Part shown: piece after piece, positions 1-64,000 of the stretch
Numbering within the stretch: position 1 is the first letter of the stretch
Layout of the letters: every line of letters begins with the position of its first letter
From: Bacteroidota bacterium
GTDB lineage: Bacteria > Bacteroidota > Rhodothermia > Rhodothermales > UBA10348
Reading direction: 5' to 3'
NCBI GenBank assembly: GCA_029262855.1
Contig: JAJCYP010000041.1
Location: forward strand, 1 to 64,000
DNA: 64,000 nucleotides
The notes under the pieces: model-generated
What the model saw: the letters and a program-made list of their open reading frames with translations, nothing else
Database searches by the model: none
What the model was told of the DNA's origin: nothing
Translations under genes and position numbers: made by a program

Positions 1-154
1 CAACAGTGGTGGCGCGAGTCCGCAACGCGTTCCGGAGACGGCATCGGCAGCTCCGGTCGCCGAGGGGGCCGCCAACGGGGCTGCGAAGCCGGCGGGGGAA
101 GCCAAGAGCGGGGACGACTACACGTTCGAGGCGGACGACGACCTCCCCTTCTAA
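1..154 (+). CDS. ssb: Single-stranded DNA-binding protein, C-terminal fragment
   Basis: Only the 3' end of this gene lies in the window; the reading frame enters at base 2 and stops at TAA 152-154. The visible 50 residues are a Gly/Ala/Pro/Ser-rich linker ending in the acidic tip DDDLPF, the peptide by which bacterial SSB recruits replication and repair partners. The OB-fold is outside the window, so the call rests on this tail, which is highly characteristic. In many Bacteroidota ssb lies next to gldE; here a GldE-like gene follows after one intervening transporter, which supports both calls. A strong hairpin follows the stop codon. Confidence 0.88.
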   Translation, partial: NSGGASPQRVPETASAAPVAEGAANGAAKPAGEAKSGDDYTFEADDDLPF

Positions 155-175
155 GTCGTGCATCGAAGAATCGGC

Positions 176-246
176 AGGCCGCTTCGACTCGCTTCGCACT
201 GTGAACTCACTCCGTGAACTCACTCCGTGAACGATCGAAGCGGCCT
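176..246 (+). terminator. Rho-independent-like terminator after ssb
   Basis: A perfect 12-bp inverted repeat, AGGCCGCTTCGA at 176-187 and TCGAAGCGGCCT at 235-246, is followed by a short T-rich stretch (TTCTTGTTATTAT). The loop is long, 47 nt, and is filled with a 13-bp tandem repeat, which is unusual for an intrinsic terminator. Confidence 0.65.
201..232 (+). repeat. 13-bp tandem direct repeat, about 2.5 copies
   Basis: The unit GTGAACTCACTCC occurs at 201-213 and 214-226, followed by the partial copy GTGAAC at 227-232. Its first 11 bases recur at 1729-1739 on the other side of the NSS transporter gene. The unit is nearly palindromic (GTGA-AC-TCAC). Confidence 0.85.
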
Positions 247-357
247 TTCTTGTTATTATAGCAGGGTTCGGTCAGATGGCCGCACGCGTTCGGTATTCTT
301 GCGTCACCTTCGGTGCGCAGGAGCCGCCCCCTTCGATAATCAAATCAGCGAATAAGC

Positions 358-1725
358 ATGGCGACAGTGTCGCGCGGCCAATGGAGCGGCCGCATGGGAT
401 TCATCTTTGCAGCCGCAGGATCGGCCATCGGCCTCGGCAATATCTGGCGATTCCCCTACAGTGCAGGAGAGAACGGAGGGGGCGCCTTCGTGCTCATCTA
501 TCTGTTCTTCGTCGCTGCCATCGGGATTCCGGTGGTCCTTTCTGAGCTGGCAATCGGCCGGACTACCCAACGAAATCCCGTTGGAGCCTTCAAGGCGCTG
601 GTGCCGGGCTCACTCTGGCCCTGGGTCGGGGGCCTGGGTGTACTGACGGGGTTTGGCATCCTGGCCTTCTACGCGGTGATCGCCGGCTGGACGCTGTCCT
701 ATCTCTGGGGAGCCCTCACGGGGGTCTATGGCGGCGTTCTGACGGCCGACGAGAGCCTGTCGCTCTTCAACGAGCTGATCACGGACCCGACCAAGGCCAT
801 CTTTCTTTCCGGACTGTTTCTGCTGCTGACCATCCTCGTCGTCCGTGGTGGAGTCTCCAAGGGCATCGAGCGGGTCACCAAGATCCTGATGCCACTACTG
901 TTGATCATCCTGGTGATTCTCGCCATCAGGTCGGTGACATTGCCCGGCGGCATGGACGGTCTGGTTTACCTGTTCAAACCGGACTTCTCCAAGATCACGG
1001 TCACCGTGGTCATGAGCGCTCTTGGGCAGGCCCTCTTCAGTCTCTCGCTGGGCATGGGGGCCATGATTACGTACGGCTCCTACTTCCCCGATGGAGAAAA
1101 CCTCCCAAACGCCGGTATCACCGTCGCCATTTTTGACACCGCCATCGCCATTCTGGCCGGCCTGATCATCTTCCCGGCGCTGTTTTCCGTGGGCGTGGAG
1201 CCCGGCGCTGGCCCCGGTCTGGTGTTCGTCGTCCTGCCTTCCATCTTTGGTAGCCTCCCGGCCGGCAACCTGTTCGCCATCGCCTTCTATGCGCTCCTCG
1301 CCATTGCAGCCTTGACCTCGACCATCTCTCTGCTGGAAGTGGTGGTCTCCTATTTCGTGGACGAGAAGGGCTGGAGTCGAAACAAGTCGGCGTGGGTCCT
1401 CGGGATCTTCTGCTTTTTCCTGGCCATCCCTTCAGCCCTGGCCAACGGCGCTTCGCCATTCTTCTCTGATTTCATGGGGACAGGCGTCGATTTCCTCAGC
1501 CTGAACAACAACCTCTGGGGCAACTACTCCCTGTCCCTCGGCGCGATAGCCCTCTGCATATTCGTCGGGTACAAGTGGGGCATTTCGAACGCCCTGGCCT
1601 CACTGGAGGCGTCGGGCCACAAACTGCCTGCGCCTGCCTTGTTCGGCTTCCTCGTCCGCTACGTCTGCCCTGTGGCAGTCGGTGCGGTCCTGATCTACGT
1701 CATCGTTACCGGGAATTACTTCTAG
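358..1725 (+). CDS. Neurotransmitter:sodium symporter (NSS/SNF) family transporter
   Basis: This 455-residue polytopic inner-membrane protein probably imports an amino acid or related amine driven by sodium. The N-terminus carries the family signature WSGRMGFIFAAAGSAIGLGN with GNIWRFPY just after it (unwound TM1 region with the sodium and substrate backbone contacts). The remainder alternates hydrophobic segments consistent with 11-12 helices, the usual size for bacterial members such as MhsT and TnaT. The ATG at 358 starts a short cytoplasmic leader. The substrate cannot be read from sequence. It sits alone between ssb and gldE, genes usually adjacent in Bacteroidota, and is flanked by short direct repeats, so it may be an insertion into an older gene pair. 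Confidence 0.9.
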   Translation: MATVSRGQWSGRMGFIFAAAGSAIGLGNIWRFPYSAGENGGGAFVLIYLFFVAAIGIPVVLSELAIGRTTQRNPVGAFKALVPGSLWPWVGGLGVLTGFGILAFYAVIAGWTLSYLWGALTGVYGGVLTADESLSLFNELITDPTKAIFLSGLFLLLTILVVRGGVSKGIERVTKILMPLLLIILVILAIRSVTLPGGMDGLVYLFKPDFSKITVTVVMSALGQALFSLSLGMGAMITYGSYFPDGENLPNAGITVAIFDTAIAILAGLIIFPALFSVGVEPGAGPGLVFVVLPSIFGSLPAGNLFAIAFYALLAIAALTSTISLLEVVVSYFVDEKGWSRNKSAWVLGIFCFFLAIPSALANGASPFFSDFMGTGVDFLSLNNNLWGNYSLSLGAIALCIFVGYKWGISNALASLEASGHKLPAPALFGFLVRYVCPVAVGAVLIYVIVTGNYF

Positions 1726-1728
1726 TGC

Positions 1729-1739
1729 GTGAACTCACT
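1729..1739 (+). repeat. Third copy of GTGAACTCACT, after the NSS gene
   Basis: An 11-bp exact match to the tandem repeat at 201-226. It begins 4 bases after the NSS stop codon, so the transporter gene is bracketed by direct repeats. Confidence 0.7.
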
Positions 1740-1765
1740 GGTGCAGACCATTCGTCTCACTGATC

Positions 1766-3142
1766 GTGGACCCCGACCCTAACTGGGCCCATAGCGCCAT
1801 CCTGATGATGCAGGGCGTCCCTCTGGACGCCGGAGTCATTCTATGGTCTGTGGCCGTTCTCGTGTCGCTGCTGCTCTTCTCGTCGCTGTTCTCCGGAGCC
1901 GAGGTGGCACTCTTTTCGCTGGACTCGGCGGACAAGGAAGCGTTGGCCGCGCAGATGGACAACGCCAGCCGGCGCGTGTTACGCCTTCTGGAGCGCCCGG
2001 GAGCGCTCCTGATCTCGATTCTCATTCTGAACACGGTGGTCAACGTCGGCGCAGCCGTCCTGTCCGCCGTGATCACACATGATCTGGCGGCCGCCTACGA
2101 TTGGAATCCTGCCCTCACGGTAGTACTGGAGGTCATTGCGCTGACCTTCGTGCTGCTGATTGTGAGCGAGATATCGCCCAAGCTCCTCGCCGCGAACAAC
2201 GCCCCACTCTTCAGCCGGTGGGTCTCGGGTCCCCTCCTGCTTTTTCACCGTGCACTCTGGCCGGTTTCAACCTGGGTTTCCCAGAGAATGCAGTCGTTCC
2301 ACAGCCGGTTCGATACCGTTCAAACGCGGCTCTCGGCCGACGACCTCAAGACCATGGCGGCCATTGGTGAGGCCCACGGCACCATCCAGGAGGATGAGCG
2401 AGAACTGATCCATTCCATCGTGGAGTTCGGGGAGACGATGGTCCGGGAGATCATGGTTTCGCGCCTGGATGTGGTTGCCCTCTCCTCGGAGGCCACACTC
2501 AGCGATGCCATCGCCATGATTCGAACCAGCGGGCATTCCCGAATCCCCATGTACGCCGGCCATCTCGACAACATTCTGGGTATTGTCTACGCCAAGGACA
2601 TCCTTCGATTCCTGGCCCATGATCCCCGTCCTGAGCAGATGGACTGGGCCAAACTGGTCCGAACGCCGATTTTTGTGCCCCTCAGCAAGAATCTCGATGA
2701 TCTGCTCACCGACTTCCAGACGCGAAAAACGCATATCGCCCTGGTGGTTGACGAATACGGCGGCACGGCCGGACTGGTCACGCTGGAGGATGTTCTGGAG
2801 GAGATTGTTGGCGAAATCCAGGACGAGCACGACGAGCAGGAGGACTCGTTGGTCGAAGAACTGGATGACGGTACCTATCGCGTGGACGCGCGAATTGATC
2901 TGGACGACCTGAACGATTACCTGGAGATGAATCTGGACACGGCAAGCTTTGATTTTGAGACCCTCGGAGGCCTGGTGTATGCCGTCGGCGGATCCATCCC
3001 CGAGGAGGGGGATGAAATCGAGTTCCAGAACATCCGCCTCAGGGTGGAGACCGTCGAGAACAACCGCATTGGCCAGGTGGTCCTCCGGGTGGAGGATCCT
3101 CCCGAGGAGAACGACCCCGACGCCGAGTCCAACGATATCTGA
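1766..3142 (+). CDS. gldE: GldE-like CNNM/CorC-family membrane protein with CBS domains
   Basis: This 458-residue protein has a DUF21/CNNM transmembrane domain (about residues 20-190, with FSGAEVALFSL near the start), a CBS pair (about 210-340, including SGHSRIPMYAG and VDEYGGTAGLVTLEDVLEEI) and a C-terminal CorC/HlyC transporter-associated domain (about 360-445). The GTG start at 1766 gives MDPDP, which resembles GldE N-termini. The general family is linked to divalent cation transport; GldE is the Bacteroidota paralogue implicated in gliding and type IX secretion, probably acting with the lipoprotein GldD. The link to ssb upstream and the porUV genes elsewhere in the window favour GldE over a plain CorC. 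No gldD is seen next to it, since purF follows. Confidence 0.75.
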   Translation: MDPDPNWAHSAILMMQGVPLDAGVILWSVAVLVSLLLFSSLFSGAEVALFSLDSADKEALAAQMDNASRRVLRLLERPGALLISILILNTVVNVGAAVLSAVITHDLAAAYDWNPALTVVLEVIALTFVLLIVSEISPKLLAANNAPLFSRWVSGPLLLFHRALWPVSTWVSQRMQSFHSRFDTVQTRLSADDLKTMAAIGEAHGTIQEDERELIHSIVEFGETMVREIMVSRLDVVALSSEATLSDAIAMIRTSGHSRIPMYAGHLDNILGIVYAKDILRFLAHDPRPEQMDWAKLVRTPIFVPLSKNLDDLLTDFQTRKTHIALVVDEYGGTAGLVTLEDVLEEIVGEIQDEHDEQEDSLVEELDDGTYRVDARIDLDDLNDYLEMNLDTASFDFETLGGLVYAVGGSIPEEGDEIEFQNIRLRVETVENNRIGQVVLRVEDPPEENDPDAESNDI

Positions 3143-3232
3143 AGGAACCAAACCGCATGAATCACCCGCTCTTCGCAGGACCGTACCCGATGCATCGGCG
3201 GGCCGAGAAACCTGGGGCATGTCGGACTATTC

Positions 3233-3259
3233 AACCGGGTCTTCGCCCGAACGGTTTTT
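3233..3259 (+). terminator. Possible intrinsic terminator or attenuator between gldE and purF
   Basis: AACCGGG at 3233-3239 can pair with CCC at 3246-3248 and CGGTT at 3252-3256 around a TCTTCG loop with a GAA bulge, followed by TTT. The stem is short and imperfect. It ends 27 bases before the purF start, so it could end gldE transcription or sit in the purF leader. Confidence 0.35.
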
Positions 3260-3286
3260 CCAACCCCACCCCGACGTCCCGCTGAC

Positions 3287-4786
3287 ATGGCCGAACTCAG
3301 AGAATACTGTGGTGTCTTCGGCGTCATGAACGCCCGGAATGCCGCCCAGATGACGTACCTGGGACTCCACGCGCTTCAGCATCGTGGACAGGAAAGCGCG
3401 GGGATCGTGACTTCGACATTCGACGAGGCCAAGAACCGCCACGTGATGCCGACCGTGAAGGGCGAGGGCCTGGTGCTGGACGTATTCCGGGATCCGACCA
3501 TATTCGACACCAAGCTGCTTGGGACCAAGGCCATCGGACATAACCGGTACTCCACAGCAGGCGCGGCCGGCAACACGTCGAACATTCAGCCTTTTGTCGT
3601 GCACTACCGGGGCGGAAACGTGGCCCTGGCTCACAACGGCAATCTCTCGAACGCGCGTGAACTGCGCGACACCTTCTCCGAGCGCGGGACCATTTTCCAG
3701 ACCACCAGCGACACAGAGCTGATTCTGCACCTGATGGCACAGAGTCCCCGTCGCAAGCAGGTCGACCGAATCATCGATGCGCTCGGCCAGGTGGAAGGTG
3801 CCTTCAGCCTGGTCATGATGACGGACGACGAACTCATTGCCGTCCGGGACCCCAACGGATTCCGTCCTCTGGCTCTCGGCAAACTCGCCGGAGGTGGTGC
3901 CGATGGGGGTGATGCCTGGTGCGTGGCCAGCGAGACGTGCGCCTTTGACCTCATTGGCGCGGAATATGTCCGGGACATTCAGCCCGGCGAGGTGCTGGTC
4001 ATTGATCAGGCCGGGATAGATGCCGGTGAGTTCTCACAGTTCCAGCTCGCGCAGAACCACGGCGTCAGCCAGTGCGTCTTCGAGTACGTCTACTTTTCGC
4101 GGCCGGACTCCCGGATCTTCGGCGAAAACGTCGACAAGGTCCGGAGGAAGCTGGGCAAGCAGTTGGCGCACGACGCCCCTGTGCCGGAGGACCCTACCGG
4201 CGGCAAGCCGATTGTCATTTCGGTCCCTGATTCGTCGAATACGGCGACTCTGGGCTACGTCACCGAGTCACGCAAGATTGGGCTCAGGGCTCGCTACGAA
4301 ATTGGTCTGATTCGGAATCACTACGTCGGGCGAACCTTCATCGCACCTGGACAGGGCCGCCGGGAGACCCGGGTCAGGAGCAAGTTCAACACGGTGGCGG
4401 GTGTACTCCGGGATCGGGTGGTCGTGATGGTCGATGACTCGATTGTTCGCGGGACCACGGCGAGGCAGTTGGTCCAGATGGTGCGACACGCGGGAGCCCG
4501 GGAAGTACACTTTCGCGTGGCATCGCCACCGGTGGTCAGCCCCTGTTTCTATGGGATGGATTTCCCGAGTCATGGCGAGTTGCTCGCCAACAAGTTCGGC
4601 GGAGACATTCAGGCCATGTCCGAGTGGTTGGACGTGGACAGCCTCGCCTACCTCTCTACTGAGGGAATGATGAAGGCGGTCAGGGCAGCCAACCCGTCCG
4701 GCCACGGGTATTGCAACGCGTGCTTCACTGCCAACTACCCGGTTCCGGTGGAAATGGGAGTTACCAAGGACGAAAACGAGTGGTAG
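3287..4786 (+). CDS. purF: Amidophosphoribosyltransferase (glutamine PRPP amidotransferase)
   Basis: PurF catalyses the first committed step of de novo purine synthesis: PRPP plus glutamine gives phosphoribosylamine. The 499-residue protein begins MAELREYCGVFGV; the Ntn nucleophile is Cys8, so a seven-residue propeptide must be removed, as in the Bacillus-type enzyme. The N-terminal glutaminase domain shows HALQHRGQESAG and GHNRYST; the PRPP-binding loop VVVMVDDSIVRGTT lies near residue 380. Cysteines in QCVFEYVYF, PCFYGMDFP and YCNACFTANYP match the positions of the [4Fe-4S] ligands of Bacillus PurF. A 42-codon ORF precedes the start but is not convincing. The gene follows gldE after 144 bases and is not linked to other pur genes here. 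Confidence 0.96.
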   Translation: MAELREYCGVFGVMNARNAAQMTYLGLHALQHRGQESAGIVTSTFDEAKNRHVMPTVKGEGLVLDVFRDPTIFDTKLLGTKAIGHNRYSTAGAAGNTSNIQPFVVHYRGGNVALAHNGNLSNARELRDTFSERGTIFQTTSDTELILHLMAQSPRRKQVDRIIDALGQVEGAFSLVMMTDDELIAVRDPNGFRPLALGKLAGGGADGGDAWCVASETCAFDLIGAEYVRDIQPGEVLVIDQAGIDAGEFSQFQLAQNHGVSQCVFEYVYFSRPDSRIFGENVDKVRRKLGKQLAHDAPVPEDPTGGKPIVISVPDSSNTATLGYVTESRKIGLRARYEIGLIRNHYVGRTFIAPGQGRRETRVRSKFNTVAGVLRDRVVVMVDDSIVRGTTARQLVQMVRHAGAREVHFRVASPPVVSPCFYGMDFPSHGELLANKFGGDIQAMSEWLDVDSLAYLSTEGMMKAVRAANPSGHGYCNACFTANYPVPVEMGVTKDENEW

Positions 4787-4949
4787 CGTGCGCCCAGCAC
4801 CCGCACCTAACCGGTTACGATTAAGATCGCGTGAAGATTGTCTAAATGGGTGAATTTAGGCCGCGAAGGGATTGTGAAGAGCTCCGTATTGCGTTTCCTT
4901 CCAAGCAGTCTCTCCCCTCACCCCCCCACCGAACCGGTACAGCCATCGG

Positions 4950-5042
4950 ATGCGCAATCCTATAGACAGTGCAATTCGGGCGATGACGCTAGGGGCAGGC
5001 GTCGTCGGTCTAATTGTCTTGACTGTCTTCCAACTCCTCTAG
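4950..5042 (+). CDS. Small single-span membrane peptide, 30 aa (unannotated sORF)
   Basis: I do not recognise this gene. Between purF and the terminator at 5098 lies an ATG-initiated frame of 30 codons plus TAG. The peptide begins MRNPIDSAIRAM and continues with an uninterrupted hydrophobic stretch, TLGAGVVGLIVLTVFQLL, long enough to span a membrane once; the N-terminal half is polar with net positive charge, suggesting N-in topology. It is followed by a GGGCTT/AAGCCC mini-hairpin and then the strong terminator, so it may be the last cistron of the purF transcript. The clean amphipathic-then-hydrophobic pattern argues for a real peptide, but chance cannot be excluded without conservation. Confidence 0.5.
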   Translation: MRNPIDSAIRAMTLGAGVVGLIVLTVFQLL

Positions 5043-5097
5043 CCCCCTCACCGCTGTTTGACTGGGCTTGCTCAAGCCCGACCGCAGCGACAGCTTG

Positions 5098-5134
5098 AAG
5101 ACACGACCTCGTTCCGGGGTCGTGTCTTTTTTTT
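5098..5134 (+). terminator. Strong Rho-independent terminator
   Basis: A perfect 11-bp stem, AAGACACGACC (5098-5108) and GGTCGTGTCTT (5118-5128), with a 9-nt loop, runs into eight or more T residues. It ends the purF unit and shows that the following glycosyltransferase does not start upstream of it. Confidence 0.93.
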
Positions 5135-5156
5135 GAACCCGCTTTTCCCAACCCGT

Positions 5157-6383
5157 TTGCGGCTACTCGTCATCGTCAACGTCTATCGGCCCGATCTGGG
5201 CGGCGGCGTCCTGTTTGCTGATTTTATGGAGGGGCTTACCGAGCGCGGCTTCGACGTCGAGGTTCGCTGCGCGTACCCATACTATCCCGAGTGGGCCGAC
5301 AAGACCGACCGGAACGGCCTGGCGATAGCCGAAAGTGTCGAGAATCGTGTTCGGGTTCGCCGGTTCGGCCTCTTCATCCCGTCCAGTCCGGAGAGTCTGT
5401 GGCAGCGCCTGGTCTATGAGGCCTCTTTCTTTGCTTCCCTGCTCCGTGTGCTCCCCGCCCCCGGAGACTTTGATTTGGTGATGGCCTACTGCCCGCTCGT
5501 CGGCGGCGTCGGATACGGTGCCATTGCCGCGCGGGCAGCGGGAGCACCGCTCTGGCTGAATGTTCAGGACCTTTCCGCCGAGGCGGCAACCACGGCCGGG
5601 ATTATTCGACATCGTGCTGCAGGATCGATTCTGACCCGTTTTCAGCGATTCCTTTTCAATCGGGCCGCCGTCTGGAGCACCATATCCCCGGTGATGCAGG
5701 ATCGGCTTGTCCCCCTCGCAACACGGGGACAGGCCGTTCACGACCTGCCCAACTGGCTGCATGGTTCGCTGGCGGATGCCATTGGGAGCACGCAGCGCCC
5801 GCGTGGCAGCCGCGCCGGCTCTACTCCCCACCTCCTGTACTCCGGCAATATCGGCGGGAAGCAGGATTTGATGGCCTTCTGCAAGGTCCTGGCAAACTCG
5901 AATGCAGCGTTCCGGTTTGAAATCCGGGGAGACGGCAGCGCAGCGGACGACGTTCGCACGTGGATTCAGAACAGCGGTGACCCGCGCTTCTCGATGGCAC
6001 CGCTCACGGATGAGGCCGGACTCGCCGCTGGGCTGGCCGCCTGCGATCTGTTCGTCGTCACGGAAAAGCGTGACGCGGGGGGCTCCTTCATCCCAAGCAA
6101 GCTTCTGCCGGCCTTCGGAGCCGGCACGCCGGTCCTCGCAGTCTGTGATGCCCAGTCTCCTCTCGGGAGGGAACTGAATGAGGCCCAGGCCGGGCCCGTT
6201 TTCGATTGGGAAACCGTCCATGAGATCGGCTCTCTTCTGGAGAACACCGGTGAGTTGGAGCGCGTACTTCCAGGGTGGCAGATGGCCTCGCGCCAGCGCG
6301 GGCTTCGCTATGACCGAGAACGGATCATTGACCGATACGCAGAGCTGATGGCGGAACTGGCTTCCGCCTCCAAACCGGTATGA
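5157..6383 (+). CDS. Glycosyltransferase, GT4-like (GT-B fold)
   Basis: The product is a retaining-type glycosyltransferase that probably builds a cell-surface glycan. The frame extends upstream to an ATG at 5058, but that would put a strong terminator inside the coding region, so I take TTG at 5157, giving MRLLVIVNVYRPDLGGG, the usual first beta strand and glycine-rich loop. The protein is about 408 residues, typical for the family. The N-terminal acceptor domain reads FMEGLTERGFDVEVRCAYPY; the donor domain has YSGNIGGKQDL near residue 225 and the late FIPSKLLPAFGAGTPVLAV, where the usual EGxPxE-type acidic motif is replaced by SK..A.GTP. The stop overlaps the next start by 4 bases (ATGA), so the two genes are translationally coupled. 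Acceptor and sugar are unknown. Confidence 0.82.
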   Translation: MRLLVIVNVYRPDLGGGVLFADFMEGLTERGFDVEVRCAYPYYPEWADKTDRNGLAIAESVENRVRVRRFGLFIPSSPESLWQRLVYEASFFASLLRVLPAPGDFDLVMAYCPLVGGVGYGAIAARAAGAPLWLNVQDLSAEAATTAGIIRHRAAGSILTRFQRFLFNRAAVWSTISPVMQDRLVPLATRGQAVHDLPNWLHGSLADAIGSTQRPRGSRAGSTPHLLYSGNIGGKQDLMAFCKVLANSNAAFRFEIRGDGSAADDVRTWIQNSGDPRFSMAPLTDEAGLAAGLAACDLFVVTEKRDAGGSFIPSKLLPAFGAGTPVLAVCDAQSPLGRELNEAQAGPVFDWETVHEIGSLLENTGELERVLPGWQMASRQRGLRYDRERIIDRYAELMAELASASKPV

Positions 6384-6784
6384 GTGAGATCATTCTTGTG
6401 GGAGACCGTCTGCTCGTCGACCCGGAAGAGGGCGAGCGGCAGACCGCATCGGGCCTGGTGCTTCCGGCTACTGTGTCCGAGCGCGACAAAGTCCGCGGTG
6501 GTCGCGTGGTGCGTGTCGGCCCCGGCTACGTGATCCCGAATCCGGAGTTCAGCGAGAGTGAGACCTGGGCGCCGTCACGTGATTCCGTTCGCTACCTGCC
6601 CCTGCAGGCACGGCCCGGGGATTTTGCCTTCTTCCTTCGAAAAGAAGCCATTGAATTGACCTTTCAGGATCACAACTACCTGATTGTTTCTCATGGAGCC
6701 ATTCTGGCCATAATCCGGGAAGAACCGGAAGACCTTCTGGAGAAACTGGACGGACTCGAAGGCCTCGGCGACCTGCCGGGCTGA
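6380..6784 (+). CDS. GroES-fold (Cpn10-like) protein
   Basis: This 134-residue protein has a GroES-like beta barrel at its N-terminus: GDRLLVDPEEGERQTASG with LVLPATVSERDKVRGG after it and VVRVGPGY, which copy the opening and mobile-loop layout of co-chaperonin 10. It is longer than GroES (about 95 aa), with an insertion after residue 50 and an acidic C-terminal extension (REEPEDLLEKLDGLEGLGD). Such stand-alone members occur in Bacteroidota away from groEL; there is no groEL here. Translation is probably coupled to the glycosyltransferase through the ATGA overlap. Whether it binds GroEL or has become a separate regulatory or folding factor cannot be told from sequence. Its stop abuts the convergent ricT stop with no spacer. 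Confidence 0.78.
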   Translation: MSEIILVGDRLLVDPEEGERQTASGLVLPATVSERDKVRGGRVVRVGPGYVIPNPEFSESETWAPSRDSVRYLPLQARPGDFAFFLRKEAIELTFQDHNYLIVSHGAILAIIREEPEDLLEKLDGLEGLGDLPG

Positions 6785-7759
6785 TCAGGCCGTTCCGGGA
6801 CGCGGCCGTTGCGGCATGTAGGGCCGTACGCTCTCCAGATCTTTCTGAATCCAGGCGCCGGTCTTGAGCTGAAGCAGCACGGTCTCTCGAAAGATGTCCA
6901 CCTTGCGCACGGTCGCGGGTCCGTCAGCCAACTCCAGTTGGGAGTCCACCGAGGGGAAACGTCTCAGGGCGGCCATGTACGCCTCCAACTCGTAGTTCAG
7001 GCAGCACTTCAGTCTTCCACACTGGCCTGACAGCCGTGCCGGATTCAGAGGCAGGTTCTGCGTCTTGGCCGATTGGGTCGATACCGGCTTGAACTCCTGA
7101 AGCCAGGTCGAGCAGCACAGTTCGCGGCCACACGAACCGATCCCGCCGATCCGCGCCGCCTCGTCCCGGGCTCCGATCTGCCGTAACTCAACCCGTGTTC
7201 GAAACCGCCGCGCCAGCTTCCGGACCAACTCGCGGAAGTCTACCCGATGATCGGCGGTGAAGTAAAACGTGACCTTCTTGCTGTCGAATTGCCACTCCAC
7301 ATCGACCAGCTTCATGGGAAGGGCCATGCGATCGATGGTCCGTCGCCCAATGAGGAATGTCTCGGTCTCCTTTTCCTTGTTCTCTTCCCAGCGGTTCAGG
7401 TCCTCCAGGGACGCCCGCCTCACGACTGCCGGGAAATCCCCGTCGACATCCAGTCCCTTGGAGCGCAGCCGGATGCGTACCATTTCACCTGAAAGATGGA
7501 CGGTGCCCAGGTCGATGCCTCGATCCGCGTCCACCAGGATGTGGTCACCGGTTGCGACGTCCATATCTGACGAAGACCGATAGAAGTCCTTTCGCCCTCC
7601 CTTGAATGCCACCTCAAGAATGGGAAACTGGTCCGCCTCGGGCGCGGCACCCATATCAGTCAGCCAATCCGCCGGCTGATTCGATGGACAGGCGTCCGTC
7701 CCACAATCGCCGGTTGAGCAGCCGCCCGACCCACCGGTTCCGCATGATTCACACGCCAT
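6785..7759 (-). CDS. ricT: PSP1-domain protein, RicT/YaaT-like
   Basis: RicT-family proteins act in the Bacillus RicAFT complex, which carries iron-sulfur clusters and affects RNA maturation; the role in Bacteroidota is less defined. The 324-residue protein has a cysteine-rich N-terminal tail (Cys3, 6, 14, 19, 24 in a Gly-rich context) and a central PSP1 domain with the conserved pairs CGRELCCSTW and CGRLKCCLNYELEAY, plausible Fe-S ligands. The ATG at 7759 overlaps the end of holB by 11 bases; the holB-ricT order is also seen in Bacillus and many other bacteria and supports the call. Transcription comes from upstream of holB. Confidence 0.88.
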   Translation of the reverse strand: MACESCGTGGSGGCSTGDCGTDACPSNQPADWLTDMGAAPEADQFPILEVAFKGGRKDFYRSSSDMDVATGDHILVDADRGIDLGTVHLSGEMVRIRLRSKGLDVDGDFPAVVRRASLEDLNRWEENKEKETETFLIGRRTIDRMALPMKLVDVEWQFDSKKVTFYFTADHRVDFRELVRKLARRFRTRVELRQIGARDEAARIGGIGSCGRELCCSTWLQEFKPVSTQSAKTQNLPLNPARLSGQCGRLKCCLNYELEAYMAALRRFPSVDSQLELADGPATVRKVDIFRETVLLQLKTGAWIQKDLESVRPYMPQRPRPGTA

Positions 7760-8912
7760 CGGTAAGGGGCTCTGTCAGGTGGCTGGCCGGAAGGCCTCTC
7801 ATGGCATCATGGAGGCTGTGCGACAACACGGTCAACACCAGCCGGGCATTGGCATTCCGCTCCAGTCGGCCGATGCACTCCTCTACCAACTGGGCCATCA
7901 GATCCGGGTCTGCGCGCGTCAGGCTGGCCGCAAACTTCCTGATTTCCTCGGCCTGATCGGTGTTTACGATTTGGGCACCGTCACCCATTACCCGCACCAG
8001 CGTCAGATCACGAATCCACCCCAGCATCAACTCGAGAATGAACTTGACCTGCTCGCGTCCCTGACGCGATATGCGCTCTATCTGTTCGGCCATTCGGTCT
8101 GCCGCACTCCAGGTCTGGTAGGACCCGCGGAGAAACCTCAGTACCTCACCCCGCGCGGCCATCAACTCCTCGGATGCGGCCAGGTCCAGGGCCCGCGCGA
8201 AAGACCCATCAGCCATGCGGGCGATGGTCTCGGCGGCAGCCTCCGCGACCAGGTCCCGCCCAACGAGTGCGTTCGAGATCAACTCGGCCGGCAAGCGATC
8301 AAACCGAAGATGCTGGCACCGGGAAAGAATCGTCGGGAGCATGCGATCCGGCCTGGCCGTCGTCAGAATGAAGACGGTCCGAGCCGACGGTTCTTCGAGG
8401 AGTTTGAGAAACGCGTTGGCCGCCTCCTTCCGCAACAGATCCGCATCAGACAGCATGGCAATCTTGAACCGTCCCTCTACGGGGCGAAAGCTCATGATTC
8501 GGCGCAATTCGTCATTGATACGACCAACGCTGTACTGAATCTGCTTGCTGGACGACGACCCGGGCTCATCCAGCTTGGCCCGACGCAGATAGTCGATGGT
8601 TGCGTACGGCTCCTCCGCCAGACGCCGCACACGCTCCTGGACCTCATCAGCCTTCGCATCATTGGGCTGCGGAATCAGAACATGGAGATCCGGGTGAATC
8701 AGGCGCTCGGTCTTGGTACACGCGTTGCAGGTCCCGCAGGGCGCGTCTTCCCCGGTGCAGAGGAGCGTCTGAGCAAAGGCCAGCCCGGCCGCACGCTTGC
8801 CCACACCGTCGGGCCCGTGAAACAGGTACGCATGGGCCACCCGGTCCCGCGCAATGGCCGACCGGAGGGCGGAGCACGCCCGCTCTTGTCCTATGACTGA
8901 TTCCCACTTCAT
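7749..8912 (-). CDS. holB: DNA polymerase III, delta-prime subunit
   Basis: HolB is a structural subunit of the clamp loader that places the sliding clamp on DNA. The 387-residue protein begins MKWESVIGQERA and shows a Walker A-like loop HGPDGVGKRAAGL near residue 35, a four-cysteine zinc module (CTGEDAPCGTCNAC, residues 52-65), a degenerate Walker B region KIAMLSDADLL and the sensor-like FKLLEEPSARTVFILTT. Mismatch to the RuvB-type ATPase consensus is normal for delta-prime. It is followed by ricT with an 11-base overlap. The start lies 86 bases from tRNA-Met on the opposite strand, so the intergenic stretch holds divergent promoters. Confidence 0.92.
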   Translation of the reverse strand: MKWESVIGQERACSALRSAIARDRVAHAYLFHGPDGVGKRAAGLAFAQTLLCTGEDAPCGTCNACTKTERLIHPDLHVLIPQPNDAKADEVQERVRRLAEEPYATIDYLRRAKLDEPGSSSSKQIQYSVGRINDELRRIMSFRPVEGRFKIAMLSDADLLRKEAANAFLKLLEEPSARTVFILTTARPDRMLPTILSRCQHLRFDRLPAELISNALVGRDLVAEAAAETIARMADGSFARALDLAASEELMAARGEVLRFLRGSYQTWSAADRMAEQIERISRQGREQVKFILELMLGWIRDLTLVRVMGDGAQIVNTDQAEEIRKFAASLTRADPDLMAQLVEECIGRLERNANARLVLTVLSHSLHDAMRGLPASHLTEPLTDGV

Positions 8913-8960
8913 GGTTTCGTTCGCAGCACGTGAAGATACGTCAGTAAGGGGCGCCGAGCG

Positions 8961-8991
8961 TTGACCAGGGGATCTGGGCGCGCTAGCTTTG
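8961..8991 (+). promoter_or_regulatory. Bacteroidota-type promoter of tRNA-Met
   Basis: TTG (8961-8963, in TTGACC) and the exact -7 motif TAGCTTTG (8984-8991, consensus TAnnTTTG) are separated by 20 bases, within the 19-23 range known for Bacteroidota primary sigma factors. The tRNA begins 7 nt after the -7 box, so the transcript has almost no 5' leader. The tRNA-Arg gene at 48331 has the same arrangement. Confidence 0.75.
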
Positions 8992-8998
8992 TCGGCTC

Positions 8999-9075
8999 GG
9001 CGCGGTAGCTCAGTTGGTTAGAGCGACGGACTCATAACCCGTAGGTCGGCAGTTCAAATCTGCCTCGCGCCACCA
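8999..9075 (+). tRNA. tRNA-Met (anticodon CAT), CCA encoded
   Basis: A complete 77-nt cloverleaf: acceptor GGCGCGG/TCGCGCC (one G-T pair), D arm GCTC/GAGC with AGTTGGTTA loop, anticodon loop CTCATAA with CAT at 9033-9035, T arm GGCAG-TTCAAAT-CTGCC, and an encoded CCA end. The acceptor has a G1-C72 pair as in elongator tRNA-Met; a CAT-anticodon tRNA-Ile (modified by TilS) is the alternative. The anticodon stem has an A-C mismatch next to the loop, as in other elongator tRNA-Met I recall from Bacteroidota. Confidence 0.92.
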
Positions 9076-9108
9076 AAAAGGGAGTGCCTGAACAGGGCAC
9101 TCCCTTTT
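9076..9108. terminator. Bidirectional terminator between tRNA-Met and the actin gene
   Basis: AAAAGGGAGTGCC and GGCACTCCCTTTT form a perfect stem with T tracts on both strands, so it can end tRNA-Met transcription rightward and the amidase/actin transcript leftward. Confidence 0.93.
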
Positions 9109-9143
9109 CTATGGGATCACTTCCTCGGAGCGGATCGGAGTGA

Positions 9144-10184
9144 CTACATGTCCTCCCAGTATTCCTCGGGCATGTCCTGGGCGAGCGCCAGTGCGCCCTC
9201 GGCCCCGGCGTAGAGCGGATCGTCGATGGGACGGATGTTGAAGGATCCGAATTGCTTGAGCTCCTCGGTCAGTCCTTCGGCCAGCCCCTTGATCTGGCTG
9301 CCGCCGCCGGCCAGGAACACGTTCTGCTTCACTTCCTCCTGGAAGTCCGGCTCGTAGCGGGCAATGAGGTCCATGGTCGCCTCGGCGAGTACTGGCACCA
9401 GGCCCTCGCATACGGCCCTCACGTCGGCCGTCACGTCGAGCGCCGTCGAGACACCACCGATGGGCACCTTGATCTTGACCCGCTCACGATGACTGCCCAC
9501 GAATCCGTGTTCTTCCTTGAAGGTCCGGATCATGGTCTCGCTGAACCGTGCCTCCGGATGCTTCTCATTGAGTCTGTTCTTCAGTTGCTGATCCAGATAG
9601 TCTCCGGCTACGGTGATGGTCCGCTGATCCTCCTCGCCGGGCATGGTCCCGTGCATGATGCAGAAGTCAGCCGTCCCCGCCCCGATGTCGATAATCAGAG
9701 CGTTGTTGAGCGTCCCCAATCCGTATGCGACGGCGAAGGGCTCCGAGACCACCATCAGGGAGTCGGCATACTCTTTCACTGCATTGCGGATGGCCAGTTT
9801 GTTGACGCGCAGCGCCTCGGCAGGCACGCCAACGGCCGCATAGATCTCGGCCGCCTTTCCGGGATTCACCTGTTCAATAAGGTGATGGACCAGGGCCCGG
9901 ACAGCATCCTCGTCCTGCTGGGTGCCATCACGAATGACGCCCTGCTCGAGTGGGCGTGTCAGTCTCAACGAGAGCCGATTCTCGAGAGCGTCGGAGCCGA
10001 ACAGCACATCCCGGCCAAGCATCTTCTTGGATACAAAGTCCTTCGGCCAGCCGACGTAGCTCTGGACCCATTCCCGTTTTCCGTTGGATGCCACGATGGC
10101 ACTCCGGGAGGTCCCCAGGTCTATTCCGATGTAGAGTATCCGATCGGCGCTGCCGTTGGACGTCGTTTTTTTCTTTGCAGGCAT
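9144..10184 (-). CDS. MamK-like bacterial actin
   Basis: This 346-residue actin-fold ATPase resembles the magnetosome filament protein MamK more than MreB. Phosphate 1 loop IGIDLGTSRSAIVAS, then VGWPKDFVSKKMLGRDVLFG, PLEQGVIRDG, VSEPFAVAYGL, the phosphate 2 loop IIDIGAGTADFCIM, HGTMPGEEDQ, the adenosine motif VFLAGGGSQIKGL and a C-terminal EEYWEDM each line up with the corresponding MamK segments as I recall them; MreB lacks the xxPKDxxxxKxLGR block. The N-terminus is a short Lys-rich leader. No other mam gene is present. It lies 74 bases downstream of a periplasmic murein amidase on the same strand and may share its transcript. It probably forms cytoplasmic filaments; what they position is unknown. 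An MreB-like shape function is the alternative. Confidence 0.8.
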   Translation of the reverse strand: MPAKKKTTSNGSADRILYIGIDLGTSRSAIVASNGKREWVQSYVGWPKDFVSKKMLGRDVLFGSDALENRLSLRLTRPLEQGVIRDGTQQDEDAVRALVHHLIEQVNPGKAAEIYAAVGVPAEALRVNKLAIRNAVKEYADSLMVVSEPFAVAYGLGTLNNALIIDIGAGTADFCIMHGTMPGEEDQRTITVAGDYLDQQLKNRLNEKHPEARFSETMIRTFKEEHGFVGSHRERVKIKVPIGGVSTALDVTADVRAVCEGLVPVLAEATMDLIARYEPDFQEEVKQNVFLAGGGSQIKGLAEGLTEELKQFGSFNIRPIDDPLYAGAEGALALAQDMPEEYWEDM

Positions 10185-10258
10185 TGTTTCGCTTCTTGGG
10201 GTTGGTTGCCGATGGGCGGCGGTGGGATTCCGAGGGGCGGTGGTTATTGGGTCGGAGT

Positions 10259-11293
10259 CTATTGCCGTCGACTCCGATCGACGAGATAGTTCAGGACACC
10301 CTCCTCCAGGAAGGCGGCCAATTGCTCACGGTGCGCTTCCGTCTGCAGGCGGTCTGCCTGAGCGGCATTGGACAGCACGGATATTTCAGCCAGGATGCTC
10401 GGGGCATCGGAGCCGAGCAGGACCACAAAGGGACCCGCCTTCACGCCCCAGTCCTGGACATTCGGGGCTTCGATGCGCGTATTCGATACCAGACTCCTCT
10501 GAACAGCGGTTGCCAACCGTCTGGACTCCTGGAGTTTGACGGTGCTGCTCAGCCTGCGGATCATGTCATTGAAATCCGCGAGCGTGTAGTCCGAACCCTG
10601 ATTCTCGGCCTCGGCCAGTCGCAGAAGCGTGCGCTCCGTGTTGGCGCCGAAGTAGTAGGTCTCCAGCGCATTCACCGGAGCGTCAGGGAAAGAATTGGCG
10701 TGAATAGAGACGAAAAGGTCTGTCGGTTGGCGATTCGCAAACTCCACGCGCTCACGGAGGGAGACCGTCTCGTCCTCTTCTCGGGTCATCAGGACCGTGT
10801 ATCCGCGTTGCTCCAGCCTTCTTCGAAGACGGCGCGCGACATCCAGTGTGACATCTTTCTCCCAGACCTCCTTGAGTCCAATCGCGCCGGGATCGTCGCC
10901 CCCGTGCCCAGGATCCAGCACGATGGTGCGAACCTGGAGGTCAAAAAGCGCAGCCAGGGGCGTGGACCCCTTCAGCATTTCGCGGAACTGATCGGGATCC
11001 AGTCCCGCATCCGCATCGGGTCCAACGTCCAGAACCGGCAGATTGGCGTCCAGAATGGTCGTGGCTCCAAAGTCCGGAGTTCCCGCATCACCGGGCTCTT
11101 CCCCGAACAGCTGCACACCCACGACCACGAGAAGCAGAATCAGGACGACGCCCCCCGCCCAAAGGGTGGCATATCTCCTCCGCAGGGCCGCTTCGGCAGC
11201 ACCGCCATCCTTGATGCGGCGGTTCTCTTCATAGACCCGCCGCAGCATGGACGCGCGCGCCTTGCGCGATGGCTCAAAACGGTCCGTTTCCAC
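10259..11293 (-). CDS. Membrane-anchored N-acetylmuramoyl-L-alanine amidase (Amidase_3)
   Basis: The enzyme cuts the amide bond between MurNAc and the stem peptide and probably acts in the periplasm in cell division or wall remodelling. The 344-residue protein has a basic cytoplasmic N-terminus (residues 1-45), one transmembrane helix (about 46-66, VVLILLLVVVGVQLF), a linker, and an Amidase_3 domain (about 130-340). Zinc ligands are visible: His in VLDPGHGGDDPG, Glu in LKEVWEKD, His in VSIHANS; the catalytic Glu is in LAEISVLSN. Upstream (11294-11421) is AT-rich DNA that may hold its promoter, and the MamK-like actin gene follows on the same strand. No LysM or AMIN domain is evident. Confidence 0.9.
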   Translation of the reverse strand: METDRFEPSRKARASMLRRVYEENRRIKDGGAAEAALRRRYATLWAGGVVLILLLVVVGVQLFGEEPGDAGTPDFGATTILDANLPVLDVGPDADAGLDPDQFREMLKGSTPLAALFDLQVRTIVLDPGHGGDDPGAIGLKEVWEKDVTLDVARRLRRRLEQRGYTVLMTREEDETVSLRERVEFANRQPTDLFVSIHANSFPDAPVNALETYYFGANTERTLLRLAEAENQGSDYTLADFNDMIRRLSSTVKLQESRRLATAVQRSLVSNTRIEAPNVQDWGVKAGPFVVLLGSDAPSILAEISVLSNAAQADRLQTEAHREQLAAFLEEGVLNYLVDRSRRQ

Positions 11294-11421
11294 TCGACTT
11301 AATACTACTGTTTAGTACTCGCAACGCGGCGAGAACCTGTCAATGTAGTAAAAAGAACCACTTTTGCAATTCCTGGGGTGCCCGCTCCATAAAGGCACAG
11401 GTACCGCAAGACGTGCCGGAA

Positions 11422-13545
11422 TCAGGCTTCCGCCAGTGCCTCGGCCTCGGCAACGACCGCATCCTGGACGTGACGCGGCATGGGTTCGTAGCTGGCAAAC
11501 GAGTTCCGATGCATCCCCCTTCCCTGTGTCATGGACCTCAATGAGGTGCTGTACCGGTACAGTTCCGCCTCGGGAGCCGTGGCGATAATCTTCTGGAACG
11601 GCCCCTCCGCCTCCATACCCTGGATGCGGGCACGGCGAGTATTCATGTCGCCCATGACATCGCCTGTGTAGGAATCCGGGACGAGCACTTCAATTTCGTG
11701 GATCGGCTCCAGGATGACCGGCTTTGCGTCGCGGAAGGCATCGCGGAAACACATCCTTGAGGCGGTCTTGAACGCCGCTTCGTTTGAGTCCACCGAGTGC
11801 ATTCCGCCGTCGGTGATCACAATTCGGATATCGCCAACCGGGTAGCCCGCAACCGGACCCTGCTGGAGCGCCTCTGCTACGCCCTTCTGAATCGCGCCAA
11901 AGAACCGCCGCATGTCGATGACTCCACCGACGATGGCATCGATATACTGAATCCGCGACCCCCAGTCAGTGAGGTGCTCATCTACCGAACGAACCTTGAT
12001 GTCATCCGGCGGCTCGAAGTCTCCGTGAAGCGGCTCGACGAGCATGGAGATATCGGCGAATTGTCCGGCCCCACCTGTCTGCTTCTTGTGACGGTACTTG
12101 GACCGAGCGCGGGTCGTCACCGTCTCGCGGTAGGCCACCTTGGGCCGCGAGAACTCGATGCTGACGCCGTACCGATGCTTCAGCCGGAACTGGGCAATCT
12201 GCAAGTGCATCTCGCCCTGCCCGCCGAGGGTCAGCTGGGACAGATGCTGATCGTGTGTGATGGTGAGCGAGGGATCCTCCTCGTGCAACTGGTGGAGTCC
12301 CTGGGCAAGTTTGTCTTCCTCCCCCTCCTTACTGGCCATGACTGCAGTCGTGTACCGCGGGGCTGGAAAGACGATGGGCTGGATGACGGTGCTTGAGCCT
12401 TTCAGATGCAGCGTGTCATTGGTGTGGGTGTTTTTCAGCTTGACCAGCGCGCCGATGTCGCCTGCGACCATTTTGTTTACGGACTCGCGCTCGTGCCCAT
12501 TGATCGAGTAGATCTGCCCGAGTCGCTCGTGCGCCCCGGAGCCGGCATTGATCAGGTCCATGCCGGTCTCCAGCGCTCCCGAGTAGACCCGGAAGAAGGA
12601 ATAATCGCCCACGTGTGGCTCGGCCATGGTCCGGAAGATCAGTGCCGCCGGCTCTCCGTCCGCGCTTGCCGGCAACTCGCCTCCGCCAATCAGCTGGGCT
12701 GCAGGCATCTCGGGCGGCGATGGACAGACGTTGTCGATGAACGACATCAACCGACTGACGCCGATGTTGGCGGTGGCGCTCGTCACGAAGATCGGGAAGA
12801 GCTGCCGATTCAACATCGCAACGTGAAGACCCTGGCGCATCTCGTCCTCGGACAGCTCGCCCTTCTCGAAGTAGAGCTCCATGAGCCCTTCGTCGTTCTC
12901 CGCGATGCTCTCAACCAGGTCGTTGTGTAGCTGCTCGGCTTCCTCCTTGTGAGCGTCGGAGATATCGCCTTCGCTCATCGCCCCCGTGCCTTCGGCGAAG
13001 GAGAGCTGCTTCATACGCAGGACGTCCAAAATGCTGCGGCTACCCGATCCCCCGGGCACCTGTACCACAGTCGCGCTGGATCCAAATCGCTCCTGGATCT
13101 GCCCGATGACGCCGCGGAAATCGGTGTCCGCCTTGTCCAGATGGTTGATCACAAACATGGCCGGCTTCCCAAGCTCCTCGGCAGTCCGCCAGGCGAGCTC
13201 GGTCCCCACCTGCACGCCTTCGCCCGCATTGATCACGAAGATGGCGCAGTCCGCCACGGTCAGGGAGGCTACCACCTCACCCACGAAATCGGGGTAGCCG
13301 GGCGTATCAATGATGTTGACCTTGTAGCCCTTCCACTCAGCGTGCAGAACGGAGGAGAACACCGACATCTGGCGCTCGTGCTCAGAGGCGTGGTAATCGG
13401 AGACGGTTGTTCCATCCTCAATTGACCCCATTCGGGGCAGCGCACCGCTCGTCAACAGCATGGCCTCGGCCAGCATCGTCTTTCCCGAGCCTTGATGCCC
13501 TACCAAGGCTACGTTTCGGATGTGTCCCGCATCATATACCTGCAT
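11422..13545 (-). CDS. Elongation factor G-like GTPase (EF-G2 type)
   Basis: This 707-residue translational GTPase has the five-domain EF-G layout. The G domain shows GHQGSGKT (residues 17-24), DTPGYPDF and NHLDKAD (NxxD in place of the usual NKxD spacing); switch I reads HERQMSVFSS, where canonical EF-G has an ERGITI-like sequence, a hallmark of the EF-G2/EF-G-like group. Later domains carry GGQGEMHLQI and the domain IV/V block PILEPIHEIEVLVPDSYTGD. Thermus EF-G2 binds ribosomes and hydrolyses GTP, but its physiological job is unsettled; the canonical fusA is expected elsewhere. The gene stands alone, with a possible TATCTTTT -7 box at 13593-13600 on the reverse strand. Confidence 0.9.
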   Translation of the reverse strand: MQVYDAGHIRNVALVGHQGSGKTMLAEAMLLTSGALPRMGSIEDGTTVSDYHASEHERQMSVFSSVLHAEWKGYKVNIIDTPGYPDFVGEVVASLTVADCAIFVINAGEGVQVGTELAWRTAEELGKPAMFVINHLDKADTDFRGVIGQIQERFGSSATVVQVPGGSGSRSILDVLRMKQLSFAEGTGAMSEGDISDAHKEEAEQLHNDLVESIAENDEGLMELYFEKGELSEDEMRQGLHVAMLNRQLFPIFVTSATANIGVSRLMSFIDNVCPSPPEMPAAQLIGGGELPASADGEPAALIFRTMAEPHVGDYSFFRVYSGALETGMDLINAGSGAHERLGQIYSINGHERESVNKMVAGDIGALVKLKNTHTNDTLHLKGSSTVIQPIVFPAPRYTTAVMASKEGEEDKLAQGLHQLHEEDPSLTITHDQHLSQLTLGGQGEMHLQIAQFRLKHRYGVSIEFSRPKVAYRETVTTRARSKYRHKKQTGGAGQFADISMLVEPLHGDFEPPDDIKVRSVDEHLTDWGSRIQYIDAIVGGVIDMRRFFGAIQKGVAEALQQGPVAGYPVGDIRIVITDGGMHSVDSNEAAFKTASRMCFRDAFRDAKPVILEPIHEIEVLVPDSYTGDVMGDMNTRRARIQGMEAEGPFQKIIATAPEAELYRYSTSLRSMTQGRGMHRNSFASYEPMPRHVQDAVVAEAEALAEA

Positions 13546-13691
13546 GAATCCTGCTCCGCGTTTTCGCCTGAAATCAAGAATGGAAAGGGCGCAAAAGATA
13601 ACCGTGTACCCTTCCGTTGTCCACTAATTCGGCGGCGCGAACTGAGGATTGCGGAGGAACAATCGCGGCCCCGCCCTATTCGTCAGCCGCT

Positions 13692-14399
13692 GTGAAAAAC
13701 GCGATTCTGGGCATAGAAACTGCAACGGGAGTCTGTTCAGCCGCAATCGTGCGGGGCACCCAGCTGTGGGTACGCTCCGTTGAAGGCGGCCGGCGGCATG
13801 ATGCCGATCTGATGCTGATGATCGACGAGGTCCTCAAGAGCGCCACGCTGCGCCGAGAAGACCTCGCGGCCGTTGCCGTCTCGGCCGGTCCGGGGTCCTA
13901 CACCGGACTGCGAATTGGCGTCAGCGTAGCGAAAGCCCTCTCCGAGGCGCTCTCGATTCCGCTGGTTTCTGTGCCCTCTCTGGTGGCGGCGGGTCTCCAT
14001 GGAGTCCCAACCGCGGGTATTTCCTGGGAACCGGGCGATCTCTTTCTGGCAGCATTCCCATCCCGGCGAAAGGAAGTCTTTGCGGCAGCCTATCGACTCA
14101 CCTCCGATGGCGCCGAGCAGGTAGGCGATACCCTGGCGGGAGACGCCGATCCCGTTCTGGAGGCCCTTCAATCTGACGGATTGACCCTGCGCATGGCCCT
14201 GGGGCCGGCGGCGGCGGCGTTCGAGAATCGCCTTCCGTTTGAGGTGACGCCGTGCTCGGCAGGAACGGTGGCAACACTCGGCCAGACGCGCTTTAATCGG
14301 CAGACCTTCGTGGATGCCGAACTCTTCGAACCGTATTATCTGAAGGAATTCGTAGCTGGCGTACCCACCAAATCGGTGTTCGCCCGGTTGCCCTTCTAG
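13692..14399 (+). CDS. tsaB: tRNA threonylcarbamoyladenosine biosynthesis protein TsaB
   Basis: TsaB is the inactive ASKHA-fold partner that scaffolds TsaD and TsaE when the threonylcarbamoyl group is moved to A37 of ANN-decoding tRNAs. The frame opens at 13617, but the fold begins NAILGIETATGVCSAAIV directly after GTG at 13692; with this start the protein is 235 residues, the normal family length. RREDLAAVAVSAGPGSYTGL followed by RIGVSVAKAL is the family's clearest motif. accD follows after 22 bases, so the two may be cotranscribed. The Sua5 enzyme that supplies threonylcarbamoyl-AMP is also in this window at 27673-28611, unlinked. Confidence 0.9.
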   Translation: MKNAILGIETATGVCSAAIVRGTQLWVRSVEGGRRHDADLMLMIDEVLKSATLRREDLAAVAVSAGPGSYTGLRIGVSVAKALSEALSIPLVSVPSLVAAGLHGVPTAGISWEPGDLFLAAFPSRRKEVFAAAYRLTSDGAEQVGDTLAGDADPVLEALQSDGLTLRMALGPAAAAFENRLPFEVTPCSAGTVATLGQTRFNRQTFVDAELFEPYYLKEFVAGVPTKSVFARLPF

Positions 14400-14421
14400 A
14401 CTAGGCTTATTCCGAGGAAGC

Positions 14422-15279
14422 ATGGCGTGGTTTCGACGCACAAAAGCGGGCATCAATACCAACCTCACGGACCAGATCGATGTCCCTGAGGGACATTGGG
14501 TCAAGTGCAAGGAGTGCTCCTCGACACTGAATCGGCGGGAGGTCATTCGCAACCTGCTGGTTTGTTCGGAGTGCGGGTACCACTTCCCCATGAGCGGGAT
14601 GGAGTACTACCGGCTTCTGTTTGACGATGCGGAGTTTGAGGTCTTTGACACCAATCTCGTCAGCCAGGACCCGCTTGAGTTCACGGATCGCAAGCCGTAC
14701 CCGAAACGCCTAGCCGAGGCCCAGCGAAAGACCGGGCTCACCGATGCTGCCAGCGGCGCGATGGGCCTGATTGGCGGACACCGGACCTCCGTCACGGCCA
14801 TGGACTTCAAGTTCATTGGCGGATCGATGGGGTCTGTCGTGGGCGAGGTGATCTCGCGCGCCATCAAGCGCGCCTACACCGAAGAGACTCCGCTAATCAT
14901 CATCACGCAAAGCGGCGGCGCCCGGATGATGGAAGGAGCCCTGAGCCTGATGCAACTCGCAAAGACGAGTGCTCACCTCACCCGGCTGCATGAAAAGGGC
15001 CTGCCCTTCTTTGTCGTGCTCGCCAATCCGACGACGGGCGGCGTGACCGCCTCCTTCGCCATGCTGGGTGACGTGCACCTGGCCGAGCCCGGTGCCCTGA
15101 TCGGCTTCGCCGGCCCCCGGGTGATCCGGGAGACGATGGGGCAAGACCTCCCCGAAGGATTTCAGCGGTCCGAGTTCCTGCAGGCCAGGGGCTTCGTGGA
15201 CCAGATCGTGGCTCGTAGCGACATGAAGCAGCGAATCACGGAACTGCTGGACCTGATCATGGAGCCCAGCGCAGGCTAG
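14422..15279 (+). CDS. accD: Acetyl-CoA carboxylase carboxyltransferase, beta subunit
   Basis: AccD with AccA transfers the carboxyl group from biotin to acetyl-CoA to make malonyl-CoA for fatty acid synthesis. The 285-residue protein starts MAWFRRTKAG, has the N-terminal four-cysteine zinc ribbon (CKECSSTLNRREVIRNLLVC and then SEC, about residues 33-55) and the crotonase-like core with SGGARMMEGALSLMQLAKTS and NPTTGGVTASFAMLGD, followed by GFAGPRVIRETMG. Length and motifs match E. coli AccD. accA is not in the window. It follows tsaB by 22 bases. Confidence 0.96.
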   Translation: MAWFRRTKAGINTNLTDQIDVPEGHWVKCKECSSTLNRREVIRNLLVCSECGYHFPMSGMEYYRLLFDDAEFEVFDTNLVSQDPLEFTDRKPYPKRLAEAQRKTGLTDAASGAMGLIGGHRTSVTAMDFKFIGGSMGSVVGEVISRAIKRAYTEETPLIIITQSGGARMMEGALSLMQLAKTSAHLTRLHEKGLPFFVVLANPTTGGVTASFAMLGDVHLAEPGALIGFAGPRVIRETMGQDLPEGFQRSEFLQARGFVDQIVARSDMKQRITELLDLIMEPSAG

Positions 15280-15714
15280 AGCCGCGCCTCGCCCGCGGCC
15301 GGCTGAGCCAACACCCAGGCCCCCGAAGACTGACCTGATCGCAGGACAGGATTCCTGTGTCCTGTCCTCACGACGCGCCGGGGGGCGACCGAAAACGCCG
15401 TTCCTTAAGCGAAAGCGATCAGGGTTCACGTTATCTTCATCATGTAAATTTAAGTTCTAAAGGTGGTCAGCCGATAACGGAAGAGCCCCGCGTATGTCCC
15501 GACGGAGAAAGCCGGTTTTTTGGGCCCGAAACGGTCCAAATCGCTCTTTTCGAAGGGACTTCGCAGTGTTCTTTTCACTCCCCTGCAGCCTGTCTGCAGG
15601 CCCGGCTCGGTCAGATCGACCGACTGGGTTCTTCCGCATTTTCGACGAGTCGCGCACGTCGTCTGCCTTTGGCTTCTCACTTGCTTGGCAGTCGGCCGCG
15701 ACTCCACCGTTCAC
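15280..15714 (+). other. Intergenic region, accD to the SpoIID-like gene
   Basis: No convincing gene. AGGACAGGA (15343-15351) and TCCTGTCCT (15360-15368) form a perfect 9-bp hairpin that could end accD transcription, though no T tract follows. An AT-rich patch near 15430-15470 contains TAAATTTA, a near match to the Bacteroidota -7 element, but without a well-placed TTG; it may hold the promoter of the next gene. Confidence 0.5.
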
Positions 15715-17178
15715 ATGAAATCGACGTCCCTCAGTTCGATTCTCCTGATCGCGGCCGTGTTTCTGACACCGGTTGCTTCCGGCTCCTCTGGCCCGGCTGG
15801 CTCCTCTGACCCGGCGCTCAGGAATACCGTTCGCATCAAACTCCTGGAGACCTTCTCTCCCACAGAGGCTGCGATGACCGCAGGTCAGTACGGCCTTGCC
15901 GTCTCCGAGTCCGGTAAGTCAACACCCAGATTTCAGATAGGACCAGGGGCCACTTTTCGGGTCGTCCGGCGAGGCAGCATGGTGCAGCTGGAAGCCGCTG
16001 CGGGACGCGTCAACGCATCTGAGGTCAGGCTGGAGCCTCTGGGGCCGGGCGAAATACAGGTGGAGGTGCAGAGGGAGCGCCGAAGCTATGCTGGAAGCCT
16101 CTGGATCAGCGCGCCAACCTCAGGGTCGGCGTTAGAGATCGTCAACCATGTACCGCTTGAGGAATACGTCGCTTCCGTAGTGTCCAGTGAGTATGGCCTG
16201 CAGGACCTTGAGGGATCCAAGGCGATGGCCGTCGTTGCCAGGACCTACGGACTCCGCTCGCTCCTCGGCTCTGGCGCCCGTTTTGACCATGTCGATCATA
16301 CCGGGTCTCAGGTCTACAAGGGCACCCGTTCCGTTACCCCATTGGCCAGGCAGGCGGCTCACGCTACGGCCGGCGAGGTACTCACCTACAACGATAGCCT
16401 GATCGAGGCTGTGTACTCTTCCTCCTCTGGCGGGCACACGGCCAACAACGAGGATGTCTGGCAGTCGAACCCGCACCCCTACCTGCGCGGCAAGCAGGAC
16501 CCGTGGGATGGCGTGTCGCCGAACCATCGCTGGGAGGTCTCCATTGAATCCGACGTTCTGCACCGGGCCCTTGAGCGCGCCCTTGGGCTGAAACTCCAAG
16601 AGGTCGAGGTAGCCGAGCAAGGGTCCGATGGACGGGCGATTGCGATGGGGCTCATCCCGAAGCGTGGACGCACCCGCACCATCCCTGCCGACGAATTCCG
16701 GCGGATTGTCAGGTCGTCCCTGGGCGAAAAGAGCCTGAAGAGCACCCGCTTTAACCTCGAGCAGAAGCGCGGACGCTACGTGTTCAAGGGAAGCGGATTC
16801 GGCCACGGAGTCGGGATGAGTCAGTATGGCGCCCACGGAATGGCCCTGGCCGGCAAGAGCTACACGGATGTCCTTCATTTTTATTATTCAGGAGTACGGC
16901 TGGAGCGCAGGCAGATTGAGGGGTCTGCCTTGCCTCCAGCCGGGCTCCTGGCTTCTTTGCCGACGCCTGGACCCAAGGCTGGGACGGGCTCGACAGACCG
17001 CCTGGCCGGTCGCTTCATGCCGGGACGGACAGCCCGGGGCGTTGCCCAGCGTGCCGCCGCACCCGTGATCACCGCTACTGAGACTCCTGAGGTTGCTACC
17101 GCCCGACGCGAGACGAGCGCCTGGATCTCCGCAGCGCCCAAGCCCGCCTCGAATTCAGGACGCCGCCGCGGCTGGTAG
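15715..17178 (+). CDS. SpoIID/LytB-domain secreted protein, probable peptidoglycan lytic enzyme
   Basis: The frame is open from 15520, but the ATG at 15715 gives a classical signal peptide (MKSTSLSSILLIAAVFLTPVASG) and a 487-residue precursor. The SpoIID domain (about residues 120-390) shows VPLEEYVASVVSSEYG with the conserved glutamates, AVVARTYGLRSL, YSSSSGGHTANNEDVW, and the end GSGFGHGVGMSQYGAHGMAL. SpoIID of Bacillus is a lytic transglycosylase that cuts glycan strands already stripped of peptides; members in non-sporulating bacteria are presumed to act in wall turnover. The last 85 residues are a low-complexity Ala/Pro/Arg-rich tail. The TonB-dependent receptor gene follows after 50 bases. 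Confidence 0.85.
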   Translation: MKSTSLSSILLIAAVFLTPVASGSSGPAGSSDPALRNTVRIKLLETFSPTEAAMTAGQYGLAVSESGKSTPRFQIGPGATFRVVRRGSMVQLEAAAGRVNASEVRLEPLGPGEIQVEVQRERRSYAGSLWISAPTSGSALEIVNHVPLEEYVASVVSSEYGLQDLEGSKAMAVVARTYGLRSLLGSGARFDHVDHTGSQVYKGTRSVTPLARQAAHATAGEVLTYNDSLIEAVYSSSSGGHTANNEDVWQSNPHPYLRGKQDPWDGVSPNHRWEVSIESDVLHRALERALGLKLQEVEVAEQGSDGRAIAMGLIPKRGRTRTIPADEFRRIVRSSLGEKSLKSTRFNLEQKRGRYVFKGSGFGHGVGMSQYGAHGMALAGKSYTDVLHFYYSGVRLERRQIEGSALPPAGLLASLPTPGPKAGTGSTDRLAGRFMPGRTARGVAQRAAAPVITATETPEVATARRETSAWISAAPKPASNSGRRRGW

Positions 17179-17228
17179 CACGGCGAGCGCCCGCGGACGA
17201 TCTTTCGGGCTCACCAGTCCGAGCATCC

Positions 17229-19256
17229 GTGTTCAATCGCTTCGCAACCCCATCGCTCGCCCGTACAATCCTGGTCCTCGGTGCTCTCGCACTGGCCCCG
17301 GGCCTCGCGTCCGCACAGGATACTCTGAAGGTCGAACTGCCTACCATTCGGGTCGAGGCCTCGCGAGGTGCCTTCTCGGCAAGCGGGGCACCGACCGCCG
17401 TCGCGATCGCAACGCGGTCCGACGCCGAAAGGACGCGAGAGCCGGCGCTGGCCCTGGAGAATGTTCTGTCTGAACTGCCGGGACTCTGGCTGGCCGACCG
17501 GAGCCACCTTGCGATTGGCGAACGTCTTGTTGTCCGCGGACTGGGTAGCCGGGCAGCCTTTGGGGTGCGAAGTGTGGCCGTCCTCCTCGACGGCGTCCTG
17601 CTCACCATGCCCGATGGCCAGGCGGTTTTGGACCCCATCGAGCCGGCCATGATCGCCCGGGCCGAACTCTTGCGTGGTCCAGCCAGTCGATTCTGGGGTA
17701 ACGCGGCCGGAGGCGTGCTGGCCATCGAATCGGGCGCGTTCCCGGAGACCGGACGACGCACCTCAGCGCGGGCGCTGGGCGGCTCGGACGGAACTGTACA
17801 GCTTCTGGCCGAGAGCGGCATCCGATCGGGGCCAACCGCCGCCCTCGCCTACGGCTCGGTGTTGGATCGAACGGGCTACCGGGAGCACGCCAAGGGCAGC
17901 ATCGCGCGCGGCGGACTGCGGGTTCGACACGCCCTGGATGCGGGGGCGGTCCTTTCTCTGGCCATCAACGGTTCTGATCTGGATACCCGATCTCCCGGAT
18001 CGCTCACCCTTGAGCAATGGCAGGCCGACCCTGCGGCAGCTGATCCGCGCTATTCCAGCACCAACTCGGGCAAACGAGCCACGCAGGTCCAGTCATCAGT
18101 CGGCGTGACGGCGCCGTTGGCTGACGGGATCCTCTCAGGGAGTGTCTTCGGCGTGAAGCGATCCCTGGACAACCCACTCCCGTTCGCGTGGATCGGCCTC
18201 GAGCGGCTGGCAGGCGGGGCGCGGCTCGACTGGCGGTTGGATCGAGATCGGGTGGCGATTGGACTTGCTGCCGACGGCCGTCTTCAGTCCGATGACCGGA
18301 TCAACGCGCGCAACGACGAGGGAGAACGCGGGGCGGAGACCTCAGTCGATCAGCGGGAGCGCGTTTCGGGGCTGGGTCTGGCGCTTACCGGGGACTTCCA
18401 GGCGAGCGAGCGGACCCGATTGACGGCGTCACTCCGGGCCGACCGGCTGACGGTGTCCCTGGACGACCATCTAACCGGCGACGGGGACGAATCAGGATCC
18501 AGTTCTTTCTCGGCCTTCAGCCCGGCACTCGGGGCCGTGTTCGAGGTGGGTTCGTCGACATTGTTTGCCTCGGTGGCCACGGCCTTCGAAATCCCAACCA
18601 CCACCGAATTGGTGAACAGCCCGGACGGCTCCTCAGGGTTCAACGAGAATCTCTCACCGCAACGTCTGGTTGGTATCGAAGCTGGCCTGCGAGCAAGCCT
18701 TGCGCTCGCCCGGTTTGACGTGGCCGTCTACAGTCAGCGGCTGACCAATTTCCTGAGTCCGTACCAACTGGAGGCATTCCCCGGCCGAACCTTCTACCAG
18801 AATGTGGGTGAGGTCAGCTACGTCGGTGTCGAGGGCGCGACCCGAGTCCAGTCCGGTCCATGGACGGCCGACGCGACCTTGTCCATTCATCGCTACACCT
18901 TCGCCTCCGGGGAGCTCGATGGCAATCGCGTGCCCGGGATCCCCAACCTGTTCGGCTCCCTCCGACTGGCGAGGACGGCGCGTGGTCTCACGGGCGCGGT
19001 CCGGATGCGATTTGCCGGTCTGCAGTTCGCTGATGATGCCAACACGGTCGAGATCGACGGATTCGTGATGGCTGACCTCCGACTCGCGTTCGAGCGGCAA
19101 GTCCGGGCCGGGATGCAGTTGGTGCCGTTCCTCGAGGTGGCCAACCTGCTGGACGGCAACCACGTTATTTCGATCATTCCCAATGCCCGAGGTGGCCGGT
19201 ACTACGAAGGCGTCCCCGGCCGGTCGATTCAGATTGGGGCTGGTTTGACTTTTTAG
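17229..19256 (+). CDS. TonB-dependent outer-membrane receptor
   Basis: The GTG at 17229 starts a 675-residue precursor with a signal peptide ending LASAQD. The plug domain (about residues 40-160) contains LPTIRVEASRGAF (a divergent TonB-box region), the repeated receptor pattern ENVLSELPGLWL, LVVRGLGSRAAFGVR, VLLDGVLLTMPDGQ and LLRGPASRFWGNAAGGVLAI. The rest is a beta-barrel with the usual terminal aromatic strand ending GLTF. It lacks the N-terminal carboxypeptidase-like domain of SusC proteins and has no SusD neighbour, so a metal chelate or small ligand is more likely than a polysaccharide, but the substrate is unknown. Its stop overlaps the convergent toxin gene by 4 bases. Confidence 0.88.
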   Translation: MFNRFATPSLARTILVLGALALAPGLASAQDTLKVELPTIRVEASRGAFSASGAPTAVAIATRSDAERTREPALALENVLSELPGLWLADRSHLAIGERLVVRGLGSRAAFGVRSVAVLLDGVLLTMPDGQAVLDPIEPAMIARAELLRGPASRFWGNAAGGVLAIESGAFPETGRRTSARALGGSDGTVQLLAESGIRSGPTAALAYGSVLDRTGYREHAKGSIARGGLRVRHALDAGAVLSLAINGSDLDTRSPGSLTLEQWQADPAAADPRYSSTNSGKRATQVQSSVGVTAPLADGILSGSVFGVKRSLDNPLPFAWIGLERLAGGARLDWRLDRDRVAIGLAADGRLQSDDRINARNDEGERGAETSVDQRERVSGLGLALTGDFQASERTRLTASLRADRLTVSLDDHLTGDGDESGSSSFSAFSPALGAVFEVGSSTLFASVATAFEIPTTTELVNSPDGSSGFNENLSPQRLVGIEAGLRASLALARFDVAVYSQRLTNFLSPYQLEAFPGRTFYQNVGEVSYVGVEGATRVQSGPWTADATLSIHRYTFASGELDGNRVPGIPNLFGSLRLARTARGLTGAVRMRFAGLQFADDANTVEIDGFVMADLRLAFERQVRAGMQLVPFLEVANLLDGNHVISIIPNARGGRYYEGVPGRSIQIGAGLTF

Positions 19257-19528
19257 AACTTTAGCGACACGGCCAAGAGTGCTCGAGGTGGAAGAATGAG
19301 CAGCCCTTGTCCTGACTCCTGATACAACAACAACCAGTCAGCCTCCACGTGGATGTCTCGAATCCCGGCCCAATCTCCTCCTAATTCGTGATCTCTGAAC
19401 TCCTCTGGAATCGCCTCTCGGTTGGCTAGAAGTTCCACGACTGCCCAAAACAAAACCGCATCATGTCCAGACCGAAGCATGCGCTTGAAGTCGGACTCGA
19501 ACTGCTCCGTTGTCTTGATGGATAGCAT
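19253..19528 (-). CDS. YafQ-like type II toxin (RelE superfamily), catalytic His apparently lost
   Basis: YafQ-type toxins are ribosome-dependent mRNA endonucleases. This 91-residue protein keeps the family core RDHELGGDWAGIRDIHVEADW with YafQ-equivalent His and His-x3-Asp-Trp positions. The C-terminus should read like RTGTHxxLF, with the third catalytic His; here it reads PPRALLAVSLKF, so that His is replaced. The protein may be a weakened or altered toxin. It abuts the antitoxin gene directly (stop at 19529, start at 19528) and overlaps the receptor stop codon at its 3' end. The pair looks less GC-rich than its neighbours, which suits a mobile cassette. Confidence 0.82.
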   Translation of the reverse strand: MLSIKTTEQFESDFKRMLRSGHDAVLFWAVVELLANREAIPEEFRDHELGGDWAGIRDIHVEADWLLLYQESGQGLLILPPRALLAVSLKF

Positions 19529-19786
19529 TTAGGCCGAAAGCTTGGCCTTGATCTCTTCAACGGAATCGTAGGAGGTAAGCTTTCCTTCGCGAGCGTCGTT
19601 GATCGCTTCCTGGGTCACCTCATTTGGAAGCTCCACAGGAAATGGAATCCCGCGACGAAGGGACACCTGCTTGTAGAACATTGCAATGGCCTGGGAAGCG
19701 CTGATTCCCAGCTTTTTGAATACTGCTTCAGCCTTCTTCTTGTCGGATGCGTTGATCCGCGTGGAGATGTGTGCCGTCTTGCTCAT
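19529..19786 (-). CDS. RelB/DinJ family antitoxin
   Basis: This 85-residue protein has an N-terminal ribbon-helix-helix DNA-binding segment (HISTRINASDKKKAEAVFKK, residues 5-24), the family block LGISASQAIAMFYKQV and RRGIPFPVELPN, and a C-terminal toxin-binding tail. I start it at MSKTAH, because GAGGGG lies 6 bases upstream as a good ribosome-binding site; an in-frame ATG 10 codons earlier is possible. It should neutralise the adjacent YafQ-like toxin and repress its own promoter, but I see no clear operator palindrome. Confidence 0.85.
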   Translation of the reverse strand: MSKTAHISTRINASDKKKAEAVFKKLGISASQAIAMFYKQVSLRRGIPFPVELPNEVTQEAINDAREGKLTSYDSVEEIKAKLSA

Positions 19787-19925
19787 GCTTATCCCCTCAG
19801 TGTGCTGCATTGTCAATACGTTGGGTATCGACTACCTGGGCATAAGTTTCAAGACTGAAGTCGTATAACGGCTGGCGGATTTGCGGCGAGCATCCCTGCT
19901 GGCATTCCACGTCCGGAATCCAGGG

Positions 19926-21242
19926 CTACACGGCCTCCTCCTCCTTCTTCCCGAACTCCGCATCGATCGGCACCAGACCGCTGACGATGAAGCCGGGGAT
20001 GGTCGCCAGGAGGACCCAGACGAAGAACCAGTCATAGCCCAGGAACTCCTGAATCTTACCGCTCATCATGCCCGGCAACATCATGCCCAGCGCCATGAAC
20101 CCCGTGCAGATGGCGAAATGGGACGTCTTGTTGGGCCCATCGGCCACATAAATCATGTAGAGCATGTAGGCGGTGAAGCCGAATCCGTACCCGAACTGCT
20201 CCACGGCGACCGCGACGTTGACCACCCAGAAGCTCTCCGGCGCCGTCCAGGATAGCACGATGTAAACGGCATTCGGAAGGTTAATCGCCGCAACCATCCA
20301 CCAGAGCCAGGCCTTCAGACCGCTCTTGGCGGCGGCCAGCCCTCCCAGGATACCTCCGGCCGTCAGGGCCAGCAGACCGACCGTTCCGTACACGAAGCCA
20401 ACCTCCCCGGTCGACAGGCCAAGGCCACCCACCGCCCTGGGATCGAGCAGAAACGGTGACGCCATCTTGACCAACTGGGCCTCCGCAAACCGGTATAGCA
20501 TCAGGAAGGCCAGGATCAGGCCGATACCCGGCTTCTGAAAGAACGTGCGAAAGGTCTCCACAAACCCGGCGAAGACCGCGGACGCCGACGTGTAGGGCTT
20601 GGGTACGTCCTCCTCGGGCTGCGGCAGCGCCCAAAAATGCCAGAGCGCAAAGCCCACAAACGTCCCGGCCAGCACAAAGAAGATGATTGACCAGGCTGCC
20701 GGTATGCTGCCCGTCGAGCCTTCCAGATATCCCGCCAACATGACCAGCAGCCCCTGGCCCGCGAGCATAGCCAGTCGGTAGAACGTTGATCGGATGCCCA
20801 CGAACCACGCCTGGTCGTGTGTCGACAACCCGAGCATGTAGAATCCGTCGGCGGCGATGTCGTGCGTGGCGGACGAGAAGGCCAGAAGCCAGAGGAACGC
20901 CAGCGTGTACTGAAAAAAATTATCCGTCGGCACGGTCAGGGCGACGCCGGCCAGACCGCCGCCGATCAAAAGCTGCATGGCCACCACCCAGAGGCGCTTC
21001 GTCTTGATGAGATCAACGAAGGGACTCCAGAGCGGCTTGATGACCCAGGGTAGGTACAACCAACTGGTATACAGGGCAATCTCCGTATTCGAGATCTCAA
21101 GCCGCTTGTACATGATCACCGATACCGTCATGATCACGACATACGGCAGTCCCTCGGCCAGATAGAGGGATGGAATCCATGTCCAGGGACTGCGTGACGT
21201 GCCTCGCTCGGTGCCGATCTCGCTGTTGGGTTCCGTCATCAC
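19926..21242 (-). CDS. MFS transporter, AmpG-like muropeptide permease
   Basis: This 438-residue, 12-helix MFS protein carries the AmpG-type start SLYLAEGLPYVVIMTVSVIM, followed by SWLYLPWVIKPLWSPFVD and FSSATHDIAADGFYMLGL, segments shared with AmpG and the acetyl-CoA transporter group. AmpG carries GlcNAc-anhydroMurNAc muropeptides into the cytoplasm. The ATG overlaps the stop of the amidase-like lipoprotein gene by 4 bases (ATGA), itself overlapping a GHL10 glycosidase gene, so the context is wall-fragment recovery. The exact substrate, for example saccharides without peptide, is inferred only. No terminator was found after it. Confidence 0.82.
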   Translation of the reverse strand: MMTEPNSEIGTERGTSRSPWTWIPSLYLAEGLPYVVIMTVSVIMYKRLEISNTEIALYTSWLYLPWVIKPLWSPFVDLIKTKRLWVVAMQLLIGGGLAGVALTVPTDNFFQYTLAFLWLLAFSSATHDIAADGFYMLGLSTHDQAWFVGIRSTFYRLAMLAGQGLLVMLAGYLEGSTGSIPAAWSIIFFVLAGTFVGFALWHFWALPQPEEDVPKPYTSASAVFAGFVETFRTFFQKPGIGLILAFLMLYRFAEAQLVKMASPFLLDPRAVGGLGLSTGEVGFVYGTVGLLALTAGGILGGLAAAKSGLKAWLWWMVAAINLPNAVYIVLSWTAPESFWVVNVAVAVEQFGYGFGFTAYMLYMIYVADGPNKTSHFAICTGFMALGMMLPGMMSGKIQEFLGYDWFFVWVLLATIPGFIVSGLVPIDAEFGKKEEEAV

Positions 21243-24184
21243 TGTTGCCTGAGGTATTGAAGCGCCGCCTTGAACAGGGCCACGCGGTCGGGCGTCTGCT
21301 CAATGGTTTCCAGGGGAAAGCCAAATGTAACCGCCCCGGGCCCCGCCACGGCAGCGGCCATGTTCGAGTCCATGTACCGCAGGACAGTTTCGGCGGAGGC
21401 CGCCGGCGCCAGCGCCTCCGGAGCCTCGACCGCGTAGACCGAGCCGCCCCGGCTCGTATTGAAGCGTGCTGCCAGACCGGAGAATGCCCCGGCCGTGCCG
21501 GCCACCTCCCCCGTTCTTGATGCCCGGGCGGACTTATGGGCCGCCAGAAGCACCTTCTTGCCGAACTCCTTTCCGTCCCCTTCCAGTTCCTCGGTAGGAT
21601 AGGATCCTGACACGATCAAGGACACGCCAGCCTCTCTGGCTTGCGAAAGAATCCGCCGAAGCCCGGCCGGAAACGCCTCAAACTCGGGTGCGGTTGGATT
21701 CCCTGGAACGCGGGAGCGCTCCTCCCCAAGAATGACATAAATCACATCGTAGACATCGGCAGCCAGAGCCCCGGCCTCCAGGGCCTCATCACTGACGGTG
21801 TCGAACCGCCGCCCCGCCCCAGCGGCCAACAGATCGGCCCCGGCACCCGCCGCGAAATCAAAGGTGTTGCCGGGCTCTGGGATGGCCTCCAGGTTTGCGT
21901 GACTCGCGCCGTGTCCCGGCTGATCATCGTCCACCCAGGGCTCGGCCGGATCGAACTGGTGCTGCGCCCCGGTAAAGGCAAGATCGAGGCCGTCGGCGAC
22001 CCCGTGGTCGAGGAACTCCGGAAAGCCCCGAAATCCGGGCAGATCAACCGAGGCCGGAGGCCCAATCCTGTCGAAGGCCGACACCACAAGGACTCGACCC
22101 TGGACATCCGGGGCGGCCTGATAGCCCACCGCGACGACCTCGGACGACGCACTCTCGCCCCCCGCGTTCAGGGCCGTCACATAGAAACTGGTTACTCCCG
22201 GGCTCACTTTCAGCGAAGCCCTTGTCCCCGTGACCGCCATCCCGTCGTCGAAGCCCCCATCGCCCTCGCGCCGGTAGATCCGAAAAGATGTGGCCGCGGC
22301 GGAGGGTTCGAGAGGGTCCTTTCGGCCGCGCCAAGAAAGGACGGCCGTTCCTCCCGAACTGGAAATCGCGAGATGGTCCGGCGAAAGCGGGGCAATGACC
22401 GGCACGGGCTCGCCGTGCTGGGCCGCCACGAACCGCGTGAGTGCCTTGTAGATGGCTCTGGAGACATCGAACCGGAACCGCGGATCGAGCGCGAACCGCA
22501 TGTCGGCAAAATTCTGGTGCGACAGCAGTTCCAGAAGCATCGAGGGGACGTTCGGTCGGTAGGCCTCGCTGTAATCGCGGTCCCAAAGAGACCGCCGGCT
22601 CCAGGTGGAATCGTACAGGATGCGCATGTCTGCCACGATCTGGGACTGCATGCGGTCAGCCAGATCCCGATTCGCAAATCGCGACATCCCGTTGGCGAAT
22701 TCGCGGGCCTCGGTACCGTCAGGCCCGTATCCACGACTGGAATAGATGGACAGGGTCCCGATGGTACGCGCATCGGACGTGACCCCCGCGTCGGTGTGAA
22801 ACGCCACGGAGACATCAACCGGCACTTCCAGGCCTCGAACACCAGGGTCCTTGTTGGGTCCGAGAGGGGCGCCCCGCAGGTAGTTGACCCACTCGCCCCG
22901 ATTTCGGTAGTCATCCACGTAGTCGCTTTCGGCCGCATCGGTGACGTTGTAGACCAGCGATGCGGGCATGCCGTCGTACTGGAGGGAATACCGGGCACCC
23001 TCCTGCCACCTCGGCCGTCCGCTCGTCCGCCCGTTTCGGGCTATCAGTCCGGTCCCTCCACCAAATCGGACCGCATCTGCCGACACCACGGTCCCCTCGG
23101 GGCCCTGATCCGTCAGGGTGACAGAAGCCTCGCCGTCAAACTGGTAGGAACCGAGGTACACCCACGTGCCGAAGGCCATCCGTTGATCGACCACAACGCG
23201 GGTGACGCCGCCGGCGTGGGCAACCTGGTAGGCGGCCGAATCCGTGGCATCCGGGTGATGGCCATAGCCGACGTAGACGGCGTAGCGTCCTTCCTTGATA
23301 CCGCCTTCCCACCGGATGGCGCACGACCCGTCTCCGGCCGCCTTGAAGCGATGTGTCCCTGCTTCCCAGGGGTTCTCCCCGGTCGTGTAGGGCGCGGTTC
23401 GCGGGGCGAAGCCGCGATCGCCCCGTTGCCACGCACAGGTCTCGTGGTAGCGCGCTTCAGGACCCGAATCCGCGTCATTGTCAATGACCACCATCGCGGT
23501 TTGTGGATCACGTTCCCGCGGCATCCAGACATAGGCCCCTGCGCGCTCAAGCATGGGCGCGAGGTAGGGAAGCACAAAGCCCGTTGGCAGGATATCCTCA
23601 ACGCTCGTGAACAGACGGGCCCGCTGCCACTCCCATCGATCGAGACCGGCCTCGTAGTACCAGCCGTGGCTGGCCCAGAGCGCAATGTGACGCCCGGCGA
23701 GGCCACTCTCCGGCGAGGGGGCTCGATCCGGATAACGAACCAGCGGGCGAGGCGGCGAGGTTTTGGAGGGTCGCCTTGATTCGTCAATCGGGATCCGGAC
23801 CCGCAGATGATTGGGGACCAGTTCGCGGATCGGCTGCTCGAGGGCATACACGCGGATCGAATCCTCCGCCAGGGACGCCCGGAGGCCGGCGATAGTCGCA
23901 TCGACGTCCCCCTCCCTCGACGGGACCTGCGCCCAGGCGTCGTTCAGCCAGATTTCCAGCACGCCGTCGGTCGCCCTGCCGAGGGTATCGATGGCGGCTC
24001 CGGGGTCAATGGGAAAGCCGCACGAACGCTGCTTGCAGGCGTCCAGAAACTCGGCGGCCCGCGCTTCCGGGGTAACCGCAGGCTGATCGCCGGGTGCAAC
24101 CGCCACATTCCCCGCGCCGCTGCAACCGGCGAGGAAGAGCGCAAGCACCACCGCGGGCAATGTGCCTGGCCTATTCAACCGCAA
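21239..24184 (-). CDS. Large amidase-like lipoprotein ('xanthan lyase'/golvesin-domain family)
   Basis: This 981-residue protein has a lipobox LFLAGC near residue 21, so it is probably membrane-anchored. A split Amidase_3-like domain is suggested by SHGWYYEAGLDRWEWQRARL, the following PMLERAGAYVWMPRERD (about residues 170-230), VDVSVAFHTDAG (about 475) and PSMLLELLSHQNFADMRFAL (about 565), which give the expected His and Glu positions. Between them sits a golvesin C-terminal-like beta domain (about 260-385). A fibronectin III-like module (about 620-710) and a C-terminal GATase-like alpha/beta region follow. Relatives in Bacteroidota are annotated as xanthan lyase or amidase without firm biochemistry. 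Gene overlaps on both sides (14 bases with GHL10, 4 with the permease) tie it to that pathway. Confidence 0.75.
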   Translation of the reverse strand: MRLNRPGTLPAVVLALFLAGCSGAGNVAVAPGDQPAVTPEARAAEFLDACKQRSCGFPIDPGAAIDTLGRATDGVLEIWLNDAWAQVPSREGDVDATIAGLRASLAEDSIRVYALEQPIRELVPNHLRVRIPIDESRRPSKTSPPRPLVRYPDRAPSPESGLAGRHIALWASHGWYYEAGLDRWEWQRARLFTSVEDILPTGFVLPYLAPMLERAGAYVWMPRERDPQTAMVVIDNDADSGPEARYHETCAWQRGDRGFAPRTAPYTTGENPWEAGTHRFKAAGDGSCAIRWEGGIKEGRYAVYVGYGHHPDATDSAAYQVAHAGGVTRVVVDQRMAFGTWVYLGSYQFDGEASVTLTDQGPEGTVVSADAVRFGGGTGLIARNGRTSGRPRWQEGARYSLQYDGMPASLVYNVTDAAESDYVDDYRNRGEWVNYLRGAPLGPNKDPGVRGLEVPVDVSVAFHTDAGVTSDARTIGTLSIYSSRGYGPDGTEAREFANGMSRFANRDLADRMQSQIVADMRILYDSTWSRRSLWDRDYSEAYRPNVPSMLLELLSHQNFADMRFALDPRFRFDVSRAIYKALTRFVAAQHGEPVPVIAPLSPDHLAISSSGGTAVLSWRGRKDPLEPSAAATSFRIYRREGDGGFDDGMAVTGTRASLKVSPGVTSFYVTALNAGGESASSEVVAVGYQAAPDVQGRVLVVSAFDRIGPPASVDLPGFRGFPEFLDHGVADGLDLAFTGAQHQFDPAEPWVDDDQPGHGASHANLEAIPEPGNTFDFAAGAGADLLAAGAGRRFDTVSDEALEAGALAADVYDVIYVILGEERSRVPGNPTAPEFEAFPAGLRRILSQAREAGVSLIVSGSYPTEELEGDGKEFGKKVLLAAHKSARASRTGEVAGTAGAFSGLAARFNTSRGGSVYAVEAPEALAPAASAETVLRYMDSNMAAAVAGPGAVTFGFPLETIEQTPDRVALFKAALQYLRQQ

Positions 24185-25694
24185 CCACCTGCCTGATGGC
24201 CCAGGCGTTCGCGCCCTCCAATCCCAGTCGACTCACGGCCGACACCACCGCGATCAGGGGAGGCTCGTCGTATTCGAGACGCCGTTGGCTCCCGGGCACC
24301 ACCCTGATGCTCCACTGGAGGCCGTCCCAATCGCGCACGTGCCACACCAGCGGGCGGCCTTCCGACCGAGGCTCAAGAAGCAGGGTACTCCCCTCCCACG
24401 CGACCACGGGGACGCCTGGCGTGCTGCCGCCAAGCCAGGTTGTGGGGGGCGGCAAGGCAGGCTCGCTGTAGACGCTGTCCAGCAGCATGACGTCCGCGCC
24501 GGGACCGGGCATGAGCGCCTTCATGCTGAAGTGCACGTTCCCTCCCGCACCGGAGGTGAGGCGCGTGTGCCGGACCTGGCGCACCAGTTCATCCGGCTCC
24601 CAGAAGGCCGCGCCCTCCAGGATCACCCGGCTGGCATAGTTGCCGGGCCAGATATGTCGCTGAAGGGCGTTCTCCCCGATCCACCAATCCAATAGCGGCC
24701 CATAAGGCTGGCCCGGGCTGGCCATCGCCCAGTACAGCTGGGGTGTGAAATAGTCCACCCAGCCCTCCTTCAGCCAGAGCCGGGCGTCCGCGTAGAGGCC
24801 CTCGAACTGGTCAAATCCGACCACGCCTTCGGGATAGCCCGGGCGCCAGATTCCAAAGGGACTGATGCCCACCTTGACCTCTGGCCGGACTGCTTTCACC
24901 GAATCATAGAGGGCCGAGACGAATCCGTTTACGTTTTCCCGGCGCCAGTCCGCCCTTTTGCCCGTGTAGCCGCTTGAGTTCCAGGATGCTCCGTCCGGAA
25001 AATCGAGGGGATTGCCCAACGAATCGTTTGCCGGGTACGGATAGAAATAGTCGTCCAGATGAATGCCGTCCACGTCGTACCGACGAACCACGTCCAGCAT
25101 GACGGCGAGGCTGTGGTCCCCCACCGCCGGAATCCCCGGGTCCAACCACAGCAGACTTCCGTACTCGAGTACCCACTCCGGCGAACTCACAGTGACGTGC
25201 CCGGAGTCGTAGGGGCCATCGTTCGTGGGATGACCAGCTCGAAAGGGATTGAACCATGCGTGCAGCTCAATCCCGCGATCGTGGGCTTCCTTTACGGCGA
25301 AGGCCAGCGGATCGTAGCCCGGATCCTGCCCCTGGACCCCCGTCAGGTAGATGGACCAGGGCTCCAGCGAAGAGGCGTACAGGGCGTCGGCCATCGGCCG
25401 CACCTGAAACATCACCGCATTCATCCCAAGGGAGGCGGCCTGATCGAGCATCCGCCGCAACTCGGCCTTCTGCTCACTCTCCGCAAGGCCCCGCTCGGTC
25501 GGCCAGTCGATGTTGGCCACCGTCGCGATCCAGGCCGCCCGAAACTCGCGGCGCGCCGACGGGGGCGGCTCCTCGGGAATCGCCGGCGTGGCCAGGGTGG
25601 TTGCTCTCGGGGGCTTTATCAACTCCCCGGGTCCAGAGCAACCTGAGGCAATGAGAAGGGAAATGGCGGCCGCGGTCGCGAAAATGCGAAGCAT
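24171..25694 (-). CDS. GHL10-family glycoside hydrolase lipoprotein (DigH/YddW-like)
   Basis: This 507-residue precursor has a lipobox LIASGC (Cys19) and a GHL10 (DUF187/PF02638) TIM barrel over about residues 50-370: REFRAAWIATVANIDWPTE, MNAVMFQVRPMADALYASS, IELHAWFNPFRAGHP, YDVDGIHLDDYFYPYP with its acidic pair, and KVGISPFGIWRPGYP. E. coli YddW (DigH) of this family hydrolyses glycan strands already stripped of stem peptides. The remaining ~130 residues form a beta-sandwich-like C-terminal domain. It is the first gene of the three-gene operon with the amidase-like lipoprotein and AmpG-like permease, an arrangement that fits outer-leaflet or periplasmic cleavage followed by uptake. Confidence 0.88.
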   Translation of the reverse strand: MLRIFATAAAISLLIASGCSGPGELIKPPRATTLATPAIPEEPPPSARREFRAAWIATVANIDWPTERGLAESEQKAELRRMLDQAASLGMNAVMFQVRPMADALYASSLEPWSIYLTGVQGQDPGYDPLAFAVKEAHDRGIELHAWFNPFRAGHPTNDGPYDSGHVTVSSPEWVLEYGSLLWLDPGIPAVGDHSLAVMLDVVRRYDVDGIHLDDYFYPYPANDSLGNPLDFPDGASWNSSGYTGKRADWRRENVNGFVSALYDSVKAVRPEVKVGISPFGIWRPGYPEGVVGFDQFEGLYADARLWLKEGWVDYFTPQLYWAMASPGQPYGPLLDWWIGENALQRHIWPGNYASRVILEGAAFWEPDELVRQVRHTRLTSGAGGNVHFSMKALMPGPGADVMLLDSVYSEPALPPPTTWLGGSTPGVPVVAWEGSTLLLEPRSEGRPLVWHVRDWDGLQWSIRVVPGSQRRLEYDEPPLIAVVSAVSRLGLEGANAWAIRQVVAVE

Positions 25695-25788
25695 CAGTAA
25701 GTCAGCCGCAATGGAGAAGTATTGGCGTGGCGGAAGACTTTAAGTTATCGTCCCACACATCGCTCGACAACCGCTTTCGCGCTCTCTT

Positions 25789-26424
25789 ATGGTCACCGCC
25801 GCACTCGTCTTCTTGTCGGTCATCAGCGCGGTCGCGCTCCTGCGGGCCGAGCGCCTCGGTTACCGCCAACTGGTGTATGTCGCCAAGCCACTCACGATGG
25901 TGTCCATTGGCCTGATTGCGGTGTTTGCCTGGCCCACGGTGTCGTCGGAGTACCAGCGACTGATTCTGATTGGACTCGGGTTGTCACTCGTGGGGGATGT
26001 GGCCCTCATGCTTCCCAGGGACCGATTCCTCGGGGGCCTTGGGGCGTTCCTGCTGGCGCACGTTGCATACACAGCGGCGTTTCTTGGCCGCCTGGAAGCA
26101 ATCCCCGCACTGCCCTTCCTGCCTTTTGCGATCGCTGGGTTGTTCGTGATCCGACTCCTTTGGCGCCATCTGGACGGTCTCCGCTGGCCGGTCGTCGTCT
26201 ATGCGACGGCCATTGCGCTCATGGCCGGCTCGGCCTGGGCCGTCGCCATGACCCTGGGAACGACCTCGGCGTGGCTCGGGGCCATCGGCGCATCCCTTTT
26301 TGTCCTGTCCGACACGGTCCTGGGATTCAACCGTTTCGTCGGCCAAATCTCAAATTCCGAATGGCTGGTTCTGGGGACCTACTTTCCCGCCCAGATCCTC
26401 ATCGCCATGTCCGTTTTGGCTTGA
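25789..26424 (+). CDS. Lysoplasmalogenase (YhhN/TMEM86 family)
   Basis: This 211-residue integral membrane protein has about eight helices. Family motifs are visible as YVAKPLTMVSIGLIAV near residue 28, LIGLGLSLVGDVALMLP (GDxxLM, residues ~60-76), LGAFLLAHVAYTAAFLG and ASLFVLSDTVLGFNRF (SDxxLA/G...NxF, ~165). Members hydrolyse the vinyl-ether bond of lysoplasmalogens or are broader lipid hydrolases. The ATG at 25789 immediately precedes the first helix. It is divergent from the GHL10 operon across 94 bases. Whether this organism makes plasmalogens is not shown here. Confidence 0.85.
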   Translation: MVTAALVFLSVISAVALLRAERLGYRQLVYVAKPLTMVSIGLIAVFAWPTVSSEYQRLILIGLGLSLVGDVALMLPRDRFLGGLGAFLLAHVAYTAAFLGRLEAIPALPFLPFAIAGLFVIRLLWRHLDGLRWPVVVYATAIALMAGSAWAVAMTLGTTSAWLGAIGASLFVLSDTVLGFNRFVGQISNSEWLVLGTYFPAQILIAMSVLA

Positions 26425-26590
26425 TGGAGCGCGCGCTGTTCACCTGACGAAGCGGACATTTGTCTCGCTGGCGGGGATATCCCAGGCTCCTCCGTGAACC
26501 AGAATGGCGGGGCCTTGGCCAGTCTCCAGACTGCCTGTGATCATCGACTGTTTGGCTGCTCGGTGCCGATCTGGTGTTTAATATAGTAGG

Positions 26591-27343
26591 ATGCGACTCG
26601 CAGGAATCTTCCTTCTGTTCGTGGCCTTTGGCCTGCCTCGACCCGTGAACGGTCAGGCCGGCGAGGATCCCATCCGGTTCATTCTCTGGCCGCTGGAAGA
26701 CGTTCGGGCGGTGGGAGACGGCATTTCATTCCGAACCACCGGCATGATTGCGCTCGGTAGCGCGGGGATTCTGGTGCTCTCCCGCTACGATCGTTCCACC
26801 ACCGAATGGGCGAGCGGACTCGAGATTGGCTCGAGCCTGCGGGTCCTTCAGGAGTTTGGACACGCGAAAGCCGTCCGGCCTGCCCTGGGCGTCATCTTTC
26901 TCGGATCTCTGATGGCAGGCGACACCCGATTGCAGGACGCGTCCTTCACGGCGCTGGAGGCGGTGGTTCTGGGTAATCTGGTGACCAACTCCCTGAAGGG
27001 GCTGTTTGGGCGGGCACGGCCCTGGCAAGACGAGGGCACGAGCTCATTCAAACCCTTTTCGGGAAACACCTCACTCCCGTCGGGACACGCGACCACGGCC
27101 TTCGCGGCCCTGACCCCGTTCGCTTTGTACTACGGCGGCGTAATCGGGGGTGGCCTCTACGTGCTGGCGGGTGCGACGGCGTTTTCCCGAATGGCCTCCA
27201 ACGCGCACTGGTTCTCGGACGTGGTCGCCGGTAGTGCCGTCGGGTTCACGACCGCATGGCTGCTGACGCGGCGGCACCGGGGTCGCAGCCGGGTCTCCCT
27301 CTCGCCGACGATCCAGGGAGGGACGCTACAGGTCCGGTTTTAG
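26591..27343 (+). CDS. PAP2-family phosphatase, exported
   Basis: This 250-residue protein starts at ATG 26591 with a signal peptide (MRLAGIFLLFVAFGLPRPVNG). The three PAP2 catalytic motifs are complete: KGLFGRARP (KX6RP), PSGHATTA (PSGH) and SRMASNAHWFSD (SRX5HX3D), around residues 136-215, with hydrophobic segments between. The family removes phosphate from lipid phosphates such as undecaprenyl pyrophosphate or phosphatidate at the membrane. Its target is not evident. A strong hairpin terminator follows 18 bases after the stop. Confidence 0.9.
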   Translation: MRLAGIFLLFVAFGLPRPVNGQAGEDPIRFILWPLEDVRAVGDGISFRTTGMIALGSAGILVLSRYDRSTTEWASGLEIGSSLRVLQEFGHAKAVRPALGVIFLGSLMAGDTRLQDASFTALEAVVLGNLVTNSLKGLFGRARPWQDEGTSSFKPFSGNTSLPSGHATTAFAALTPFALYYGGVIGGGLYVLAGATAFSRMASNAHWFSDVVAGSAVGFTTAWLLTRRHRGRSRVSLSPTIQGGTLQVRF

Positions 27344-27361
27344 GCAGACGGAAGGCACACC

Positions 27362-27400
27362 AAAAAAGCCGCCGACCCTGGATGGGATCGGCGGCTTTTT
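27362..27400. terminator. Bidirectional Rho-independent terminator
   Basis: AAAAAAGCCGCCGA (27362-27375) pairs with TCGGCGGCTTTTT (27388-27400) around a 12-nt loop. It separates the PAP2 gene from the convergent small membrane protein gene and can serve both. Confidence 0.95.
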
Positions 27401-27417
27401 ATCCATGTGCAACAGTG

Positions 27418-27537
27418 CTAGGCCACCAGGGCAGCAAATGCCGTCAGTACCACGATAACCGCGGCCACGTAGGCGAGCTGCTCGGGTCCGGCCTGCATGC
27501 GTTCACGCTGTGATGCGCTATGCATTTCCGTCTCCAT
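27418..27537 (-). CDS. Small single-span membrane protein, 39 aa
   Basis: I do not recognise this gene. The frame starts at ATG 27537 (an internal ATG at 27525 is also possible) and stops just before the bidirectional terminator. The polar N-terminus METEMHSASQRERMQAGPEQ is followed by LAYVAAVIVVLTAFAALVA, one clean membrane span reaching the C-terminus. Placement of a terminator 17 bases after the stop codon, in the right orientation, suggests a real transcript ends here. It lies 135 bases downstream of sua5 on the same strand and could be the last gene of that unit or have its own promoter. Function unknown; many such peptides modulate membrane complexes. Confidence 0.62.
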   Translation of the reverse strand: METEMHSASQRERMQAGPEQLAYVAAVIVVLTAFAALVA

Positions 27538-27672
27538 TTGTATGTGAAACAGGCGTCGCCTCCGAGGAGAGAGCACCCGATAGAACATCGATCCTATGGG
27601 GACTTGTACGTCCCGATTTCCGGAAGGTGACTGCAAGTTCTGTGCCGCGCGATGAATACACGGCTCCTTCAC

Positions 27673-28611
27673 TCAGGCCACTGATGCAGCCGCGGCTCGG
27701 CGTAATCGGTCCTGCAGCGCCCGGCCGATTCCGGAGGACGAAGGCCACTCGCAATCGATTTCCGCAACCCCTGCGCGGTCGCACTGTCGAAAGAAGTCAT
27801 ACAGCGCGTGAGCGTACTCCTCAAGCCCGCTTACCGGGGCTTCAAGCTTGTAGCCCGCCGCCGGCCTCGTCCAGCCAATGTAGGCAGCCGTGTCGCGCGG
27901 AGAGGGTGACTGGACCATGCGCACCCGCGCGCGGGGCGCATAGTGGGGATGCCGGGTGCCGGGGCTCGCGGCGGTCTGCTCCCCGCGTGCCAGCGTCTCG
28001 GGGACGACCCTCCGCAGCTGCTCCAGGGTGACGGAGCCGGCGCGAAGCACGGCGGGAACCACTCCGGTGCAGTCAACAACGGTAGACTCGATCCCAACCT
28101 GCGGGCGCTCTCCTTTCAGGACGGCGTCCACTCGGCCGTCCAGGTCAGCCAGAACCGCTTCCCAGGTGGTTGCACTTGGCCGACCCGATCTGTTGGCCGA
28201 TGGGGCAGCCACGGGGCACCCAGCGGCGCGCAGCAAGGCCTGTGCGACGGGATGACCCGGGATCCGAACTCCGACGGTGTCCAGGCCGGCACTCACTGCG
28301 GGCGAGACTCGATCGGACCGGGGAACGACCACGGTCAACGGTCCCGGCGAGAACGCGGCCAGCAGCGCCGACGCCGACGCGGGGATCGCATCGCATACCA
28401 GCGACACGCCGGACACCTCGGCCACGTGGACGATTAGCGGATTATCGCCGGGTCGCCCCTTGGCCGCGAACACGGCCGCGACGGCGTCCGGGTTGAGCGC
28501 ATCAGCACCCAGACCATAGACGGTCTCGGTCGGAAAGGCCACCAGGCCACCCGACCGAATCACGGCCGCGGCCTCCTCGGGATCGTCCAGAATGCGGGTT
28601 GTTCGGGTCAC
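27673..28611 (-). CDS. L-threonylcarbamoyladenylate synthase (Sua5/TsaC family)
   Basis: The enzyme makes threonylcarbamoyl-AMP from threonine, bicarbonate and ATP for t6A37 tRNA modification. The 312-residue protein has the YrdC domain (about residues 10-185: GGLVAFPTETVYGLGADAL, KGRPGDNPLIVHV, VGVRIPGHPVAQALL, APSANRSGRPSATT, ESTVVDCTG) and the C-terminal Sua5 domain (about 215-305) joined by SPGTRHPHYAPRA, so it is the long Sua5 type rather than short TsaC. It lies 16 bases downstream of the second RND pump gene on the same strand, so read-through is likely. TsaB is encoded at 13692-14399. Confidence 0.94.
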   Translation of the reverse strand: MTRTTRILDDPEEAAAVIRSGGLVAFPTETVYGLGADALNPDAVAAVFAAKGRPGDNPLIVHVAEVSGVSLVCDAIPASASALLAAFSPGPLTVVVPRSDRVSPAVSAGLDTVGVRIPGHPVAQALLRAAGCPVAAPSANRSGRPSATTWEAVLADLDGRVDAVLKGERPQVGIESTVVDCTGVVPAVLRAGSVTLEQLRRVVPETLARGEQTAASPGTRHPHYAPRARVRMVQSPSPRDTAAYIGWTRPAAGYKLEAPVSGLEEYAHALYDFFRQCDRAGVAEIDCEWPSSSGIGRALQDRLRRAAAASVA

Positions 28612-28627
28612 ACCCGAAGATACGCCG

Positions 28628-31600
28628 TCAGGACTTCGAGGCGGCCCGGGCAGTGCGCCATCCCCAATTCCGGACGTCGTCCAGGAACACGTAAATGGCT
28701 GGCAGAATCACCAGCGTCACCAGTGTCGAAAACGTCAGTCCGCCCACGATAGCACGAGCCATCGGGTAGTACGGCGGCCCGTCGCCTCCTATCTGGGTGA
28801 CCCCAATGCAGAGTGGAACGAGGCCCAGCACCGTCGTCGCCGCGGTCATCACAATCGGGCGCATCCGGTCGCGCCCGGCCTGCACAATGGCCTCGTGTCG
28901 CCCGAGTCCCTCGGACCGAAGATGATTGATGTGGTCTATGAGCACAATTCCATTGTTGACCACCACCCCGATCAGCACCAGAATCCCGATCCAGGCCATG
29001 ATCTGGAACGTCGTTCCCGTGAAGAGAAAGAACCAGAACACGCCGACAATGGCGAACAGGATCGAGGTCCAGATGGCAAGGGGATGGATCAGCGACTCGA
29101 AGAGCGCGGCCATCACCAGATAGATGAGGATCAGGGCCAGCAGGAGATTCATCATCATGATCTCCTGGCTGTTTGCCTCATCATCGAACCCGCTTCCGTA
29201 GCCCCACGTGTAGCCCGCCGGCAACTCGTAGTTCGACATGGTCTGGGCGATTCGCTCGCGTGCCTCATCCCGCGTGATGTCATCCTGAAAGACGGTGACG
29301 CCCATCATGGTGACTCGGTCTTCCCGCTGGATGGAGCGGCGGGCGCGCGTTGTGGTCAGATCTGCCATGGAAGCCAGTCTGACCTGGTCCCCGTTGGCCA
29401 GTTGAAGCGGAAGGTTGCGGAGATCGTTGACCGATCGGCGATCCCGATTCTGGAACTCAATCCTGAGATCCACCTCCCCTTCCTCGGTTCGGACCCGGCG
29501 GAGATTTTGCCCCCGCATGGCCGTCGATACGGTACGCGCCACATCCTGAGCCGACAGCCCGTACTGGCTGGCTCTGTCCCGGTCAACGACTACCTGAACC
29601 TCCTGATCGTCCGTTTCCGCCTCGGAGCGGACGTCCTTCAAACCGTCGACCCGACCGAGAATCTCGGCGACCTCCCGTGACAGCGCGACCAATCGATCGC
29701 TCGACTCACCCTGGAGCAGGATCCGGACGTTTTCGCCCGTGAGCCCACTGCTCCTGTCAAATGATGGGTGCGCAATCGCCATTTTCGGGAATCCTTCCCG
29801 GATTCGTTCTTCGAGTTCGGCGATTTCCGTATCGCTGTCCTTGGCCAAAAGGAGTGTAGACTGAGCCGACGCCCCTTCGTAGTAGGAATACACGTTCTCG
29901 ATCTCGAACCGCTCCATGTTCGCGAAGAGGTACTCCTCCATCTCGTCCACGGCGGCCTCGACCCGCTCCACCGTGTATTGGCCCTGGACGTTGTAGATGA
30001 TGAAAATATCGCGTTCTCCCTCGTTGTCCGGGAAGAAGTCCATGTTCACGATGGAGGCGGGAATCGCCACACTCAGGAGCGTACCGATCACGATGGCCGC
30101 GGCGAGTTTGGGCCGTCGTAACATGCCATCCAGGAGGCGGGCGTAGCGCTCGGTCAGCCAGTCCAGTGAGCTGGACTTGTCGGTCACGGGCGGCGGCTTG
30201 AGGCGCGAGGCCAACAGCGGCACGACCGTCAGCGAAATGATGAGCGAGACGATCAGCGATATGTTGATGGCCACGGCCACGTGCTTGAGAAACAGCGTGA
30301 CCTCGTCTGCCTGACTGACGATCATCGGCAGAAAAACAATGGCCGTGGTCAGCGTGCCGGCCGTGACAGCCAGGGCGACCTCCTTGACCCCACGCAACGT
30401 CGCCGCCTGCGGGTTGCCGGGGTCCATTCGCTGGTGTCGATGGATGTTTTCGGTCACCACGACGGCATTGTCCACCAGCATGCCGACGGCCAGCATCAGG
30501 CCCATCATGCTCAGGATGTTGAGCGTGAAGCCCAAGAAGTAGAGGGCACCCACCGTGCAGAGAATGGAGATGGGGACGGCCAGCGTGACCACGAGTGTCG
30601 TCGAAATTCGGCGCAGGAAGAAGAACAGGACGATGAGGGCAAACATTCCGCCCCACGCACCCGACTTGAGCAGGTCGCGGAGTGACTGGACGATGCCCTC
30701 GGCCGCGTTACCCATGTAGTAGATGTTGATGCCGGTCATGTCGGGATCGTCTCCGACCTCGGCCAGCGCCGCTTCGATGCGCTCGGCCACGGCGACCGTA
30801 TTGGCGCCAGCCTCTTTCCGGATGTCGAGTCCAACTGCGTAATTCCGGTTCAAGTGGCGTCCATGATCCAACTCGGGATCATCCAGCGCCACCCGGGCCA
30901 CGTCTGACAGGCGAAGTCCGTCCTGCCGGATGATCAGGTCTTCTATTTCCGCCACCGTGCGGATCTCACCCATCGGACGGACCACAAAACGCTGTCTCCC
31001 ATCGGTGACGTGGCCGGCCGTAACCGAGAAATTGGAGCGCTGGAGATCGGCCGTCAGTTTGCCCAGGTCGATGCGATGGGCCGCCACTCGATCGGCCAAT
31101 AGCTCGATCTTGATCTCCCGCCGGTTGACCCCGTAGAGATCGACCTGAGAGACGCCCTCAACCCGCTCCAGAACCTGCTTCAGTTTTCGGTCCAACAGCT
31201 CGTAGGAACCGGACAGGTTCTTCTCGGACGAAAGACGCAGCTGAAGAATCGGCTGGTCGGCCATGTTGAAGCGATTTACGAAGACGCGCTCCACGTCGGT
31301 CGGGAACTGGCCCTTGACCGCGTCCATGCGCTCGCGGACCTGAATGGCCTTCAGGTCGGTGTCGGCACCCCATTCGAACTCCAGAAAGAGATTGGAGCCG
31401 CCCTCGTTCGAGTTCGAGTTTATGCTCTTCAGACCCGGTACGGTCGCCAGCACCTCCTCGGCGGGCCGCGTGATCTCGCGCTCGACCTCTTCCGGAGTCG
31501 AGCCGGGATACGGAATACTGACGTTCAGGAACGGCTGCGAAACTTCGGGAAACAGCTCCAGCGGCACAAGCCGGCTGGAGATGAGGCCGACCACGACCAC

Positions 31601-31663
31601 GCAGATGAACACCATCATGGTGGTCACCGGCCGCGACATCGAAAGCTGTGGCAGATTGATCAT
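28628..31663 (-). CDS. RND-family efflux pump, second of a tandem pair
   Basis: The open frame extends to 31822, but conserved sequence begins at ATG 31663 (MINLPQLSMSRPVTTMMV), giving 1011 residues, normal for HAE-type RND pumps. Twelve helices with two large periplasmic loops are visible; the proton-relay region in TM4 reads AVGMLVDNAVVVTEN, so one of the two Asp of the AcrB-type VDD motif is Asn. TM10 reads IGVVVNNGIVLIDHIN. The gene follows the first pump after 7 bases and the adaptor before that, suggesting a heteromeric pump like MdtBC. No outer-membrane TolC-like gene or regulator lies nearby. Substrates unknown. Confidence 0.9.
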   Translation of the reverse strand: MINLPQLSMSRPVTTMMVFICVVVVGLISSRLVPLELFPEVSQPFLNVSIPYPGSTPEEVEREITRPAEEVLATVPGLKSINSNSNEGGSNLFLEFEWGADTDLKAIQVRERMDAVKGQFPTDVERVFVNRFNMADQPILQLRLSSEKNLSGSYELLDRKLKQVLERVEGVSQVDLYGVNRREIKIELLADRVAAHRIDLGKLTADLQRSNFSVTAGHVTDGRQRFVVRPMGEIRTVAEIEDLIIRQDGLRLSDVARVALDDPELDHGRHLNRNYAVGLDIRKEAGANTVAVAERIEAALAEVGDDPDMTGINIYYMGNAAEGIVQSLRDLLKSGAWGGMFALIVLFFFLRRISTTLVVTLAVPISILCTVGALYFLGFTLNILSMMGLMLAVGMLVDNAVVVTENIHRHQRMDPGNPQAATLRGVKEVALAVTAGTLTTAIVFLPMIVSQADEVTLFLKHVAVAINISLIVSLIISLTVVPLLASRLKPPPVTDKSSSLDWLTERYARLLDGMLRRPKLAAAIVIGTLLSVAIPASIVNMDFFPDNEGERDIFIIYNVQGQYTVERVEAAVDEMEEYLFANMERFEIENVYSYYEGASAQSTLLLAKDSDTEIAELEERIREGFPKMAIAHPSFDRSSGLTGENVRILLQGESSDRLVALSREVAEILGRVDGLKDVRSEAETDDQEVQVVVDRDRASQYGLSAQDVARTVSTAMRGQNLRRVRTEEGEVDLRIEFQNRDRRSVNDLRNLPLQLANGDQVRLASMADLTTTRARRSIQREDRVTMMGVTVFQDDITRDEARERIAQTMSNYELPAGYTWGYGSGFDDEANSQEIMMMNLLLALILIYLVMAALFESLIHPLAIWTSILFAIVGVFWFFLFTGTTFQIMAWIGILVLIGVVVNNGIVLIDHINHLRSEGLGRHEAIVQAGRDRMRPIVMTAATTVLGLVPLCIGVTQIGGDGPPYYPMARAIVGGLTFSTLVTLVILPAIYVFLDDVRNWGWRTARAASKS

Positions 31664-31670
31664 GCTAGTC

Positions 31671-34600
31671 TCAGGGCTTTCGGTCGAGCACCGCGTACAT
31701 GGTCGGAATGACGACCAGCGTGAGGATGGTCGAGACCACAAGTCCGCCAATGACAGTGATGGCCATCGGCGCCCGGATTTCCGCCCCTTCCCCGATTCCG
31801 ATGGCCATCGGAATGAGCCCAAGCGTGGTGGTCATGGTGGTCATCAGTATCGGCCTCAAGCGCTGGCCCCCGGCTTCCACAATGGCCGTAAGTTTTTCCA
31901 TGCCCTCAGCGCGAAGCTGATTGATCAGGTCAACCAGTACGATGGCATTGTTGACCACGATGCCGGCCAGGAGAATCAGGCCGATGAACACCACCACACT
32001 CACGGTCGATCCGGTGACCCAGAGGGCGAAGATGGCGCCGACCGCGGCCAGTGGAATCGAAAAGAAAATGACGAAGGGATGGAGCAGCGACTCGAATTGC
32101 GAGGCCATGACGAGGTAGACCAGAAACACGGCCAGCAGCAGCGCCATGATCAATGACCGGAAGGAATCGCTCATCTCCTGATTCTGGCCCGCAATCCGAA
32201 CCGAGATGCCCCGGGGAGTCGCGACCGAGGCCACCACGGACGCCAGTTCATCGGCCGCTGCGCCCAGATCGCCGTACTGGAGATTTGCCGTAACGACCGC
32301 CACTCTCTGTTGGCTCACGCGCCGTATCTCGCTTGGGCCGATACCCACGTTCAGGTCGGCGATGCTGGCGAGGGTCACGGGCCGCGAACTTTCGGGGTTG
32401 ACGATCAACTCCCGGAGCTTGTCCACGGAGGCGCGGTCCTCCTCGCGGGTCCGAACCAGGACGTCGATCTTGCGGTCATTCCAGGAGTAGCGGGTCGCCA
32501 CGGATCCACGCACATTCGACACGAGCCGATCGGCGACGTCCGCCACCGAAAGTCCCAGCGCGGCCGCCCGCTCCCGATCGAAGCGAATCTGCACCTCCGG
32601 GTGGCCGACCTCCATGCTGGACTTGACGTCGGCAAATCGGCCCGAATCCCGCAGCCGGGCCGCGAGGGCCAGGGAAACGAGTTTCAGGCCATCGAGATCG
32701 TATCCGGAGACCTCCAGCTCGACGGGTGTCCGGAAAGAAAACAGCGTCGGCCGTTCGATCTTGTACTGTACTCCGGGCACGCGCGCCAGACCGCTCCGAA
32801 TCCTCTCGACGGCCTCGGCCTCACCCAGGTCACCCGACCCTCGACTGAGGGCCACGTGGAGTTCACCCCAGTTCTCACCGCCCTCATCAGGATTGGCATC
32901 CAGGCGATTCCCGCTGCCGGCAACGGCGAAAGACGCAGACACGTTGGGCGCGTCGTTGGCCGCCAACTGGACGTCCCGCATCGCGAGGTCGGTCTCCGCC
33001 AGCGGCGTCCCGGGCGGCAGTCGCATCTCCACGTTGAACTCGTCCTGGGCCAGCTGCGGAATGAGTTCGATACCCAGCGACGGTACCAGCGTCAGAGACG
33101 CGGCAAAGATGAGGACCGCCGTGGTCAGGACGGTGCCCCTATGCGACAGCGACCAGCGCAAGACCGGCATGTAACGGGAGCCGGCTGCATCGAAAACCTT
33201 GTTGAATCCTCGGGCGATCGGCCGCATGACCCAACCTGCGGCCGTACCCAGGCCTTTCGCCGCCAGATAGCCACCGCGTGCCAGGAAGTACGGAATCCGG
33301 TTTAACAGGACATACCGAACCTTGCCGGTAGCCTTACCGAATCGGGTCGTGGGCTCGGGACGCTCCGGCTCCTCGAACGTCTCGCGGGCGTTCCCCCCGA
33401 TCGAGGCCAGCATCGGGATGAGCGTGATGGCCACGATCAACGATGCCAGGAGCGAAAATGTCACGGTCAGGGCCTGATCGCGGAAGAGCTGCCCTGCGAT
33501 TCCCTGGACGAACACCAGCGGGAAGAAAACGGCAACGGTGGTCAGGGTTGAGGCCACGACGGCTCGCCCTACCTCGCTCGCGCCTTTCTGGGCGGCCTCC
33601 AGCGGACTCGCCCCGCGCTCCCGGTGCCGTGAGATGTTCTCCAGCACAACAATCGAGTTGTCGACGAGCAGACCGATTCCAAGTGCCAGCCCCCCCAGCG
33701 ACATGATATTCAGGGTGAGGTCATACCCGTACATCATGTTGAACGTGGCGATCACCGAGACTGGAATCGACAGCGAGATGATGAGGGTGGCCGCAAAATT
33801 TCGCAGGAAGAGATACAGAACCAGAACGGCCAGCAGACCACCGATGAGGCCGGCGTTTACGACATCGTCCACGGCGCTCTCGATGAATGTGGACTGGTCG
33901 TAGACCTTCTCGATCCGGACCCGGTTCGGAAACAGACGCTCGCTGCGCTCCAGACGCGCCTTGACGGCCTCGGCCACCGCGACTGTGTTGGCATCACCCT
34001 CCTTGTAGATGGCGAGTTCAACGGCCTCCACGCCGTTGATGCGGGCGATGGCCTCGCGCTCCTTGAATCCCATCGAAATTTCGGCGACGTCCCGCAAGTA
34101 GATCGGTCGGCCCTCGCGGGTGTCGAGAATCACGTCCCCCATTTGGGCGACAGACTCGAACTGATTCACGGTCCGAACCAGAAACTGCTGGATTCCCTCC
34201 TCCAGGCGGCCGCCGGAGAGATTGACGTTCTCCGCCCGGATGACTTGAACGATGCGCTCGATCGAGATTCCGAGCTGGGCCAATCTCTCCTGGTCCACGT
34301 AGATATGGACTTGGTCCTCGAGCCCTCCACTGACCTTGACTGCCGCAACGCCCAGAGCCGACTCCAATTCCTTCTTCAGCTGCTCGTCGGCGAACCGCCG
34401 GAGCACTTTCAACGCCTCCAGGTCAACTGCAGGAGCATCCTGGAGAGCAACACCTTGGACAGGTGGATCACCGGCCGCATCAGCCCGGCGCGTTTCCGGC
34501 TCCATGAAGAGCGCATAGCGCATCACGGGGTCGAAAGACGGATCGAACCTGAGCAGAACCGGCCTGGTCGCCTCCAGCGGCAGGAGCAGCGCATCCAGGC

Positions 34601-34931
34601 GCTCCCTGACGTCGATGCTGGCCAGGTCCATATCGGTGCCCCAGTCAAACTCCAGGACCACATCGGACTGCCCCGCCCGCGACACCGAGCGCATTTCCTT
34701 GACATTCTTGACGACGCCCAGCGCCTCCTCGACCGGCTTTGTCAGGAGGTTTTCTATCTCTACCGGCGCCGCACCCTCATACTCCGACCGGATAGTCAGC
34801 GTCGGGTAGGACAGGTCCGGCAGCAGGTTGAGATTCAGCCTGGACAGGGACACTGAGCCGAAAAGGGCTACAGCCACCGTGAACATCGCGATGGTTACGC
34901 GTCTCCGGGTGGCGACCTCGATAATCTTCAT
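31671..34931 (-). CDS. RND-family efflux pump, first of a tandem pair
   Basis: Starting at ATG 34931 (MKIIEVATRRRVTIAMF), one base after the adaptor stop codon, this is a 1086-residue inner-membrane proton antiporter. PDLSYPTLTIRSEYEGAAP and the porter-domain repeats fit the hydrophobe/amphiphile (HAE) branch. TM4 reads LLVDNSIVVLENI, again with Asp-Asn rather than Asp-Asp, and TM10 reads AGIVVNNAIVLVDLIN. An internal cytoplasmic stretch (about residues 515-600) is longer and more charged than in AcrB. With the partner pump and adaptor it should form an envelope-spanning exporter using an outer-membrane channel encoded elsewhere. Confidence 0.9.
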   Translation of the reverse strand: MKIIEVATRRRVTIAMFTVAVALFGSVSLSRLNLNLLPDLSYPTLTIRSEYEGAAPVEIENLLTKPVEEALGVVKNVKEMRSVSRAGQSDVVLEFDWGTDMDLASIDVRERLDALLLPLEATRPVLLRFDPSFDPVMRYALFMEPETRRADAAGDPPVQGVALQDAPAVDLEALKVLRRFADEQLKKELESALGVAAVKVSGGLEDQVHIYVDQERLAQLGISIERIVQVIRAENVNLSGGRLEEGIQQFLVRTVNQFESVAQMGDVILDTREGRPIYLRDVAEISMGFKEREAIARINGVEAVELAIYKEGDANTVAVAEAVKARLERSERLFPNRVRIEKVYDQSTFIESAVDDVVNAGLIGGLLAVLVLYLFLRNFAATLIISLSIPVSVIATFNMMYGYDLTLNIMSLGGLALGIGLLVDNSIVVLENISRHRERGASPLEAAQKGASEVGRAVVASTLTTVAVFFPLVFVQGIAGQLFRDQALTVTFSLLASLIVAITLIPMLASIGGNARETFEEPERPEPTTRFGKATGKVRYVLLNRIPYFLARGGYLAAKGLGTAAGWVMRPIARGFNKVFDAAGSRYMPVLRWSLSHRGTVLTTAVLIFAASLTLVPSLGIELIPQLAQDEFNVEMRLPPGTPLAETDLAMRDVQLAANDAPNVSASFAVAGSGNRLDANPDEGGENWGELHVALSRGSGDLGEAEAVERIRSGLARVPGVQYKIERPTLFSFRTPVELEVSGYDLDGLKLVSLALAARLRDSGRFADVKSSMEVGHPEVQIRFDRERAAALGLSVADVADRLVSNVRGSVATRYSWNDRKIDVLVRTREEDRASVDKLRELIVNPESSRPVTLASIADLNVGIGPSEIRRVSQQRVAVVTANLQYGDLGAAADELASVVASVATPRGISVRIAGQNQEMSDSFRSLIMALLLAVFLVYLVMASQFESLLHPFVIFFSIPLAAVGAIFALWVTGSTVSVVVFIGLILLAGIVVNNAIVLVDLINQLRAEGMEKLTAIVEAGGQRLRPILMTTMTTTLGLIPMAIGIGEGAEIRAPMAITVIGGLVVSTILTLVVIPTMYAVLDRKP

Positions 34932-34932
34932 A

Positions 34933-35979
34933 TCACCGGATGACCTCGACCCGGGAGCTGTCCCGAAGATTGGTCTGACCCGTTGTGATGACCTCATCGC
35001 CGGGAGTCAGGCCCGACAGAACCTCGACGAATCCACTGTTCTCGAATCCCCGAACCACCAATTGGCGATAGGCCGTGTCGCCCCGGACGATGTAGACCGC
35101 CGATTCGTCGTCCTGAGAAAGGACCGCCTGTTTCGGGACGAGGGTGGCGTCGGCGTGGGTGTCGTACACGATGCCGATTCGGCCAAACATCCCGGGCTTC
35201 AGCCGCCGGGACTCGTCCCGAACTTCCACCGTTACCTTGAACGTGCCCGAGGCGGCGTCCACCACCGGACTGATCCGGAGAATCCGCCCCACGAACTCCT
35301 CACCGGGCAGGGCATCAACGCGAACGCTGGCCGCCTGGCCCGGACCGAGTTTGTTCAACTCCCGCTCGGGAACGTGCATTTCTGCGAGGAGCGGGCTGAA
35401 GGACGTTACCCGAAAGGTGGGCGAAAATGTCTGAACCATGTTCCCCACTTTGATCATCCGGCTTGACACGACGCCGGAAATCGGGGAGCGTACGGTGGTG
35501 TGCTCGAGGGCTAATTTGGCGAGGTCGTACGCCGCTTTCTGGGCATCGTACGCCGATCGCGAGCGGTCGATTTCTTCGGCCGATATCATCTGCCGCTCAA
35601 ACATCTCCTCGTTCCTGTCGAGCTCACGCTGCAGTCGATTCAAGTCTGTTTCGGCACGCGCTACTTCCAGGGCCAGCCGTTCATCATCCAACTGGGCAAG
35701 GATCTGCCCCTTGCGGACGTACCGCCCCTCTTCGGCCGCGATGCTGGAGACGATGCCGCCCGACTTTGCGACCACGTCCGTCTCCTGGGCGGCGGTCAGC
35801 GTCGCAGTCCCGGAAAAGAAGGCCGAGATCTCGCCTGTCTGGACGGAGGCCGTCTCGACGGGCAGGGCCGGGGCATCCTCTTCTTTCGGCGCGCTCTGGG
35901 CGTCGTCACCACACCCGGCTTGAAAAACTGAGCCGCCCAGTAGCAGAGTGAACAGAAGGACGCTTACCGAACGTGCCAT
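34933..35979 (-). CDS. RND efflux periplasmic adaptor (membrane fusion protein), lipoprotein
   Basis: ATG 35979 gives MARSVSVLLFTLLLGG and a lipobox VFQAGC, so the 348-residue adaptor is probably lipid-anchored. The lipoyl halves are TDVVAKSGGIVSSIAAEEGR with YVRKGQILAQLDD, and HTTVRSPISGVVSSRMIKVG; between them lies a helical hairpin (about residues 75-140). The beta-barrel and membrane-proximal parts follow (PGMFGRIGIVYDT, TPGDEVITTGQTNLRD). It heads the adaptor-pump-pump operon with 1-base and 7-base spacings. The deacetylase gene upstream ends 117 bases away, leaving room for a promoter, but no clear motif was identified. Confidence 0.92.
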   Translation of the reverse strand: MARSVSVLLFTLLLGGSVFQAGCGDDAQSAPKEEDAPALPVETASVQTGEISAFFSGTATLTAAQETDVVAKSGGIVSSIAAEEGRYVRKGQILAQLDDERLALEVARAETDLNRLQRELDRNEEMFERQMISAEEIDRSRSAYDAQKAAYDLAKLALEHTTVRSPISGVVSSRMIKVGNMVQTFSPTFRVTSFSPLLAEMHVPERELNKLGPGQAASVRVDALPGEEFVGRILRISPVVDAASGTFKVTVEVRDESRRLKPGMFGRIGIVYDTHADATLVPKQAVLSQDDESAVYIVRGDTAYRQLVVRGFENSGFVEVLSGLTPGDEVITTGQTNLRDSSRVEVIR

Positions 35980-36096
35980 AGCGAGAGGAGAAAGCCGATT
36001 GGGGTGTCGAGATGAAGTCCAACACTGGACGCCATGCAGCCCACCTACGACCGATGCCGTTCCAGGGTTACAGGGCATTTTCTCGCGCCCGTATGC

Positions 36097-37569
36097 CTAC
36101 CGAATCCGCGACAGGGCCTCTGAAAGGGTGATGATGTGGGCGCCCTCTGCTCTTCCGGCCTGCAACGTCGAAACGAAGTGCTCCCCCCAACCCGCGAAAT
36201 CGGGCTCATCCCAGAGCACGTTGTGCCACAGGCAAACCAGCGTGCCGCCAAACCGCTTGACCGTTGCCATCAACGAACGGGTCCGGGCCATTGCCTGCGC
36301 CGCCGTCAACTTCTCGCGGTTGAACAGGCAGGATTCCATTATCGCAAGCGGCAACTCCCAGAGATCCAGAGCGCGATCCGCATTGTGATCCCAAATCCTG
36401 AATGGCCGACACGTTCCGTTGCGGAATCCCGACCCGTCGGGAAAGCCGAGTGTAGAATCCACGCCGAAGCCCTGGGAAGACAGATGGCGCGGTGTGGCCG
36501 GCTCCTCCCAGCGCAGGTAGTGGGTCCGAACCGTTGTCGGCGGCGCGCCCGTTGCCCTGGCCAGAGCCCTGGCTTCCGTCTCGAGATACGCCGGGTGGTT
36601 GTAGGCGTGGAAGCTGGGGTGGAGCCCGATCTCATGGCCGCCGGACACCATACCGCTCATGAAGCGCCGAGCGAATCGGCTACGGAGGCTGTAGCCCACA
36701 TCGTGGGCACTGGTTGCCCCACCCTTGAAGAAGAACGTACCGGTGGCTCCGGCCCCATCGAGTTCACTCAGAATCCGATCCAGGGCCGTCCGGTAGGGGT
36801 CGCCGGACCGGATGGCATCCCGGAACGAGGCAGCCGCGCGGGGCCATCTTGGGGCGGGGCCGCGACCCAGCAGGGCATACTCGACGAACTCGCGATAGAA
36901 AATGCCAGGCCGCCACTTGCGGAGGTAGTCGACGTCGAAGGTCGGGCACAGACTCCACTGGGTTTCACCGAAGCCGTTCGAAGAGGGCCCCTGGAGAGAA
37001 GAGACCACGTGCTCCGAGTAGGTGTCCACCGGGGCCGAGCCGGTGAGGCCCAGTTCGTCGAGCAGGGACCCCCGACACGTGACCCGCCCGTATTGGTCAC
37101 GCTCCGGATTCGCCAGGTAGTCGCAACCCGCCAGCCAGTAAAAGGCGGAGGCGATGGGATCGCCGGCCTCATCGATGCCGCCTGGAAAAAGAAAGGGCGC
37201 GCCGTGTGGCGACGGCGCGGCACCGGCGAGTGGTGGCGGCACGGCACCGGCGAGTGGCGGCGGCGCGGCACCGGCGGGCGGCAGCGGCACGGCGGCGGCG
37301 AGCGGCAATGGCCCGCCGCGGAACGAGGAGGTTATGTTCCTGGGAGTCTGGGGGTCTAACCGTACAAACAGCCAATTCCCGTCCGTGGGGGCCTCGGTGG
37401 CATACCAGATGCCCTTCCGCTTGTCCCCTGGAGGTGCTGCTTCGTCGGTCGCCGCTTCGAGGCTCTGGCCGACCGCCCCGGCGTCCAGCGGCCGAAGCCC
37501 CAACGGCCGCAGGAGTGTCTCCAACGCGTACAACGCCTTTCGCTTGAACGATTCCGGTGCCAGAATCAT
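36097..37569 (-). CDS. Polysaccharide deacetylase-like protein (NodB fold)
   Basis: I start the gene at ATG 37569 (MILAPESFKRKALYALETLL), since upstream codons look non-coding; this gives 490 residues. The N-terminal part resembles the DUF7033 region that precedes NodB domains in Bacteroidota. The NodB domain (about residues 205-480) has the aspartate motif CPTFDVDYLRKW and the histidine motif HEIGLHPSFHAYNH (H-x3-H), then GVDSTLGFPDGSGFRNG and CLWHNVLWDEP, so metal-dependent catalysis is plausible. The N-terminal half contains a Pro/Ala-rich insertion encoded by a 24-bp tandem repeat. The substrate is unknown; a surface glycan is likely. The gene is divergent from the HD-domain gene. Confidence 0.85.
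   Translation of the reverse strand: MILAPESFKRKALYALETLLRPLGLRPLDAGAVGQSLEAATDEAAPPGDKRKGIWYATEAPTDGNWLFVRLDPQTPRNITSSFRGGPLPLAAAVPLPPAGAAPPPLAGAVPPPLAGAAPSPHGAPFLFPGGIDEAGDPIASAFYWLAGCDYLANPERDQYGRVTCRGSLLDELGLTGSAPVDTYSEHVVSSLQGPSSNGFGETQWSLCPTFDVDYLRKWRPGIFYREFVEYALLGRGPAPRWPRAAASFRDAIRSGDPYRTALDRILSELDGAGATGTFFFKGGATSAHDVGYSLRSRFARRFMSGMVSGGHEIGLHPSFHAYNHPAYLETEARALARATGAPPTTVRTHYLRWEEPATPRHLSSQGFGVDSTLGFPDGSGFRNGTCRPFRIWDHNADRALDLWELPLAIMESCLFNREKLTAAQAMARTRSLMATVKRFGGTLVCLWHNVLWDEPDFAGWGEHFVSTLQAGRAEGAHIITLSEALSRIR
37219..37314 (-). repeat. 24-bp tandem repeat, four copies, inside the deacetylase gene
   Basis: Four diverging copies at 37219-37242, 37243-37266, 37267-37290 and 37291-37314, starting GGCACCGGCGAGTGG on the plus strand. 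The period is a multiple of three and adds blocks like PPPLAGAV to the protein without breaking the frame. Copy number could vary between strains. Confidence 0.85.
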
Positions 37570-37712
37570 GCATTCGATCCCGTCCCCAATCAACGGTTGG
37601 TCAATCGTGTGGGCGCGTTTGGGCAATGAAGGGTATGTTTGCGTAATCGGGGATCCGGCGGCTTTCGTCCGGTGATGGCCAATAATCAGACAAACGAGTC
37701 CAGCGACCAAAC

Positions 37713-39065
37713 GTGTCCAGCCGAATCACGCTCTTCTCCGATCCCGTTCACGGGTTCGTTTCGGTACCGAGAGGTGAGCTCTTCCAACTGATTCAGACCC
37801 CCGAAATGCAGCGCCTGCGCCGAATCCGGCAGTTGGGCGTCGGCTACATGGTCTTCCCCGGTGCAGAACACTCCCGATTTGGTCATGCGCTTGGGGCGAT
37901 GGCCCTGATGCGGGAGGCCCTCAAGACCCTGGTCGACAAGGGGACCGATATCTCGCCGGAAGAGTGGTTTGCCGCATCGGCCGCCGCCCTGCTGCATGAC
38001 ATCGGGCACGGACCCTTCTCCCACACACTGGAAGACGTCCTTATCGAGGGTTTCGAGCACGAGACGATGAGTCGACAGCTGATCGTCGGGCTGAATGCCC
38101 GCATGGGAGGCAAGTTGGGGCTCGCCCTTCAGATCTTCGATGGAGACTATCACCGCCCCTTCCTCCACGAACTGCTTTCGGGCCAGTTGGACATGGATCG
38201 CCTGGACTACCTGCGCCGGGATTCTTACTACACGGGAGTTGTCGAAGGCCGCGTCGGCGTGGGCCGCATCGTCAAATCACTCCGAGTTACCCCCCAGCAG
38301 GAATTGGCGGTTGAGTACAAAGGCGGCTATGCGGTGGAGAGCTTCCTCATCGCCCGTCGATTGATGTATTGGCAGGTGTACCTGCACAAGACCGTCGTCG
38401 CAGGCGATCAGGTTCTTGCTGCGTGTCTCCGAAGGGCCCGTGACCTGGTGGAATCGGGCGATGCGACTGCCTTGGACGCGTCGGCGCCTCCGCTCCGGGT
38501 TTTTCTGGCCAACAAACTGACGACGGAGGATATCGGGACACCAGAGGTCCTCGCCTCGTATGCCGCCCTTGATGACGCTGACATTCTGTACTCCCTGAAG
38601 CAGTGGCGGGACTCCGGAGATCGCATCCTGGCCGATCTGGCATCACGATTCCTGGACCGGCGATTCTTCAGAACCACCGTCCTCCGGAGCATGCCGCCGG
38701 ATGATCAGGTCGCCGACTGGCGGGAACGGGTGCACGCCTGGATGATGGCGTCCGGGCTCGAGGACGGGGCAGGGGGCGAGGCCCACAGCGGGGCACGGAG
38801 CGGCGCTCAGAGCGGGACCCACAGCGAGGCACGGAACGAGGGCCAGGCCCAATGCCGCTACTACTGCCGCTCGGGCTGGCTGCGCCACCGCGCGTATGAC
38901 CGCGAGCGCTCCCCGATTCGAATCCGAACCAGCTCCGGGCCGATCTTGGAACTCACCGAGGCCGCAGACTCCGATGCCATTGCCGCGCTTGCGCAGGAAG
39001 AGACCAAGGCCTTCCTCTGCGGCCCGAAGGAGGTGCCGTTTTATCCCAATGGCGCCGACAGCTAG
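37713..39065 (+). CDS. HD-domain phosphohydrolase (SAMHD1/YwfO-like)
   Basis: This 450-residue protein begins SSRITLFSDPVHGFVSVPRG and carries the full HD motif set: EHSRFGHALGAMAL, ALLHDIGHGPFSHTLED and LLSGQLDMDRLDYLRRDS, so metal-dependent hydrolysis of dNTPs or related nucleotides is likely; relatives include SAMHD1 and bacterial dNTP triphosphohydrolases. The C-terminal half is helical and carries a Gly/Ser/His/Arg low-complexity insertion (about residues 357-377) encoded by a 12-bp tandem repeat. It is divergent from the deacetylase and followed after 14 bases by the kynurenine-pathway genes, probably through simple cotranscription. Confidence 0.88.
   Translation: MSSRITLFSDPVHGFVSVPRGELFQLIQTPEMQRLRRIRQLGVGYMVFPGAEHSRFGHALGAMALMREALKTLVDKGTDISPEEWFAASAAALLHDIGHGPFSHTLEDVLIEGFEHETMSRQLIVGLNARMGGKLGLALQIFDGDYHRPFLHELLSGQLDMDRLDYLRRDSYYTGVVEGRVGVGRIVKSLRVTPQQELAVEYKGGYAVESFLIARRLMYWQVYLHKTVVAGDQVLAACLRRARDLVESGDATALDASAPPLRVFLANKLTTEDIGTPEVLASYAALDDADILYSLKQWRDSGDRILADLASRFLDRRFFRTTVLRSMPPDDQVADWRERVHAWMMASGLEDGAGGEAHSGARSGAQSGTHSEARNEGQAQCRYYCRSGWLRHRAYDRERSPIRIRTSSGPILELTEAADSDAIAALAQEETKAFLCGPKEVPFYPNGADS
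38784..38843 (+). repeat. 12-bp tandem repeat, five degenerate copies, inside the HD-domain gene
   Basis: Five 12-base units (the first CACAGCGGGGCA) encode HSGA, RSGA, QSGT, HSEA and RNEG in frame. The insertion lies outside the catalytic HD core, near the C-terminus, so length changes may be tolerated. Confidence 0.8.
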
Positions 39066-39079
39066 CCGCTGGATACCCC

Positions 39080-39796
39080 ATGCCACTGACGCTGGTTAGA
39101 TTCTACGTGGACAACCGCCCCTGGCTGGCCGATCTGACCCGGCCCGTCGACCTGGCTCGACCCGTTGTGCTGGATGGATCAGCGCCCGCCTGGTTCGGCG
39201 CACCTCCGCCGTCGGAGTCCCCTCTGCGAATGCCTGGATTCGTGGGTCGAGTGGCCGAAGGTGGTTCCGTGAATGTGGCCGTCCTCAGCCTTGCTCCACA
39301 CTGCGCGGGGACACATACAGAGACCAGCGCTCATATTACCCGGCGCACCAATCCGATCAACGCGGTGGCCGTTCCGGGCCTGATTCCAACCTCGCTCGTC
39401 ACCATGACCGGCGGATCGGCCGCCGAACTCGGCGCCAGACTGGACGAAGCCCGGCCCGGGTTCATGGAGGGCCTCGTCATTCGGCAGCCGAGTCCCGGGC
39501 CCTTTGAGCCTCAGGCCCTGGCGCTAGCGGCAGAGCGCGGCGTGCGCCATCTCCTGGTCGAGGCACCCTCTGTCGATCCGGAAGACGATGGAGGCCGCCT
39601 GGCGGCCCACCGCGCCTTCTGGGGCCTGCCAGCCGGGTATCCCGAGGGTACGTCGATGCGCACGATCACGGAGTTGATCCGGGTCCCGCCGGACGTACCC
39701 GACGGTGCCTTTCTCCTTGACCTCCAGGTGCCCAGCCTGGCCACCGACGCCGTACCGAGCCGGCCCATCCTCTACCCCGTCCTTCCCTCAGATTGA
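39080..39796 (+). CDS. Cyclase-family hydrolase, kynurenine formamidase-like
   Basis: The cyclase family (PF04199) includes KynB, which hydrolyses N-formylkynurenine to kynurenine. This 238-residue protein carries the metal site as HCAGTHTETSAHI; the family consensus is HxGTHxDxPxH, so the Asp is Glu and the Pro is Ser here. GLVIRQPSPGP and VRHLLVEAPSVDPEDDGG, followed by an H-x-F segment (AAHRAFWGLP), match later parts of the fold. Its TGA stop overlaps the TTG start of kynureninase, which is the main reason to assign a kynurenine role. No tryptophan 2,3-dioxygenase gene is in the window. The changed metal ligand leaves some doubt about activity or substrate. Confidence 0.78.
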   Translation: MPLTLVRFYVDNRPWLADLTRPVDLARPVVLDGSAPAWFGAPPPSESPLRMPGFVGRVAEGGSVNVAVLSLAPHCAGTHTETSAHITRRTNPINAVAVPGLIPTSLVTMTGGSAAELGARLDEARPGFMEGLVIRQPSPGPFEPQALALAAERGVRHLLVEAPSVDPEDDGGRLAAHRAFWGLPAGYPEGTSMRTITELIRVPPDVPDGAFLLDLQVPSLATDAVPSRPILYPVLPSD

Positions 39797-41034
39797 CACA
39801 GCCGCACCCCTCCCACAACGTTGCCCGCGACTTGGACGCGGCCGATCCGCTGACCACATGGCGCGGCCGATTTCACTACCCCGACGCGCCGGCCACGATC
39901 TACCTCACCGGGAACTCCCTCGGGCTACAACCCCGATCGGCGCGTGGGGCTGTTGAGGCACGCATGGCGGAGTGGGATGCGCTCGGAGTGCGCGGATGGC
40001 ACGAGACAGACTGGATGGCAACCGAGGGCGACCTGGCCGCGAGCATGGCCGGCATCGTGGGTGCACGCCCAGGAGAGGTAGCGGTTGGCAGTACACTGAC
40101 CGGCAACCTGCACCGACTCATGGCAAGCTTCTACCGCCCGGCGGACGGTCGGACGCGAATCCTGATGGAGGCCGACGCTTTTCCGAGCGATCAATACGCG
40201 GTGGCATCTCAGGTCCGGTGGCATGGCCTCGATCCGGCCGCCGAAATCGTCGCGGTGCCCGGGGGCGATACGGCGTTCGACCAAGCCGTAGCAGAGCACG
40301 GACCCCACCTCGCCCTGGTGCTTCTGGCGGGTATAAACTACTACACCGGCCGTGTGTATGACATGCGTTCGATCGCCGCGTCAACCCGGGCTGCAGGAGC
40401 AGTGATGGGACTCGATCTCGCGCATGCGGCGGGCAACGTGAAGCTGGCCCTTCACGACTGGGACGTGGATTTTGCGGCCTGGTGCGGATACAAGTATCTC
40501 AACGGGGGGCCCGGTGCTCCGGCGGCCTTCTTTGTGCACGAGCGACATCACACGGCCACCACACCGCGCCTGGCCGGCTGGTGGGGTCACGATCCGGCGA
40601 CCCGCTTTCAAATGCCGGATGAGTTTTCTCCCGCTCCGGGTGCTGCGGGCTGGCAGATCAGTACACCGAGCATCCTTTCCCTCGCGCCCCTGACGGCCTC
40701 CCTCGCGATGTTCGACGAATTGGGAATGGACCGCCTGTCCGAGCGCAGCCAGCGTATGACAGACTTCCTGGCCACACTGGTTGGGGAGCGTCTGGCTGGC
40801 GCCGTGGAAATCGTCACTCCGCCCGAGCGGGGAGCACAGTTGTCCCTCCGTGTGCGGGGCGGCCGCGGGACTTATGACCGTTTGTCCGCGCTCGGCGTGG
40901 TTTGTGACTGGCGCGAACCCGACGTCATTCGCGCCGCGCCGGTACCGCTCTACAATACCTTTTCGGAGATTGCTGAGTTCGTTGAGCTCCTCTCGGCGAG
41001 CCTGCCCGATCCGGGCAAGAACGTGGCCGACTAG
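39793..41034 (+). CDS. kynU: Kynureninase
   Basis: Kynureninase is a PLP enzyme that cleaves kynurenine to anthranilate and alanine (or 3-hydroxykynurenine to 3-hydroxyanthranilate). The 413-residue protein, usual length for the family, shows YLTGNSLGLQPRSARGAVEA, the PLP phosphate and ring contacts VGSTLTGNLHRLM, GLDLAHAAGNVKLALHDWDV and the Schiff-base Lys in AWCGYKYLNGGPGAPAAFF. Translation probably begins at TTG 39793, overlapping the cyclase stop by 4 bases; no better ATG precedes the conserved start. Its TAG stop shares the palindrome CTAG (41031-41034) with the convergent hpt stop. Confidence 0.93.
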   Translation: MTQPHPSHNVARDLDAADPLTTWRGRFHYPDAPATIYLTGNSLGLQPRSARGAVEARMAEWDALGVRGWHETDWMATEGDLAASMAGIVGARPGEVAVGSTLTGNLHRLMASFYRPADGRTRILMEADAFPSDQYAVASQVRWHGLDPAAEIVAVPGGDTAFDQAVAEHGPHLALVLLAGINYYTGRVYDMRSIAASTRAAGAVMGLDLAHAAGNVKLALHDWDVDFAAWCGYKYLNGGPGAPAAFFVHERHHTATTPRLAGWWGHDPATRFQMPDEFSPAPGAAGWQISTPSILSLAPLTASLAMFDELGMDRLSERSQRMTDFLATLVGERLAGAVEIVTPPERGAQLSLRVRGGRGTYDRLSALGVVCDWREPDVIRAAPVPLYNTFSEIAEFVELLSASLPDPGKNVAD

Positions 41035-41594
41035 CCCTCGAGAATGTAAATGTCGGCCAGTTGCCGGCCCACCTGCGCGAAGTCCAGACCGTAGCCGACT
41101 ACGAACAGGTTGTCAATCTCGAAGCAGACGTAGTCCAGCTCCAGCGGGATGCGTGTGGCCTCCTTCTTGTGCAGGAGCACGGCCGTCCGCAGGGATGCGG
41201 GCTTGAACTCCTGCATCTTCTTCTGGAGAAACTCCATCGACAGCCCGGTATCCACGATGTCCTCCACCAGGATCACATGCCGCCCCTCGATGTCGGCGTC
41301 GAGGGACTTCAGCTCGTGGACGCGACCGCTTGAGATCTTGGCGGCACCGTAGGAAGACAGTTTCAGGAAGTCTACTTCGCACTCGATGCTCAGGGCCCGC
41401 ATCAGATCGGCCAGGAATATGAATGCGCCATTGAGTACCCCCACCAGAATCGGGACCTTGCCATCCAAATCGCGATCGATTTCTGCGGCGACGTCCTTGA
41501 TTCTCGCAGCAATGGCATCGCGCGTGAGATACGGCCTGAAACGTTCGTTGTTTATGACAACGCTGTCCGGTTTTGACACAAGCGTGGGCTGCAT
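41031..41594 (-). CDS. hpt: Hypoxanthine phosphoribosyltransferase
   Basis: The enzyme salvages hypoxanthine (and often guanine) to IMP/GMP using PRPP. The 187-residue protein has the PRPP-binding motif HVILVEDIVDTGLSMEFL near residue 105, VGVLNGAFIFLADLMRAL, and the C-terminal base-binding segment IDNLFVVGYGLDFAQVGRQL, ending in the short tail typical of bacterial Hpt. The 70 bases upstream contain short imperfect repeats of GCAGCCCAC on the coding strand. It is convergent with kynU, sharing the stop palindrome. Together with purF, both purine synthesis and salvage are represented in the window. Confidence 0.95.
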   Translation of the reverse strand: MQPTLVSKPDSVVINNERFRPYLTRDAIAARIKDVAAEIDRDLDGKVPILVGVLNGAFIFLADLMRALSIECEVDFLKLSSYGAAKISSGRVHELKSLDADIEGRHVILVEDIVDTGLSMEFLQKKMQEFKPASLRTAVLLHKKEATRIPLELDYVCFEIDNLFVVGYGLDFAQVGRQLADIYILEG

Positions 41595-41664
41595 AGTGGG
41601 CTGCGTGGTACGGGCTGCACGGTGGACTGCGTGAGGGGACCGCTCAAGCTACGAATCGCGCGAG

Positions 41665-43020
41665 TCAATCAAGCAGGGCGGAGAGCCGCACCCAGGAAGT
41701 TTCACGCTTGCGATCCTCCGGCATCCAGGAGGCCCGAACATAGGGCACCCAGACCACTTCGCCCCCCTGCTCAACAACCGGATAATCGGACCGGACATGA
41801 CAGGGGACGCGGGCCTCGGTCAGCAGGTCCTTCACCTTCGCCGTGCCCTGCTTCAGGGCAACGCGGTCGCCGTCCTTCCATCTTCTGATGACACACGCAT
41901 CGGTGGCCGGGACCGTGACACACCACAACTCGGGCTCGTAGTAGTAGGACGCGGACTGCGATCGAAAGGTCAGCCGGCCATAGGAAAGACCCTCCTCACC
42001 CGGAAGAACCACGCGGGGGCCTGTCGGCAGCAAGGCCTCCGCGGCGCGGACCAACGCCAACCCCTCCCGCTCGCGCCAGACTGATCCGTTGGGAAACTCC
42101 AGGTGTCGGCCCGGCTGACTCTCCAGGAGCGCCCCCAGGGCGATTGCCGTTTGTTCGTCCCTGGGAGCCTCAAGCCCCGCATCCTCAAGGGCCTGCAGCA
42201 GCACCCTCTGTCGCCAGACCGGCTCCAGCTGAGCCAACTCATCCTCGAGGAGAAGAAAGCCGTCCCTCCGGAGAAATGTGGGTTCAAGTGGCTGCCGGGC
42301 GGATTCCAGGAGCTTGTCTGACATAGGGGCCAATTCAGTGTTCTCGTAGTCGCGCAACAGTCTAGCCGATCGAGCGATGGCACGCGAGGCTCCGGCGCCA
42401 AATATCTCGTGCAAAACAGGTAGCAGCCTGCCTCGAACGGCATTGCGGCGATAGGACAGGTCCTCGTTGCTCGGATCCTCCACCCAGCGCAGTCCATGGG
42501 TCCGGGCAAAGGCCTCGATCTCCGCACGGGTTCGCTCCAGAAGGGGGCGATACAGCTTCAGGTCCGGGCGCCCGGGCACGACCGAAATCACATCCATACC
42601 CCCCAGGCCCTGAGGGCCCGCGCCGCGAGCCAGATTGATCAGTACGGTCTCCGCCTGATCATCGGCGTGATGCGCCGTGACAATACCCGGTGCACCCGCC
42701 TCGTCGGCCATCGTCGCGAGGGCCGCATACCGCCCATCCCTTGCCTCAGCCTGGAGCGAAGTGCCCGGCGTCTTCGACAGATCCAGTCGCGCCGTCTCGA
42801 ACCGGCAACCCAGTTCGCGGGCCAGATCCCGAACCAGAGCCTCGTCATCATCGGCGGACTCACGCAGCCCGTGATGCACGTGTCCGAGGACGATGGACAA
42901 CCCCGCCCTGTGCAGGCAGTGGGCCAGGGCGACCGAGTCCATCCCACCCGAAACGGCAACCAGAAGCGGCTCGCCGGGCCCGGGAAGACGCGACGTGTCC
43001 AGCAGATCGGCCGCGGTCAC
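41665..43020 (-). CDS. tilS: tRNA(Ile)-lysidine synthase
   Basis: TilS converts C34 of tRNA-Ile(CAU) to lysidine with ATP and lysine, so that the tRNA reads AUA. I start it at GTG 43020, which overlaps the mutL stop (GTGA) and gives MTAADLLDTSRLPGPGEPL, then the PP-loop LLVAVSGGMDSVALAH (about residues 18-33), VLGHVHHGLRESADDDEAL and TAHHADDQAETVLINLARGA. The protein has 451 residues, with the C-terminal substrate-binding domains. Upstream in-frame codons lie within mutL. Translational coupling to mutL is expected. Confidence 0.93.
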   Translation of the reverse strand: MTAADLLDTSRLPGPGEPLLVAVSGGMDSVALAHCLHRAGLSIVLGHVHHGLRESADDDEALVRDLARELGCRFETARLDLSKTPGTSLQAEARDGRYAALATMADEAGAPGIVTAHHADDQAETVLINLARGAGPQGLGGMDVISVVPGRPDLKLYRPLLERTRAEIEAFARTHGLRWVEDPSNEDLSYRRNAVRGRLLPVLHEIFGAGASRAIARSARLLRDYENTELAPMSDKLLESARQPLEPTFLRRDGFLLLEDELAQLEPVWRQRVLLQALEDAGLEAPRDEQTAIALGALLESQPGRHLEFPNGSVWREREGLALVRAAEALLPTGPRVVLPGEEGLSYGRLTFRSQSASYYYEPELWCVTVPATDACVIRRWKDGDRVALKQGTAKVKDLLTEARVPCHVRSDYPVVEQGGEVVWVPYVRASWMPEDRKRETSWVRLSALLD

Positions 43021-44864
43021 TTCCGGTGTCCGAACCGGCGTGCGAACTCCTCGCCCGTGATCCGGATCAGGGTTGGCTGACCACTCGGGCTGGTATAGGG
43101 TTCCTGACACTGGAACAGCTGATCGATCAAACCCCGCATCTCCCGGGGGTCCAACCGGGATTCCCGGGGAACGGCACTGCGGCGTGCCAGGGCCCTCGCC
43201 AGCAACGCGCGGGGACGGAGTTGCAGACGCTGGGCGAACACCTTGTACTGGTCCAGCACCTCCGCCAGCACGCCTTTCTCATCGCCCGTCGAGATGTCCG
43301 CCGGCAGGCCGCGAACCATAATGCTGCGTCCGCTCATGGCCGCGACATCGAACCCGATGGCCCGGAGGTCGGGCAGCAGCCCTTCGAGCAGCGCGAAGTC
43401 GGCCGCATTGAACTCGATCACCGTGGGAAAGAGCAGTTGCTGCGAGAGTCCGAAGCCGTCGTCGAGTGCTTTTTGGGCGCGTTCGAAGATCACGCGCTCG
43501 TGCGCGGCGTGCTGATCCACAACCAGCAGGCCCGACCGGATGGGTGCGACGATGTAGCTGCCGAGCACCTGCCACACCATTTTGTCGGGCTCGGTCTCCG
43601 TCGGCACGACATCGCTGCCTGACATCTCCAGTCCGCCGGTATCCCGGACGGCGGGCGCGTAGAGATCGTGCTCCAGCGAGCCGGGCCTTGAGGGCGCGGT
43701 ATATCCGTGAGAGGCATCGCCGAAGGGATTTGGAGAGCCCTGGGACTCGTCGGTGCCGGACGGGAAACCTCCGTCGCCCTGACCTCCGGCCAGCAGGTCA
43801 ACGCCATCGCCATAGCGGAGGACACCGGCGCCCTCAGAAAGCGCGCGCCCCGCCACGGCCTTGAGCATGCTGTAGATCCCCCGCTCGTCGTCAAACTTCA
43901 CCTCGGCCTTGGTCGGGTGGACATTGACGTCCACGTGACGCGTATCCACCTCCAGATTCACGACGAAGAAGGGGAAGCTCCCCTCGGGGATGAGACCGCG
44001 ATAGGAACTGTAGATGGCGTGTTCCAGGTATCGACTTCTGATGGGCCTCCGATTCACCAGCAGGAACTGTTCACCACGGCTTTTCTTGCGAATCTCGGGC
44101 TGTGCCACCCAGCCCGTAATGGACAGGTAGCTCGTTCGCTCCTCGACCCAGAGCAGGCCGTCACGCTGGTGACCGAACAGATCTTCCACGCGTCCGGCGA
44201 GCCCGTCAGCGCCGCCCTCCGGCCGCGCCGGAAGATGCAACAACTCCTTGCCCTCGGCATGGAGGGAGAATGTGACATCAGGGTGGGCAAGTGCCAGGAA
44301 CTGCACCGTCTCCACCGAGTGGCTCAACTCGGTGGCGTCTGATTTCAGAAATGCCCGGCGTGCCGGCACATTGTAGAAGAGCTGCCGCACGGCCAGGGAA
44401 GTGCCGATGGGCTGGGCGCACGGCTCGACGGACTGCACCAGTCCTCCCTCGAGCCGCACCATGGTCCCTGCCTCGGCCGGAGCGCGCCGCGTTCTGAGTT
44501 CCACCCGCGCTACCGATCCAATCGACGCGAGGGCCTCTCCCCGAAAACCCAGCGTCTGAATGCGATCCAGGTCCTCGAACGAACGAATCTTGCTGGTCGC
44601 GTGGCGTCCGAAGCAGCGCTCCGCGTCCGCCGGTGACATGCCGCAGCCGTCATCCACGACCTGGATGAGCGAACGGCCGCTGTCGGCGAGGATGACCTGC
44701 ACCTGAGTGGCACCTGCGTCCAGGGCGTTCTCCACGAGTTCCTTGACCACAGAGGCCGGTCGACCGACGACTTCGCCGGCGGCAATCTTGTTGGCCAGCA
44801 CATCGGGCATTACCCGGATAATGCTGGTGGCCGCCTCGGAAATCTCCTCGGTCTCGTCGGTCAT
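43017..44864 (-). CDS. mutL: DNA mismatch repair protein MutL
   Basis: MutL links MutS recognition to strand incision. The start is taken at ATG 44864 (MTDETEEISE), which avoids overlapping the small upstream gene; the conserved fold starts soon after with VMPDVLANKIAAGEVVGRPA. The N-terminal GHKL ATPase motifs are intact: KELVENALDAGATQV, VVDDGCGMSPAD and LGFRGEALASIGSV. The C-terminal domain carries the endonuclease motif VVDQHAAHERVIFE, so this MutL should nick DNA itself and need no MutH, as in most bacteria without Dam methylation. The length is 615 residues. It sits between a small membrane protein gene and tilS in a reverse-strand operon. Confidence 0.95.
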   Translation of the reverse strand: MTDETEEISEAATSIIRVMPDVLANKIAAGEVVGRPASVVKELVENALDAGATQVQVILADSGRSLIQVVDDGCGMSPADAERCFGRHATSKIRSFEDLDRIQTLGFRGEALASIGSVARVELRTRRAPAEAGTMVRLEGGLVQSVEPCAQPIGTSLAVRQLFYNVPARRAFLKSDATELSHSVETVQFLALAHPDVTFSLHAEGKELLHLPARPEGGADGLAGRVEDLFGHQRDGLLWVEERTSYLSITGWVAQPEIRKKSRGEQFLLVNRRPIRSRYLEHAIYSSYRGLIPEGSFPFFVVNLEVDTRHVDVNVHPTKAEVKFDDERGIYSMLKAVAGRALSEGAGVLRYGDGVDLLAGGQGDGGFPSGTDESQGSPNPFGDASHGYTAPSRPGSLEHDLYAPAVRDTGGLEMSGSDVVPTETEPDKMVWQVLGSYIVAPIRSGLLVVDQHAAHERVIFERAQKALDDGFGLSQQLLFPTVIEFNAADFALLEGLLPDLRAIGFDVAAMSGRSIMVRGLPADISTGDEKGVLAEVLDQYKVFAQRLQLRPRALLARALARRSAVPRESRLDPREMRGLIDQLFQCQEPYTSPSGQPTLIRITGEEFARRFGHRK

Positions 44865-44884
44865 GCAGGATTGATCGATTCCGT

Positions 44885-45088
44885 TCAGCTCGTACTCGTC
44901 AAGTAAATCCACGCAGCCAACATCAAGAGCGCCATGAAGAAAACAGATTTGGCTGGAGAGCGGCGCCGCACCTTGGACTTGATGCGAATCCGTCGCTTCA
45001 GTTTCTCTTCCTTCTCCGGGTCATAGAACCGCGGCTCGTACGAAAATCGGCGATACGTCGCCTTCTTGCTGGGTATGAAAAGGCCCAT
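44885..45088 (-). CDS. Conserved small tail-anchored membrane protein upstream of mutL
   Basis: This 67-residue protein starts MGLFIPSKKATYRRFSYEPR, continues with a strongly basic and acidic mixed segment (YDPEKEEKLKRRIRIKSKVR), and ends in one hydrophobic span, SVFFMALLMLAAWIYLTS, close to the C-terminus. I recall similar short proteins in Bacteroidota, some carrying doubtful legacy names such as riboflavin synthase subunit, but no function is known. It lies between cdsA (88 bases upstream) and mutL (20 bases downstream). A coding sequence is well supported by this structured composition and by position. Confidence 0.8.
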   Translation of the reverse strand: MGLFIPSKKATYRRFSYEPRFYDPEKEEKLKRRIRIKSKVRRRSPAKSVFFMALLMLAAWIYLTSTS

Positions 45089-45176
45089 TTCTCTCCCTTC
45101 GGTCTGAACGGCTTGAAGGTAAGATGACCGAGATCGTTCCGGGTTTCCCCGCCGATGTGGGTAATTCGGGCGTAAC

Positions 45177-45968
45177 TCAGGCCAGACCGAACAGGTAGGC
45201 GGCCGCCAGCGGCGCTACAAAAGCCAGCGCATCGAAACGATCCAGGACCCCGCCGTGCCCGGGGAGAATGGACGCGGAGTCCTTGGTTCCGGCGGCACGC
45301 TTCAGCGCGCTCTCGAAGAGGTCCCCCACTGGGCCTGCCGTCCCGGCGAGGCCGCCCAGGACAAGCCAGTGCTGCATGGCCAGCCCACCACTCCAGAAGA
45401 GCGCCAATAGGAGGCCGACGGCCAGCGCCCCGATTCCGCCACCGATGGCTCCCTCCCACGTCTTCCTGGGCGATAGACTTGGGGCCAATTTGTGCTTGCC
45501 GAGGATCCTGCCGGCGTAGTAGGCGGCCGTGTCGCAGGTCCAGATCAATACTACCACGCCCATGGTGACCACAAAGGGATCCCAGGACACGGCACGATAC
45601 GGCACACGGATCATGACGAGAGCGGCCAGGAACGCTGCCGGGTACACCAGGCCGAGCACGGATCCACCGAGTGTCATCAGGGGCTGGCCACCGGGAGCCC
45701 GAATGAGGAACCACGCCAGGGACCCAATCCCCAGTGGCGCGATCAACCAGAGTGCGGGCCACCACATCGGAGCCACCACCATGCACAGCGCTGCGAGGAA
45801 CCCGAGCAGATTGCCGGGCAGCGCAGTGTCCCCCTCAAACAATTCGAAGGCCTCCTTCTGTCCCGCCAGGGCTATAACGCCGATAAACGCCACGAAGGGC
45901 CATCCGCCGAGCCACGTCAGGCCGACGAACAGCGGCACCCCGACCAGTGCGGTGAGAACGCGTTTCAC
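45177..45968 (-). CDS. cdsA: Phosphatidate cytidylyltransferase
   Basis: CdsA makes CDP-diacylglycerol from phosphatidate and CTP, the branch point of phospholipid synthesis. The 263-residue protein has about eight helices and ends with the family signature GDLFESALKRAAGTKDSASI followed by LPGHGGVLDRFDALAF (about residues 213-250), including the acidic metal-binding residues. SPRKTWEGAIGGG is the other conserved loop. The start codon overlaps the DUF2007 gene stop by 4 bases (ATGA). Confidence 0.94.
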   Translation of the reverse strand: MKRVLTALVGVPLFVGLTWLGGWPFVAFIGVIALAGQKEAFELFEGDTALPGNLLGFLAALCMVVAPMWWPALWLIAPLGIGSLAWFLIRAPGGQPLMTLGGSVLGLVYPAAFLAALVMIRVPYRAVSWDPFVVTMGVVVLIWTCDTAAYYAGRILGKHKLAPSLSPRKTWEGAIGGGIGALAVGLLLALFWSGGLAMQHWLVLGGLAGTAGPVGDLFESALKRAAGTKDSASILPGHGGVLDRFDALAFVAPLAAAYLFGLA

Positions 45969-46321
45969 GCCTCGTCGGGAGGTCCCAGATTGATATGCTC
46001 GGCCCCGCTGTCGGCCTGATTGCCGGCTGGGGCTCCGGGAGGATTCTCCGGGTTTGCCTTGAGGGCCACCTCCGCCAGCTCATCGTCGGTGAGGGGTTCG
46101 CTGTTCAGAATGTGGCGCGCCGCCTCAAGCTCCGTCTTCGGAACCATCACGTGAACGTTGGACAGCTCGCCGTGGGTCAAATTGAACGCATGGTCCCGCT
46201 GCGTCAGGACCACGGCGGGAATGCCGGAATCATCCAGCCGGTCCCGAACCAAATCGGCTTCGTAGTCGGTCCCGGAGCTGTAGACGGCCTCCCAGCCCTC
46301 AAAGGTCTTTGGCTTGTTCAT
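45965..46321 (-). CDS. DUF2007-domain protein
   Basis: This small soluble protein (118 residues from ATG 46321) has the DUF2007 fold in its first 75 residues: WEAVYSSGTDYEADLVRDRL, DDSGIPAVVLTQRD and VHVMVPKTELEAARHIL. The domain is described as a putative signal-transducing fold, without an established partner. The tail is disordered and Pro/Asn-rich. It overlaps the CPBP protease gene by 23 bases upstream and cdsA by 4 bases downstream, an order common in Bacteroidota that suggests a shared envelope-related role. Confidence 0.82.
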   Translation of the reverse strand: MNKPKTFEGWEAVYSSGTDYEADLVRDRLDDSGIPAVVLTQRDHAFNLTHGELSNVHVMVPKTELEAARHILNSEPLTDDELAEVALKANPENPPGAPAGNQADSGAEHINLGPPDEA

Positions 46322-47270
46322 TGGTTGCCTCCCCACCCGGTACGGGTGCCTGTTTGTGCATAGTCCTGACTACCATCGCAAACGCTGCAGCGGAGATCAT
46401 GATCACCAGGGGGGGAATCTCCATCGCCTCAATGTCCTGGAGCGAAAGGGTCTCGCTTCCGGCAATGTAGGCACCGAGCGCCACTGCAAATCCGTTGTTG
46501 AGCAGATGAACCAGAATTCCTGGGACCAGGCTTCCGGAGACCCAGACCACATAGGCCATATACACGCCGAGCATGGACAGTGGCACGGCCTGGGTGAGGC
46601 GCATGTGATAGAGCCCGAAGACGATCCCCGTGAATAGAACCGCCGGCAGCCAGGTGCTGAATAGACGCTCCGACTGGCGCTGGATATACCCTCGGAAGAA
46701 AAGCTCTTCGCACAGGGCCGGCGTCACGGCCATCGTGAACAGCGTGAAGAAAAAACCCAAATCCGTGGCGAGAACCTGCTCCAGCAGGTCCATCTGGACC
46801 TGTTCGAAATTCCGAATAGACTCGGGCCACGGGAGACCCTCCATTAAGGTGCCCACCCATTGAACCAAAGGAAACAGAGCCACCAGTCCCACGAGTGAGA
46901 GGACGGCCAGGCGTAGCGACGTCCCGCGGACGCGCAGCATTTGGGCCGGCCTCGACGTATGGAGTCTTGCCAGCAGCCAGCCGAATCCCAGCAGACCCAG
47001 AAACTGACCAATTGTGTTGGCAATCAGAAACTCGCTCGCGTAGGTCTCGACCAGCGTTCCCGGGTCCATCCCGACCAAACTCTGGAAGCCTTCGCCCGCT
47101 GCGATCATGAGCAGCAGGACGACCATCGACACGCCCTGGAAGGCAATGAACCCCAGGATCAGGCCTGCAAGAATCGTAAGGCCGGGACGAAACTGATTCC
47201 GCTCCAGCCATCCGTCGAGCGGATAGCTGGAGGCCTGAGGCGCGGTCTCGGCAGATTCGGGGTCTTCCAT
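46299..47270 (-). CDS. CPBP-family intramembrane metalloprotease (CAAX/Abi type)
   Basis: This 323-residue membrane protein, taken from ATG 47270 (MEDPESAETAPQASS), has about eight helices and the three Abi motifs: CEELFFRGYIQRQSE (EExxxR), FTGIVFGLYHMRLTQ (FxxxH) and LVHLLNNGFAVALG (HxxxN), so the active-site glutamates and histidines are intact. Family members cleave membrane-spanning or processed peptides; Bacteroidota substrates are mostly unknown. It is the first gene of the reverse-strand run CPBP - DUF2007 - cdsA - small membrane protein - mutL - tilS. Confidence 0.88.
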   Translation of the reverse strand: MEDPESAETAPQASSYPLDGWLERNQFRPGLTILAGLILGFIAFQGVSMVVLLLMIAAGEGFQSLVGMDPGTLVETYASEFLIANTIGQFLGLLGFGWLLARLHTSRPAQMLRVRGTSLRLAVLSLVGLVALFPLVQWVGTLMEGLPWPESIRNFEQVQMDLLEQVLATDLGFFFTLFTMAVTPALCEELFFRGYIQRQSERLFSTWLPAVLFTGIVFGLYHMRLTQAVPLSMLGVYMAYVVWVSGSLVPGILVHLLNNGFAVALGAYIAGSETLSLQDIEAMEIPPLVIMISAAAFAMVVRTMHKQAPVPGGEATNEQAKDL

Positions 47271-47301
47271 GGAGTCTCTAATCGTGGCGGCCAACATTAC
47301 G

Positions 47302-47335
47302 GATACGCCCGGAAGGTGGTCCCTCCGGGCGTATC
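47302..47335. terminator. Perfect hairpin between the sigma-like gene and the CPBP gene
   Basis: GATACGCCCGGA (47302-47313) and TCCGGGCGTATC (47324-47335) form a 12-bp stem with a 10-nt loop. It lies downstream of the reverse-strand sigma-like gene. Neither strand has a strong T tract, so termination efficiency is uncertain. Confidence 0.6.
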
Positions 47336-47373
47336 AGATTTCATCCGGTCCGTTCGGTCGGATCAATCGGCCA

Positions 47374-48186
47374 CTAAGCCACTCCGTTTCGCATGGGAGG
47401 CGCCGACATCTGGCGGCGGAGCCTGTTGACGATGGTTCTCAGCCGGGTGTACACGTACTTCTGGTTGTCGAACTTCATCACCTTGGCAATCTGGTTCGCC
47501 CGCATGCCCTGCTCATAGCGAAGCTGGATCAGCAGCTGATCCTCGGCATCCAGACTTCCTATGGCCCGCTGGAGATCGGCGAGGTTTTCCTCGTCGACGC
47601 CGTCGCCCTGATGGTCCAGGAGGGTCGACTTGTCAACCGGCTGGATCCCGGCCTCAGCCAGGTCCTCGAACGATACCGTTGGGCGATTGGCCCGGAGTGC
47701 GGCCAGCAGGTGCCAGCGCTTGTTGACGGACAGCAGGTCATTGATCTGCTGAATATCGTGGGTCACATCGGAGACCGTGCAGGGAATCCGGTAGTTCGAC
47801 TTGATCAATTCCGCGATGTCCTCGTGCGGAAGTTGATCCTGGTAGTAGTACTTGAATACGTGCTTCTGACGCTCGTTGAGCTTGGAGATCACGGACTGCG
47901 GGGCCGAAACCACGCGCTGCTTCCGAAATCGGTCGCGACACGCATTGGCAACAACCACGCTGAGCCACGGAGTCAACTCACTGTTGATGCGAAAATTGCG
48001 GAGGGCCTGGAAATCATTGTTGCGAAGTCGTTCGCAGATGGCGGTGTAGGTCTCCATGATATCGTCGGGATCCTTCAGGAATCGGCGAATCATGCGGAGA
48101 AGGACCGGAGTGTAGCGATCCAGGAGTTCCTGGTAGCCGCGTTCCGGGTTAGTCTCAAAGAGCTGAATGAGGGCTTTGTCGTCCAT
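47374..48186 (-). CDS. Sigma-70-like (ECF-type) factor with two HTH/region 4-like segments
   Basis: From ATG 48186 the protein has 270 residues, longer than a typical ECF sigma (about 170-200). Region 2 spans about residues 18-92: YQELLDRYTPVLLRMIRRFL, DPDDIMETYTAICERL and ELTPWLSVVVANACRDRFRK, the promoter-melting and -10 segments. A first region 4-like HTH follows at 102-150 (LNERQKHVFKYYYQDQLPHE, DIAELI). After a linker, a second one occupies about 205-260 (LQRAIGSLDAEDQLLIQLRY, MRANQIAKVMKF, YTRLRTIVNRLRRQ). No anti-sigma gene is adjacent. Genes it controls cannot be told. The second HTH might be the real region 4 and the first a degenerate copy. Confidence 0.78.
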   Translation of the reverse strand: MDDKALIQLFETNPERGYQELLDRYTPVLLRMIRRFLKDPDDIMETYTAICERLRNNDFQALRNFRINSELTPWLSVVVANACRDRFRKQRVVSAPQSVISKLNERQKHVFKYYYQDQLPHEDIAELIKSNYRIPCTVSDVTHDIQQINDLLSVNKRWHLLAALRANRPTVSFEDLAEAGIQPVDKSTLLDHQGDGVDEENLADLQRAIGSLDAEDQLLIQLRYEQGMRANQIAKVMKFDNQKYVYTRLRTIVNRLRRQMSAPPMRNGVA

Positions 48187-48292
48187 AGGGAGGCTCAAGC
48201 CCCGCTTGCGCAGACACCAGGTGCCCGAGTACATCGGCAATGTTGTAGCGCAGGTGCGGGAACGGTTTCGGATGATGCTCACAAACCATCCC

Positions 48293-48324
48293 TTGACCAT
48301 CCTCAGTTCGAAGCGCTACCTTGT
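48293..48324 (+). promoter_or_regulatory. Bacteroidota-type promoter of tRNA-Arg
   Basis: TTG (48293-48295, in TTGACC) and TACCTTGT (48317-48324, near TAnnTTTG) are 21 bases apart. The tRNA begins 7 nt after the box, which is the same geometry as the tRNA-Met promoter. Confidence 0.65.
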
Positions 48325-48330
48325 GGGTCT

Positions 48331-48407
48331 GCGCTTGTAGCTCAGTTGGATAGAGCGTTGGATTCCGGTTCCAGAGGCCGGGGGTTCGAATCCTCCCAAG
48401 CGCACCA
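48331..48407 (+). tRNA. tRNA-Arg (anticodon CCG), CCA encoded
   Basis: A complete 77-nt cloverleaf: acceptor GCGCTTG/CAAGCGC, D arm GCTC/GAGC with AGTTGGATA loop, anticodon stem TTGGA/TCCAG around TTCCGGT (anticodon CCG at 48365-48367, reading CGG), T arm GGGGG-TTCGAAT-CCTCC, discriminator A and encoded CCA. Reading CGG suits the high GC of the genome. Confidence 0.95.
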
Positions 48408-48410
48408 CTG

Positions 48411-48450
48411 AATCCCCGTCCGCCGGAAGGTGGGCGGGGATTTGTTGTTT
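48411..48450 (+). terminator. Terminator of tRNA-Arg
   Basis: AATCCCCGTCCGCC (48411-48424) pairs with GGTGGGCGGGGATT (48429-48442), with two G-T pairs and a tight loop, and is followed by TGTTGTTTG. Confidence 0.85.
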
Positions 48451-48794
48451 GTGCCCGGTGGATCTGAGCCCGCGGTCGCAGGTCGGGAATCCGCTGAGGA
48501 TGTCAAGGAACTGAGTCATTCCCTGACGAAGTTGGTGCCAACGGGCAGCCCCCAATGCCGGCGGACCGCAACCTGTGCTACGATGTCCGGAATGTGTCCA
48601 TGGCCTGACGCCGTGGTTGCCAGCGCCGATTTCTACCGGGACACCGTCTCGTTTTGAGTCCCGAAACGGGATTTCGGCTCAATTTGAAGCGTTCCGCTCG
48701 ACCTTCCCGAAGTCTCAACCGGGTACAGGTGGACCCCGGCCGCACGCCGATATATCAGTTTGAGTCCTTGCCCGGTCTGTCCGGCGAAGGAGAA
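48451..48794. other. Intergenic region without a recognisable gene
   Basis: About 340 bases between the tRNA-Arg terminator and the convergent DAACS symporter stop. Short frames exist but show no conserved motif or biased composition. A small hairpin GAGTCCCGAAACGGGA lies near 48656-48671. I see no RNA gene here. Confidence 0.5.
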
Positions 48795-50084
48795 TCAGGC
48801 AGCGATCTGATTCTCGCTGGCGGCTACGACGCTGGCGACGGTAAGGTCACCCGTGACGTTGGTGACCGTGCGGCACATATCCAGAATGCGGTCGACGCCA
48901 AGAATCAGGGCAATGCCCGCGCTTGGAACACCCACGGACTCCAGAATGATGACGAGCATCACGATTCCGGCACTCGGCACAGCGGCCGTTCCGATGGAGG
49001 CCAGCACTGCCGTGAAGACAATCGTCATCTGCGCGGCCAGATCCAGACCCATCCCAAGCGTCTGGGCGATGAACACGGCCGCCACGGCCTGATAGAGACC
49101 CGTGCCATCCATATTGATGGTGGCTCCAAGCGGCAGGACAAAGGATGAGATCTCTTCGGAAATGCCGAGTTCTTTCTCGGCCGTTTCCATGGTCACTGGA
49201 AGCGTTGCCCCGCTGGACGAGGTCGAGAACGCGACCAACTGGACCGGCATGATCTTGCGCGCGAAATCCTTCAGGTTGAGCGGCGTCAGGAATTTCAGCA
49301 TGGCCGTGTAGGTCAGCCCCATGTGAATCGCCAGACCGAGAAGGACAGCAATACAGTAGTAGCCCAGGGCGGCCAGCAACTCCGCAATCTGCGCCAGGCT
49401 GTTGCCCGCAATCGAGGTAATCGTATCGGCCATCAGCGCAAAGACGCCGATGGGTGCCATGATCATGATCACCTCCACGAGCTTGATCACAAGGTCATTG
49501 GCCGCCTCGAAGACATCGTAGAGGATCTTCGCCTGCGCCGCAGGAATCATCAGCATGCCGATTCCCAGGAAAATGGCCACGAAAACCACCTGCAGCATGT
49601 TTCTGTTGTTGCCCGCGGCACTCAGGAAGTTCTCCGGCACAATGTCGACAATTGCCTGGAGCGGGCCCCGCTCTTCGGCCGTCGCCAGGGCCGCCCCGGC
49701 CTGACTCTCTGCCTCCTCGGCATACGTGGCTTCGAGTTGCTCGCGCATCTCGGGCGGAACGGTATCGCCGGGACGCATGATGTTGACGACCGCCAGGCCG
49801 ATAATCAGCGCAATCACGGTCGTCGCCATGTAGATGGCGATGGTCTTCCCACCGATCCGGGACAGTTTCTTCAGGTCCGAAAGGGAGGCTACTCCGGTGA
49901 CCAGCGAAACAATGATCAGCGGGACCGCAATCAGCTTCAGCAGATTGATAAAAATGATCCCGAACGGGGAAATCCAATCGCTGGTAAACTTGCTCCAGCC
50001 CGAGGCCGCCGCGGTAATTCCGAAGACGACACCCAGAACGAGGCCGATGATGATCTGCCAGTGGAGTTTTCGATACCAGGCCAT
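48795..50084 (-). CDS. Dicarboxylate/amino acid:cation symporter (DAACS family)
   Basis: This 429-residue transporter begins MAWYRKLHWQIIIGLVLGV and carries the family hallmarks: the HP1 loop AFSTSSSGATLPVTMETAEK, TM7 motif LGATINMDGTGLYQAV (NMDGT for sodium and substrate), the HP2 region IGTAAVPSAGIVMLVIIL, and TM8 LGVDRILDMCRTVTNVTGDL with the substrate-contacting Asp, Arg, Thr and Asn. It belongs to the GltP/DctA group and should import glutamate/aspartate or C4-dicarboxylates with sodium or protons. A large periplasmic loop (about residues 110-165) is Ala/Glu-rich. It is a stand-alone gene. Confidence 0.94.
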   Translation of the reverse strand: MAWYRKLHWQIIIGLVLGVVFGITAAASGWSKFTSDWISPFGIIFINLLKLIAVPLIIVSLVTGVASLSDLKKLSRIGGKTIAIYMATTVIALIIGLAVVNIMRPGDTVPPEMREQLEATYAEEAESQAGAALATAEERGPLQAIVDIVPENFLSAAGNNRNMLQVVFVAIFLGIGMLMIPAAQAKILYDVFEAANDLVIKLVEVIMIMAPIGVFALMADTITSIAGNSLAQIAELLAALGYYCIAVLLGLAIHMGLTYTAMLKFLTPLNLKDFARKIMPVQLVAFSTSSSGATLPVTMETAEKELGISEEISSFVLPLGATINMDGTGLYQAVAAVFIAQTLGMGLDLAAQMTIVFTAVLASIGTAAVPSAGIVMLVIILESVGVPSAGIALILGVDRILDMCRTVTNVTGDLTVASVVAASENQIAA

Positions 50085-50220
50085 GGAGTTGCGCGCTTAT
50101 GGGGTGACGGAGCCACTCCTGAATGGGTCGTGGCAAATGGGTCGTGGCAAGTCCGCCAAGAAACCATCCGTCACGCCTACAATGCAAGGCCATGCGGCCG
50201 AAGGCGGCGCGCAGCTCCCG

Positions 50221-51207
50221 CTAAAGCCTGATTACAACCGAAAGTCGGGTCGAGGGCGGTCCATACCGGTCGTAGGCCAGTGTCATGCTGGTCGAAATCC
50301 GGTCATTCCGAAGTTTTGCCGTGACTGCGGCGTCAATGGCGGCCAGGAGATGGTTGACCACGAACAGACTCGACAGGTGTGAGGCCGTCCTGAGAAGATT
50401 CTGGGCGGCAGCGTGATCTTCGGCGTAGCTGAAGAAGGTCGGCGAAACGTTAGGCTTGGACCCGCCCGCCCCGGTTCGCTCGGGGTCAATGGCCACCGTG
50501 AACGACCCATCGGACGCCCTCCATTCCGGGTAGTCCCCCCATCCTGGCGCGAACTGGAAGTACTTGCCGATCAACTCGTAATACTGCTGCTCCCCGAAGC
50601 CGGGAAGTTGGTGGGAAAACGTGGCCAGCGTCTCCGGATGGAACACCTGCCTTTCGATGGCCCGGACCTGGTTGAAGAACGCATTGACGGCCGCCCGCTC
50701 CTGATCCGTCCAGGCACCCGGCTGCGTGAAGTCTACACCGGAAGGCACCATGGCCGGCGGAGCCGAAACGTTGTGCCCGAACTCGTCCGTCAGATAGACC
50801 ACGTAGTCATTCAGCCATCTGCTGTACCTCGCCGGGTCCCATCCCTGGTGCGCGAAGGCGCGGAAATCGTCCTCGCCCGACAGCCCCTTGGACTTGGTGA
50901 GGGACCAGACGGTGAAGACCGCAGCCTCGAGGCCCAGCGCCGCAGCTGCCTTGGTCCACGTCCGGTTGTAGGCCTGCCCCGCGCCGGGCAAGAGCGCTGA
51001 CATGCCAAAAGCGAGCGGAATGCTCCTGGCCTTGTCTTCCCGGCGCGGATTCCACCCCTGCCGCTCCGCCTGGGTCGAAATGCCGGCCAACAGCGCGGAC
51101 CGAAGCTCGGTCGGTGACCAGGCCGCTCCCTCCGGCGCGGAGGGCGACACCTGCGCCGAAGCGAGCTCCGGCAGGCTCAGGATCAGAACAACCAGCAGGA
51201 ATCGCAT
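50221..51207 (-). CDS. Secreted/membrane protein of DUF5683-like type
   Basis: From ATG 51207 the 328-residue precursor has a signal peptide (MRFLLVVLILSLPELASAQ). The segment PLAFGMSALLPGAGQAYNRT followed by WTKAAAALGLEAAVF resembles the DUF5683 motif (small hydrophobic run, PGxGQxYN, then a helix) seen in many Bacteroidota proteins; the rest, with a second such region (HLSSLFVVNHLLAAIDA), is mostly unassigned. It is the last gene of the reverse-strand porU unit, starting one base after the tlpA-like gene. Function unknown, perhaps an outer-envelope protein. Confidence 0.7.
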   Translation of the reverse strand: MRFLLVVLILSLPELASAQVSPSAPEGAAWSPTELRSALLAGISTQAERQGWNPRREDKARSIPLAFGMSALLPGAGQAYNRTWTKAAAALGLEAAVFTVWSLTKSKGLSGEDDFRAFAHQGWDPARYSRWLNDYVVYLTDEFGHNVSAPPAMVPSGVDFTQPGAWTDQERAAVNAFFNQVRAIERQVFHPETLATFSHQLPGFGEQQYYELIGKYFQFAPGWGDYPEWRASDGSFTVAIDPERTGAGGSKPNVSPTFFSYAEDHAAAQNLLRTASHLSSLFVVNHLLAAIDAAVTAKLRNDRISTSMTLAYDRYGPPSTRLSVVIRL

Positions 51208-51208
51208 G

Positions 51209-51877
51209 CTACATGTAGGGTGTGACGAACCGCTCGAATATGTCATAGCTCCGCTGTCCCAGGAGGTACCTGCGAACAACACCATCGCGGTCGATTACGA
51301 AAGACGTTGGGCGGATCGTGAAGGCATCGGCAAAGGGAGCCGGGAGCACGGATCCCAACGGCACATAGTTCGAAAACGTCGACAACTCGAGGAATTCCTC
51401 GAATCCCGTGAGCGTCTGCGGGTCCTCATCGGACAGGGATAGCACCACCAGGTCATCCGGGTAGCGTTCAGCCAGTCGGTTGAGTTCCGGGATTTCCTGC
51501 AGGCAGGGGGCGCACCATGTGGCCCAGAAATTCAGCAGGACCACCTTGCCCTCGAGCGACTCGAGGTCCCGCTCCACGCCATCGTCCACGGACGTAAACG
51601 AAAAATTGCCGGCCTCTGTCGCCAGGGCCATGTCTAGGATCTCGGGCTGCTCAGTCCCAGCCGCAACAAACATGACCGGCTGGGAATCTGCCCCCTGCAA
51701 CGTGATGACGATCAGGGCGAGCGAAGACAGCACCAGCGCGCCCGACAACAGCGCGCCAGCCCACTCGGTCGGGTCTGCCGGCTTGTATCCCGGACGATTT
51801 GCGAGCAGGAAGTAGAGGAAGGCCAGGCCGACCGCCATCATCAGGACGGCTACAGCGAGTATGAACGTCAGGTCCAT
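51209..51877 (-). CDS. TlpA-like membrane-anchored thioredoxin
   Basis: This 222-residue protein has two N-terminal membrane spans (residues 3-25 and about 42-62) and a periplasmic thioredoxin fold with the TlpA/ResA active site LLNFWATWCAPCLQEIPELN (Cys-Ala-Pro-Cys, about residues 121-124) and the cis-Pro region TIRPTSFVIDRDGVV. TlpA-type proteins reduce or shuffle disulfides, often for cytochrome c or secreted protein maturation. It is embedded in the porU-porV operon (15 bases after the preceding gene, 1 base before the next), so a role in folding the T9SS-linked proteins is plausible but inferred. Confidence 0.85.
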   Translation of the reverse strand: MDLTFILAVAVLMMAVGLAFLYFLLANRPGYKPADPTEWAGALLSGALVLSSLALIVITLQGADSQPVMFVAAGTEQPEILDMALATEAGNFSFTSVDDGVERDLESLEGKVVLLNFWATWCAPCLQEIPELNRLAERYPDDLVVLSLSDEDPQTLTGFEEFLELSTFSNYVPLGSVLPAPFADAFTIRPTSFVIDRDGVVRRYLLGQRSYDIFERFVTPYM

Positions 51878-51892
51878 GGTACCGGAGTGTGG

Positions 51893-54800
51893 TCAGAAGA
51901 GATCAAAGCCGAACAGAACGCCGGCGTGCCACTGAAAGCCGCCCCCGTACTGCACACTCGAACGACCGTCTGGCGTGACAAAACCGTCATCCAGTTGAAA
52001 ATCGAAGGTGTCCAGCCCGTAGGTGCCGCTGATAAAGACCGCCGTCGGGAGGAGGTAGAACGAGCCCAGTCCAAGCCTTAGTTCCGCGCCCGCATCCTTT
52101 CGAATCTGGCCGGCTCCCGGCCAGTCTCCCCGCCACGCACTGACAGCATCCGCATAGACACGAAGGAAGAGCTTGTCGACGTAGAGGAATCCGAGTTGCT
52201 TCTGGACATTTGGAATCAGCGGGAAGGTGTACGCCACCTGGGCCCAGGCCGTCTTGTTGCCGCCCAACGCGTAGAATGGATAGCCCCGGGCGCCGGTGAG
52301 GCCTCCCACGTAGTCGTCGTAGAAGTCATCGACCTGACCGCCGAGAATCAGGCTGGTCCGGAGCCGGGTGGAAAGCCCGTGGGGCTGCGGGTTTTTGATA
52401 ATGCGCCAGGACAGGCGGCCGTCCAGCGTGAAGCGGAGAACGGCGTCGTTGCTGTAGACCGGCGTCAGGATGCCGTCTTCAACATCGAACTTGTCGAGCA
52501 GGCGCCCTTTCTCCCGCTCCAGGCTGGCCTCAATCTTGATGCCCTCCGGCACGACATCCATGTGGCGATGCGGTTCGAGGGCCTCGAAATAGGCCTTCAG
52601 GCGGAAGGAGCGACCAATGAAATAGCGAGACGACGACTCGGGAATCGTCTGAGACAGTTCCTTGGAGAAGAACTGCTCCGTGGTGACCCGATAGGGACTG
52701 TAGCGAACGCCCGCCTCCAGCAGCAGCGCACGATTCACCTTGCTCCGTGCCGCCAGGTCCACCTCCCAGAGGTTGTAGGCCAGGTCGACCAGCGTGGTGT
52801 CCGGGTAGCAGGCCGTACACGGGAATTCCTCGATGCTCAGCCCGTTCTCGACATTGCGGCGCACATTGAACAGTTCGAGCGAAAATTGAGGGGCCCAGCG
52901 CCGGTCGATGATGCCCAGGCCACGGCGAAGTTCGAACTGGATGAACAGATCCCGCTCCAGCTTGAGCAGGTTGTTCGGCGAGATATAGTCGGCAGGCGAA
53001 TCGGCGGCTCGAGAGGCCGGTGCCACCAGCAGGCCTCCAAAGACCGACAGCCCGTTCATGATCTCGCGCGAGCCAGCATAGACGCCAACCTTGGTGTTGC
53101 GCAGGAGCGTCTCGCCACGAGTCCGGTCCCGGATCCGCACATCTGTTCGGCTTCGCTTCCGGGATACGTAGCGATCCAGCCGCAGCACCGGCAGGAAATT
53201 GAAGGACGTGAAGGTGGCGTTGTACTCGGTCAGGCGGGCCGTGCGGTTTCCGCTGGCCGACCAGGCGACTCCGGGAAGGGCTACGCCCGTACTGTCCCCG
53301 GCCGATTGCAGCAGACGGCTCGGAATGCCGGTGAGGTCCACGTCGTCATAGTCCGCAAGCACTGGAAATGCCGACAGATCACGCCGCCGGCCCTTGAGGA
53401 GGACGGCCGGCGGTTCGTACGCGGGCGGATTGCCCACGGAGATCGGATTCTCCAGAAGCGCGAGTTGGTAGCCATCCCAGTCATACCGGGAGAAGACCAC
53501 CTTCCCCTCGGCAGAGACGTCAGGCATGAAGGCGCCGCCGATCACATTCGTCACCCGCTCGCTCTCGGCACCCGGTCGGCGGCGGTGCAGGTCGTAGACG
53601 CCGCCCGTGTCAGTCGTGTACCAGAGCGTTCCGGTTGCATCAACGACAGGGGACCGCTCATCGCGATCCGTTGCAATCACGGCCTCGTCACCCGAGCCGT
53701 CGGGACGAACACGCCGGATGTCGTAGCCGTGGCGCTCGCTGTGGGAATAGTAGATCCACGTTCCATCCGGGGACCAGCGGGGCTCGATGACCTGCTGCCC
53801 TGAGTGGTGATCAGTGAGCACCACGACCGAGTCCTTTTCGACATCGAACACGACAAGGTTCGTGCTCCCGTCGCTCTGCTGGACTGCCGCGATACGCATC
53901 CCGTCGGGAGACCACGAGGGATCCGCCAGGCGGCGCTCGTGGGTCAACCGCGTACTCTTTTCCTCGGCCAGGCTGTAGTCGAAGAGGTCATTGAACAGTT
54001 GTCCGTTGGCGGTCTCGCGGGTTCTGGCATAGAGAATCCGCGTCCCGTCCGGGTGCCAGGAGACGGCTCCGTTTGCGGGTCCCGCCAGTCTGCTGCCCAT
54101 GCTGCTGCCCAGGCTGTGGCCCATGCTACAGACGAACTGTCCCCCGGTCGGGAAGTCGGCGACGGCCACCGCCTCGCCCGTAGCGATGTCCATGACATAC
54201 AGGTATTGCCTGCTGAAGTCCTGCCCCTTGTTCGACAGATAGGCCACGCGTGTCCCATCCGGAGACCAGCGAGCAAACTGATTGTAGAACCCTTCGGCCT
54301 GCAGGCTCTTCCCCGTCACCGGATTGGCGAGGCGCTCGCGGCTGGCCTCCTGATAGCCTGTTTCGAGAGCCGAGAGCCAATCGTCGTACACGTCGGCACC
54401 ATGCCGTCCGAACGCATCCCGCGCGGCGCGCTCGAAATTCCAGTTGGACCACTTGCCGAGCGATCGGCTGACGTCCGCCAGGGCCGACTCGCCGTACGTG
54501 GCCGCCATGTACTGCGAAAGTGCAAAGCCCTGATTGTAGACCGTCTCGCGCTCCAGGCTGTTCAGCGAATAGAAGCCGCCCATTTCCGTCAGGGACAGCG
54601 TCTTCCCTTCCAGGACCCGGGTCCGGAGAATCATGTCCCGGTGGCTGTCCCATCGGTCATAGTCCATCGCGGTGCGTTGGAACTGGGCCGTTCCCTCGGC
54701 CAGCCAGGCGGGATTGCTGAGCACCGGGACCGGGTAGGAAGCGATGACATTGGGATACCCGTACAGCACATCGGGCCGGCGCACATCCTCGTAGTCCAGG

Positions 54801-55297
54801 TACTGGAGGTATACGAACGGGACCTTGCGTCCCGATTTCATGCTCACCTGGACCTGGATGATGTGGGTGTACTCGTGCGAGATCACATTGCGAAGCCACG
54901 CATGCGCCCCGCGAAGCGGCGTGTTGAGTGCCGGTGCCCAGATCTCGATCAGGTTGTCGAAGAAGTAGGCCGCCCCATTCGAGTAGTCCTCGAAGTCCTT
55001 GAGGATGATCGAGACCTTCGTGTCGGGCTCGAAGTCGTAGAGTTCGGTTATGGGCCCGTAAATCTCTTCCGCGATCCGGGCGGTTACAGACGCCGTTCGC
55101 GACGAGCCATTCCCTACTCCATCATCGTGGAAGTGCACCAGGAAGTGCTCGGTCTCGATGGTGTACCACTCCAGATCGGAGCGCACGTAGTCGTACAGGC
55201 TCGGACTGACCTGCGCACGCGCCTCGCCAGCCGATACAATGAGTATCAGGGCGGCGAATACCGATTGGGTCAGTGATTGAAGGATGCGCAACCTCAT
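51893..55297 (-). CDS. Exported metallopeptidase-like domain + PD40 propeller + predicted outer-membrane barrel
   Basis: ATG 55297 gives a signal peptide ending SAGEARAQ and a 1134-residue protein. Residues ~40-350 look like a gluzincin peptidase: HEYTHIIQ (His141, Glu142, His145) and a third ligand Glu in WLAEGTAQF (Glu201). Residues ~360-650 contain PD40/TolB-like propeller repeats (RWSPDGTRVAYLSNKGQD, SWHPDGTRILYART, SWSPDGMRIAAVQQ, RWSPDGTWIYYSHS). Residues ~730-1134 resemble a BamA/surface-antigen-type barrel, ending ...VLFGFDLF with a terminal Phe. Such HExxH-propeller-barrel fusions would present the peptidase and propeller at the outer membrane. The start overlaps the M6-like gene stop by 4 bases. 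Confidence 0.75.
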   Translation of the reverse strand: MRLRILQSLTQSVFAALILIVSAGEARAQVSPSLYDYVRSDLEWYTIETEHFLVHFHDDGVGNGSSRTASVTARIAEEIYGPITELYDFEPDTKVSIILKDFEDYSNGAAYFFDNLIEIWAPALNTPLRGAHAWLRNVISHEYTHIIQVQVSMKSGRKVPFVYLQYLDYEDVRRPDVLYGYPNVIASYPVPVLSNPAWLAEGTAQFQRTAMDYDRWDSHRDMILRTRVLEGKTLSLTEMGGFYSLNSLERETVYNQGFALSQYMAATYGESALADVSRSLGKWSNWNFERAARDAFGRHGADVYDDWLSALETGYQEASRERLANPVTGKSLQAEGFYNQFARWSPDGTRVAYLSNKGQDFSRQYLYVMDIATGEAVAVADFPTGGQFVCSMGHSLGSSMGSRLAGPANGAVSWHPDGTRILYARTRETANGQLFNDLFDYSLAEEKSTRLTHERRLADPSWSPDGMRIAAVQQSDGSTNLVVFDVEKDSVVVLTDHHSGQQVIEPRWSPDGTWIYYSHSERHGYDIRRVRPDGSGDEAVIATDRDERSPVVDATGTLWYTTDTGGVYDLHRRRPGAESERVTNVIGGAFMPDVSAEGKVVFSRYDWDGYQLALLENPISVGNPPAYEPPAVLLKGRRRDLSAFPVLADYDDVDLTGIPSRLLQSAGDSTGVALPGVAWSASGNRTARLTEYNATFTSFNFLPVLRLDRYVSRKRSRTDVRIRDRTRGETLLRNTKVGVYAGSREIMNGLSVFGGLLVAPASRAADSPADYISPNNLLKLERDLFIQFELRRGLGIIDRRWAPQFSLELFNVRRNVENGLSIEEFPCTACYPDTTLVDLAYNLWEVDLAARSKVNRALLLEAGVRYSPYRVTTEQFFSKELSQTIPESSSRYFIGRSFRLKAYFEALEPHRHMDVVPEGIKIEASLEREKGRLLDKFDVEDGILTPVYSNDAVLRFTLDGRLSWRIIKNPQPHGLSTRLRTSLILGGQVDDFYDDYVGGLTGARGYPFYALGGNKTAWAQVAYTFPLIPNVQKQLGFLYVDKLFLRVYADAVSAWRGDWPGAGQIRKDAGAELRLGLGSFYLLPTAVFISGTYGLDTFDFQLDDGFVTPDGRSSVQYGGGFQWHAGVLFGFDLF

Positions 55298-58200
55298 CGG
55301 ATGATGGCCACCTTGACGAGTTGATCCTCGGTACGTCCGTCGGCGGCCCGGGCGCGCACGCGGGCGAAGTAGACCCCGCTCTCGGATTCCGTCCGCCACT
55401 GGAGTTCGGAGGGCACCTCGGCCGGCGCCGATTCCAGCTCCAAAAACCCCACCTGGTGACCCGCGACGTCGAGAATGGTGACAGTGATGCGGCTCTCCAC
55501 GGTAGGCAGGACCCTGAAATAGGTTACCCCGTCCCGAACCGGATTCGGCCAGTTGTAGACTTCTCCTGGAACGAGCACGTTCGGAGTATCCAACAGCGTT
55601 GTCGTGAGCGGTTCGGTAACCACGAACGAACTGTTCGTTTCGTCACCGAGCGCATCCGCGCCGCGCAGGGCACCGAAACCCGGTGTGCCCCAGACCAGGG
55701 CATTTCCTTCATCGGAGACGCCCATGACCCGGTTGCGAGGCTCGGAGAATTCGTTGGCTGAGTACGCCACGCCGACTCCTGCGCCAATGCCCACCGACAG
55801 CGGGAAGCCCGGCTGCGCGAGTCTGGGTTGGGCCCAGTAGGCATCAATTTGTCCGTCCGAAGCCATGGCAAGAATCGTGATATCGTCGGCCTCGTCGGCG
55901 TGCTCAATCGCCAGTGGGGCGCCGACGATGGGGTTGCGCGTGCGAATGGGAAATCCGTTGGCGATGGCTCCGGTACGCGTGATGCCCCAGAGCGAGGCGC
56001 CGTCGCTGATCAACACGTCCAGCAGCCCGTCGTTATCGACGTCTGCAAGCGTCGGCCGGGGGGAGAAGTCGCCGACAACGCCGTCCGGAGCTGCCGTCAC
56101 GGTAGTCCCATCCGGCAGGAGCATGTGGACGGCTGCTCGGTCTGGAACGGCGCCAAATACACCGCGCCGGTCTCTGCCGAACTGGGGCCGCAGCAGGCGG
56201 GAAGCATCCACCTCCGGATACGTCCATTCGCGATTGGCATCTTCCCAGACTGCCCGGTCGCTGAGCACCGCAATGAGTGAGGTACCGTTCAGCCTGACCA
56301 GGCCGACCACAGGGGCCGGCTGCGGGATGACCGTCGATGTGGCCGCGTTACCGACCAGGAGGACATCCCCCTGGCTGCCCGAGGCGCCCACGACCGGAGT
56401 GACACTGGCGCGACCTGGAATGGCCACGACCGGCGTGGTGATTCGCGCGCCTGCACCCGGCGGAAAACTGCCGGCTCCGCTCGTGTTGCCGGAGCCACCG
56501 GTTACCAGAAAGCCTTCTGAGGTGGCGCTCCAGATGGAATTCCCGGCGATCGCTGGCTCCGCCGAAGACAGTCCGCTGACGGACGCCAACAGCACCCCAT
56601 CGGCAAAGAGGCGCATCTCGCCCGTTTCACCCGAGAACGCCAGGACGCCGTTGGTGCCTACAAACCGTGTCAGGCCGTGCCCCGAGAGGAGATCCGGAGA
56701 CGCATCCAGGTCATAGGTGGCCAGCGGCTCGAGACCATACTGTGACAGCGTCCGGAAAGACACCGACATGGTCGCGCCCGGCACGGAAAAGCCACTCAAC
56801 TCCACGAACCCGGCCCCGCCATCGTTGGCCGCCGAAGACGGATAGGTGTCCGGTCCGAACCGATTCTGGTACAGCCTGACTTCGGCTCCCGCCGCGGTGA
56901 TCGTCACAACCGGGTTGCCCAGATAGAAGAAATCAAACGGCGACCCCAGGTCAAATGACGGCCCGAAGAAACCGCCCGTGGGATTGCCGATGTCCTGTGC
57001 ACTGTCGGCCTCTTCCAGGTCGAGTCCTCGCCGGTTCTCGTCGGCGTTGACCCGGTTGAGGGCCAGTCCCGCCGAAATAACCCGTTCGTCCACATGCCAG
57101 ATCAGGGCACCCCCGATGAGGTCAACGTCGTCTTCGTCCTTTCCGCCTGGCAGGGCGAAATCATAGTGGTCCACCGAGACCACGACGCCTCCGGGGAATT
57201 CACCAGTCGTACTGGAGTTGAATCCAGGGGCCCCGTTCTCGAAGCGGACTTCCGAGGTAACACCGGCATTCCAGACCTGCAGCACCACGCCGTCTCCCTC
57301 TGGGTCGCGGTGGCGATTCTCCACCAGGAAATACTCCGCAGGTGAGATGGAGGCCCTGGCCTGGGGAGAGGAGTCCGCGTTCCCGACATAGTCCAGCGAA
57401 GTCGGCAGTCCGGCGGTCATCTCGACCGGATCGGCCCACCCCAAGAAGTACTTGGTCCAGCCCGTCGGCTCGGGTGGAAACAGGCCCGAATAGGCGAAAA
57501 TTCCCAGTCCATCCATGAGCCCGAATGGTCCGATGGCGCTCTCCCCGGTATGGGTATCGAAGAGATCCGGGACGCCCAGAAAATTGAAGAAACTGGCGGC
57601 CAGCAGTCCGTTGACCGAGAACTCTGCCAGAAAGTCCGCGCCGGCGAGCGAGTTGTAGCCCTGCCGCGTCTCGGTGCGAGGAACGACAATCCCGTGATTG
57701 ACGGTGAGTCCCCCGAACTGCGGCATGGGACGCGTGCTCAGCCGCTGGAGCGAGGCTTCCGAAAAATAGAGTGACGGGAGATCTTCCGGCGTCTTGTCCA
57801 GGGTAGTGCCCACGAGTTCGACATCCCGGCCGACGCCGGCGTGCAGAATCAGGAAGGCCGTGGATGCCGCATCGAGCGCGGGCAGGTCGGCCGCCCAACT
57901 CGGGTCCGCGAGGGACCAGGCCTCCGCGACGAGGGTCGCGAGTTTGCTCAGCTGCGCATCCGAGTCGTTGTCCTCTCCCGTGGGGCTGTACGCTCCCATG
58001 GTCCCTGACACCCGCACGACACCCGGAAGCAGGTGGGTGGCCAGTGTGGTCTTTCCGTCCGAGACCCGCCCCAGGTAGTCCCGCAGGAAAGCCAGATGGG
58101 CCTCGAAGTAGCCGGCGTCGTGCGGAAGGGGATCAATCGAGGGCTGCAGGCCCGAGGAGTACAGCGTGCCGCCGAACGTCCCGTCGCCCGTGCTGAAGCG

Positions 58201-58482
58201 GGTGGTGTCCGGCTGGAACTCTACCCGCAGGACCACAACGTTGTAGTGCGGTGCGGCAGGATTGCGCACGGTGCCACCGGACGCGGCACCGAGGGCGCGC
58301 TCCACGCCAGGGGCGAAGGCCGCGCGCTCCACGCCCGCCGCGAAGGCCGCCCCTCGCAGGCCGGCCGTGCCGGCCTGCAGGCGCGCCTGCGCAGACACGC
58401 CAGTCACAAACGCGGTGCTGCTTGCCAGGGCAAGCAGCACCGCGCAGGTGATAACCGAACGACGCTTGGATCGGGGGGTCAA
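55294..58482 (-). CDS. Secreted M6-like (immune inhibitor A-type) protein with lost HExxH, T9SS C-terminal signal
   Basis: This 1062-residue precursor has a signal peptide (ending VSAQA) and an M6-like domain (about residues 75-480). The segment matching HExxH-xx-GLPDLYD of active M6 enzymes reads AASFFNFLGVPDLFDT: Ala296, Ser297 and Asn300 stand where His, Glu and His are expected, so zinc catalysis is very unlikely. GPFGLMDGLG and TKYFLGWADPVE continue the fold. A later region has propeller-like FG-GAP-type sequence (DVDNDGLLDVLISDG). The last ~95 residues (VYNWPNPVRDGVTYFRV ... GVYFARVRARAADGRTEDQL) form a type A sorting domain for PorU. It probably acts as a surface-bound scaffold or binding protein. 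PorV is encoded 7 bases upstream. Confidence 0.8.
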   Translation of the reverse strand: MTPRSKRRSVITCAVLLALASSTAFVTGVSAQARLQAGTAGLRGAAFAAGVERAAFAPGVERALGAASGGTVRNPAAPHYNVVVLRVEFQPDTTRFSTGDGTFGGTLYSSGLQPSIDPLPHDAGYFEAHLAFLRDYLGRVSDGKTTLATHLLPGVVRVSGTMGAYSPTGEDNDSDAQLSKLATLVAEAWSLADPSWAADLPALDAASTAFLILHAGVGRDVELVGTTLDKTPEDLPSLYFSEASLQRLSTRPMPQFGGLTVNHGIVVPRTETRQGYNSLAGADFLAEFSVNGLLAASFFNFLGVPDLFDTHTGESAIGPFGLMDGLGIFAYSGLFPPEPTGWTKYFLGWADPVEMTAGLPTSLDYVGNADSSPQARASISPAEYFLVENRHRDPEGDGVVLQVWNAGVTSEVRFENGAPGFNSSTTGEFPGGVVVSVDHYDFALPGGKDEDDVDLIGGALIWHVDERVISAGLALNRVNADENRRGLDLEEADSAQDIGNPTGGFFGPSFDLGSPFDFFYLGNPVVTITAAGAEVRLYQNRFGPDTYPSSAANDGGAGFVELSGFSVPGATMSVSFRTLSQYGLEPLATYDLDASPDLLSGHGLTRFVGTNGVLAFSGETGEMRLFADGVLLASVSGLSSAEPAIAGNSIWSATSEGFLVTGGSGNTSGAGSFPPGAGARITTPVVAIPGRASVTPVVGASGSQGDVLLVGNAATSTVIPQPAPVVGLVRLNGTSLIAVLSDRAVWEDANREWTYPEVDASRLLRPQFGRDRRGVFGAVPDRAAVHMLLPDGTTVTAAPDGVVGDFSPRPTLADVDNDGLLDVLISDGASLWGITRTGAIANGFPIRTRNPIVGAPLAIEHADEADDITILAMASDGQIDAYWAQPRLAQPGFPLSVGIGAGVGVAYSANEFSEPRNRVMGVSDEGNALVWGTPGFGALRGADALGDETNSSFVVTEPLTTTLLDTPNVLVPGEVYNWPNPVRDGVTYFRVLPTVESRITVTILDVAGHQVGFLELESAPAEVPSELQWRTESESGVYFARVRARAADGRTEDQLVKVAIIR
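58295..58348 (-). repeat. 27-bp tandem duplication near the N-terminus of the M6-like protein
   Basis: Two near-identical 27-bp copies (58295-58321 and 58322-58348, each starting GCGCGCTCCACGCC) encode the nine-residue repeat AAFAAGVER / AAFAPGVER just after the signal peptide. Confidence 0.85.
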
Positions 58483-58489
58483 CGGCCCC

Positions 58490-59671
58490 CTATCGGCCGA
58501 AGTTGACCAAGAGCGAGAATCGCATGGTGTTCGCCAACGGCGAGTTCTCTTCGAGCGCGTAGATATACGAGAAATCGATCCCGATGAGGTTGTACCGAAC
58601 GCCTGAGCCGAGCGTCATGAATTTCCGATTTCCGTTGTACGGGTTCTCGTAGAAGTAGCCGGCCCGGATGGCGAAGAGTCGGTCGTACCAGTATTCCAGT
58701 CCGGCACCGACGGTCATCTGGCGGAGTACGCCCAGCTTCTCGAGCTCGGCGTTCTCGTCATTGAGGGCATTCGTCTGCACTTCGATCGGCGACCAGGAAC
58801 TGAAGATGGCCTTGTAGAAGGGATCGGCGACGCGGCGCGTAGAGTCAGAATCCGAATAGTGGATCAGATCCTTGTTGAAATCCGTGAGGACGGTCAGCGA
58901 GTTGTACTCGTCGAAGTCCATGGTAAAGGCATAGCCCAGACGGAGGTTGGTCGGGATGGGATCGGCCTGATCGCTGTCCGAATACTGGATCTTCGGTCCC
59001 ATGTTGGCCAGGTTGAAGCCGAGTGACAGCTGCCCCTTGGTACTTCCCATGTTGAACTTGTTCGACTTGTACAGTCCCGCGATGTCAAACGCCGTCGAGA
59101 TGCCCGCCTTGGTTTCCTGCGCTCCTACAACCTGGCCGGGGGCCAGGTTGGAGTAGATGAACCGCAGACTGGTGCCCAGCGCGAAGTTCGGTGTCAGTTT
59201 GAAACCATAGGATCCTCCCAACGCAAGATCGTACGACTTGAACGTCCCGGTCGGATTGTTCTGCGCGTCGCGCCCCTCGTGCTCACCCAGGAAGAGATAG
59301 GTCAGGTGGGCACCAAACGTACCCCAACCCGGCACGTGGTGCTTTGCGGTCAGATACTCGTAGAACAGACCGGCATTGAATTCCGGCAGCCAATTCGAGT
59401 GCGTGATCGCGGCTTCCGTGCCCGTCTGGAAGGCAAGACCTGCCGGATTCCAGAAAATGGCCGAGGCGTTGTCCGCCAATGCCACGCCGGCGTTACCCAT
59501 ACCGGCCGCCCGGGAATCAGGCTCGATCTTAAGGAAGACGACTGCGGATCCGCCTACCTGGGCGGACGCCGTCCCGGCAAGGATACCGGTGAAGAGAAAG
59601 AGGACGATGGCCAGCACAGAAAGGCGGGCCGCTCGGGTCCGGTTTCGGGCTGGATGCTTCAAAAAGTACAT
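58490..59671 (-). CDS. porV: Type IX secretion outer-membrane protein PorV (LptO)
   Basis: PorV is the outer-membrane shuttle that collects T9SS cargo from the translocon and hands it to the sortase PorU. From ATG 59671 (MYFLKHPARNRTRAARLSV) the 393-residue precursor has a signal peptide ending GTASAQ and then the FadL-like start VGGSAVVFLKIEPDSRAAGM with NAGVALADNASAIFWNPAGL, the PorV/PorQ/PorP-type signature. Alternating amphipathic strands continue to the terminal LLVNFGR. The size matches known PorV (about 390 aa). Adjacency to porU (93 bases) decides the call over other UPF0164-like proteins. Confidence 0.92.
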   Translation of the reverse strand: MYFLKHPARNRTRAARLSVLAIVLFLFTGILAGTASAQVGGSAVVFLKIEPDSRAAGMGNAGVALADNASAIFWNPAGLAFQTGTEAAITHSNWLPEFNAGLFYEYLTAKHHVPGWGTFGAHLTYLFLGEHEGRDAQNNPTGTFKSYDLALGGSYGFKLTPNFALGTSLRFIYSNLAPGQVVGAQETKAGISTAFDIAGLYKSNKFNMGSTKGQLSLGFNLANMGPKIQYSDSDQADPIPTNLRLGYAFTMDFDEYNSLTVLTDFNKDLIHYSDSDSTRRVADPFYKAIFSSWSPIEVQTNALNDENAELEKLGVLRQMTVGAGLEYWYDRLFAIRAGYFYENPYNGNRKFMTLGSGVRYNLIGIDFSYIYALEENSPLANTMRFSLLVNFGR

Positions 59672-59764
59672 TGTCGTTCGGATCGACTGGTTATTCAAAC
59701 TCGGCCTGAATGCTGACACTCGTCAGCGATCATTCGTATCAATCTCGATGCGTCTTCCTGTCTC

Positions 59765-62700
59765 TTAGCGAATGATGGCGAGTTTCTCTACAACTTCCGA
59801 GGTCTGGGTCGTCCCGTCAGCGGCATCAACTTCCACGCGTAACTGGTAGAGGTAGATCCCCGTGGCGATTCGATCCAGATCGTCGTCAAGCCCATCCCAC
59901 AAGATCTGTACCGGTCCTGATGTGAGAAGCCCCGAAGGCAATGCCTCCTCGGTATTTATGGTCTTGACTGGAGTTCCGTTGAGGGTATAAACCCGTACCC
60001 TCACGCGAGCCGTGGTTCCGGGAGCCTGATTGTGGTCAAACACGAATCGGGTCCGGCTGACCATTGGATTGGGGTAGTTATACACGTTGGAGAGGTTAAG
60101 TACCTCATCCTCGGTGACGACAAAATCCAGATCGGCGGCGGCCGAGTTGTTCAAGACGTCCCAAGCCCTGACGGACAGGGTCCCCGGTCCGGCCTGAGTG
60201 AGCGTAATGGGACGACGAATCTCTCCCCGCTGGTACGAGTCAGGTTCTGAGACGAACGACTCTCCGATGTCCTGTGCTCCGGACTCGTCCCCGTTCACGA
60301 CGAGCAGGATCTCGTGCCCGACGCCTGCTCCGACTGTATTGATGCCGCTCTCATCGAACAGCTTGACGATCAGCTCCGCGTTGGGTGGTGTGGTCTGGCC
60401 GGCGGTGAATGTCGTGTCATTGAGGAAGAGCCTGATCTCAGGCCCTGTTCCGTCGTCGGGCGGATTGTCAGCCGTCCCGCCGACGATCAGCGATTCCGTG
60501 TACCCGAATCCCTGTTCGGCATCCGACGCCGCGTACGCCGAGATCCGACCTCGCTGGTTGCTGTAGGAGATATCTTTCGGCACGACAAACGTCGCGGCCC
60601 ACCGACCGTCGGTGGCCCGGGCTTCGCCACGCCAGATCAGGTCCTCCCGGATCCGGTAGTACGGTAGCGGCATCCGGACCTGCTTGAGCAGGGGCACATT
60701 TCGCACCGCGTCAAAAACGGTCAGGTTCACCACGCCGGTAAATGCCGGATCCGGGTTACCGAAGCCATCCCGAATGCTGCCCTCGATGGTCACACGATCA
60801 AGCGCCTTGAGGGGTGCCTCGCTGGCGGCGAGGTCGACTCCATTGATGGACTCCACCATCACTTCGCGCGGAGGCCAGCCAACGCGCATGGACGGATCGC
60901 CAAGCAGGTTGAACTTCCGACTGTTGCCCTGAAGACCGACGCTGGTGTTTTTCGTGGACTGGAGGACGTCACCCAGACGACGGGCGCCTCCGTTCTCGTC
61001 GCTCTTGAACAATTCAATGTTCAGCGCCCGGTTCAGACCGGCGTTCAAGGAGGTCGTGTCCCCCGAGGTGTACACCAGCCGAACCGTGGTGAGCAGGGCC
61101 ACAGATCCGCCATTGGGATTCAGCAACAGGGCCTCCGCCCCGCTCTGGTCATTCTGCAGATCCCACCAGCCGAAGGAGCAGGTAGCGGTGACAAAGATCG
61201 CGAGTTTGTTGCGATTGGTCAGGGCCCAGGCGTCCTCCTTGGTGAATATTTCCTCCTGTGCCAACCCGTCCGGGCCGCCGTGACCACTGTAGTTGAAGAA
61301 CAGCGTGCCGTTGTTAAGGGCCGCGTTGACCTCGGCCTTGGCCTCGGGAATCCGGAATCCATTCAGGAAGACACGCTCGAATGACTCGGCGTAGATCTTG
61401 GTAACGTTGATGGCCGGGAAGATGCCCGAGCGGATGAGCTCGGCCACCTGATCCACGTTCTGAACGTGGAGGTCGGCGTCGTCCTTTGTCCCGTTCAGGC
61501 CCGTGGGGCCATCATCTGCCACGAACGTGTACTCCGTCCGCCAGCGACCGAAGGTTTCCGGAGACTCGTAGCGGCGCACCTTGTCCACCACCATGAGGGC
61601 CTCCTGAAGGGACTGGACCGGAAACCGGCCAACACCGATATCCACTCGCTCGAAGGACCGGGCCCAGAAGTTGCTGTACGCCCACACCCCCTCGTTGGCA
61701 TCCAGGAGACCGAAGTAGTCGTCACTGGTATAGGTGGCGTCCGTGTTCAGTGATTCATCGGTCTCAAACGGGAATATCCAGTTCTGCAGCGATCCCTCGC
61801 GCTGTGCCAGCCCGCGAAAATCGTAGTGACCGTCTCCAAACATGAGGCCGTACCGAAGAGTCTCCGAGTCGGTGGTCCCTCGATCGTACAGAAACCGGAA
61901 GTAGTCCCGAACGGCTCTCATGTCCGGGACGCCGCCGGAAAACTCGTTATAGATCTGGGAGGTCTGGGCCACGACCACCGAGAGCCCCTCAGCTCGACGC
62001 ATCTCGGCCAGTTCTTCGGCGGCCTCGAGGAACTCCGGAGGCGTGACAATGGCCAGAGCCGGGAAACCGGTGATGCCGTGCAGATTCTGGTTCGGTACCG
62101 GTGCGATAAGATCCGCGGTGAGCGTCTTTGCCGCCGACTCGACAAAGGCCACCAGCTCGCGCGGGCTCTCGCCGGGAGAACGATCCAATCGTACCCGCGC
62201 CACGCCCGAGAAATCCTGCGGAGTCAGGCTGTGAATCAGTCGCGGATCCGTCACATCCCAAATCTGGGGCGTGCCTGCGAATCCGGAAAACTCCAAGGCG
62301 TGAGCTCCGGTGACCGTGTCCGGTCCCGGCAGGCGCACGTATCCACTCGCACCAGACAGGGACATGGGATAAAACACCTGGACGTAGTCGGCAGCCGCCT
62401 GGGGTTCGTTGATCTGGTCTACGAGGCGCATCGTGAGGCTCAGCGACTGCCCTGCCTGAACCGGACCGGTGAAGGTGACGGTGAACGGAGATGCCGCCGG
62501 TCTCTCGGGCGAGTTGACCGTGATCTTGGGCGCTACGCGTTGGGCCAGGATCTGACCACCCGACTCGAAATTCAGCTGGGCGCGTGGGTTGGAAGCGATG
62601 GCCGCCCGAGCGCGATACGTCGCCTCGCCGGAAAGCATGTTTGGGGGTGTGACCCCTGCCAGCAGATCCCGCGAGCCATTGGCGCGGATCGTGTTGCTCA

Positions 62701-63799
62701 TCCAGTCCGATCCCGACTCGTGATCCCGGCTCCAGATCGCTTCTTCAATATCGGTGACGTGGCGACCGGTCGCCTGCCGAATCACGGGCATGCTCCCGTC
62801 GTCAATGAAGGGAACGCTGGCTATGCGAACGCCGGGTTCGCTGCCCAGTCGGAGGAAATAGGCGTTCTCGACCGAGTAGGGATGCACCGTATGCTCCCAA
62901 CCCGAGCTGGACCACGTCCAGGTCAACGGGCCCGAGGCATAGAAAAGGAGCACATCGCCGGCATCGAAACGGCCATCGCCGCCGCCCCGGACCAGCACCG
63001 GATTCTGTGCCAAGTCGGCAATCCGAGGGGCGCTGTTGAGCGCGGCAACCGGCCGGCCGCCGTTACCAAAAATCTGGAGGTTGTTCGGCTCGACGTCGTC
63101 GGGGTTGAGGCCTATGGCCGAAATCAGGTCGCGGTCGATGCGGTAGATCCCTTCCTCGGTAATCGGGATGCGAAAAATCTGACCGTCAGCCAGTACGCTC
63201 CGCGACACATCGAGGTGAGGATTCGTGATCCCGGCCGATCGCGCGGCGGCTGCACTTTCTTCCGAACGGGAGACACCGTCCACCTGAAAGGTGATCTGTC
63301 GGTACCGGCGGACTCGGCCCTCTCCCGCGTCATAGGTCAAGACCGGGGCCGTCAGATTGGCTACGTTTCGCTTCCGAAAAACCCCCACATCGGATACTGA
63401 GGCGCCGGGACTCGGCAGGCTGCCCCTCTTGAGTGCGGGCCCCGCGGGTAGCGCGATCTCGTCGTAGTTGCTGGCGACGATGCGTGCCGTCGGCGCGACC
63501 TCCCCGGCGGCCGTCAGTAATTCATCCGCGACCGTCAGGCCTGACCCGATCCGGGCAAGGTCACCCGCAGACAGAACCACCAACTGCAGCGAATCGACGG
63601 TCTCCCGAAGTGATCGTGGCCACTCCAGATCCATCCTTACTTCGGCGGATCGGTCGCTGGTCCATACCCACTCCGATTGCACGGTCTGCCCCACCGCGGG
63701 GGCGACCGTCACCAACAGCAGGGCAATTGGAATGCAAAGCGGACTACGAAACACGGAAGGGATCTTGGCTTGGAGGAGCTTAAGGAGCCGGGAGATCAT
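59765..63799 (-). CDS. porU: Type IX secretion system sortase PorU (C25 peptidase family)
   Basis: PorU removes the C-terminal signal of T9SS cargo at the cell surface and attaches the protein to A-LPS. ATG 63799 gives a 1344-residue precursor with a long basic leader and signal peptide (ending APAVGQ). The gingipain-type catalytic domain covers about residues 575-960, with catalytic His840 in LFFNYSGHGGPDGLAQEE and Cys874 in AIFVTATCSFGWWDL. An extended N-terminal beta region precedes it. The C-terminus (about 1245-1344: NVYNYPNPMVSRTRFVFDHN ... GIYLYQLRVE) is a sorting-domain-like module, as PorU itself carries. It leads the operon porU - porV - M6-like - peptidase/barrel - tlpA-like - DUF5683-like. 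Confidence 0.93.
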   Translation of the reverse strand: MISRLLKLLQAKIPSVFRSPLCIPIALLLVTVAPAVGQTVQSEWVWTSDRSAEVRMDLEWPRSLRETVDSLQLVVLSAGDLARIGSGLTVADELLTAAGEVAPTARIVASNYDEIALPAGPALKRGSLPSPGASVSDVGVFRKRNVANLTAPVLTYDAGEGRVRRYRQITFQVDGVSRSEESAAAARSAGITNPHLDVSRSVLADGQIFRIPITEEGIYRIDRDLISAIGLNPDDVEPNNLQIFGNGGRPVAALNSAPRIADLAQNPVLVRGGGDGRFDAGDVLLFYASGPLTWTWSSSGWEHTVHPYSVENAYFLRLGSEPGVRIASVPFIDDGSMPVIRQATGRHVTDIEEAIWSRDHESGSDWMSNTIRANGSRDLLAGVTPPNMLSGEATYRARAAIASNPRAQLNFESGGQILAQRVAPKITVNSPERPAASPFTVTFTGPVQAGQSLSLTMRLVDQINEPQAAADYVQVFYPMSLSGASGYVRLPGPDTVTGAHALEFSGFAGTPQIWDVTDPRLIHSLTPQDFSGVARVRLDRSPGESPRELVAFVESAAKTLTADLIAPVPNQNLHGITGFPALAIVTPPEFLEAAEELAEMRRAEGLSVVVAQTSQIYNEFSGGVPDMRAVRDYFRFLYDRGTTDSETLRYGLMFGDGHYDFRGLAQREGSLQNWIFPFETDESLNTDATYTSDDYFGLLDANEGVWAYSNFWARSFERVDIGVGRFPVQSLQEALMVVDKVRRYESPETFGRWRTEYTFVADDGPTGLNGTKDDADLHVQNVDQVAELIRSGIFPAINVTKIYAESFERVFLNGFRIPEAKAEVNAALNNGTLFFNYSGHGGPDGLAQEEIFTKEDAWALTNRNKLAIFVTATCSFGWWDLQNDQSGAEALLLNPNGGSVALLTTVRLVYTSGDTTSLNAGLNRALNIELFKSDENGGARRLGDVLQSTKNTSVGLQGNSRKFNLLGDPSMRVGWPPREVMVESINGVDLAASEAPLKALDRVTIEGSIRDGFGNPDPAFTGVVNLTVFDAVRNVPLLKQVRMPLPYYRIREDLIWRGEARATDGRWAATFVVPKDISYSNQRGRISAYAASDAEQGFGYTESLIVGGTADNPPDDGTGPEIRLFLNDTTFTAGQTTPPNAELIVKLFDESGINTVGAGVGHEILLVVNGDESGAQDIGESFVSEPDSYQRGEIRRPITLTQAGPGTLSVRAWDVLNNSAAADLDFVVTEDEVLNLSNVYNYPNPMVSRTRFVFDHNQAPGTTARVRVRVYTLNGTPVKTINTEEALPSGLLTSGPVQILWDGLDDDLDRIATGIYLYQLRVEVDAADGTTQTSEVVEKLAIIR

Positions 63800-63885
63800 C
63801 GCTCCTCGGAGCGTCGTTCCCGGCGGGTTCGTATCCCTTGGTGCTATAGGCCTGTGTTTTGGTGCTGCGTGTGCGTAGTGCAACA

Positions 63886-63916
63886 GAAAGATACGTGTCT
63901 AAACGCCGAATTCAGG
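63886..63916 (-). promoter_or_regulatory. Possible promoter of the porU operon
   Basis: On the reverse strand TATCTTTC (63893 down to 63886) matches TAnnTTTG at 7 of 8 positions considered, with CTG 19 bases upstream as a weak TTG element. Transcription would start near 63878 and leave a leader of about 80 nt before the chosen porU ATG at 63799. Confidence 0.4.
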
Positions 63917-64000
63917 ATTCGGTGCAGCCGGGTTCTAAAGGATCCCGGCTGGTTGGTTCCTCACGGGTGGTGAATCGACGCCTCTTTACTCGCCCGCCGA
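63900..64000. other. Window edge without recognisable gene
   Basis: The last 100 bases hold no convincing coding start or end. AGCCGGGTTCTAAAGGATCCCGGCT (63926-63951 region) contains an imperfect AGCCGGG/CCCGGCT hairpin that may be the terminator of a gene outside the window. Confidence 0.4.

Follow-up and report, generated by a model that had tools for sequence, protein, structure and literature searches.

The window analysed here (the whole 64,000-nucleotide stretch) carries a widespread and conserved module of two genes, a cell wall amidase and an actin, that annotation files under MamK. As read from its sequences, the module most likely works through an actin filament: a short docking helix would attach to it a membrane-anchored, autoinhibited amidase, which the filament would recruit, position and perhaps switch on.

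The amidase gene comes first and the actin gene second on the minus strand of the window (Table 1). An earlier note on this DNA, made from the sequence, had described the pair; its coordinates, the 74-base gap and all of the sequence blocks that it quoted were correct, with both open reading frames exactly as given. Scans of the locus for promoters and terminators gave results near the shuffle background.

Table 1. Features of the amidase-actin locus (positions in the window)
Feature	Position	Strand	Remarks
tRNA-Met gene closing the locus	8999-9075	opposite to the amidase/actin pair	
MamK-superfamily actin, amidase-linked clade (P0001)	9144..10184	-	346 aa, ATG start
Intergenic gap, 74 bases	10185..10258	-	between amidase and actin genes
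Membrane-anchored N-acetylmuramoyl-L-alanine amidase, Amidase_3 (P0002)	10259..11293	-	344 aa, GTG start
Periplasmic Amidase_3 domain, residues 119-337	10283..10939	-	Pfam match, residue alignment
Single transmembrane helix of the amidase, about residues 42-62	11108..11170	-	sequence, hydropathy
Conserved cytoplasmic amidase motif, residues 13-27 RASMLRRVYEENRRI, proposed filament-docking peptide	11213..11257	-	
EF-G-like gene, upstream of the amidase	11422-13545	same as the pair	

We compared the actin with family models and solved structures. It scores 410.3 bits against the NCBIfam MamK model, above the cut-off of 400, and stays under the cut-offs of the BeeR model (227 bits; cut-off 530) and the MreB model (77.5 bits; cut-off 293). 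Its best match among solved structures is MamK of Magnetospirillum magneticum AMB-1 (294 bits), with 175 bits for BeeR and 53 bits for Thermotoga MreB. The protein is thus closer to MamK than to MreB, as the earlier note had held, and a separate, ordinary MreB is encoded elsewhere in the same genome. An AlphaFold2 model built on the actin's own relatives (pLDDT 88) has as its PDB match of highest TM-score the MamK filament subunit 5ljv (TM 0.90, 41% identity). The nucleotide-binding residues D22, G24, T25, E148, D166, G168, G170, T171 and S296 are invariant or nearly so among 32 diverse members, and the modelled actin fold together with these residues is compatible with ATP-dependent double-helical filaments. 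In the model, about 15 residues precede the actin fold, forming a disordered N-terminus with no predicted membrane-binding helix. Glu283 is acidic and stands where the MamK mutant A278D, which fails to polymerise, has its substitution. We weighed it as a sign against polymerisation and discarded it, since magnetosome MamK and MreB often have an acidic residue there as well.

The relation to MamK was resolved in two trees, one of 126 rows and a more careful one of 87 rows. All 94 amidase-linked actins form one clade in the former (support 100), and in the latter the clade, which includes two Gammaproteobacterial actins without an amidase neighbour (L180 and L183), is supported at 100/99. Its sister group in the 87-row tree (95/88) comprises MamKs from Nitrospirota and part of the Desulfobacterota, which lie in magnetosome clusters with MamM (386 bits, above its cut-off) and MamB-, MamQ-, MamP- and MamA-like genes; the AMB-1 MamK groups with Gammaproteobacterial MamKs that adjoin MamE-, MamN- and MamO-like genes. 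MreB and BeeR fall outside the amidase-linked clade, and the actin, for which the earlier note had proposed a phylogeny as a check, lies neither inside MreB nor inside another known actin clade. Because its clade is separate from the magnetosome-cluster MamKs, the window protein is not a magnetosome MamK, and we assign it on sequence to a MamK-superfamily sister clade of magnetosome MamK rather than to MamK proper. Support for the root within the superfamily is weak (73/81 and 83/81), so that either MamK or the amidase-linked actin may have arisen first.

Five residues, W39, W46, F50, A135 and F174, set the amidase-linked clade apart from MamK. W46 and F50 are 100% conserved across the clade; in other MamK-superfamily proteins position 46 is mostly Y/F and position 50 mostly A/I/V/L. 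The block WPKDF, which had been taken as diagnostic of MamK, marks the amidase-linked clade and not MamK. No other mam gene had been seen near the actin in the earlier note, and a search for MamM through the whole genome (99% complete) gave no match. In short, the window actin has in common with MamK (PDB 5LJV/5LJW/5JYG; NCBIfam NF040964) the superfamily, the fold and the nucleotide-site residues, and differs from it in its clade, in having a membrane amidase as partner and in the lack of magnetosome genes (MamM searched genome-wide).

The genetic association of amidase and actin is firm. Public genomes yielded 80 related loci, in all of which the actin gene is immediately preceded by the amidase gene in the same orientation. 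These loci come from Rhodothermales, Nitrospirota, Desulfobulbales, Gamma- and Betaproteobacteria, Aminicenantes, Rokubacteria and one Alphaproteobacterium (Defluviicoccus), with organism names as in the records; most are metagenome-assembled genomes (MAGs), and the cultivated Roseithermus sacchariphilus is included. The pair spans about six bacterial phyla, and the two genes mostly overlap or sit a few bases apart in relatives, which suggests translational coupling. Since the flanking genes change between groups (EF-G/TsaB/AccD, ThyA/DHFR, ScpA, citrate synthase), the pair is the conserved unit.

Co-occurrence was then read in both directions. Within the order, the actin is carried by 17 of the 41 genomes sampled, the remainder having MreB only or nothing recognisable, and the amidase is directly upstream in all 22 actin loci examined. 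Full-length matches to the amidase subfamily (at least 206 bits) are confined to the actin carriers of the order; the actin-less genomes hold at most an amidase fragment, in G005 (contig end, 70% complete genome). Among 198 Nitrospirota genomes the amidase adjoins the actin in all 14 carriers, and the reverse test with an amidase profile gave 14 full-length matches (at least 423 bits) in exactly these 14 genomes, the next-best match (285 bits) being without the N-terminal part. In the Nitrospirota and Desulfobacterota surveys the division was sharp: every actin with 52% identity or more to the window protein has the amidase, and those at or below 48-49% identity are never paired with it. The neighbour, whose conservation in Rhodothermota had been put forward as a check, is thus kept far beyond that group (80/80 public loci, 14/14 in Nitrospirota). 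Actin and amidase distances are also correlated (r 0.93; 0.84 between phyla; permutation maximum 0.11), which shared inheritance explains as well as interaction does.

The sole exceptions found are in Gammaproteobacteria, where four of six clade members have the amidase neighbour. The other two, L180 and L183, have a different upstream gene, and a subfamily amidase was not found elsewhere in their genomes. They represent either secondary loss or a MAG artefact or incompleteness; if real, the actin can exist alone. The genes upstream of these actins (L180:4481-5512, L183:7786-8832) resemble an M48-type protease with TPR repeats and a GGDEF/EAL protein. On the Defluviicoccus SSA4 chromosome (L111 / L167), the amidase frame is interrupted beside an intact actin, reflecting either a sequencing error or a decaying partner. 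Note also that one contig (G019:C91) holds two identical whole-locus copies in opposite orientation about 27 kb apart (L033 and L042); with MAG contamination of 6%, this duplicate is probably an assembly artefact.

The amidase itself matches Pfam Amidase_3 (PF01520) at 159 bits (gathering threshold 27), and its AlphaFold2 model (pLDDT 82) has E. coli AmiA as best PDB match (TM 0.82 by target length). The aligned amidases all have the same zinc-binding and catalytic residues (H130, E145, H198, E303), and E230 in the regulatory insert is likewise invariant (34/34). E230 aligns with the zinc-latch Glu167 of AmiA (chain residue 134, with an offset of 33 fixed by the position of His65), a residue of the blocking helix that ligates the zinc and holds AmiA off (PMC10268282). 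Because this glutamate of the division amidases is retained, the enzyme is probably off by default. Arginines stand on the N-side of the transmembrane helix and acidic residues after it, from which the N-terminus is predicted to be cytoplasmic (positive-inside rule), and residues 10-63 form a continuous helix in the model. A cytoplasmic tail followed by one predicted transmembrane helix agrees with the inner-membrane anchoring suggested in the earlier note. The catalytic domain and the autoinhibitory zinc-latch glutamate are shared with E. coli AmiA, AmiB and AmiC (PMC10268282). The E. coli enzymes, however, are soluble, periplasmic and under EnvC/NlpD, whereas the window amidase is predicted to span the membrane and has a cytoplasmic motif and an actin as operon partner. 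Control of amidase activity from the cytoplasm, as proposed here, is known from the FtsEX-EnvC system, where it works via ATP (PMC10268282).

Ahead of the membrane helix, the amidases carry the motif [KR]xxIL(R/K/Q)GVYE(D/E)NL(R/K)I. It is present in all 74 complete amidases, compared with 0.64 matches expected in total after shuffling of the same N-terminal regions, and its mean pairwise identity (0.51) is that of the catalytic domain (0.52), the flanks, membrane helix included, being at 0.15-0.20. Over ten whole genomes, a profile of the motif gave a strong match to the actin-linked amidase only, with no convincing second motif-bearing protein; the motif is missing from the generic amidases of the same genomes. 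Weak matches at E 0.015 and above were rejected as chance, save one, a second copy inside the Roseithermus sacchariphilus amidase (L048:10458-11633 / L062:4816-5991), which has the motif twice in tandem (EILRAVYEENRRI ... QQVLRGVYETNRAM) and offers a natural test of valency. A motif that is conserved, predicted to be cytoplasmic and confined to the actin-linked amidase is most simply explained as a putative binding site for the actin; alternatively, it could engage a different partner in the cytoplasm or act in targeting.

At 17 of the Nitrospirota loci from public genomes, the actin is followed by a gene for a protein with a receiver domain (17/17), a membrane helix and a SPOR domain (16/17, the remaining gene being cut by a contig end). 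This SPOR neighbour was found in Nitrospirota only, and among third genes it alone recurs with a link to the wall. ThyA and DHFR (both in one Rhodothermales family) and, in other groups, ScpA, citrate synthase and a ThiE-like gene, named from sequence and not all by family scan, were considered as module parts and rejected as ordinary neighbours. SPOR domains bind mainly at the septum. Their ligand is amidase-processed peptidoglycan, as a passage of PMC7822825 states, and together with the SPOR protein as third gene in many Nitrospirota this supports a septal or polar role of the module, with the septum or new pole as the likely site of action.

We propose that amidase and actin act as a conserved two-component module in which the actin, ATP-binding and of MamK-like fold, would assemble into a cytoplasmic filament. 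The amidase would be anchored in the inner membrane, its N-terminus facing the cytoplasm, where its short helix would bind the filament. This docking of the motif would tether the filament to the membrane and gather or orient the periplasmic amidase domains, so that the cutting of peptidoglycan would be confined to the sites, and possibly also to the times, at which a filament exists. That the motif docks the amidase to the filament, which would then position or activate wall hydrolysis, is in our view probable; the wording of the earlier note, that a filament "positions or times wall hydrolysis", is one that we too infer from sequence. A bolder version, tentative and one that may well not hold in full, is that the filament, via the transmembrane docking helix, would be the switch of an otherwise autoinhibited amidase, an inside-out control parallel to FtsEX-EnvC in about six phyla, with MamK sharing ancestry with the wall-linked actin.

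The relation could also run the other way, the amidase serving the filament: its N-terminal helix would fasten to the membrane a filament that governs shape or positions organelles (cf. RodZ-MreB), and its enzyme domain would be a tether to the wall and not the output. An anchor supplied by the amidase would suit an actin with a disordered N-terminus and no predicted membrane-binding helix, a motif conserved as much as the enzyme, and the organisation of organelles by MamK relatives (PMC12748827). Yet a mere tether would not need the zinc ligands, the catalytic glutamate and the autoinhibitory glutamate, all invariant across phyla, and the SPOR protein as third gene at many loci also speaks for wall cutting as the output, so we regard this arrangement as unlikely. 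Joint transcription for dosage or timing in wall remodelling without any contact, the motif binding some other cytoplasmic factor such as a divisome protein, is quite improbable: a conserved operon alone is no proof of contact, and two actin carriers are without the amidase, but amidase and actin strictly co-occur, and the motif is unique to the actin-linked amidase among the amidases of the same genomes.

As for a true MamK, either a relict of a magnetosome system (or that of another organelle) or still working in one, and beside the amidase by chance, the passing of the NCBIfam cut-off and the nearest solved structure would both fit. It can hardly be the case given the separate 100/99 clade, the grouping elsewhere of MamKs that have MamM/B/Q/P/A or MamE/N/O neighbours, the lack of a MamM match in the genome and an amidase neighbour kept at nearly 100 distinct loci; for the amidase-linked clade as a whole, this interpretation is already refuted.

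An actin filament tied to the cell wall via a membrane protein recalls MreB-RodZ. That system is known for the control of wall synthesis, not cutting, and the window genome has its own MreB besides the amidase-linked actin. BeeR of Verrucomicrobiota (PDB 8R2N) is a MamK relative outside magnetotaxis whose function is not known (PMC11929497). It has a disordered N-terminal extension of 30-50 aa, whereas the window actin has only its short leader before the fold. BeeR matches the window actin at 175 bits only and lies outside the amidase-linked clade. Bbp (big bacteria protein), a MamK-related actin of non-magnetotactic bacteria, likewise of unknown function, belongs to a cluster of three genes, one of which codes for a Kelch-domain protein, no amidase being mentioned (PMC10580974). 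The window locus has no Kelch gene, a comparison made with Bbp by its description. A Gammaproteobacterial clade (L181/L182/L184/L185) examined as possible Bbp had no Kelch domain in the neighbours checked. In the open-access literature we found no description of an amidase-actin operon or module.

Other actin loci were met in Desulfobacterota. A further MamK-superfamily clade (332 aa) without amidase (L160:9245-12588, L161:6907-10211, L162, L166) has its actin directly after a 117-aa gene and a coiled-coil protein of 651-663 aa with a transmembrane segment, and is possibly another undescribed actin system. At three loci (L155:8708-11370, L158:8381-11231, L159:8236-11045), a protein of 160-189 aa lies between two MamK-type actins; it has a membrane helix in its N-terminal part, a coiled coil, and the conserved stretch GSHYLPxxVVRN in its C-terminal part.

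With the amidase as neighbour, the "MamK family actin-like protein" entries of many non-magnetotactic genomes gain a partner and a testable role, and the short peptide motif can be quickly tested for actin binding. If that role is true, this would be, to our knowledge, the first case of an actin devoted to a hydrolase of the wall and not to its synthesis, and it would provide a concrete alternative to EnvC/NlpD for the restraint of amidases in bacteria outside the model species. The finding also bears on the origin of the magnetosome filament, a deep-branching form of MamK being the nearest neighbour of the wall-linked clade in the tree.
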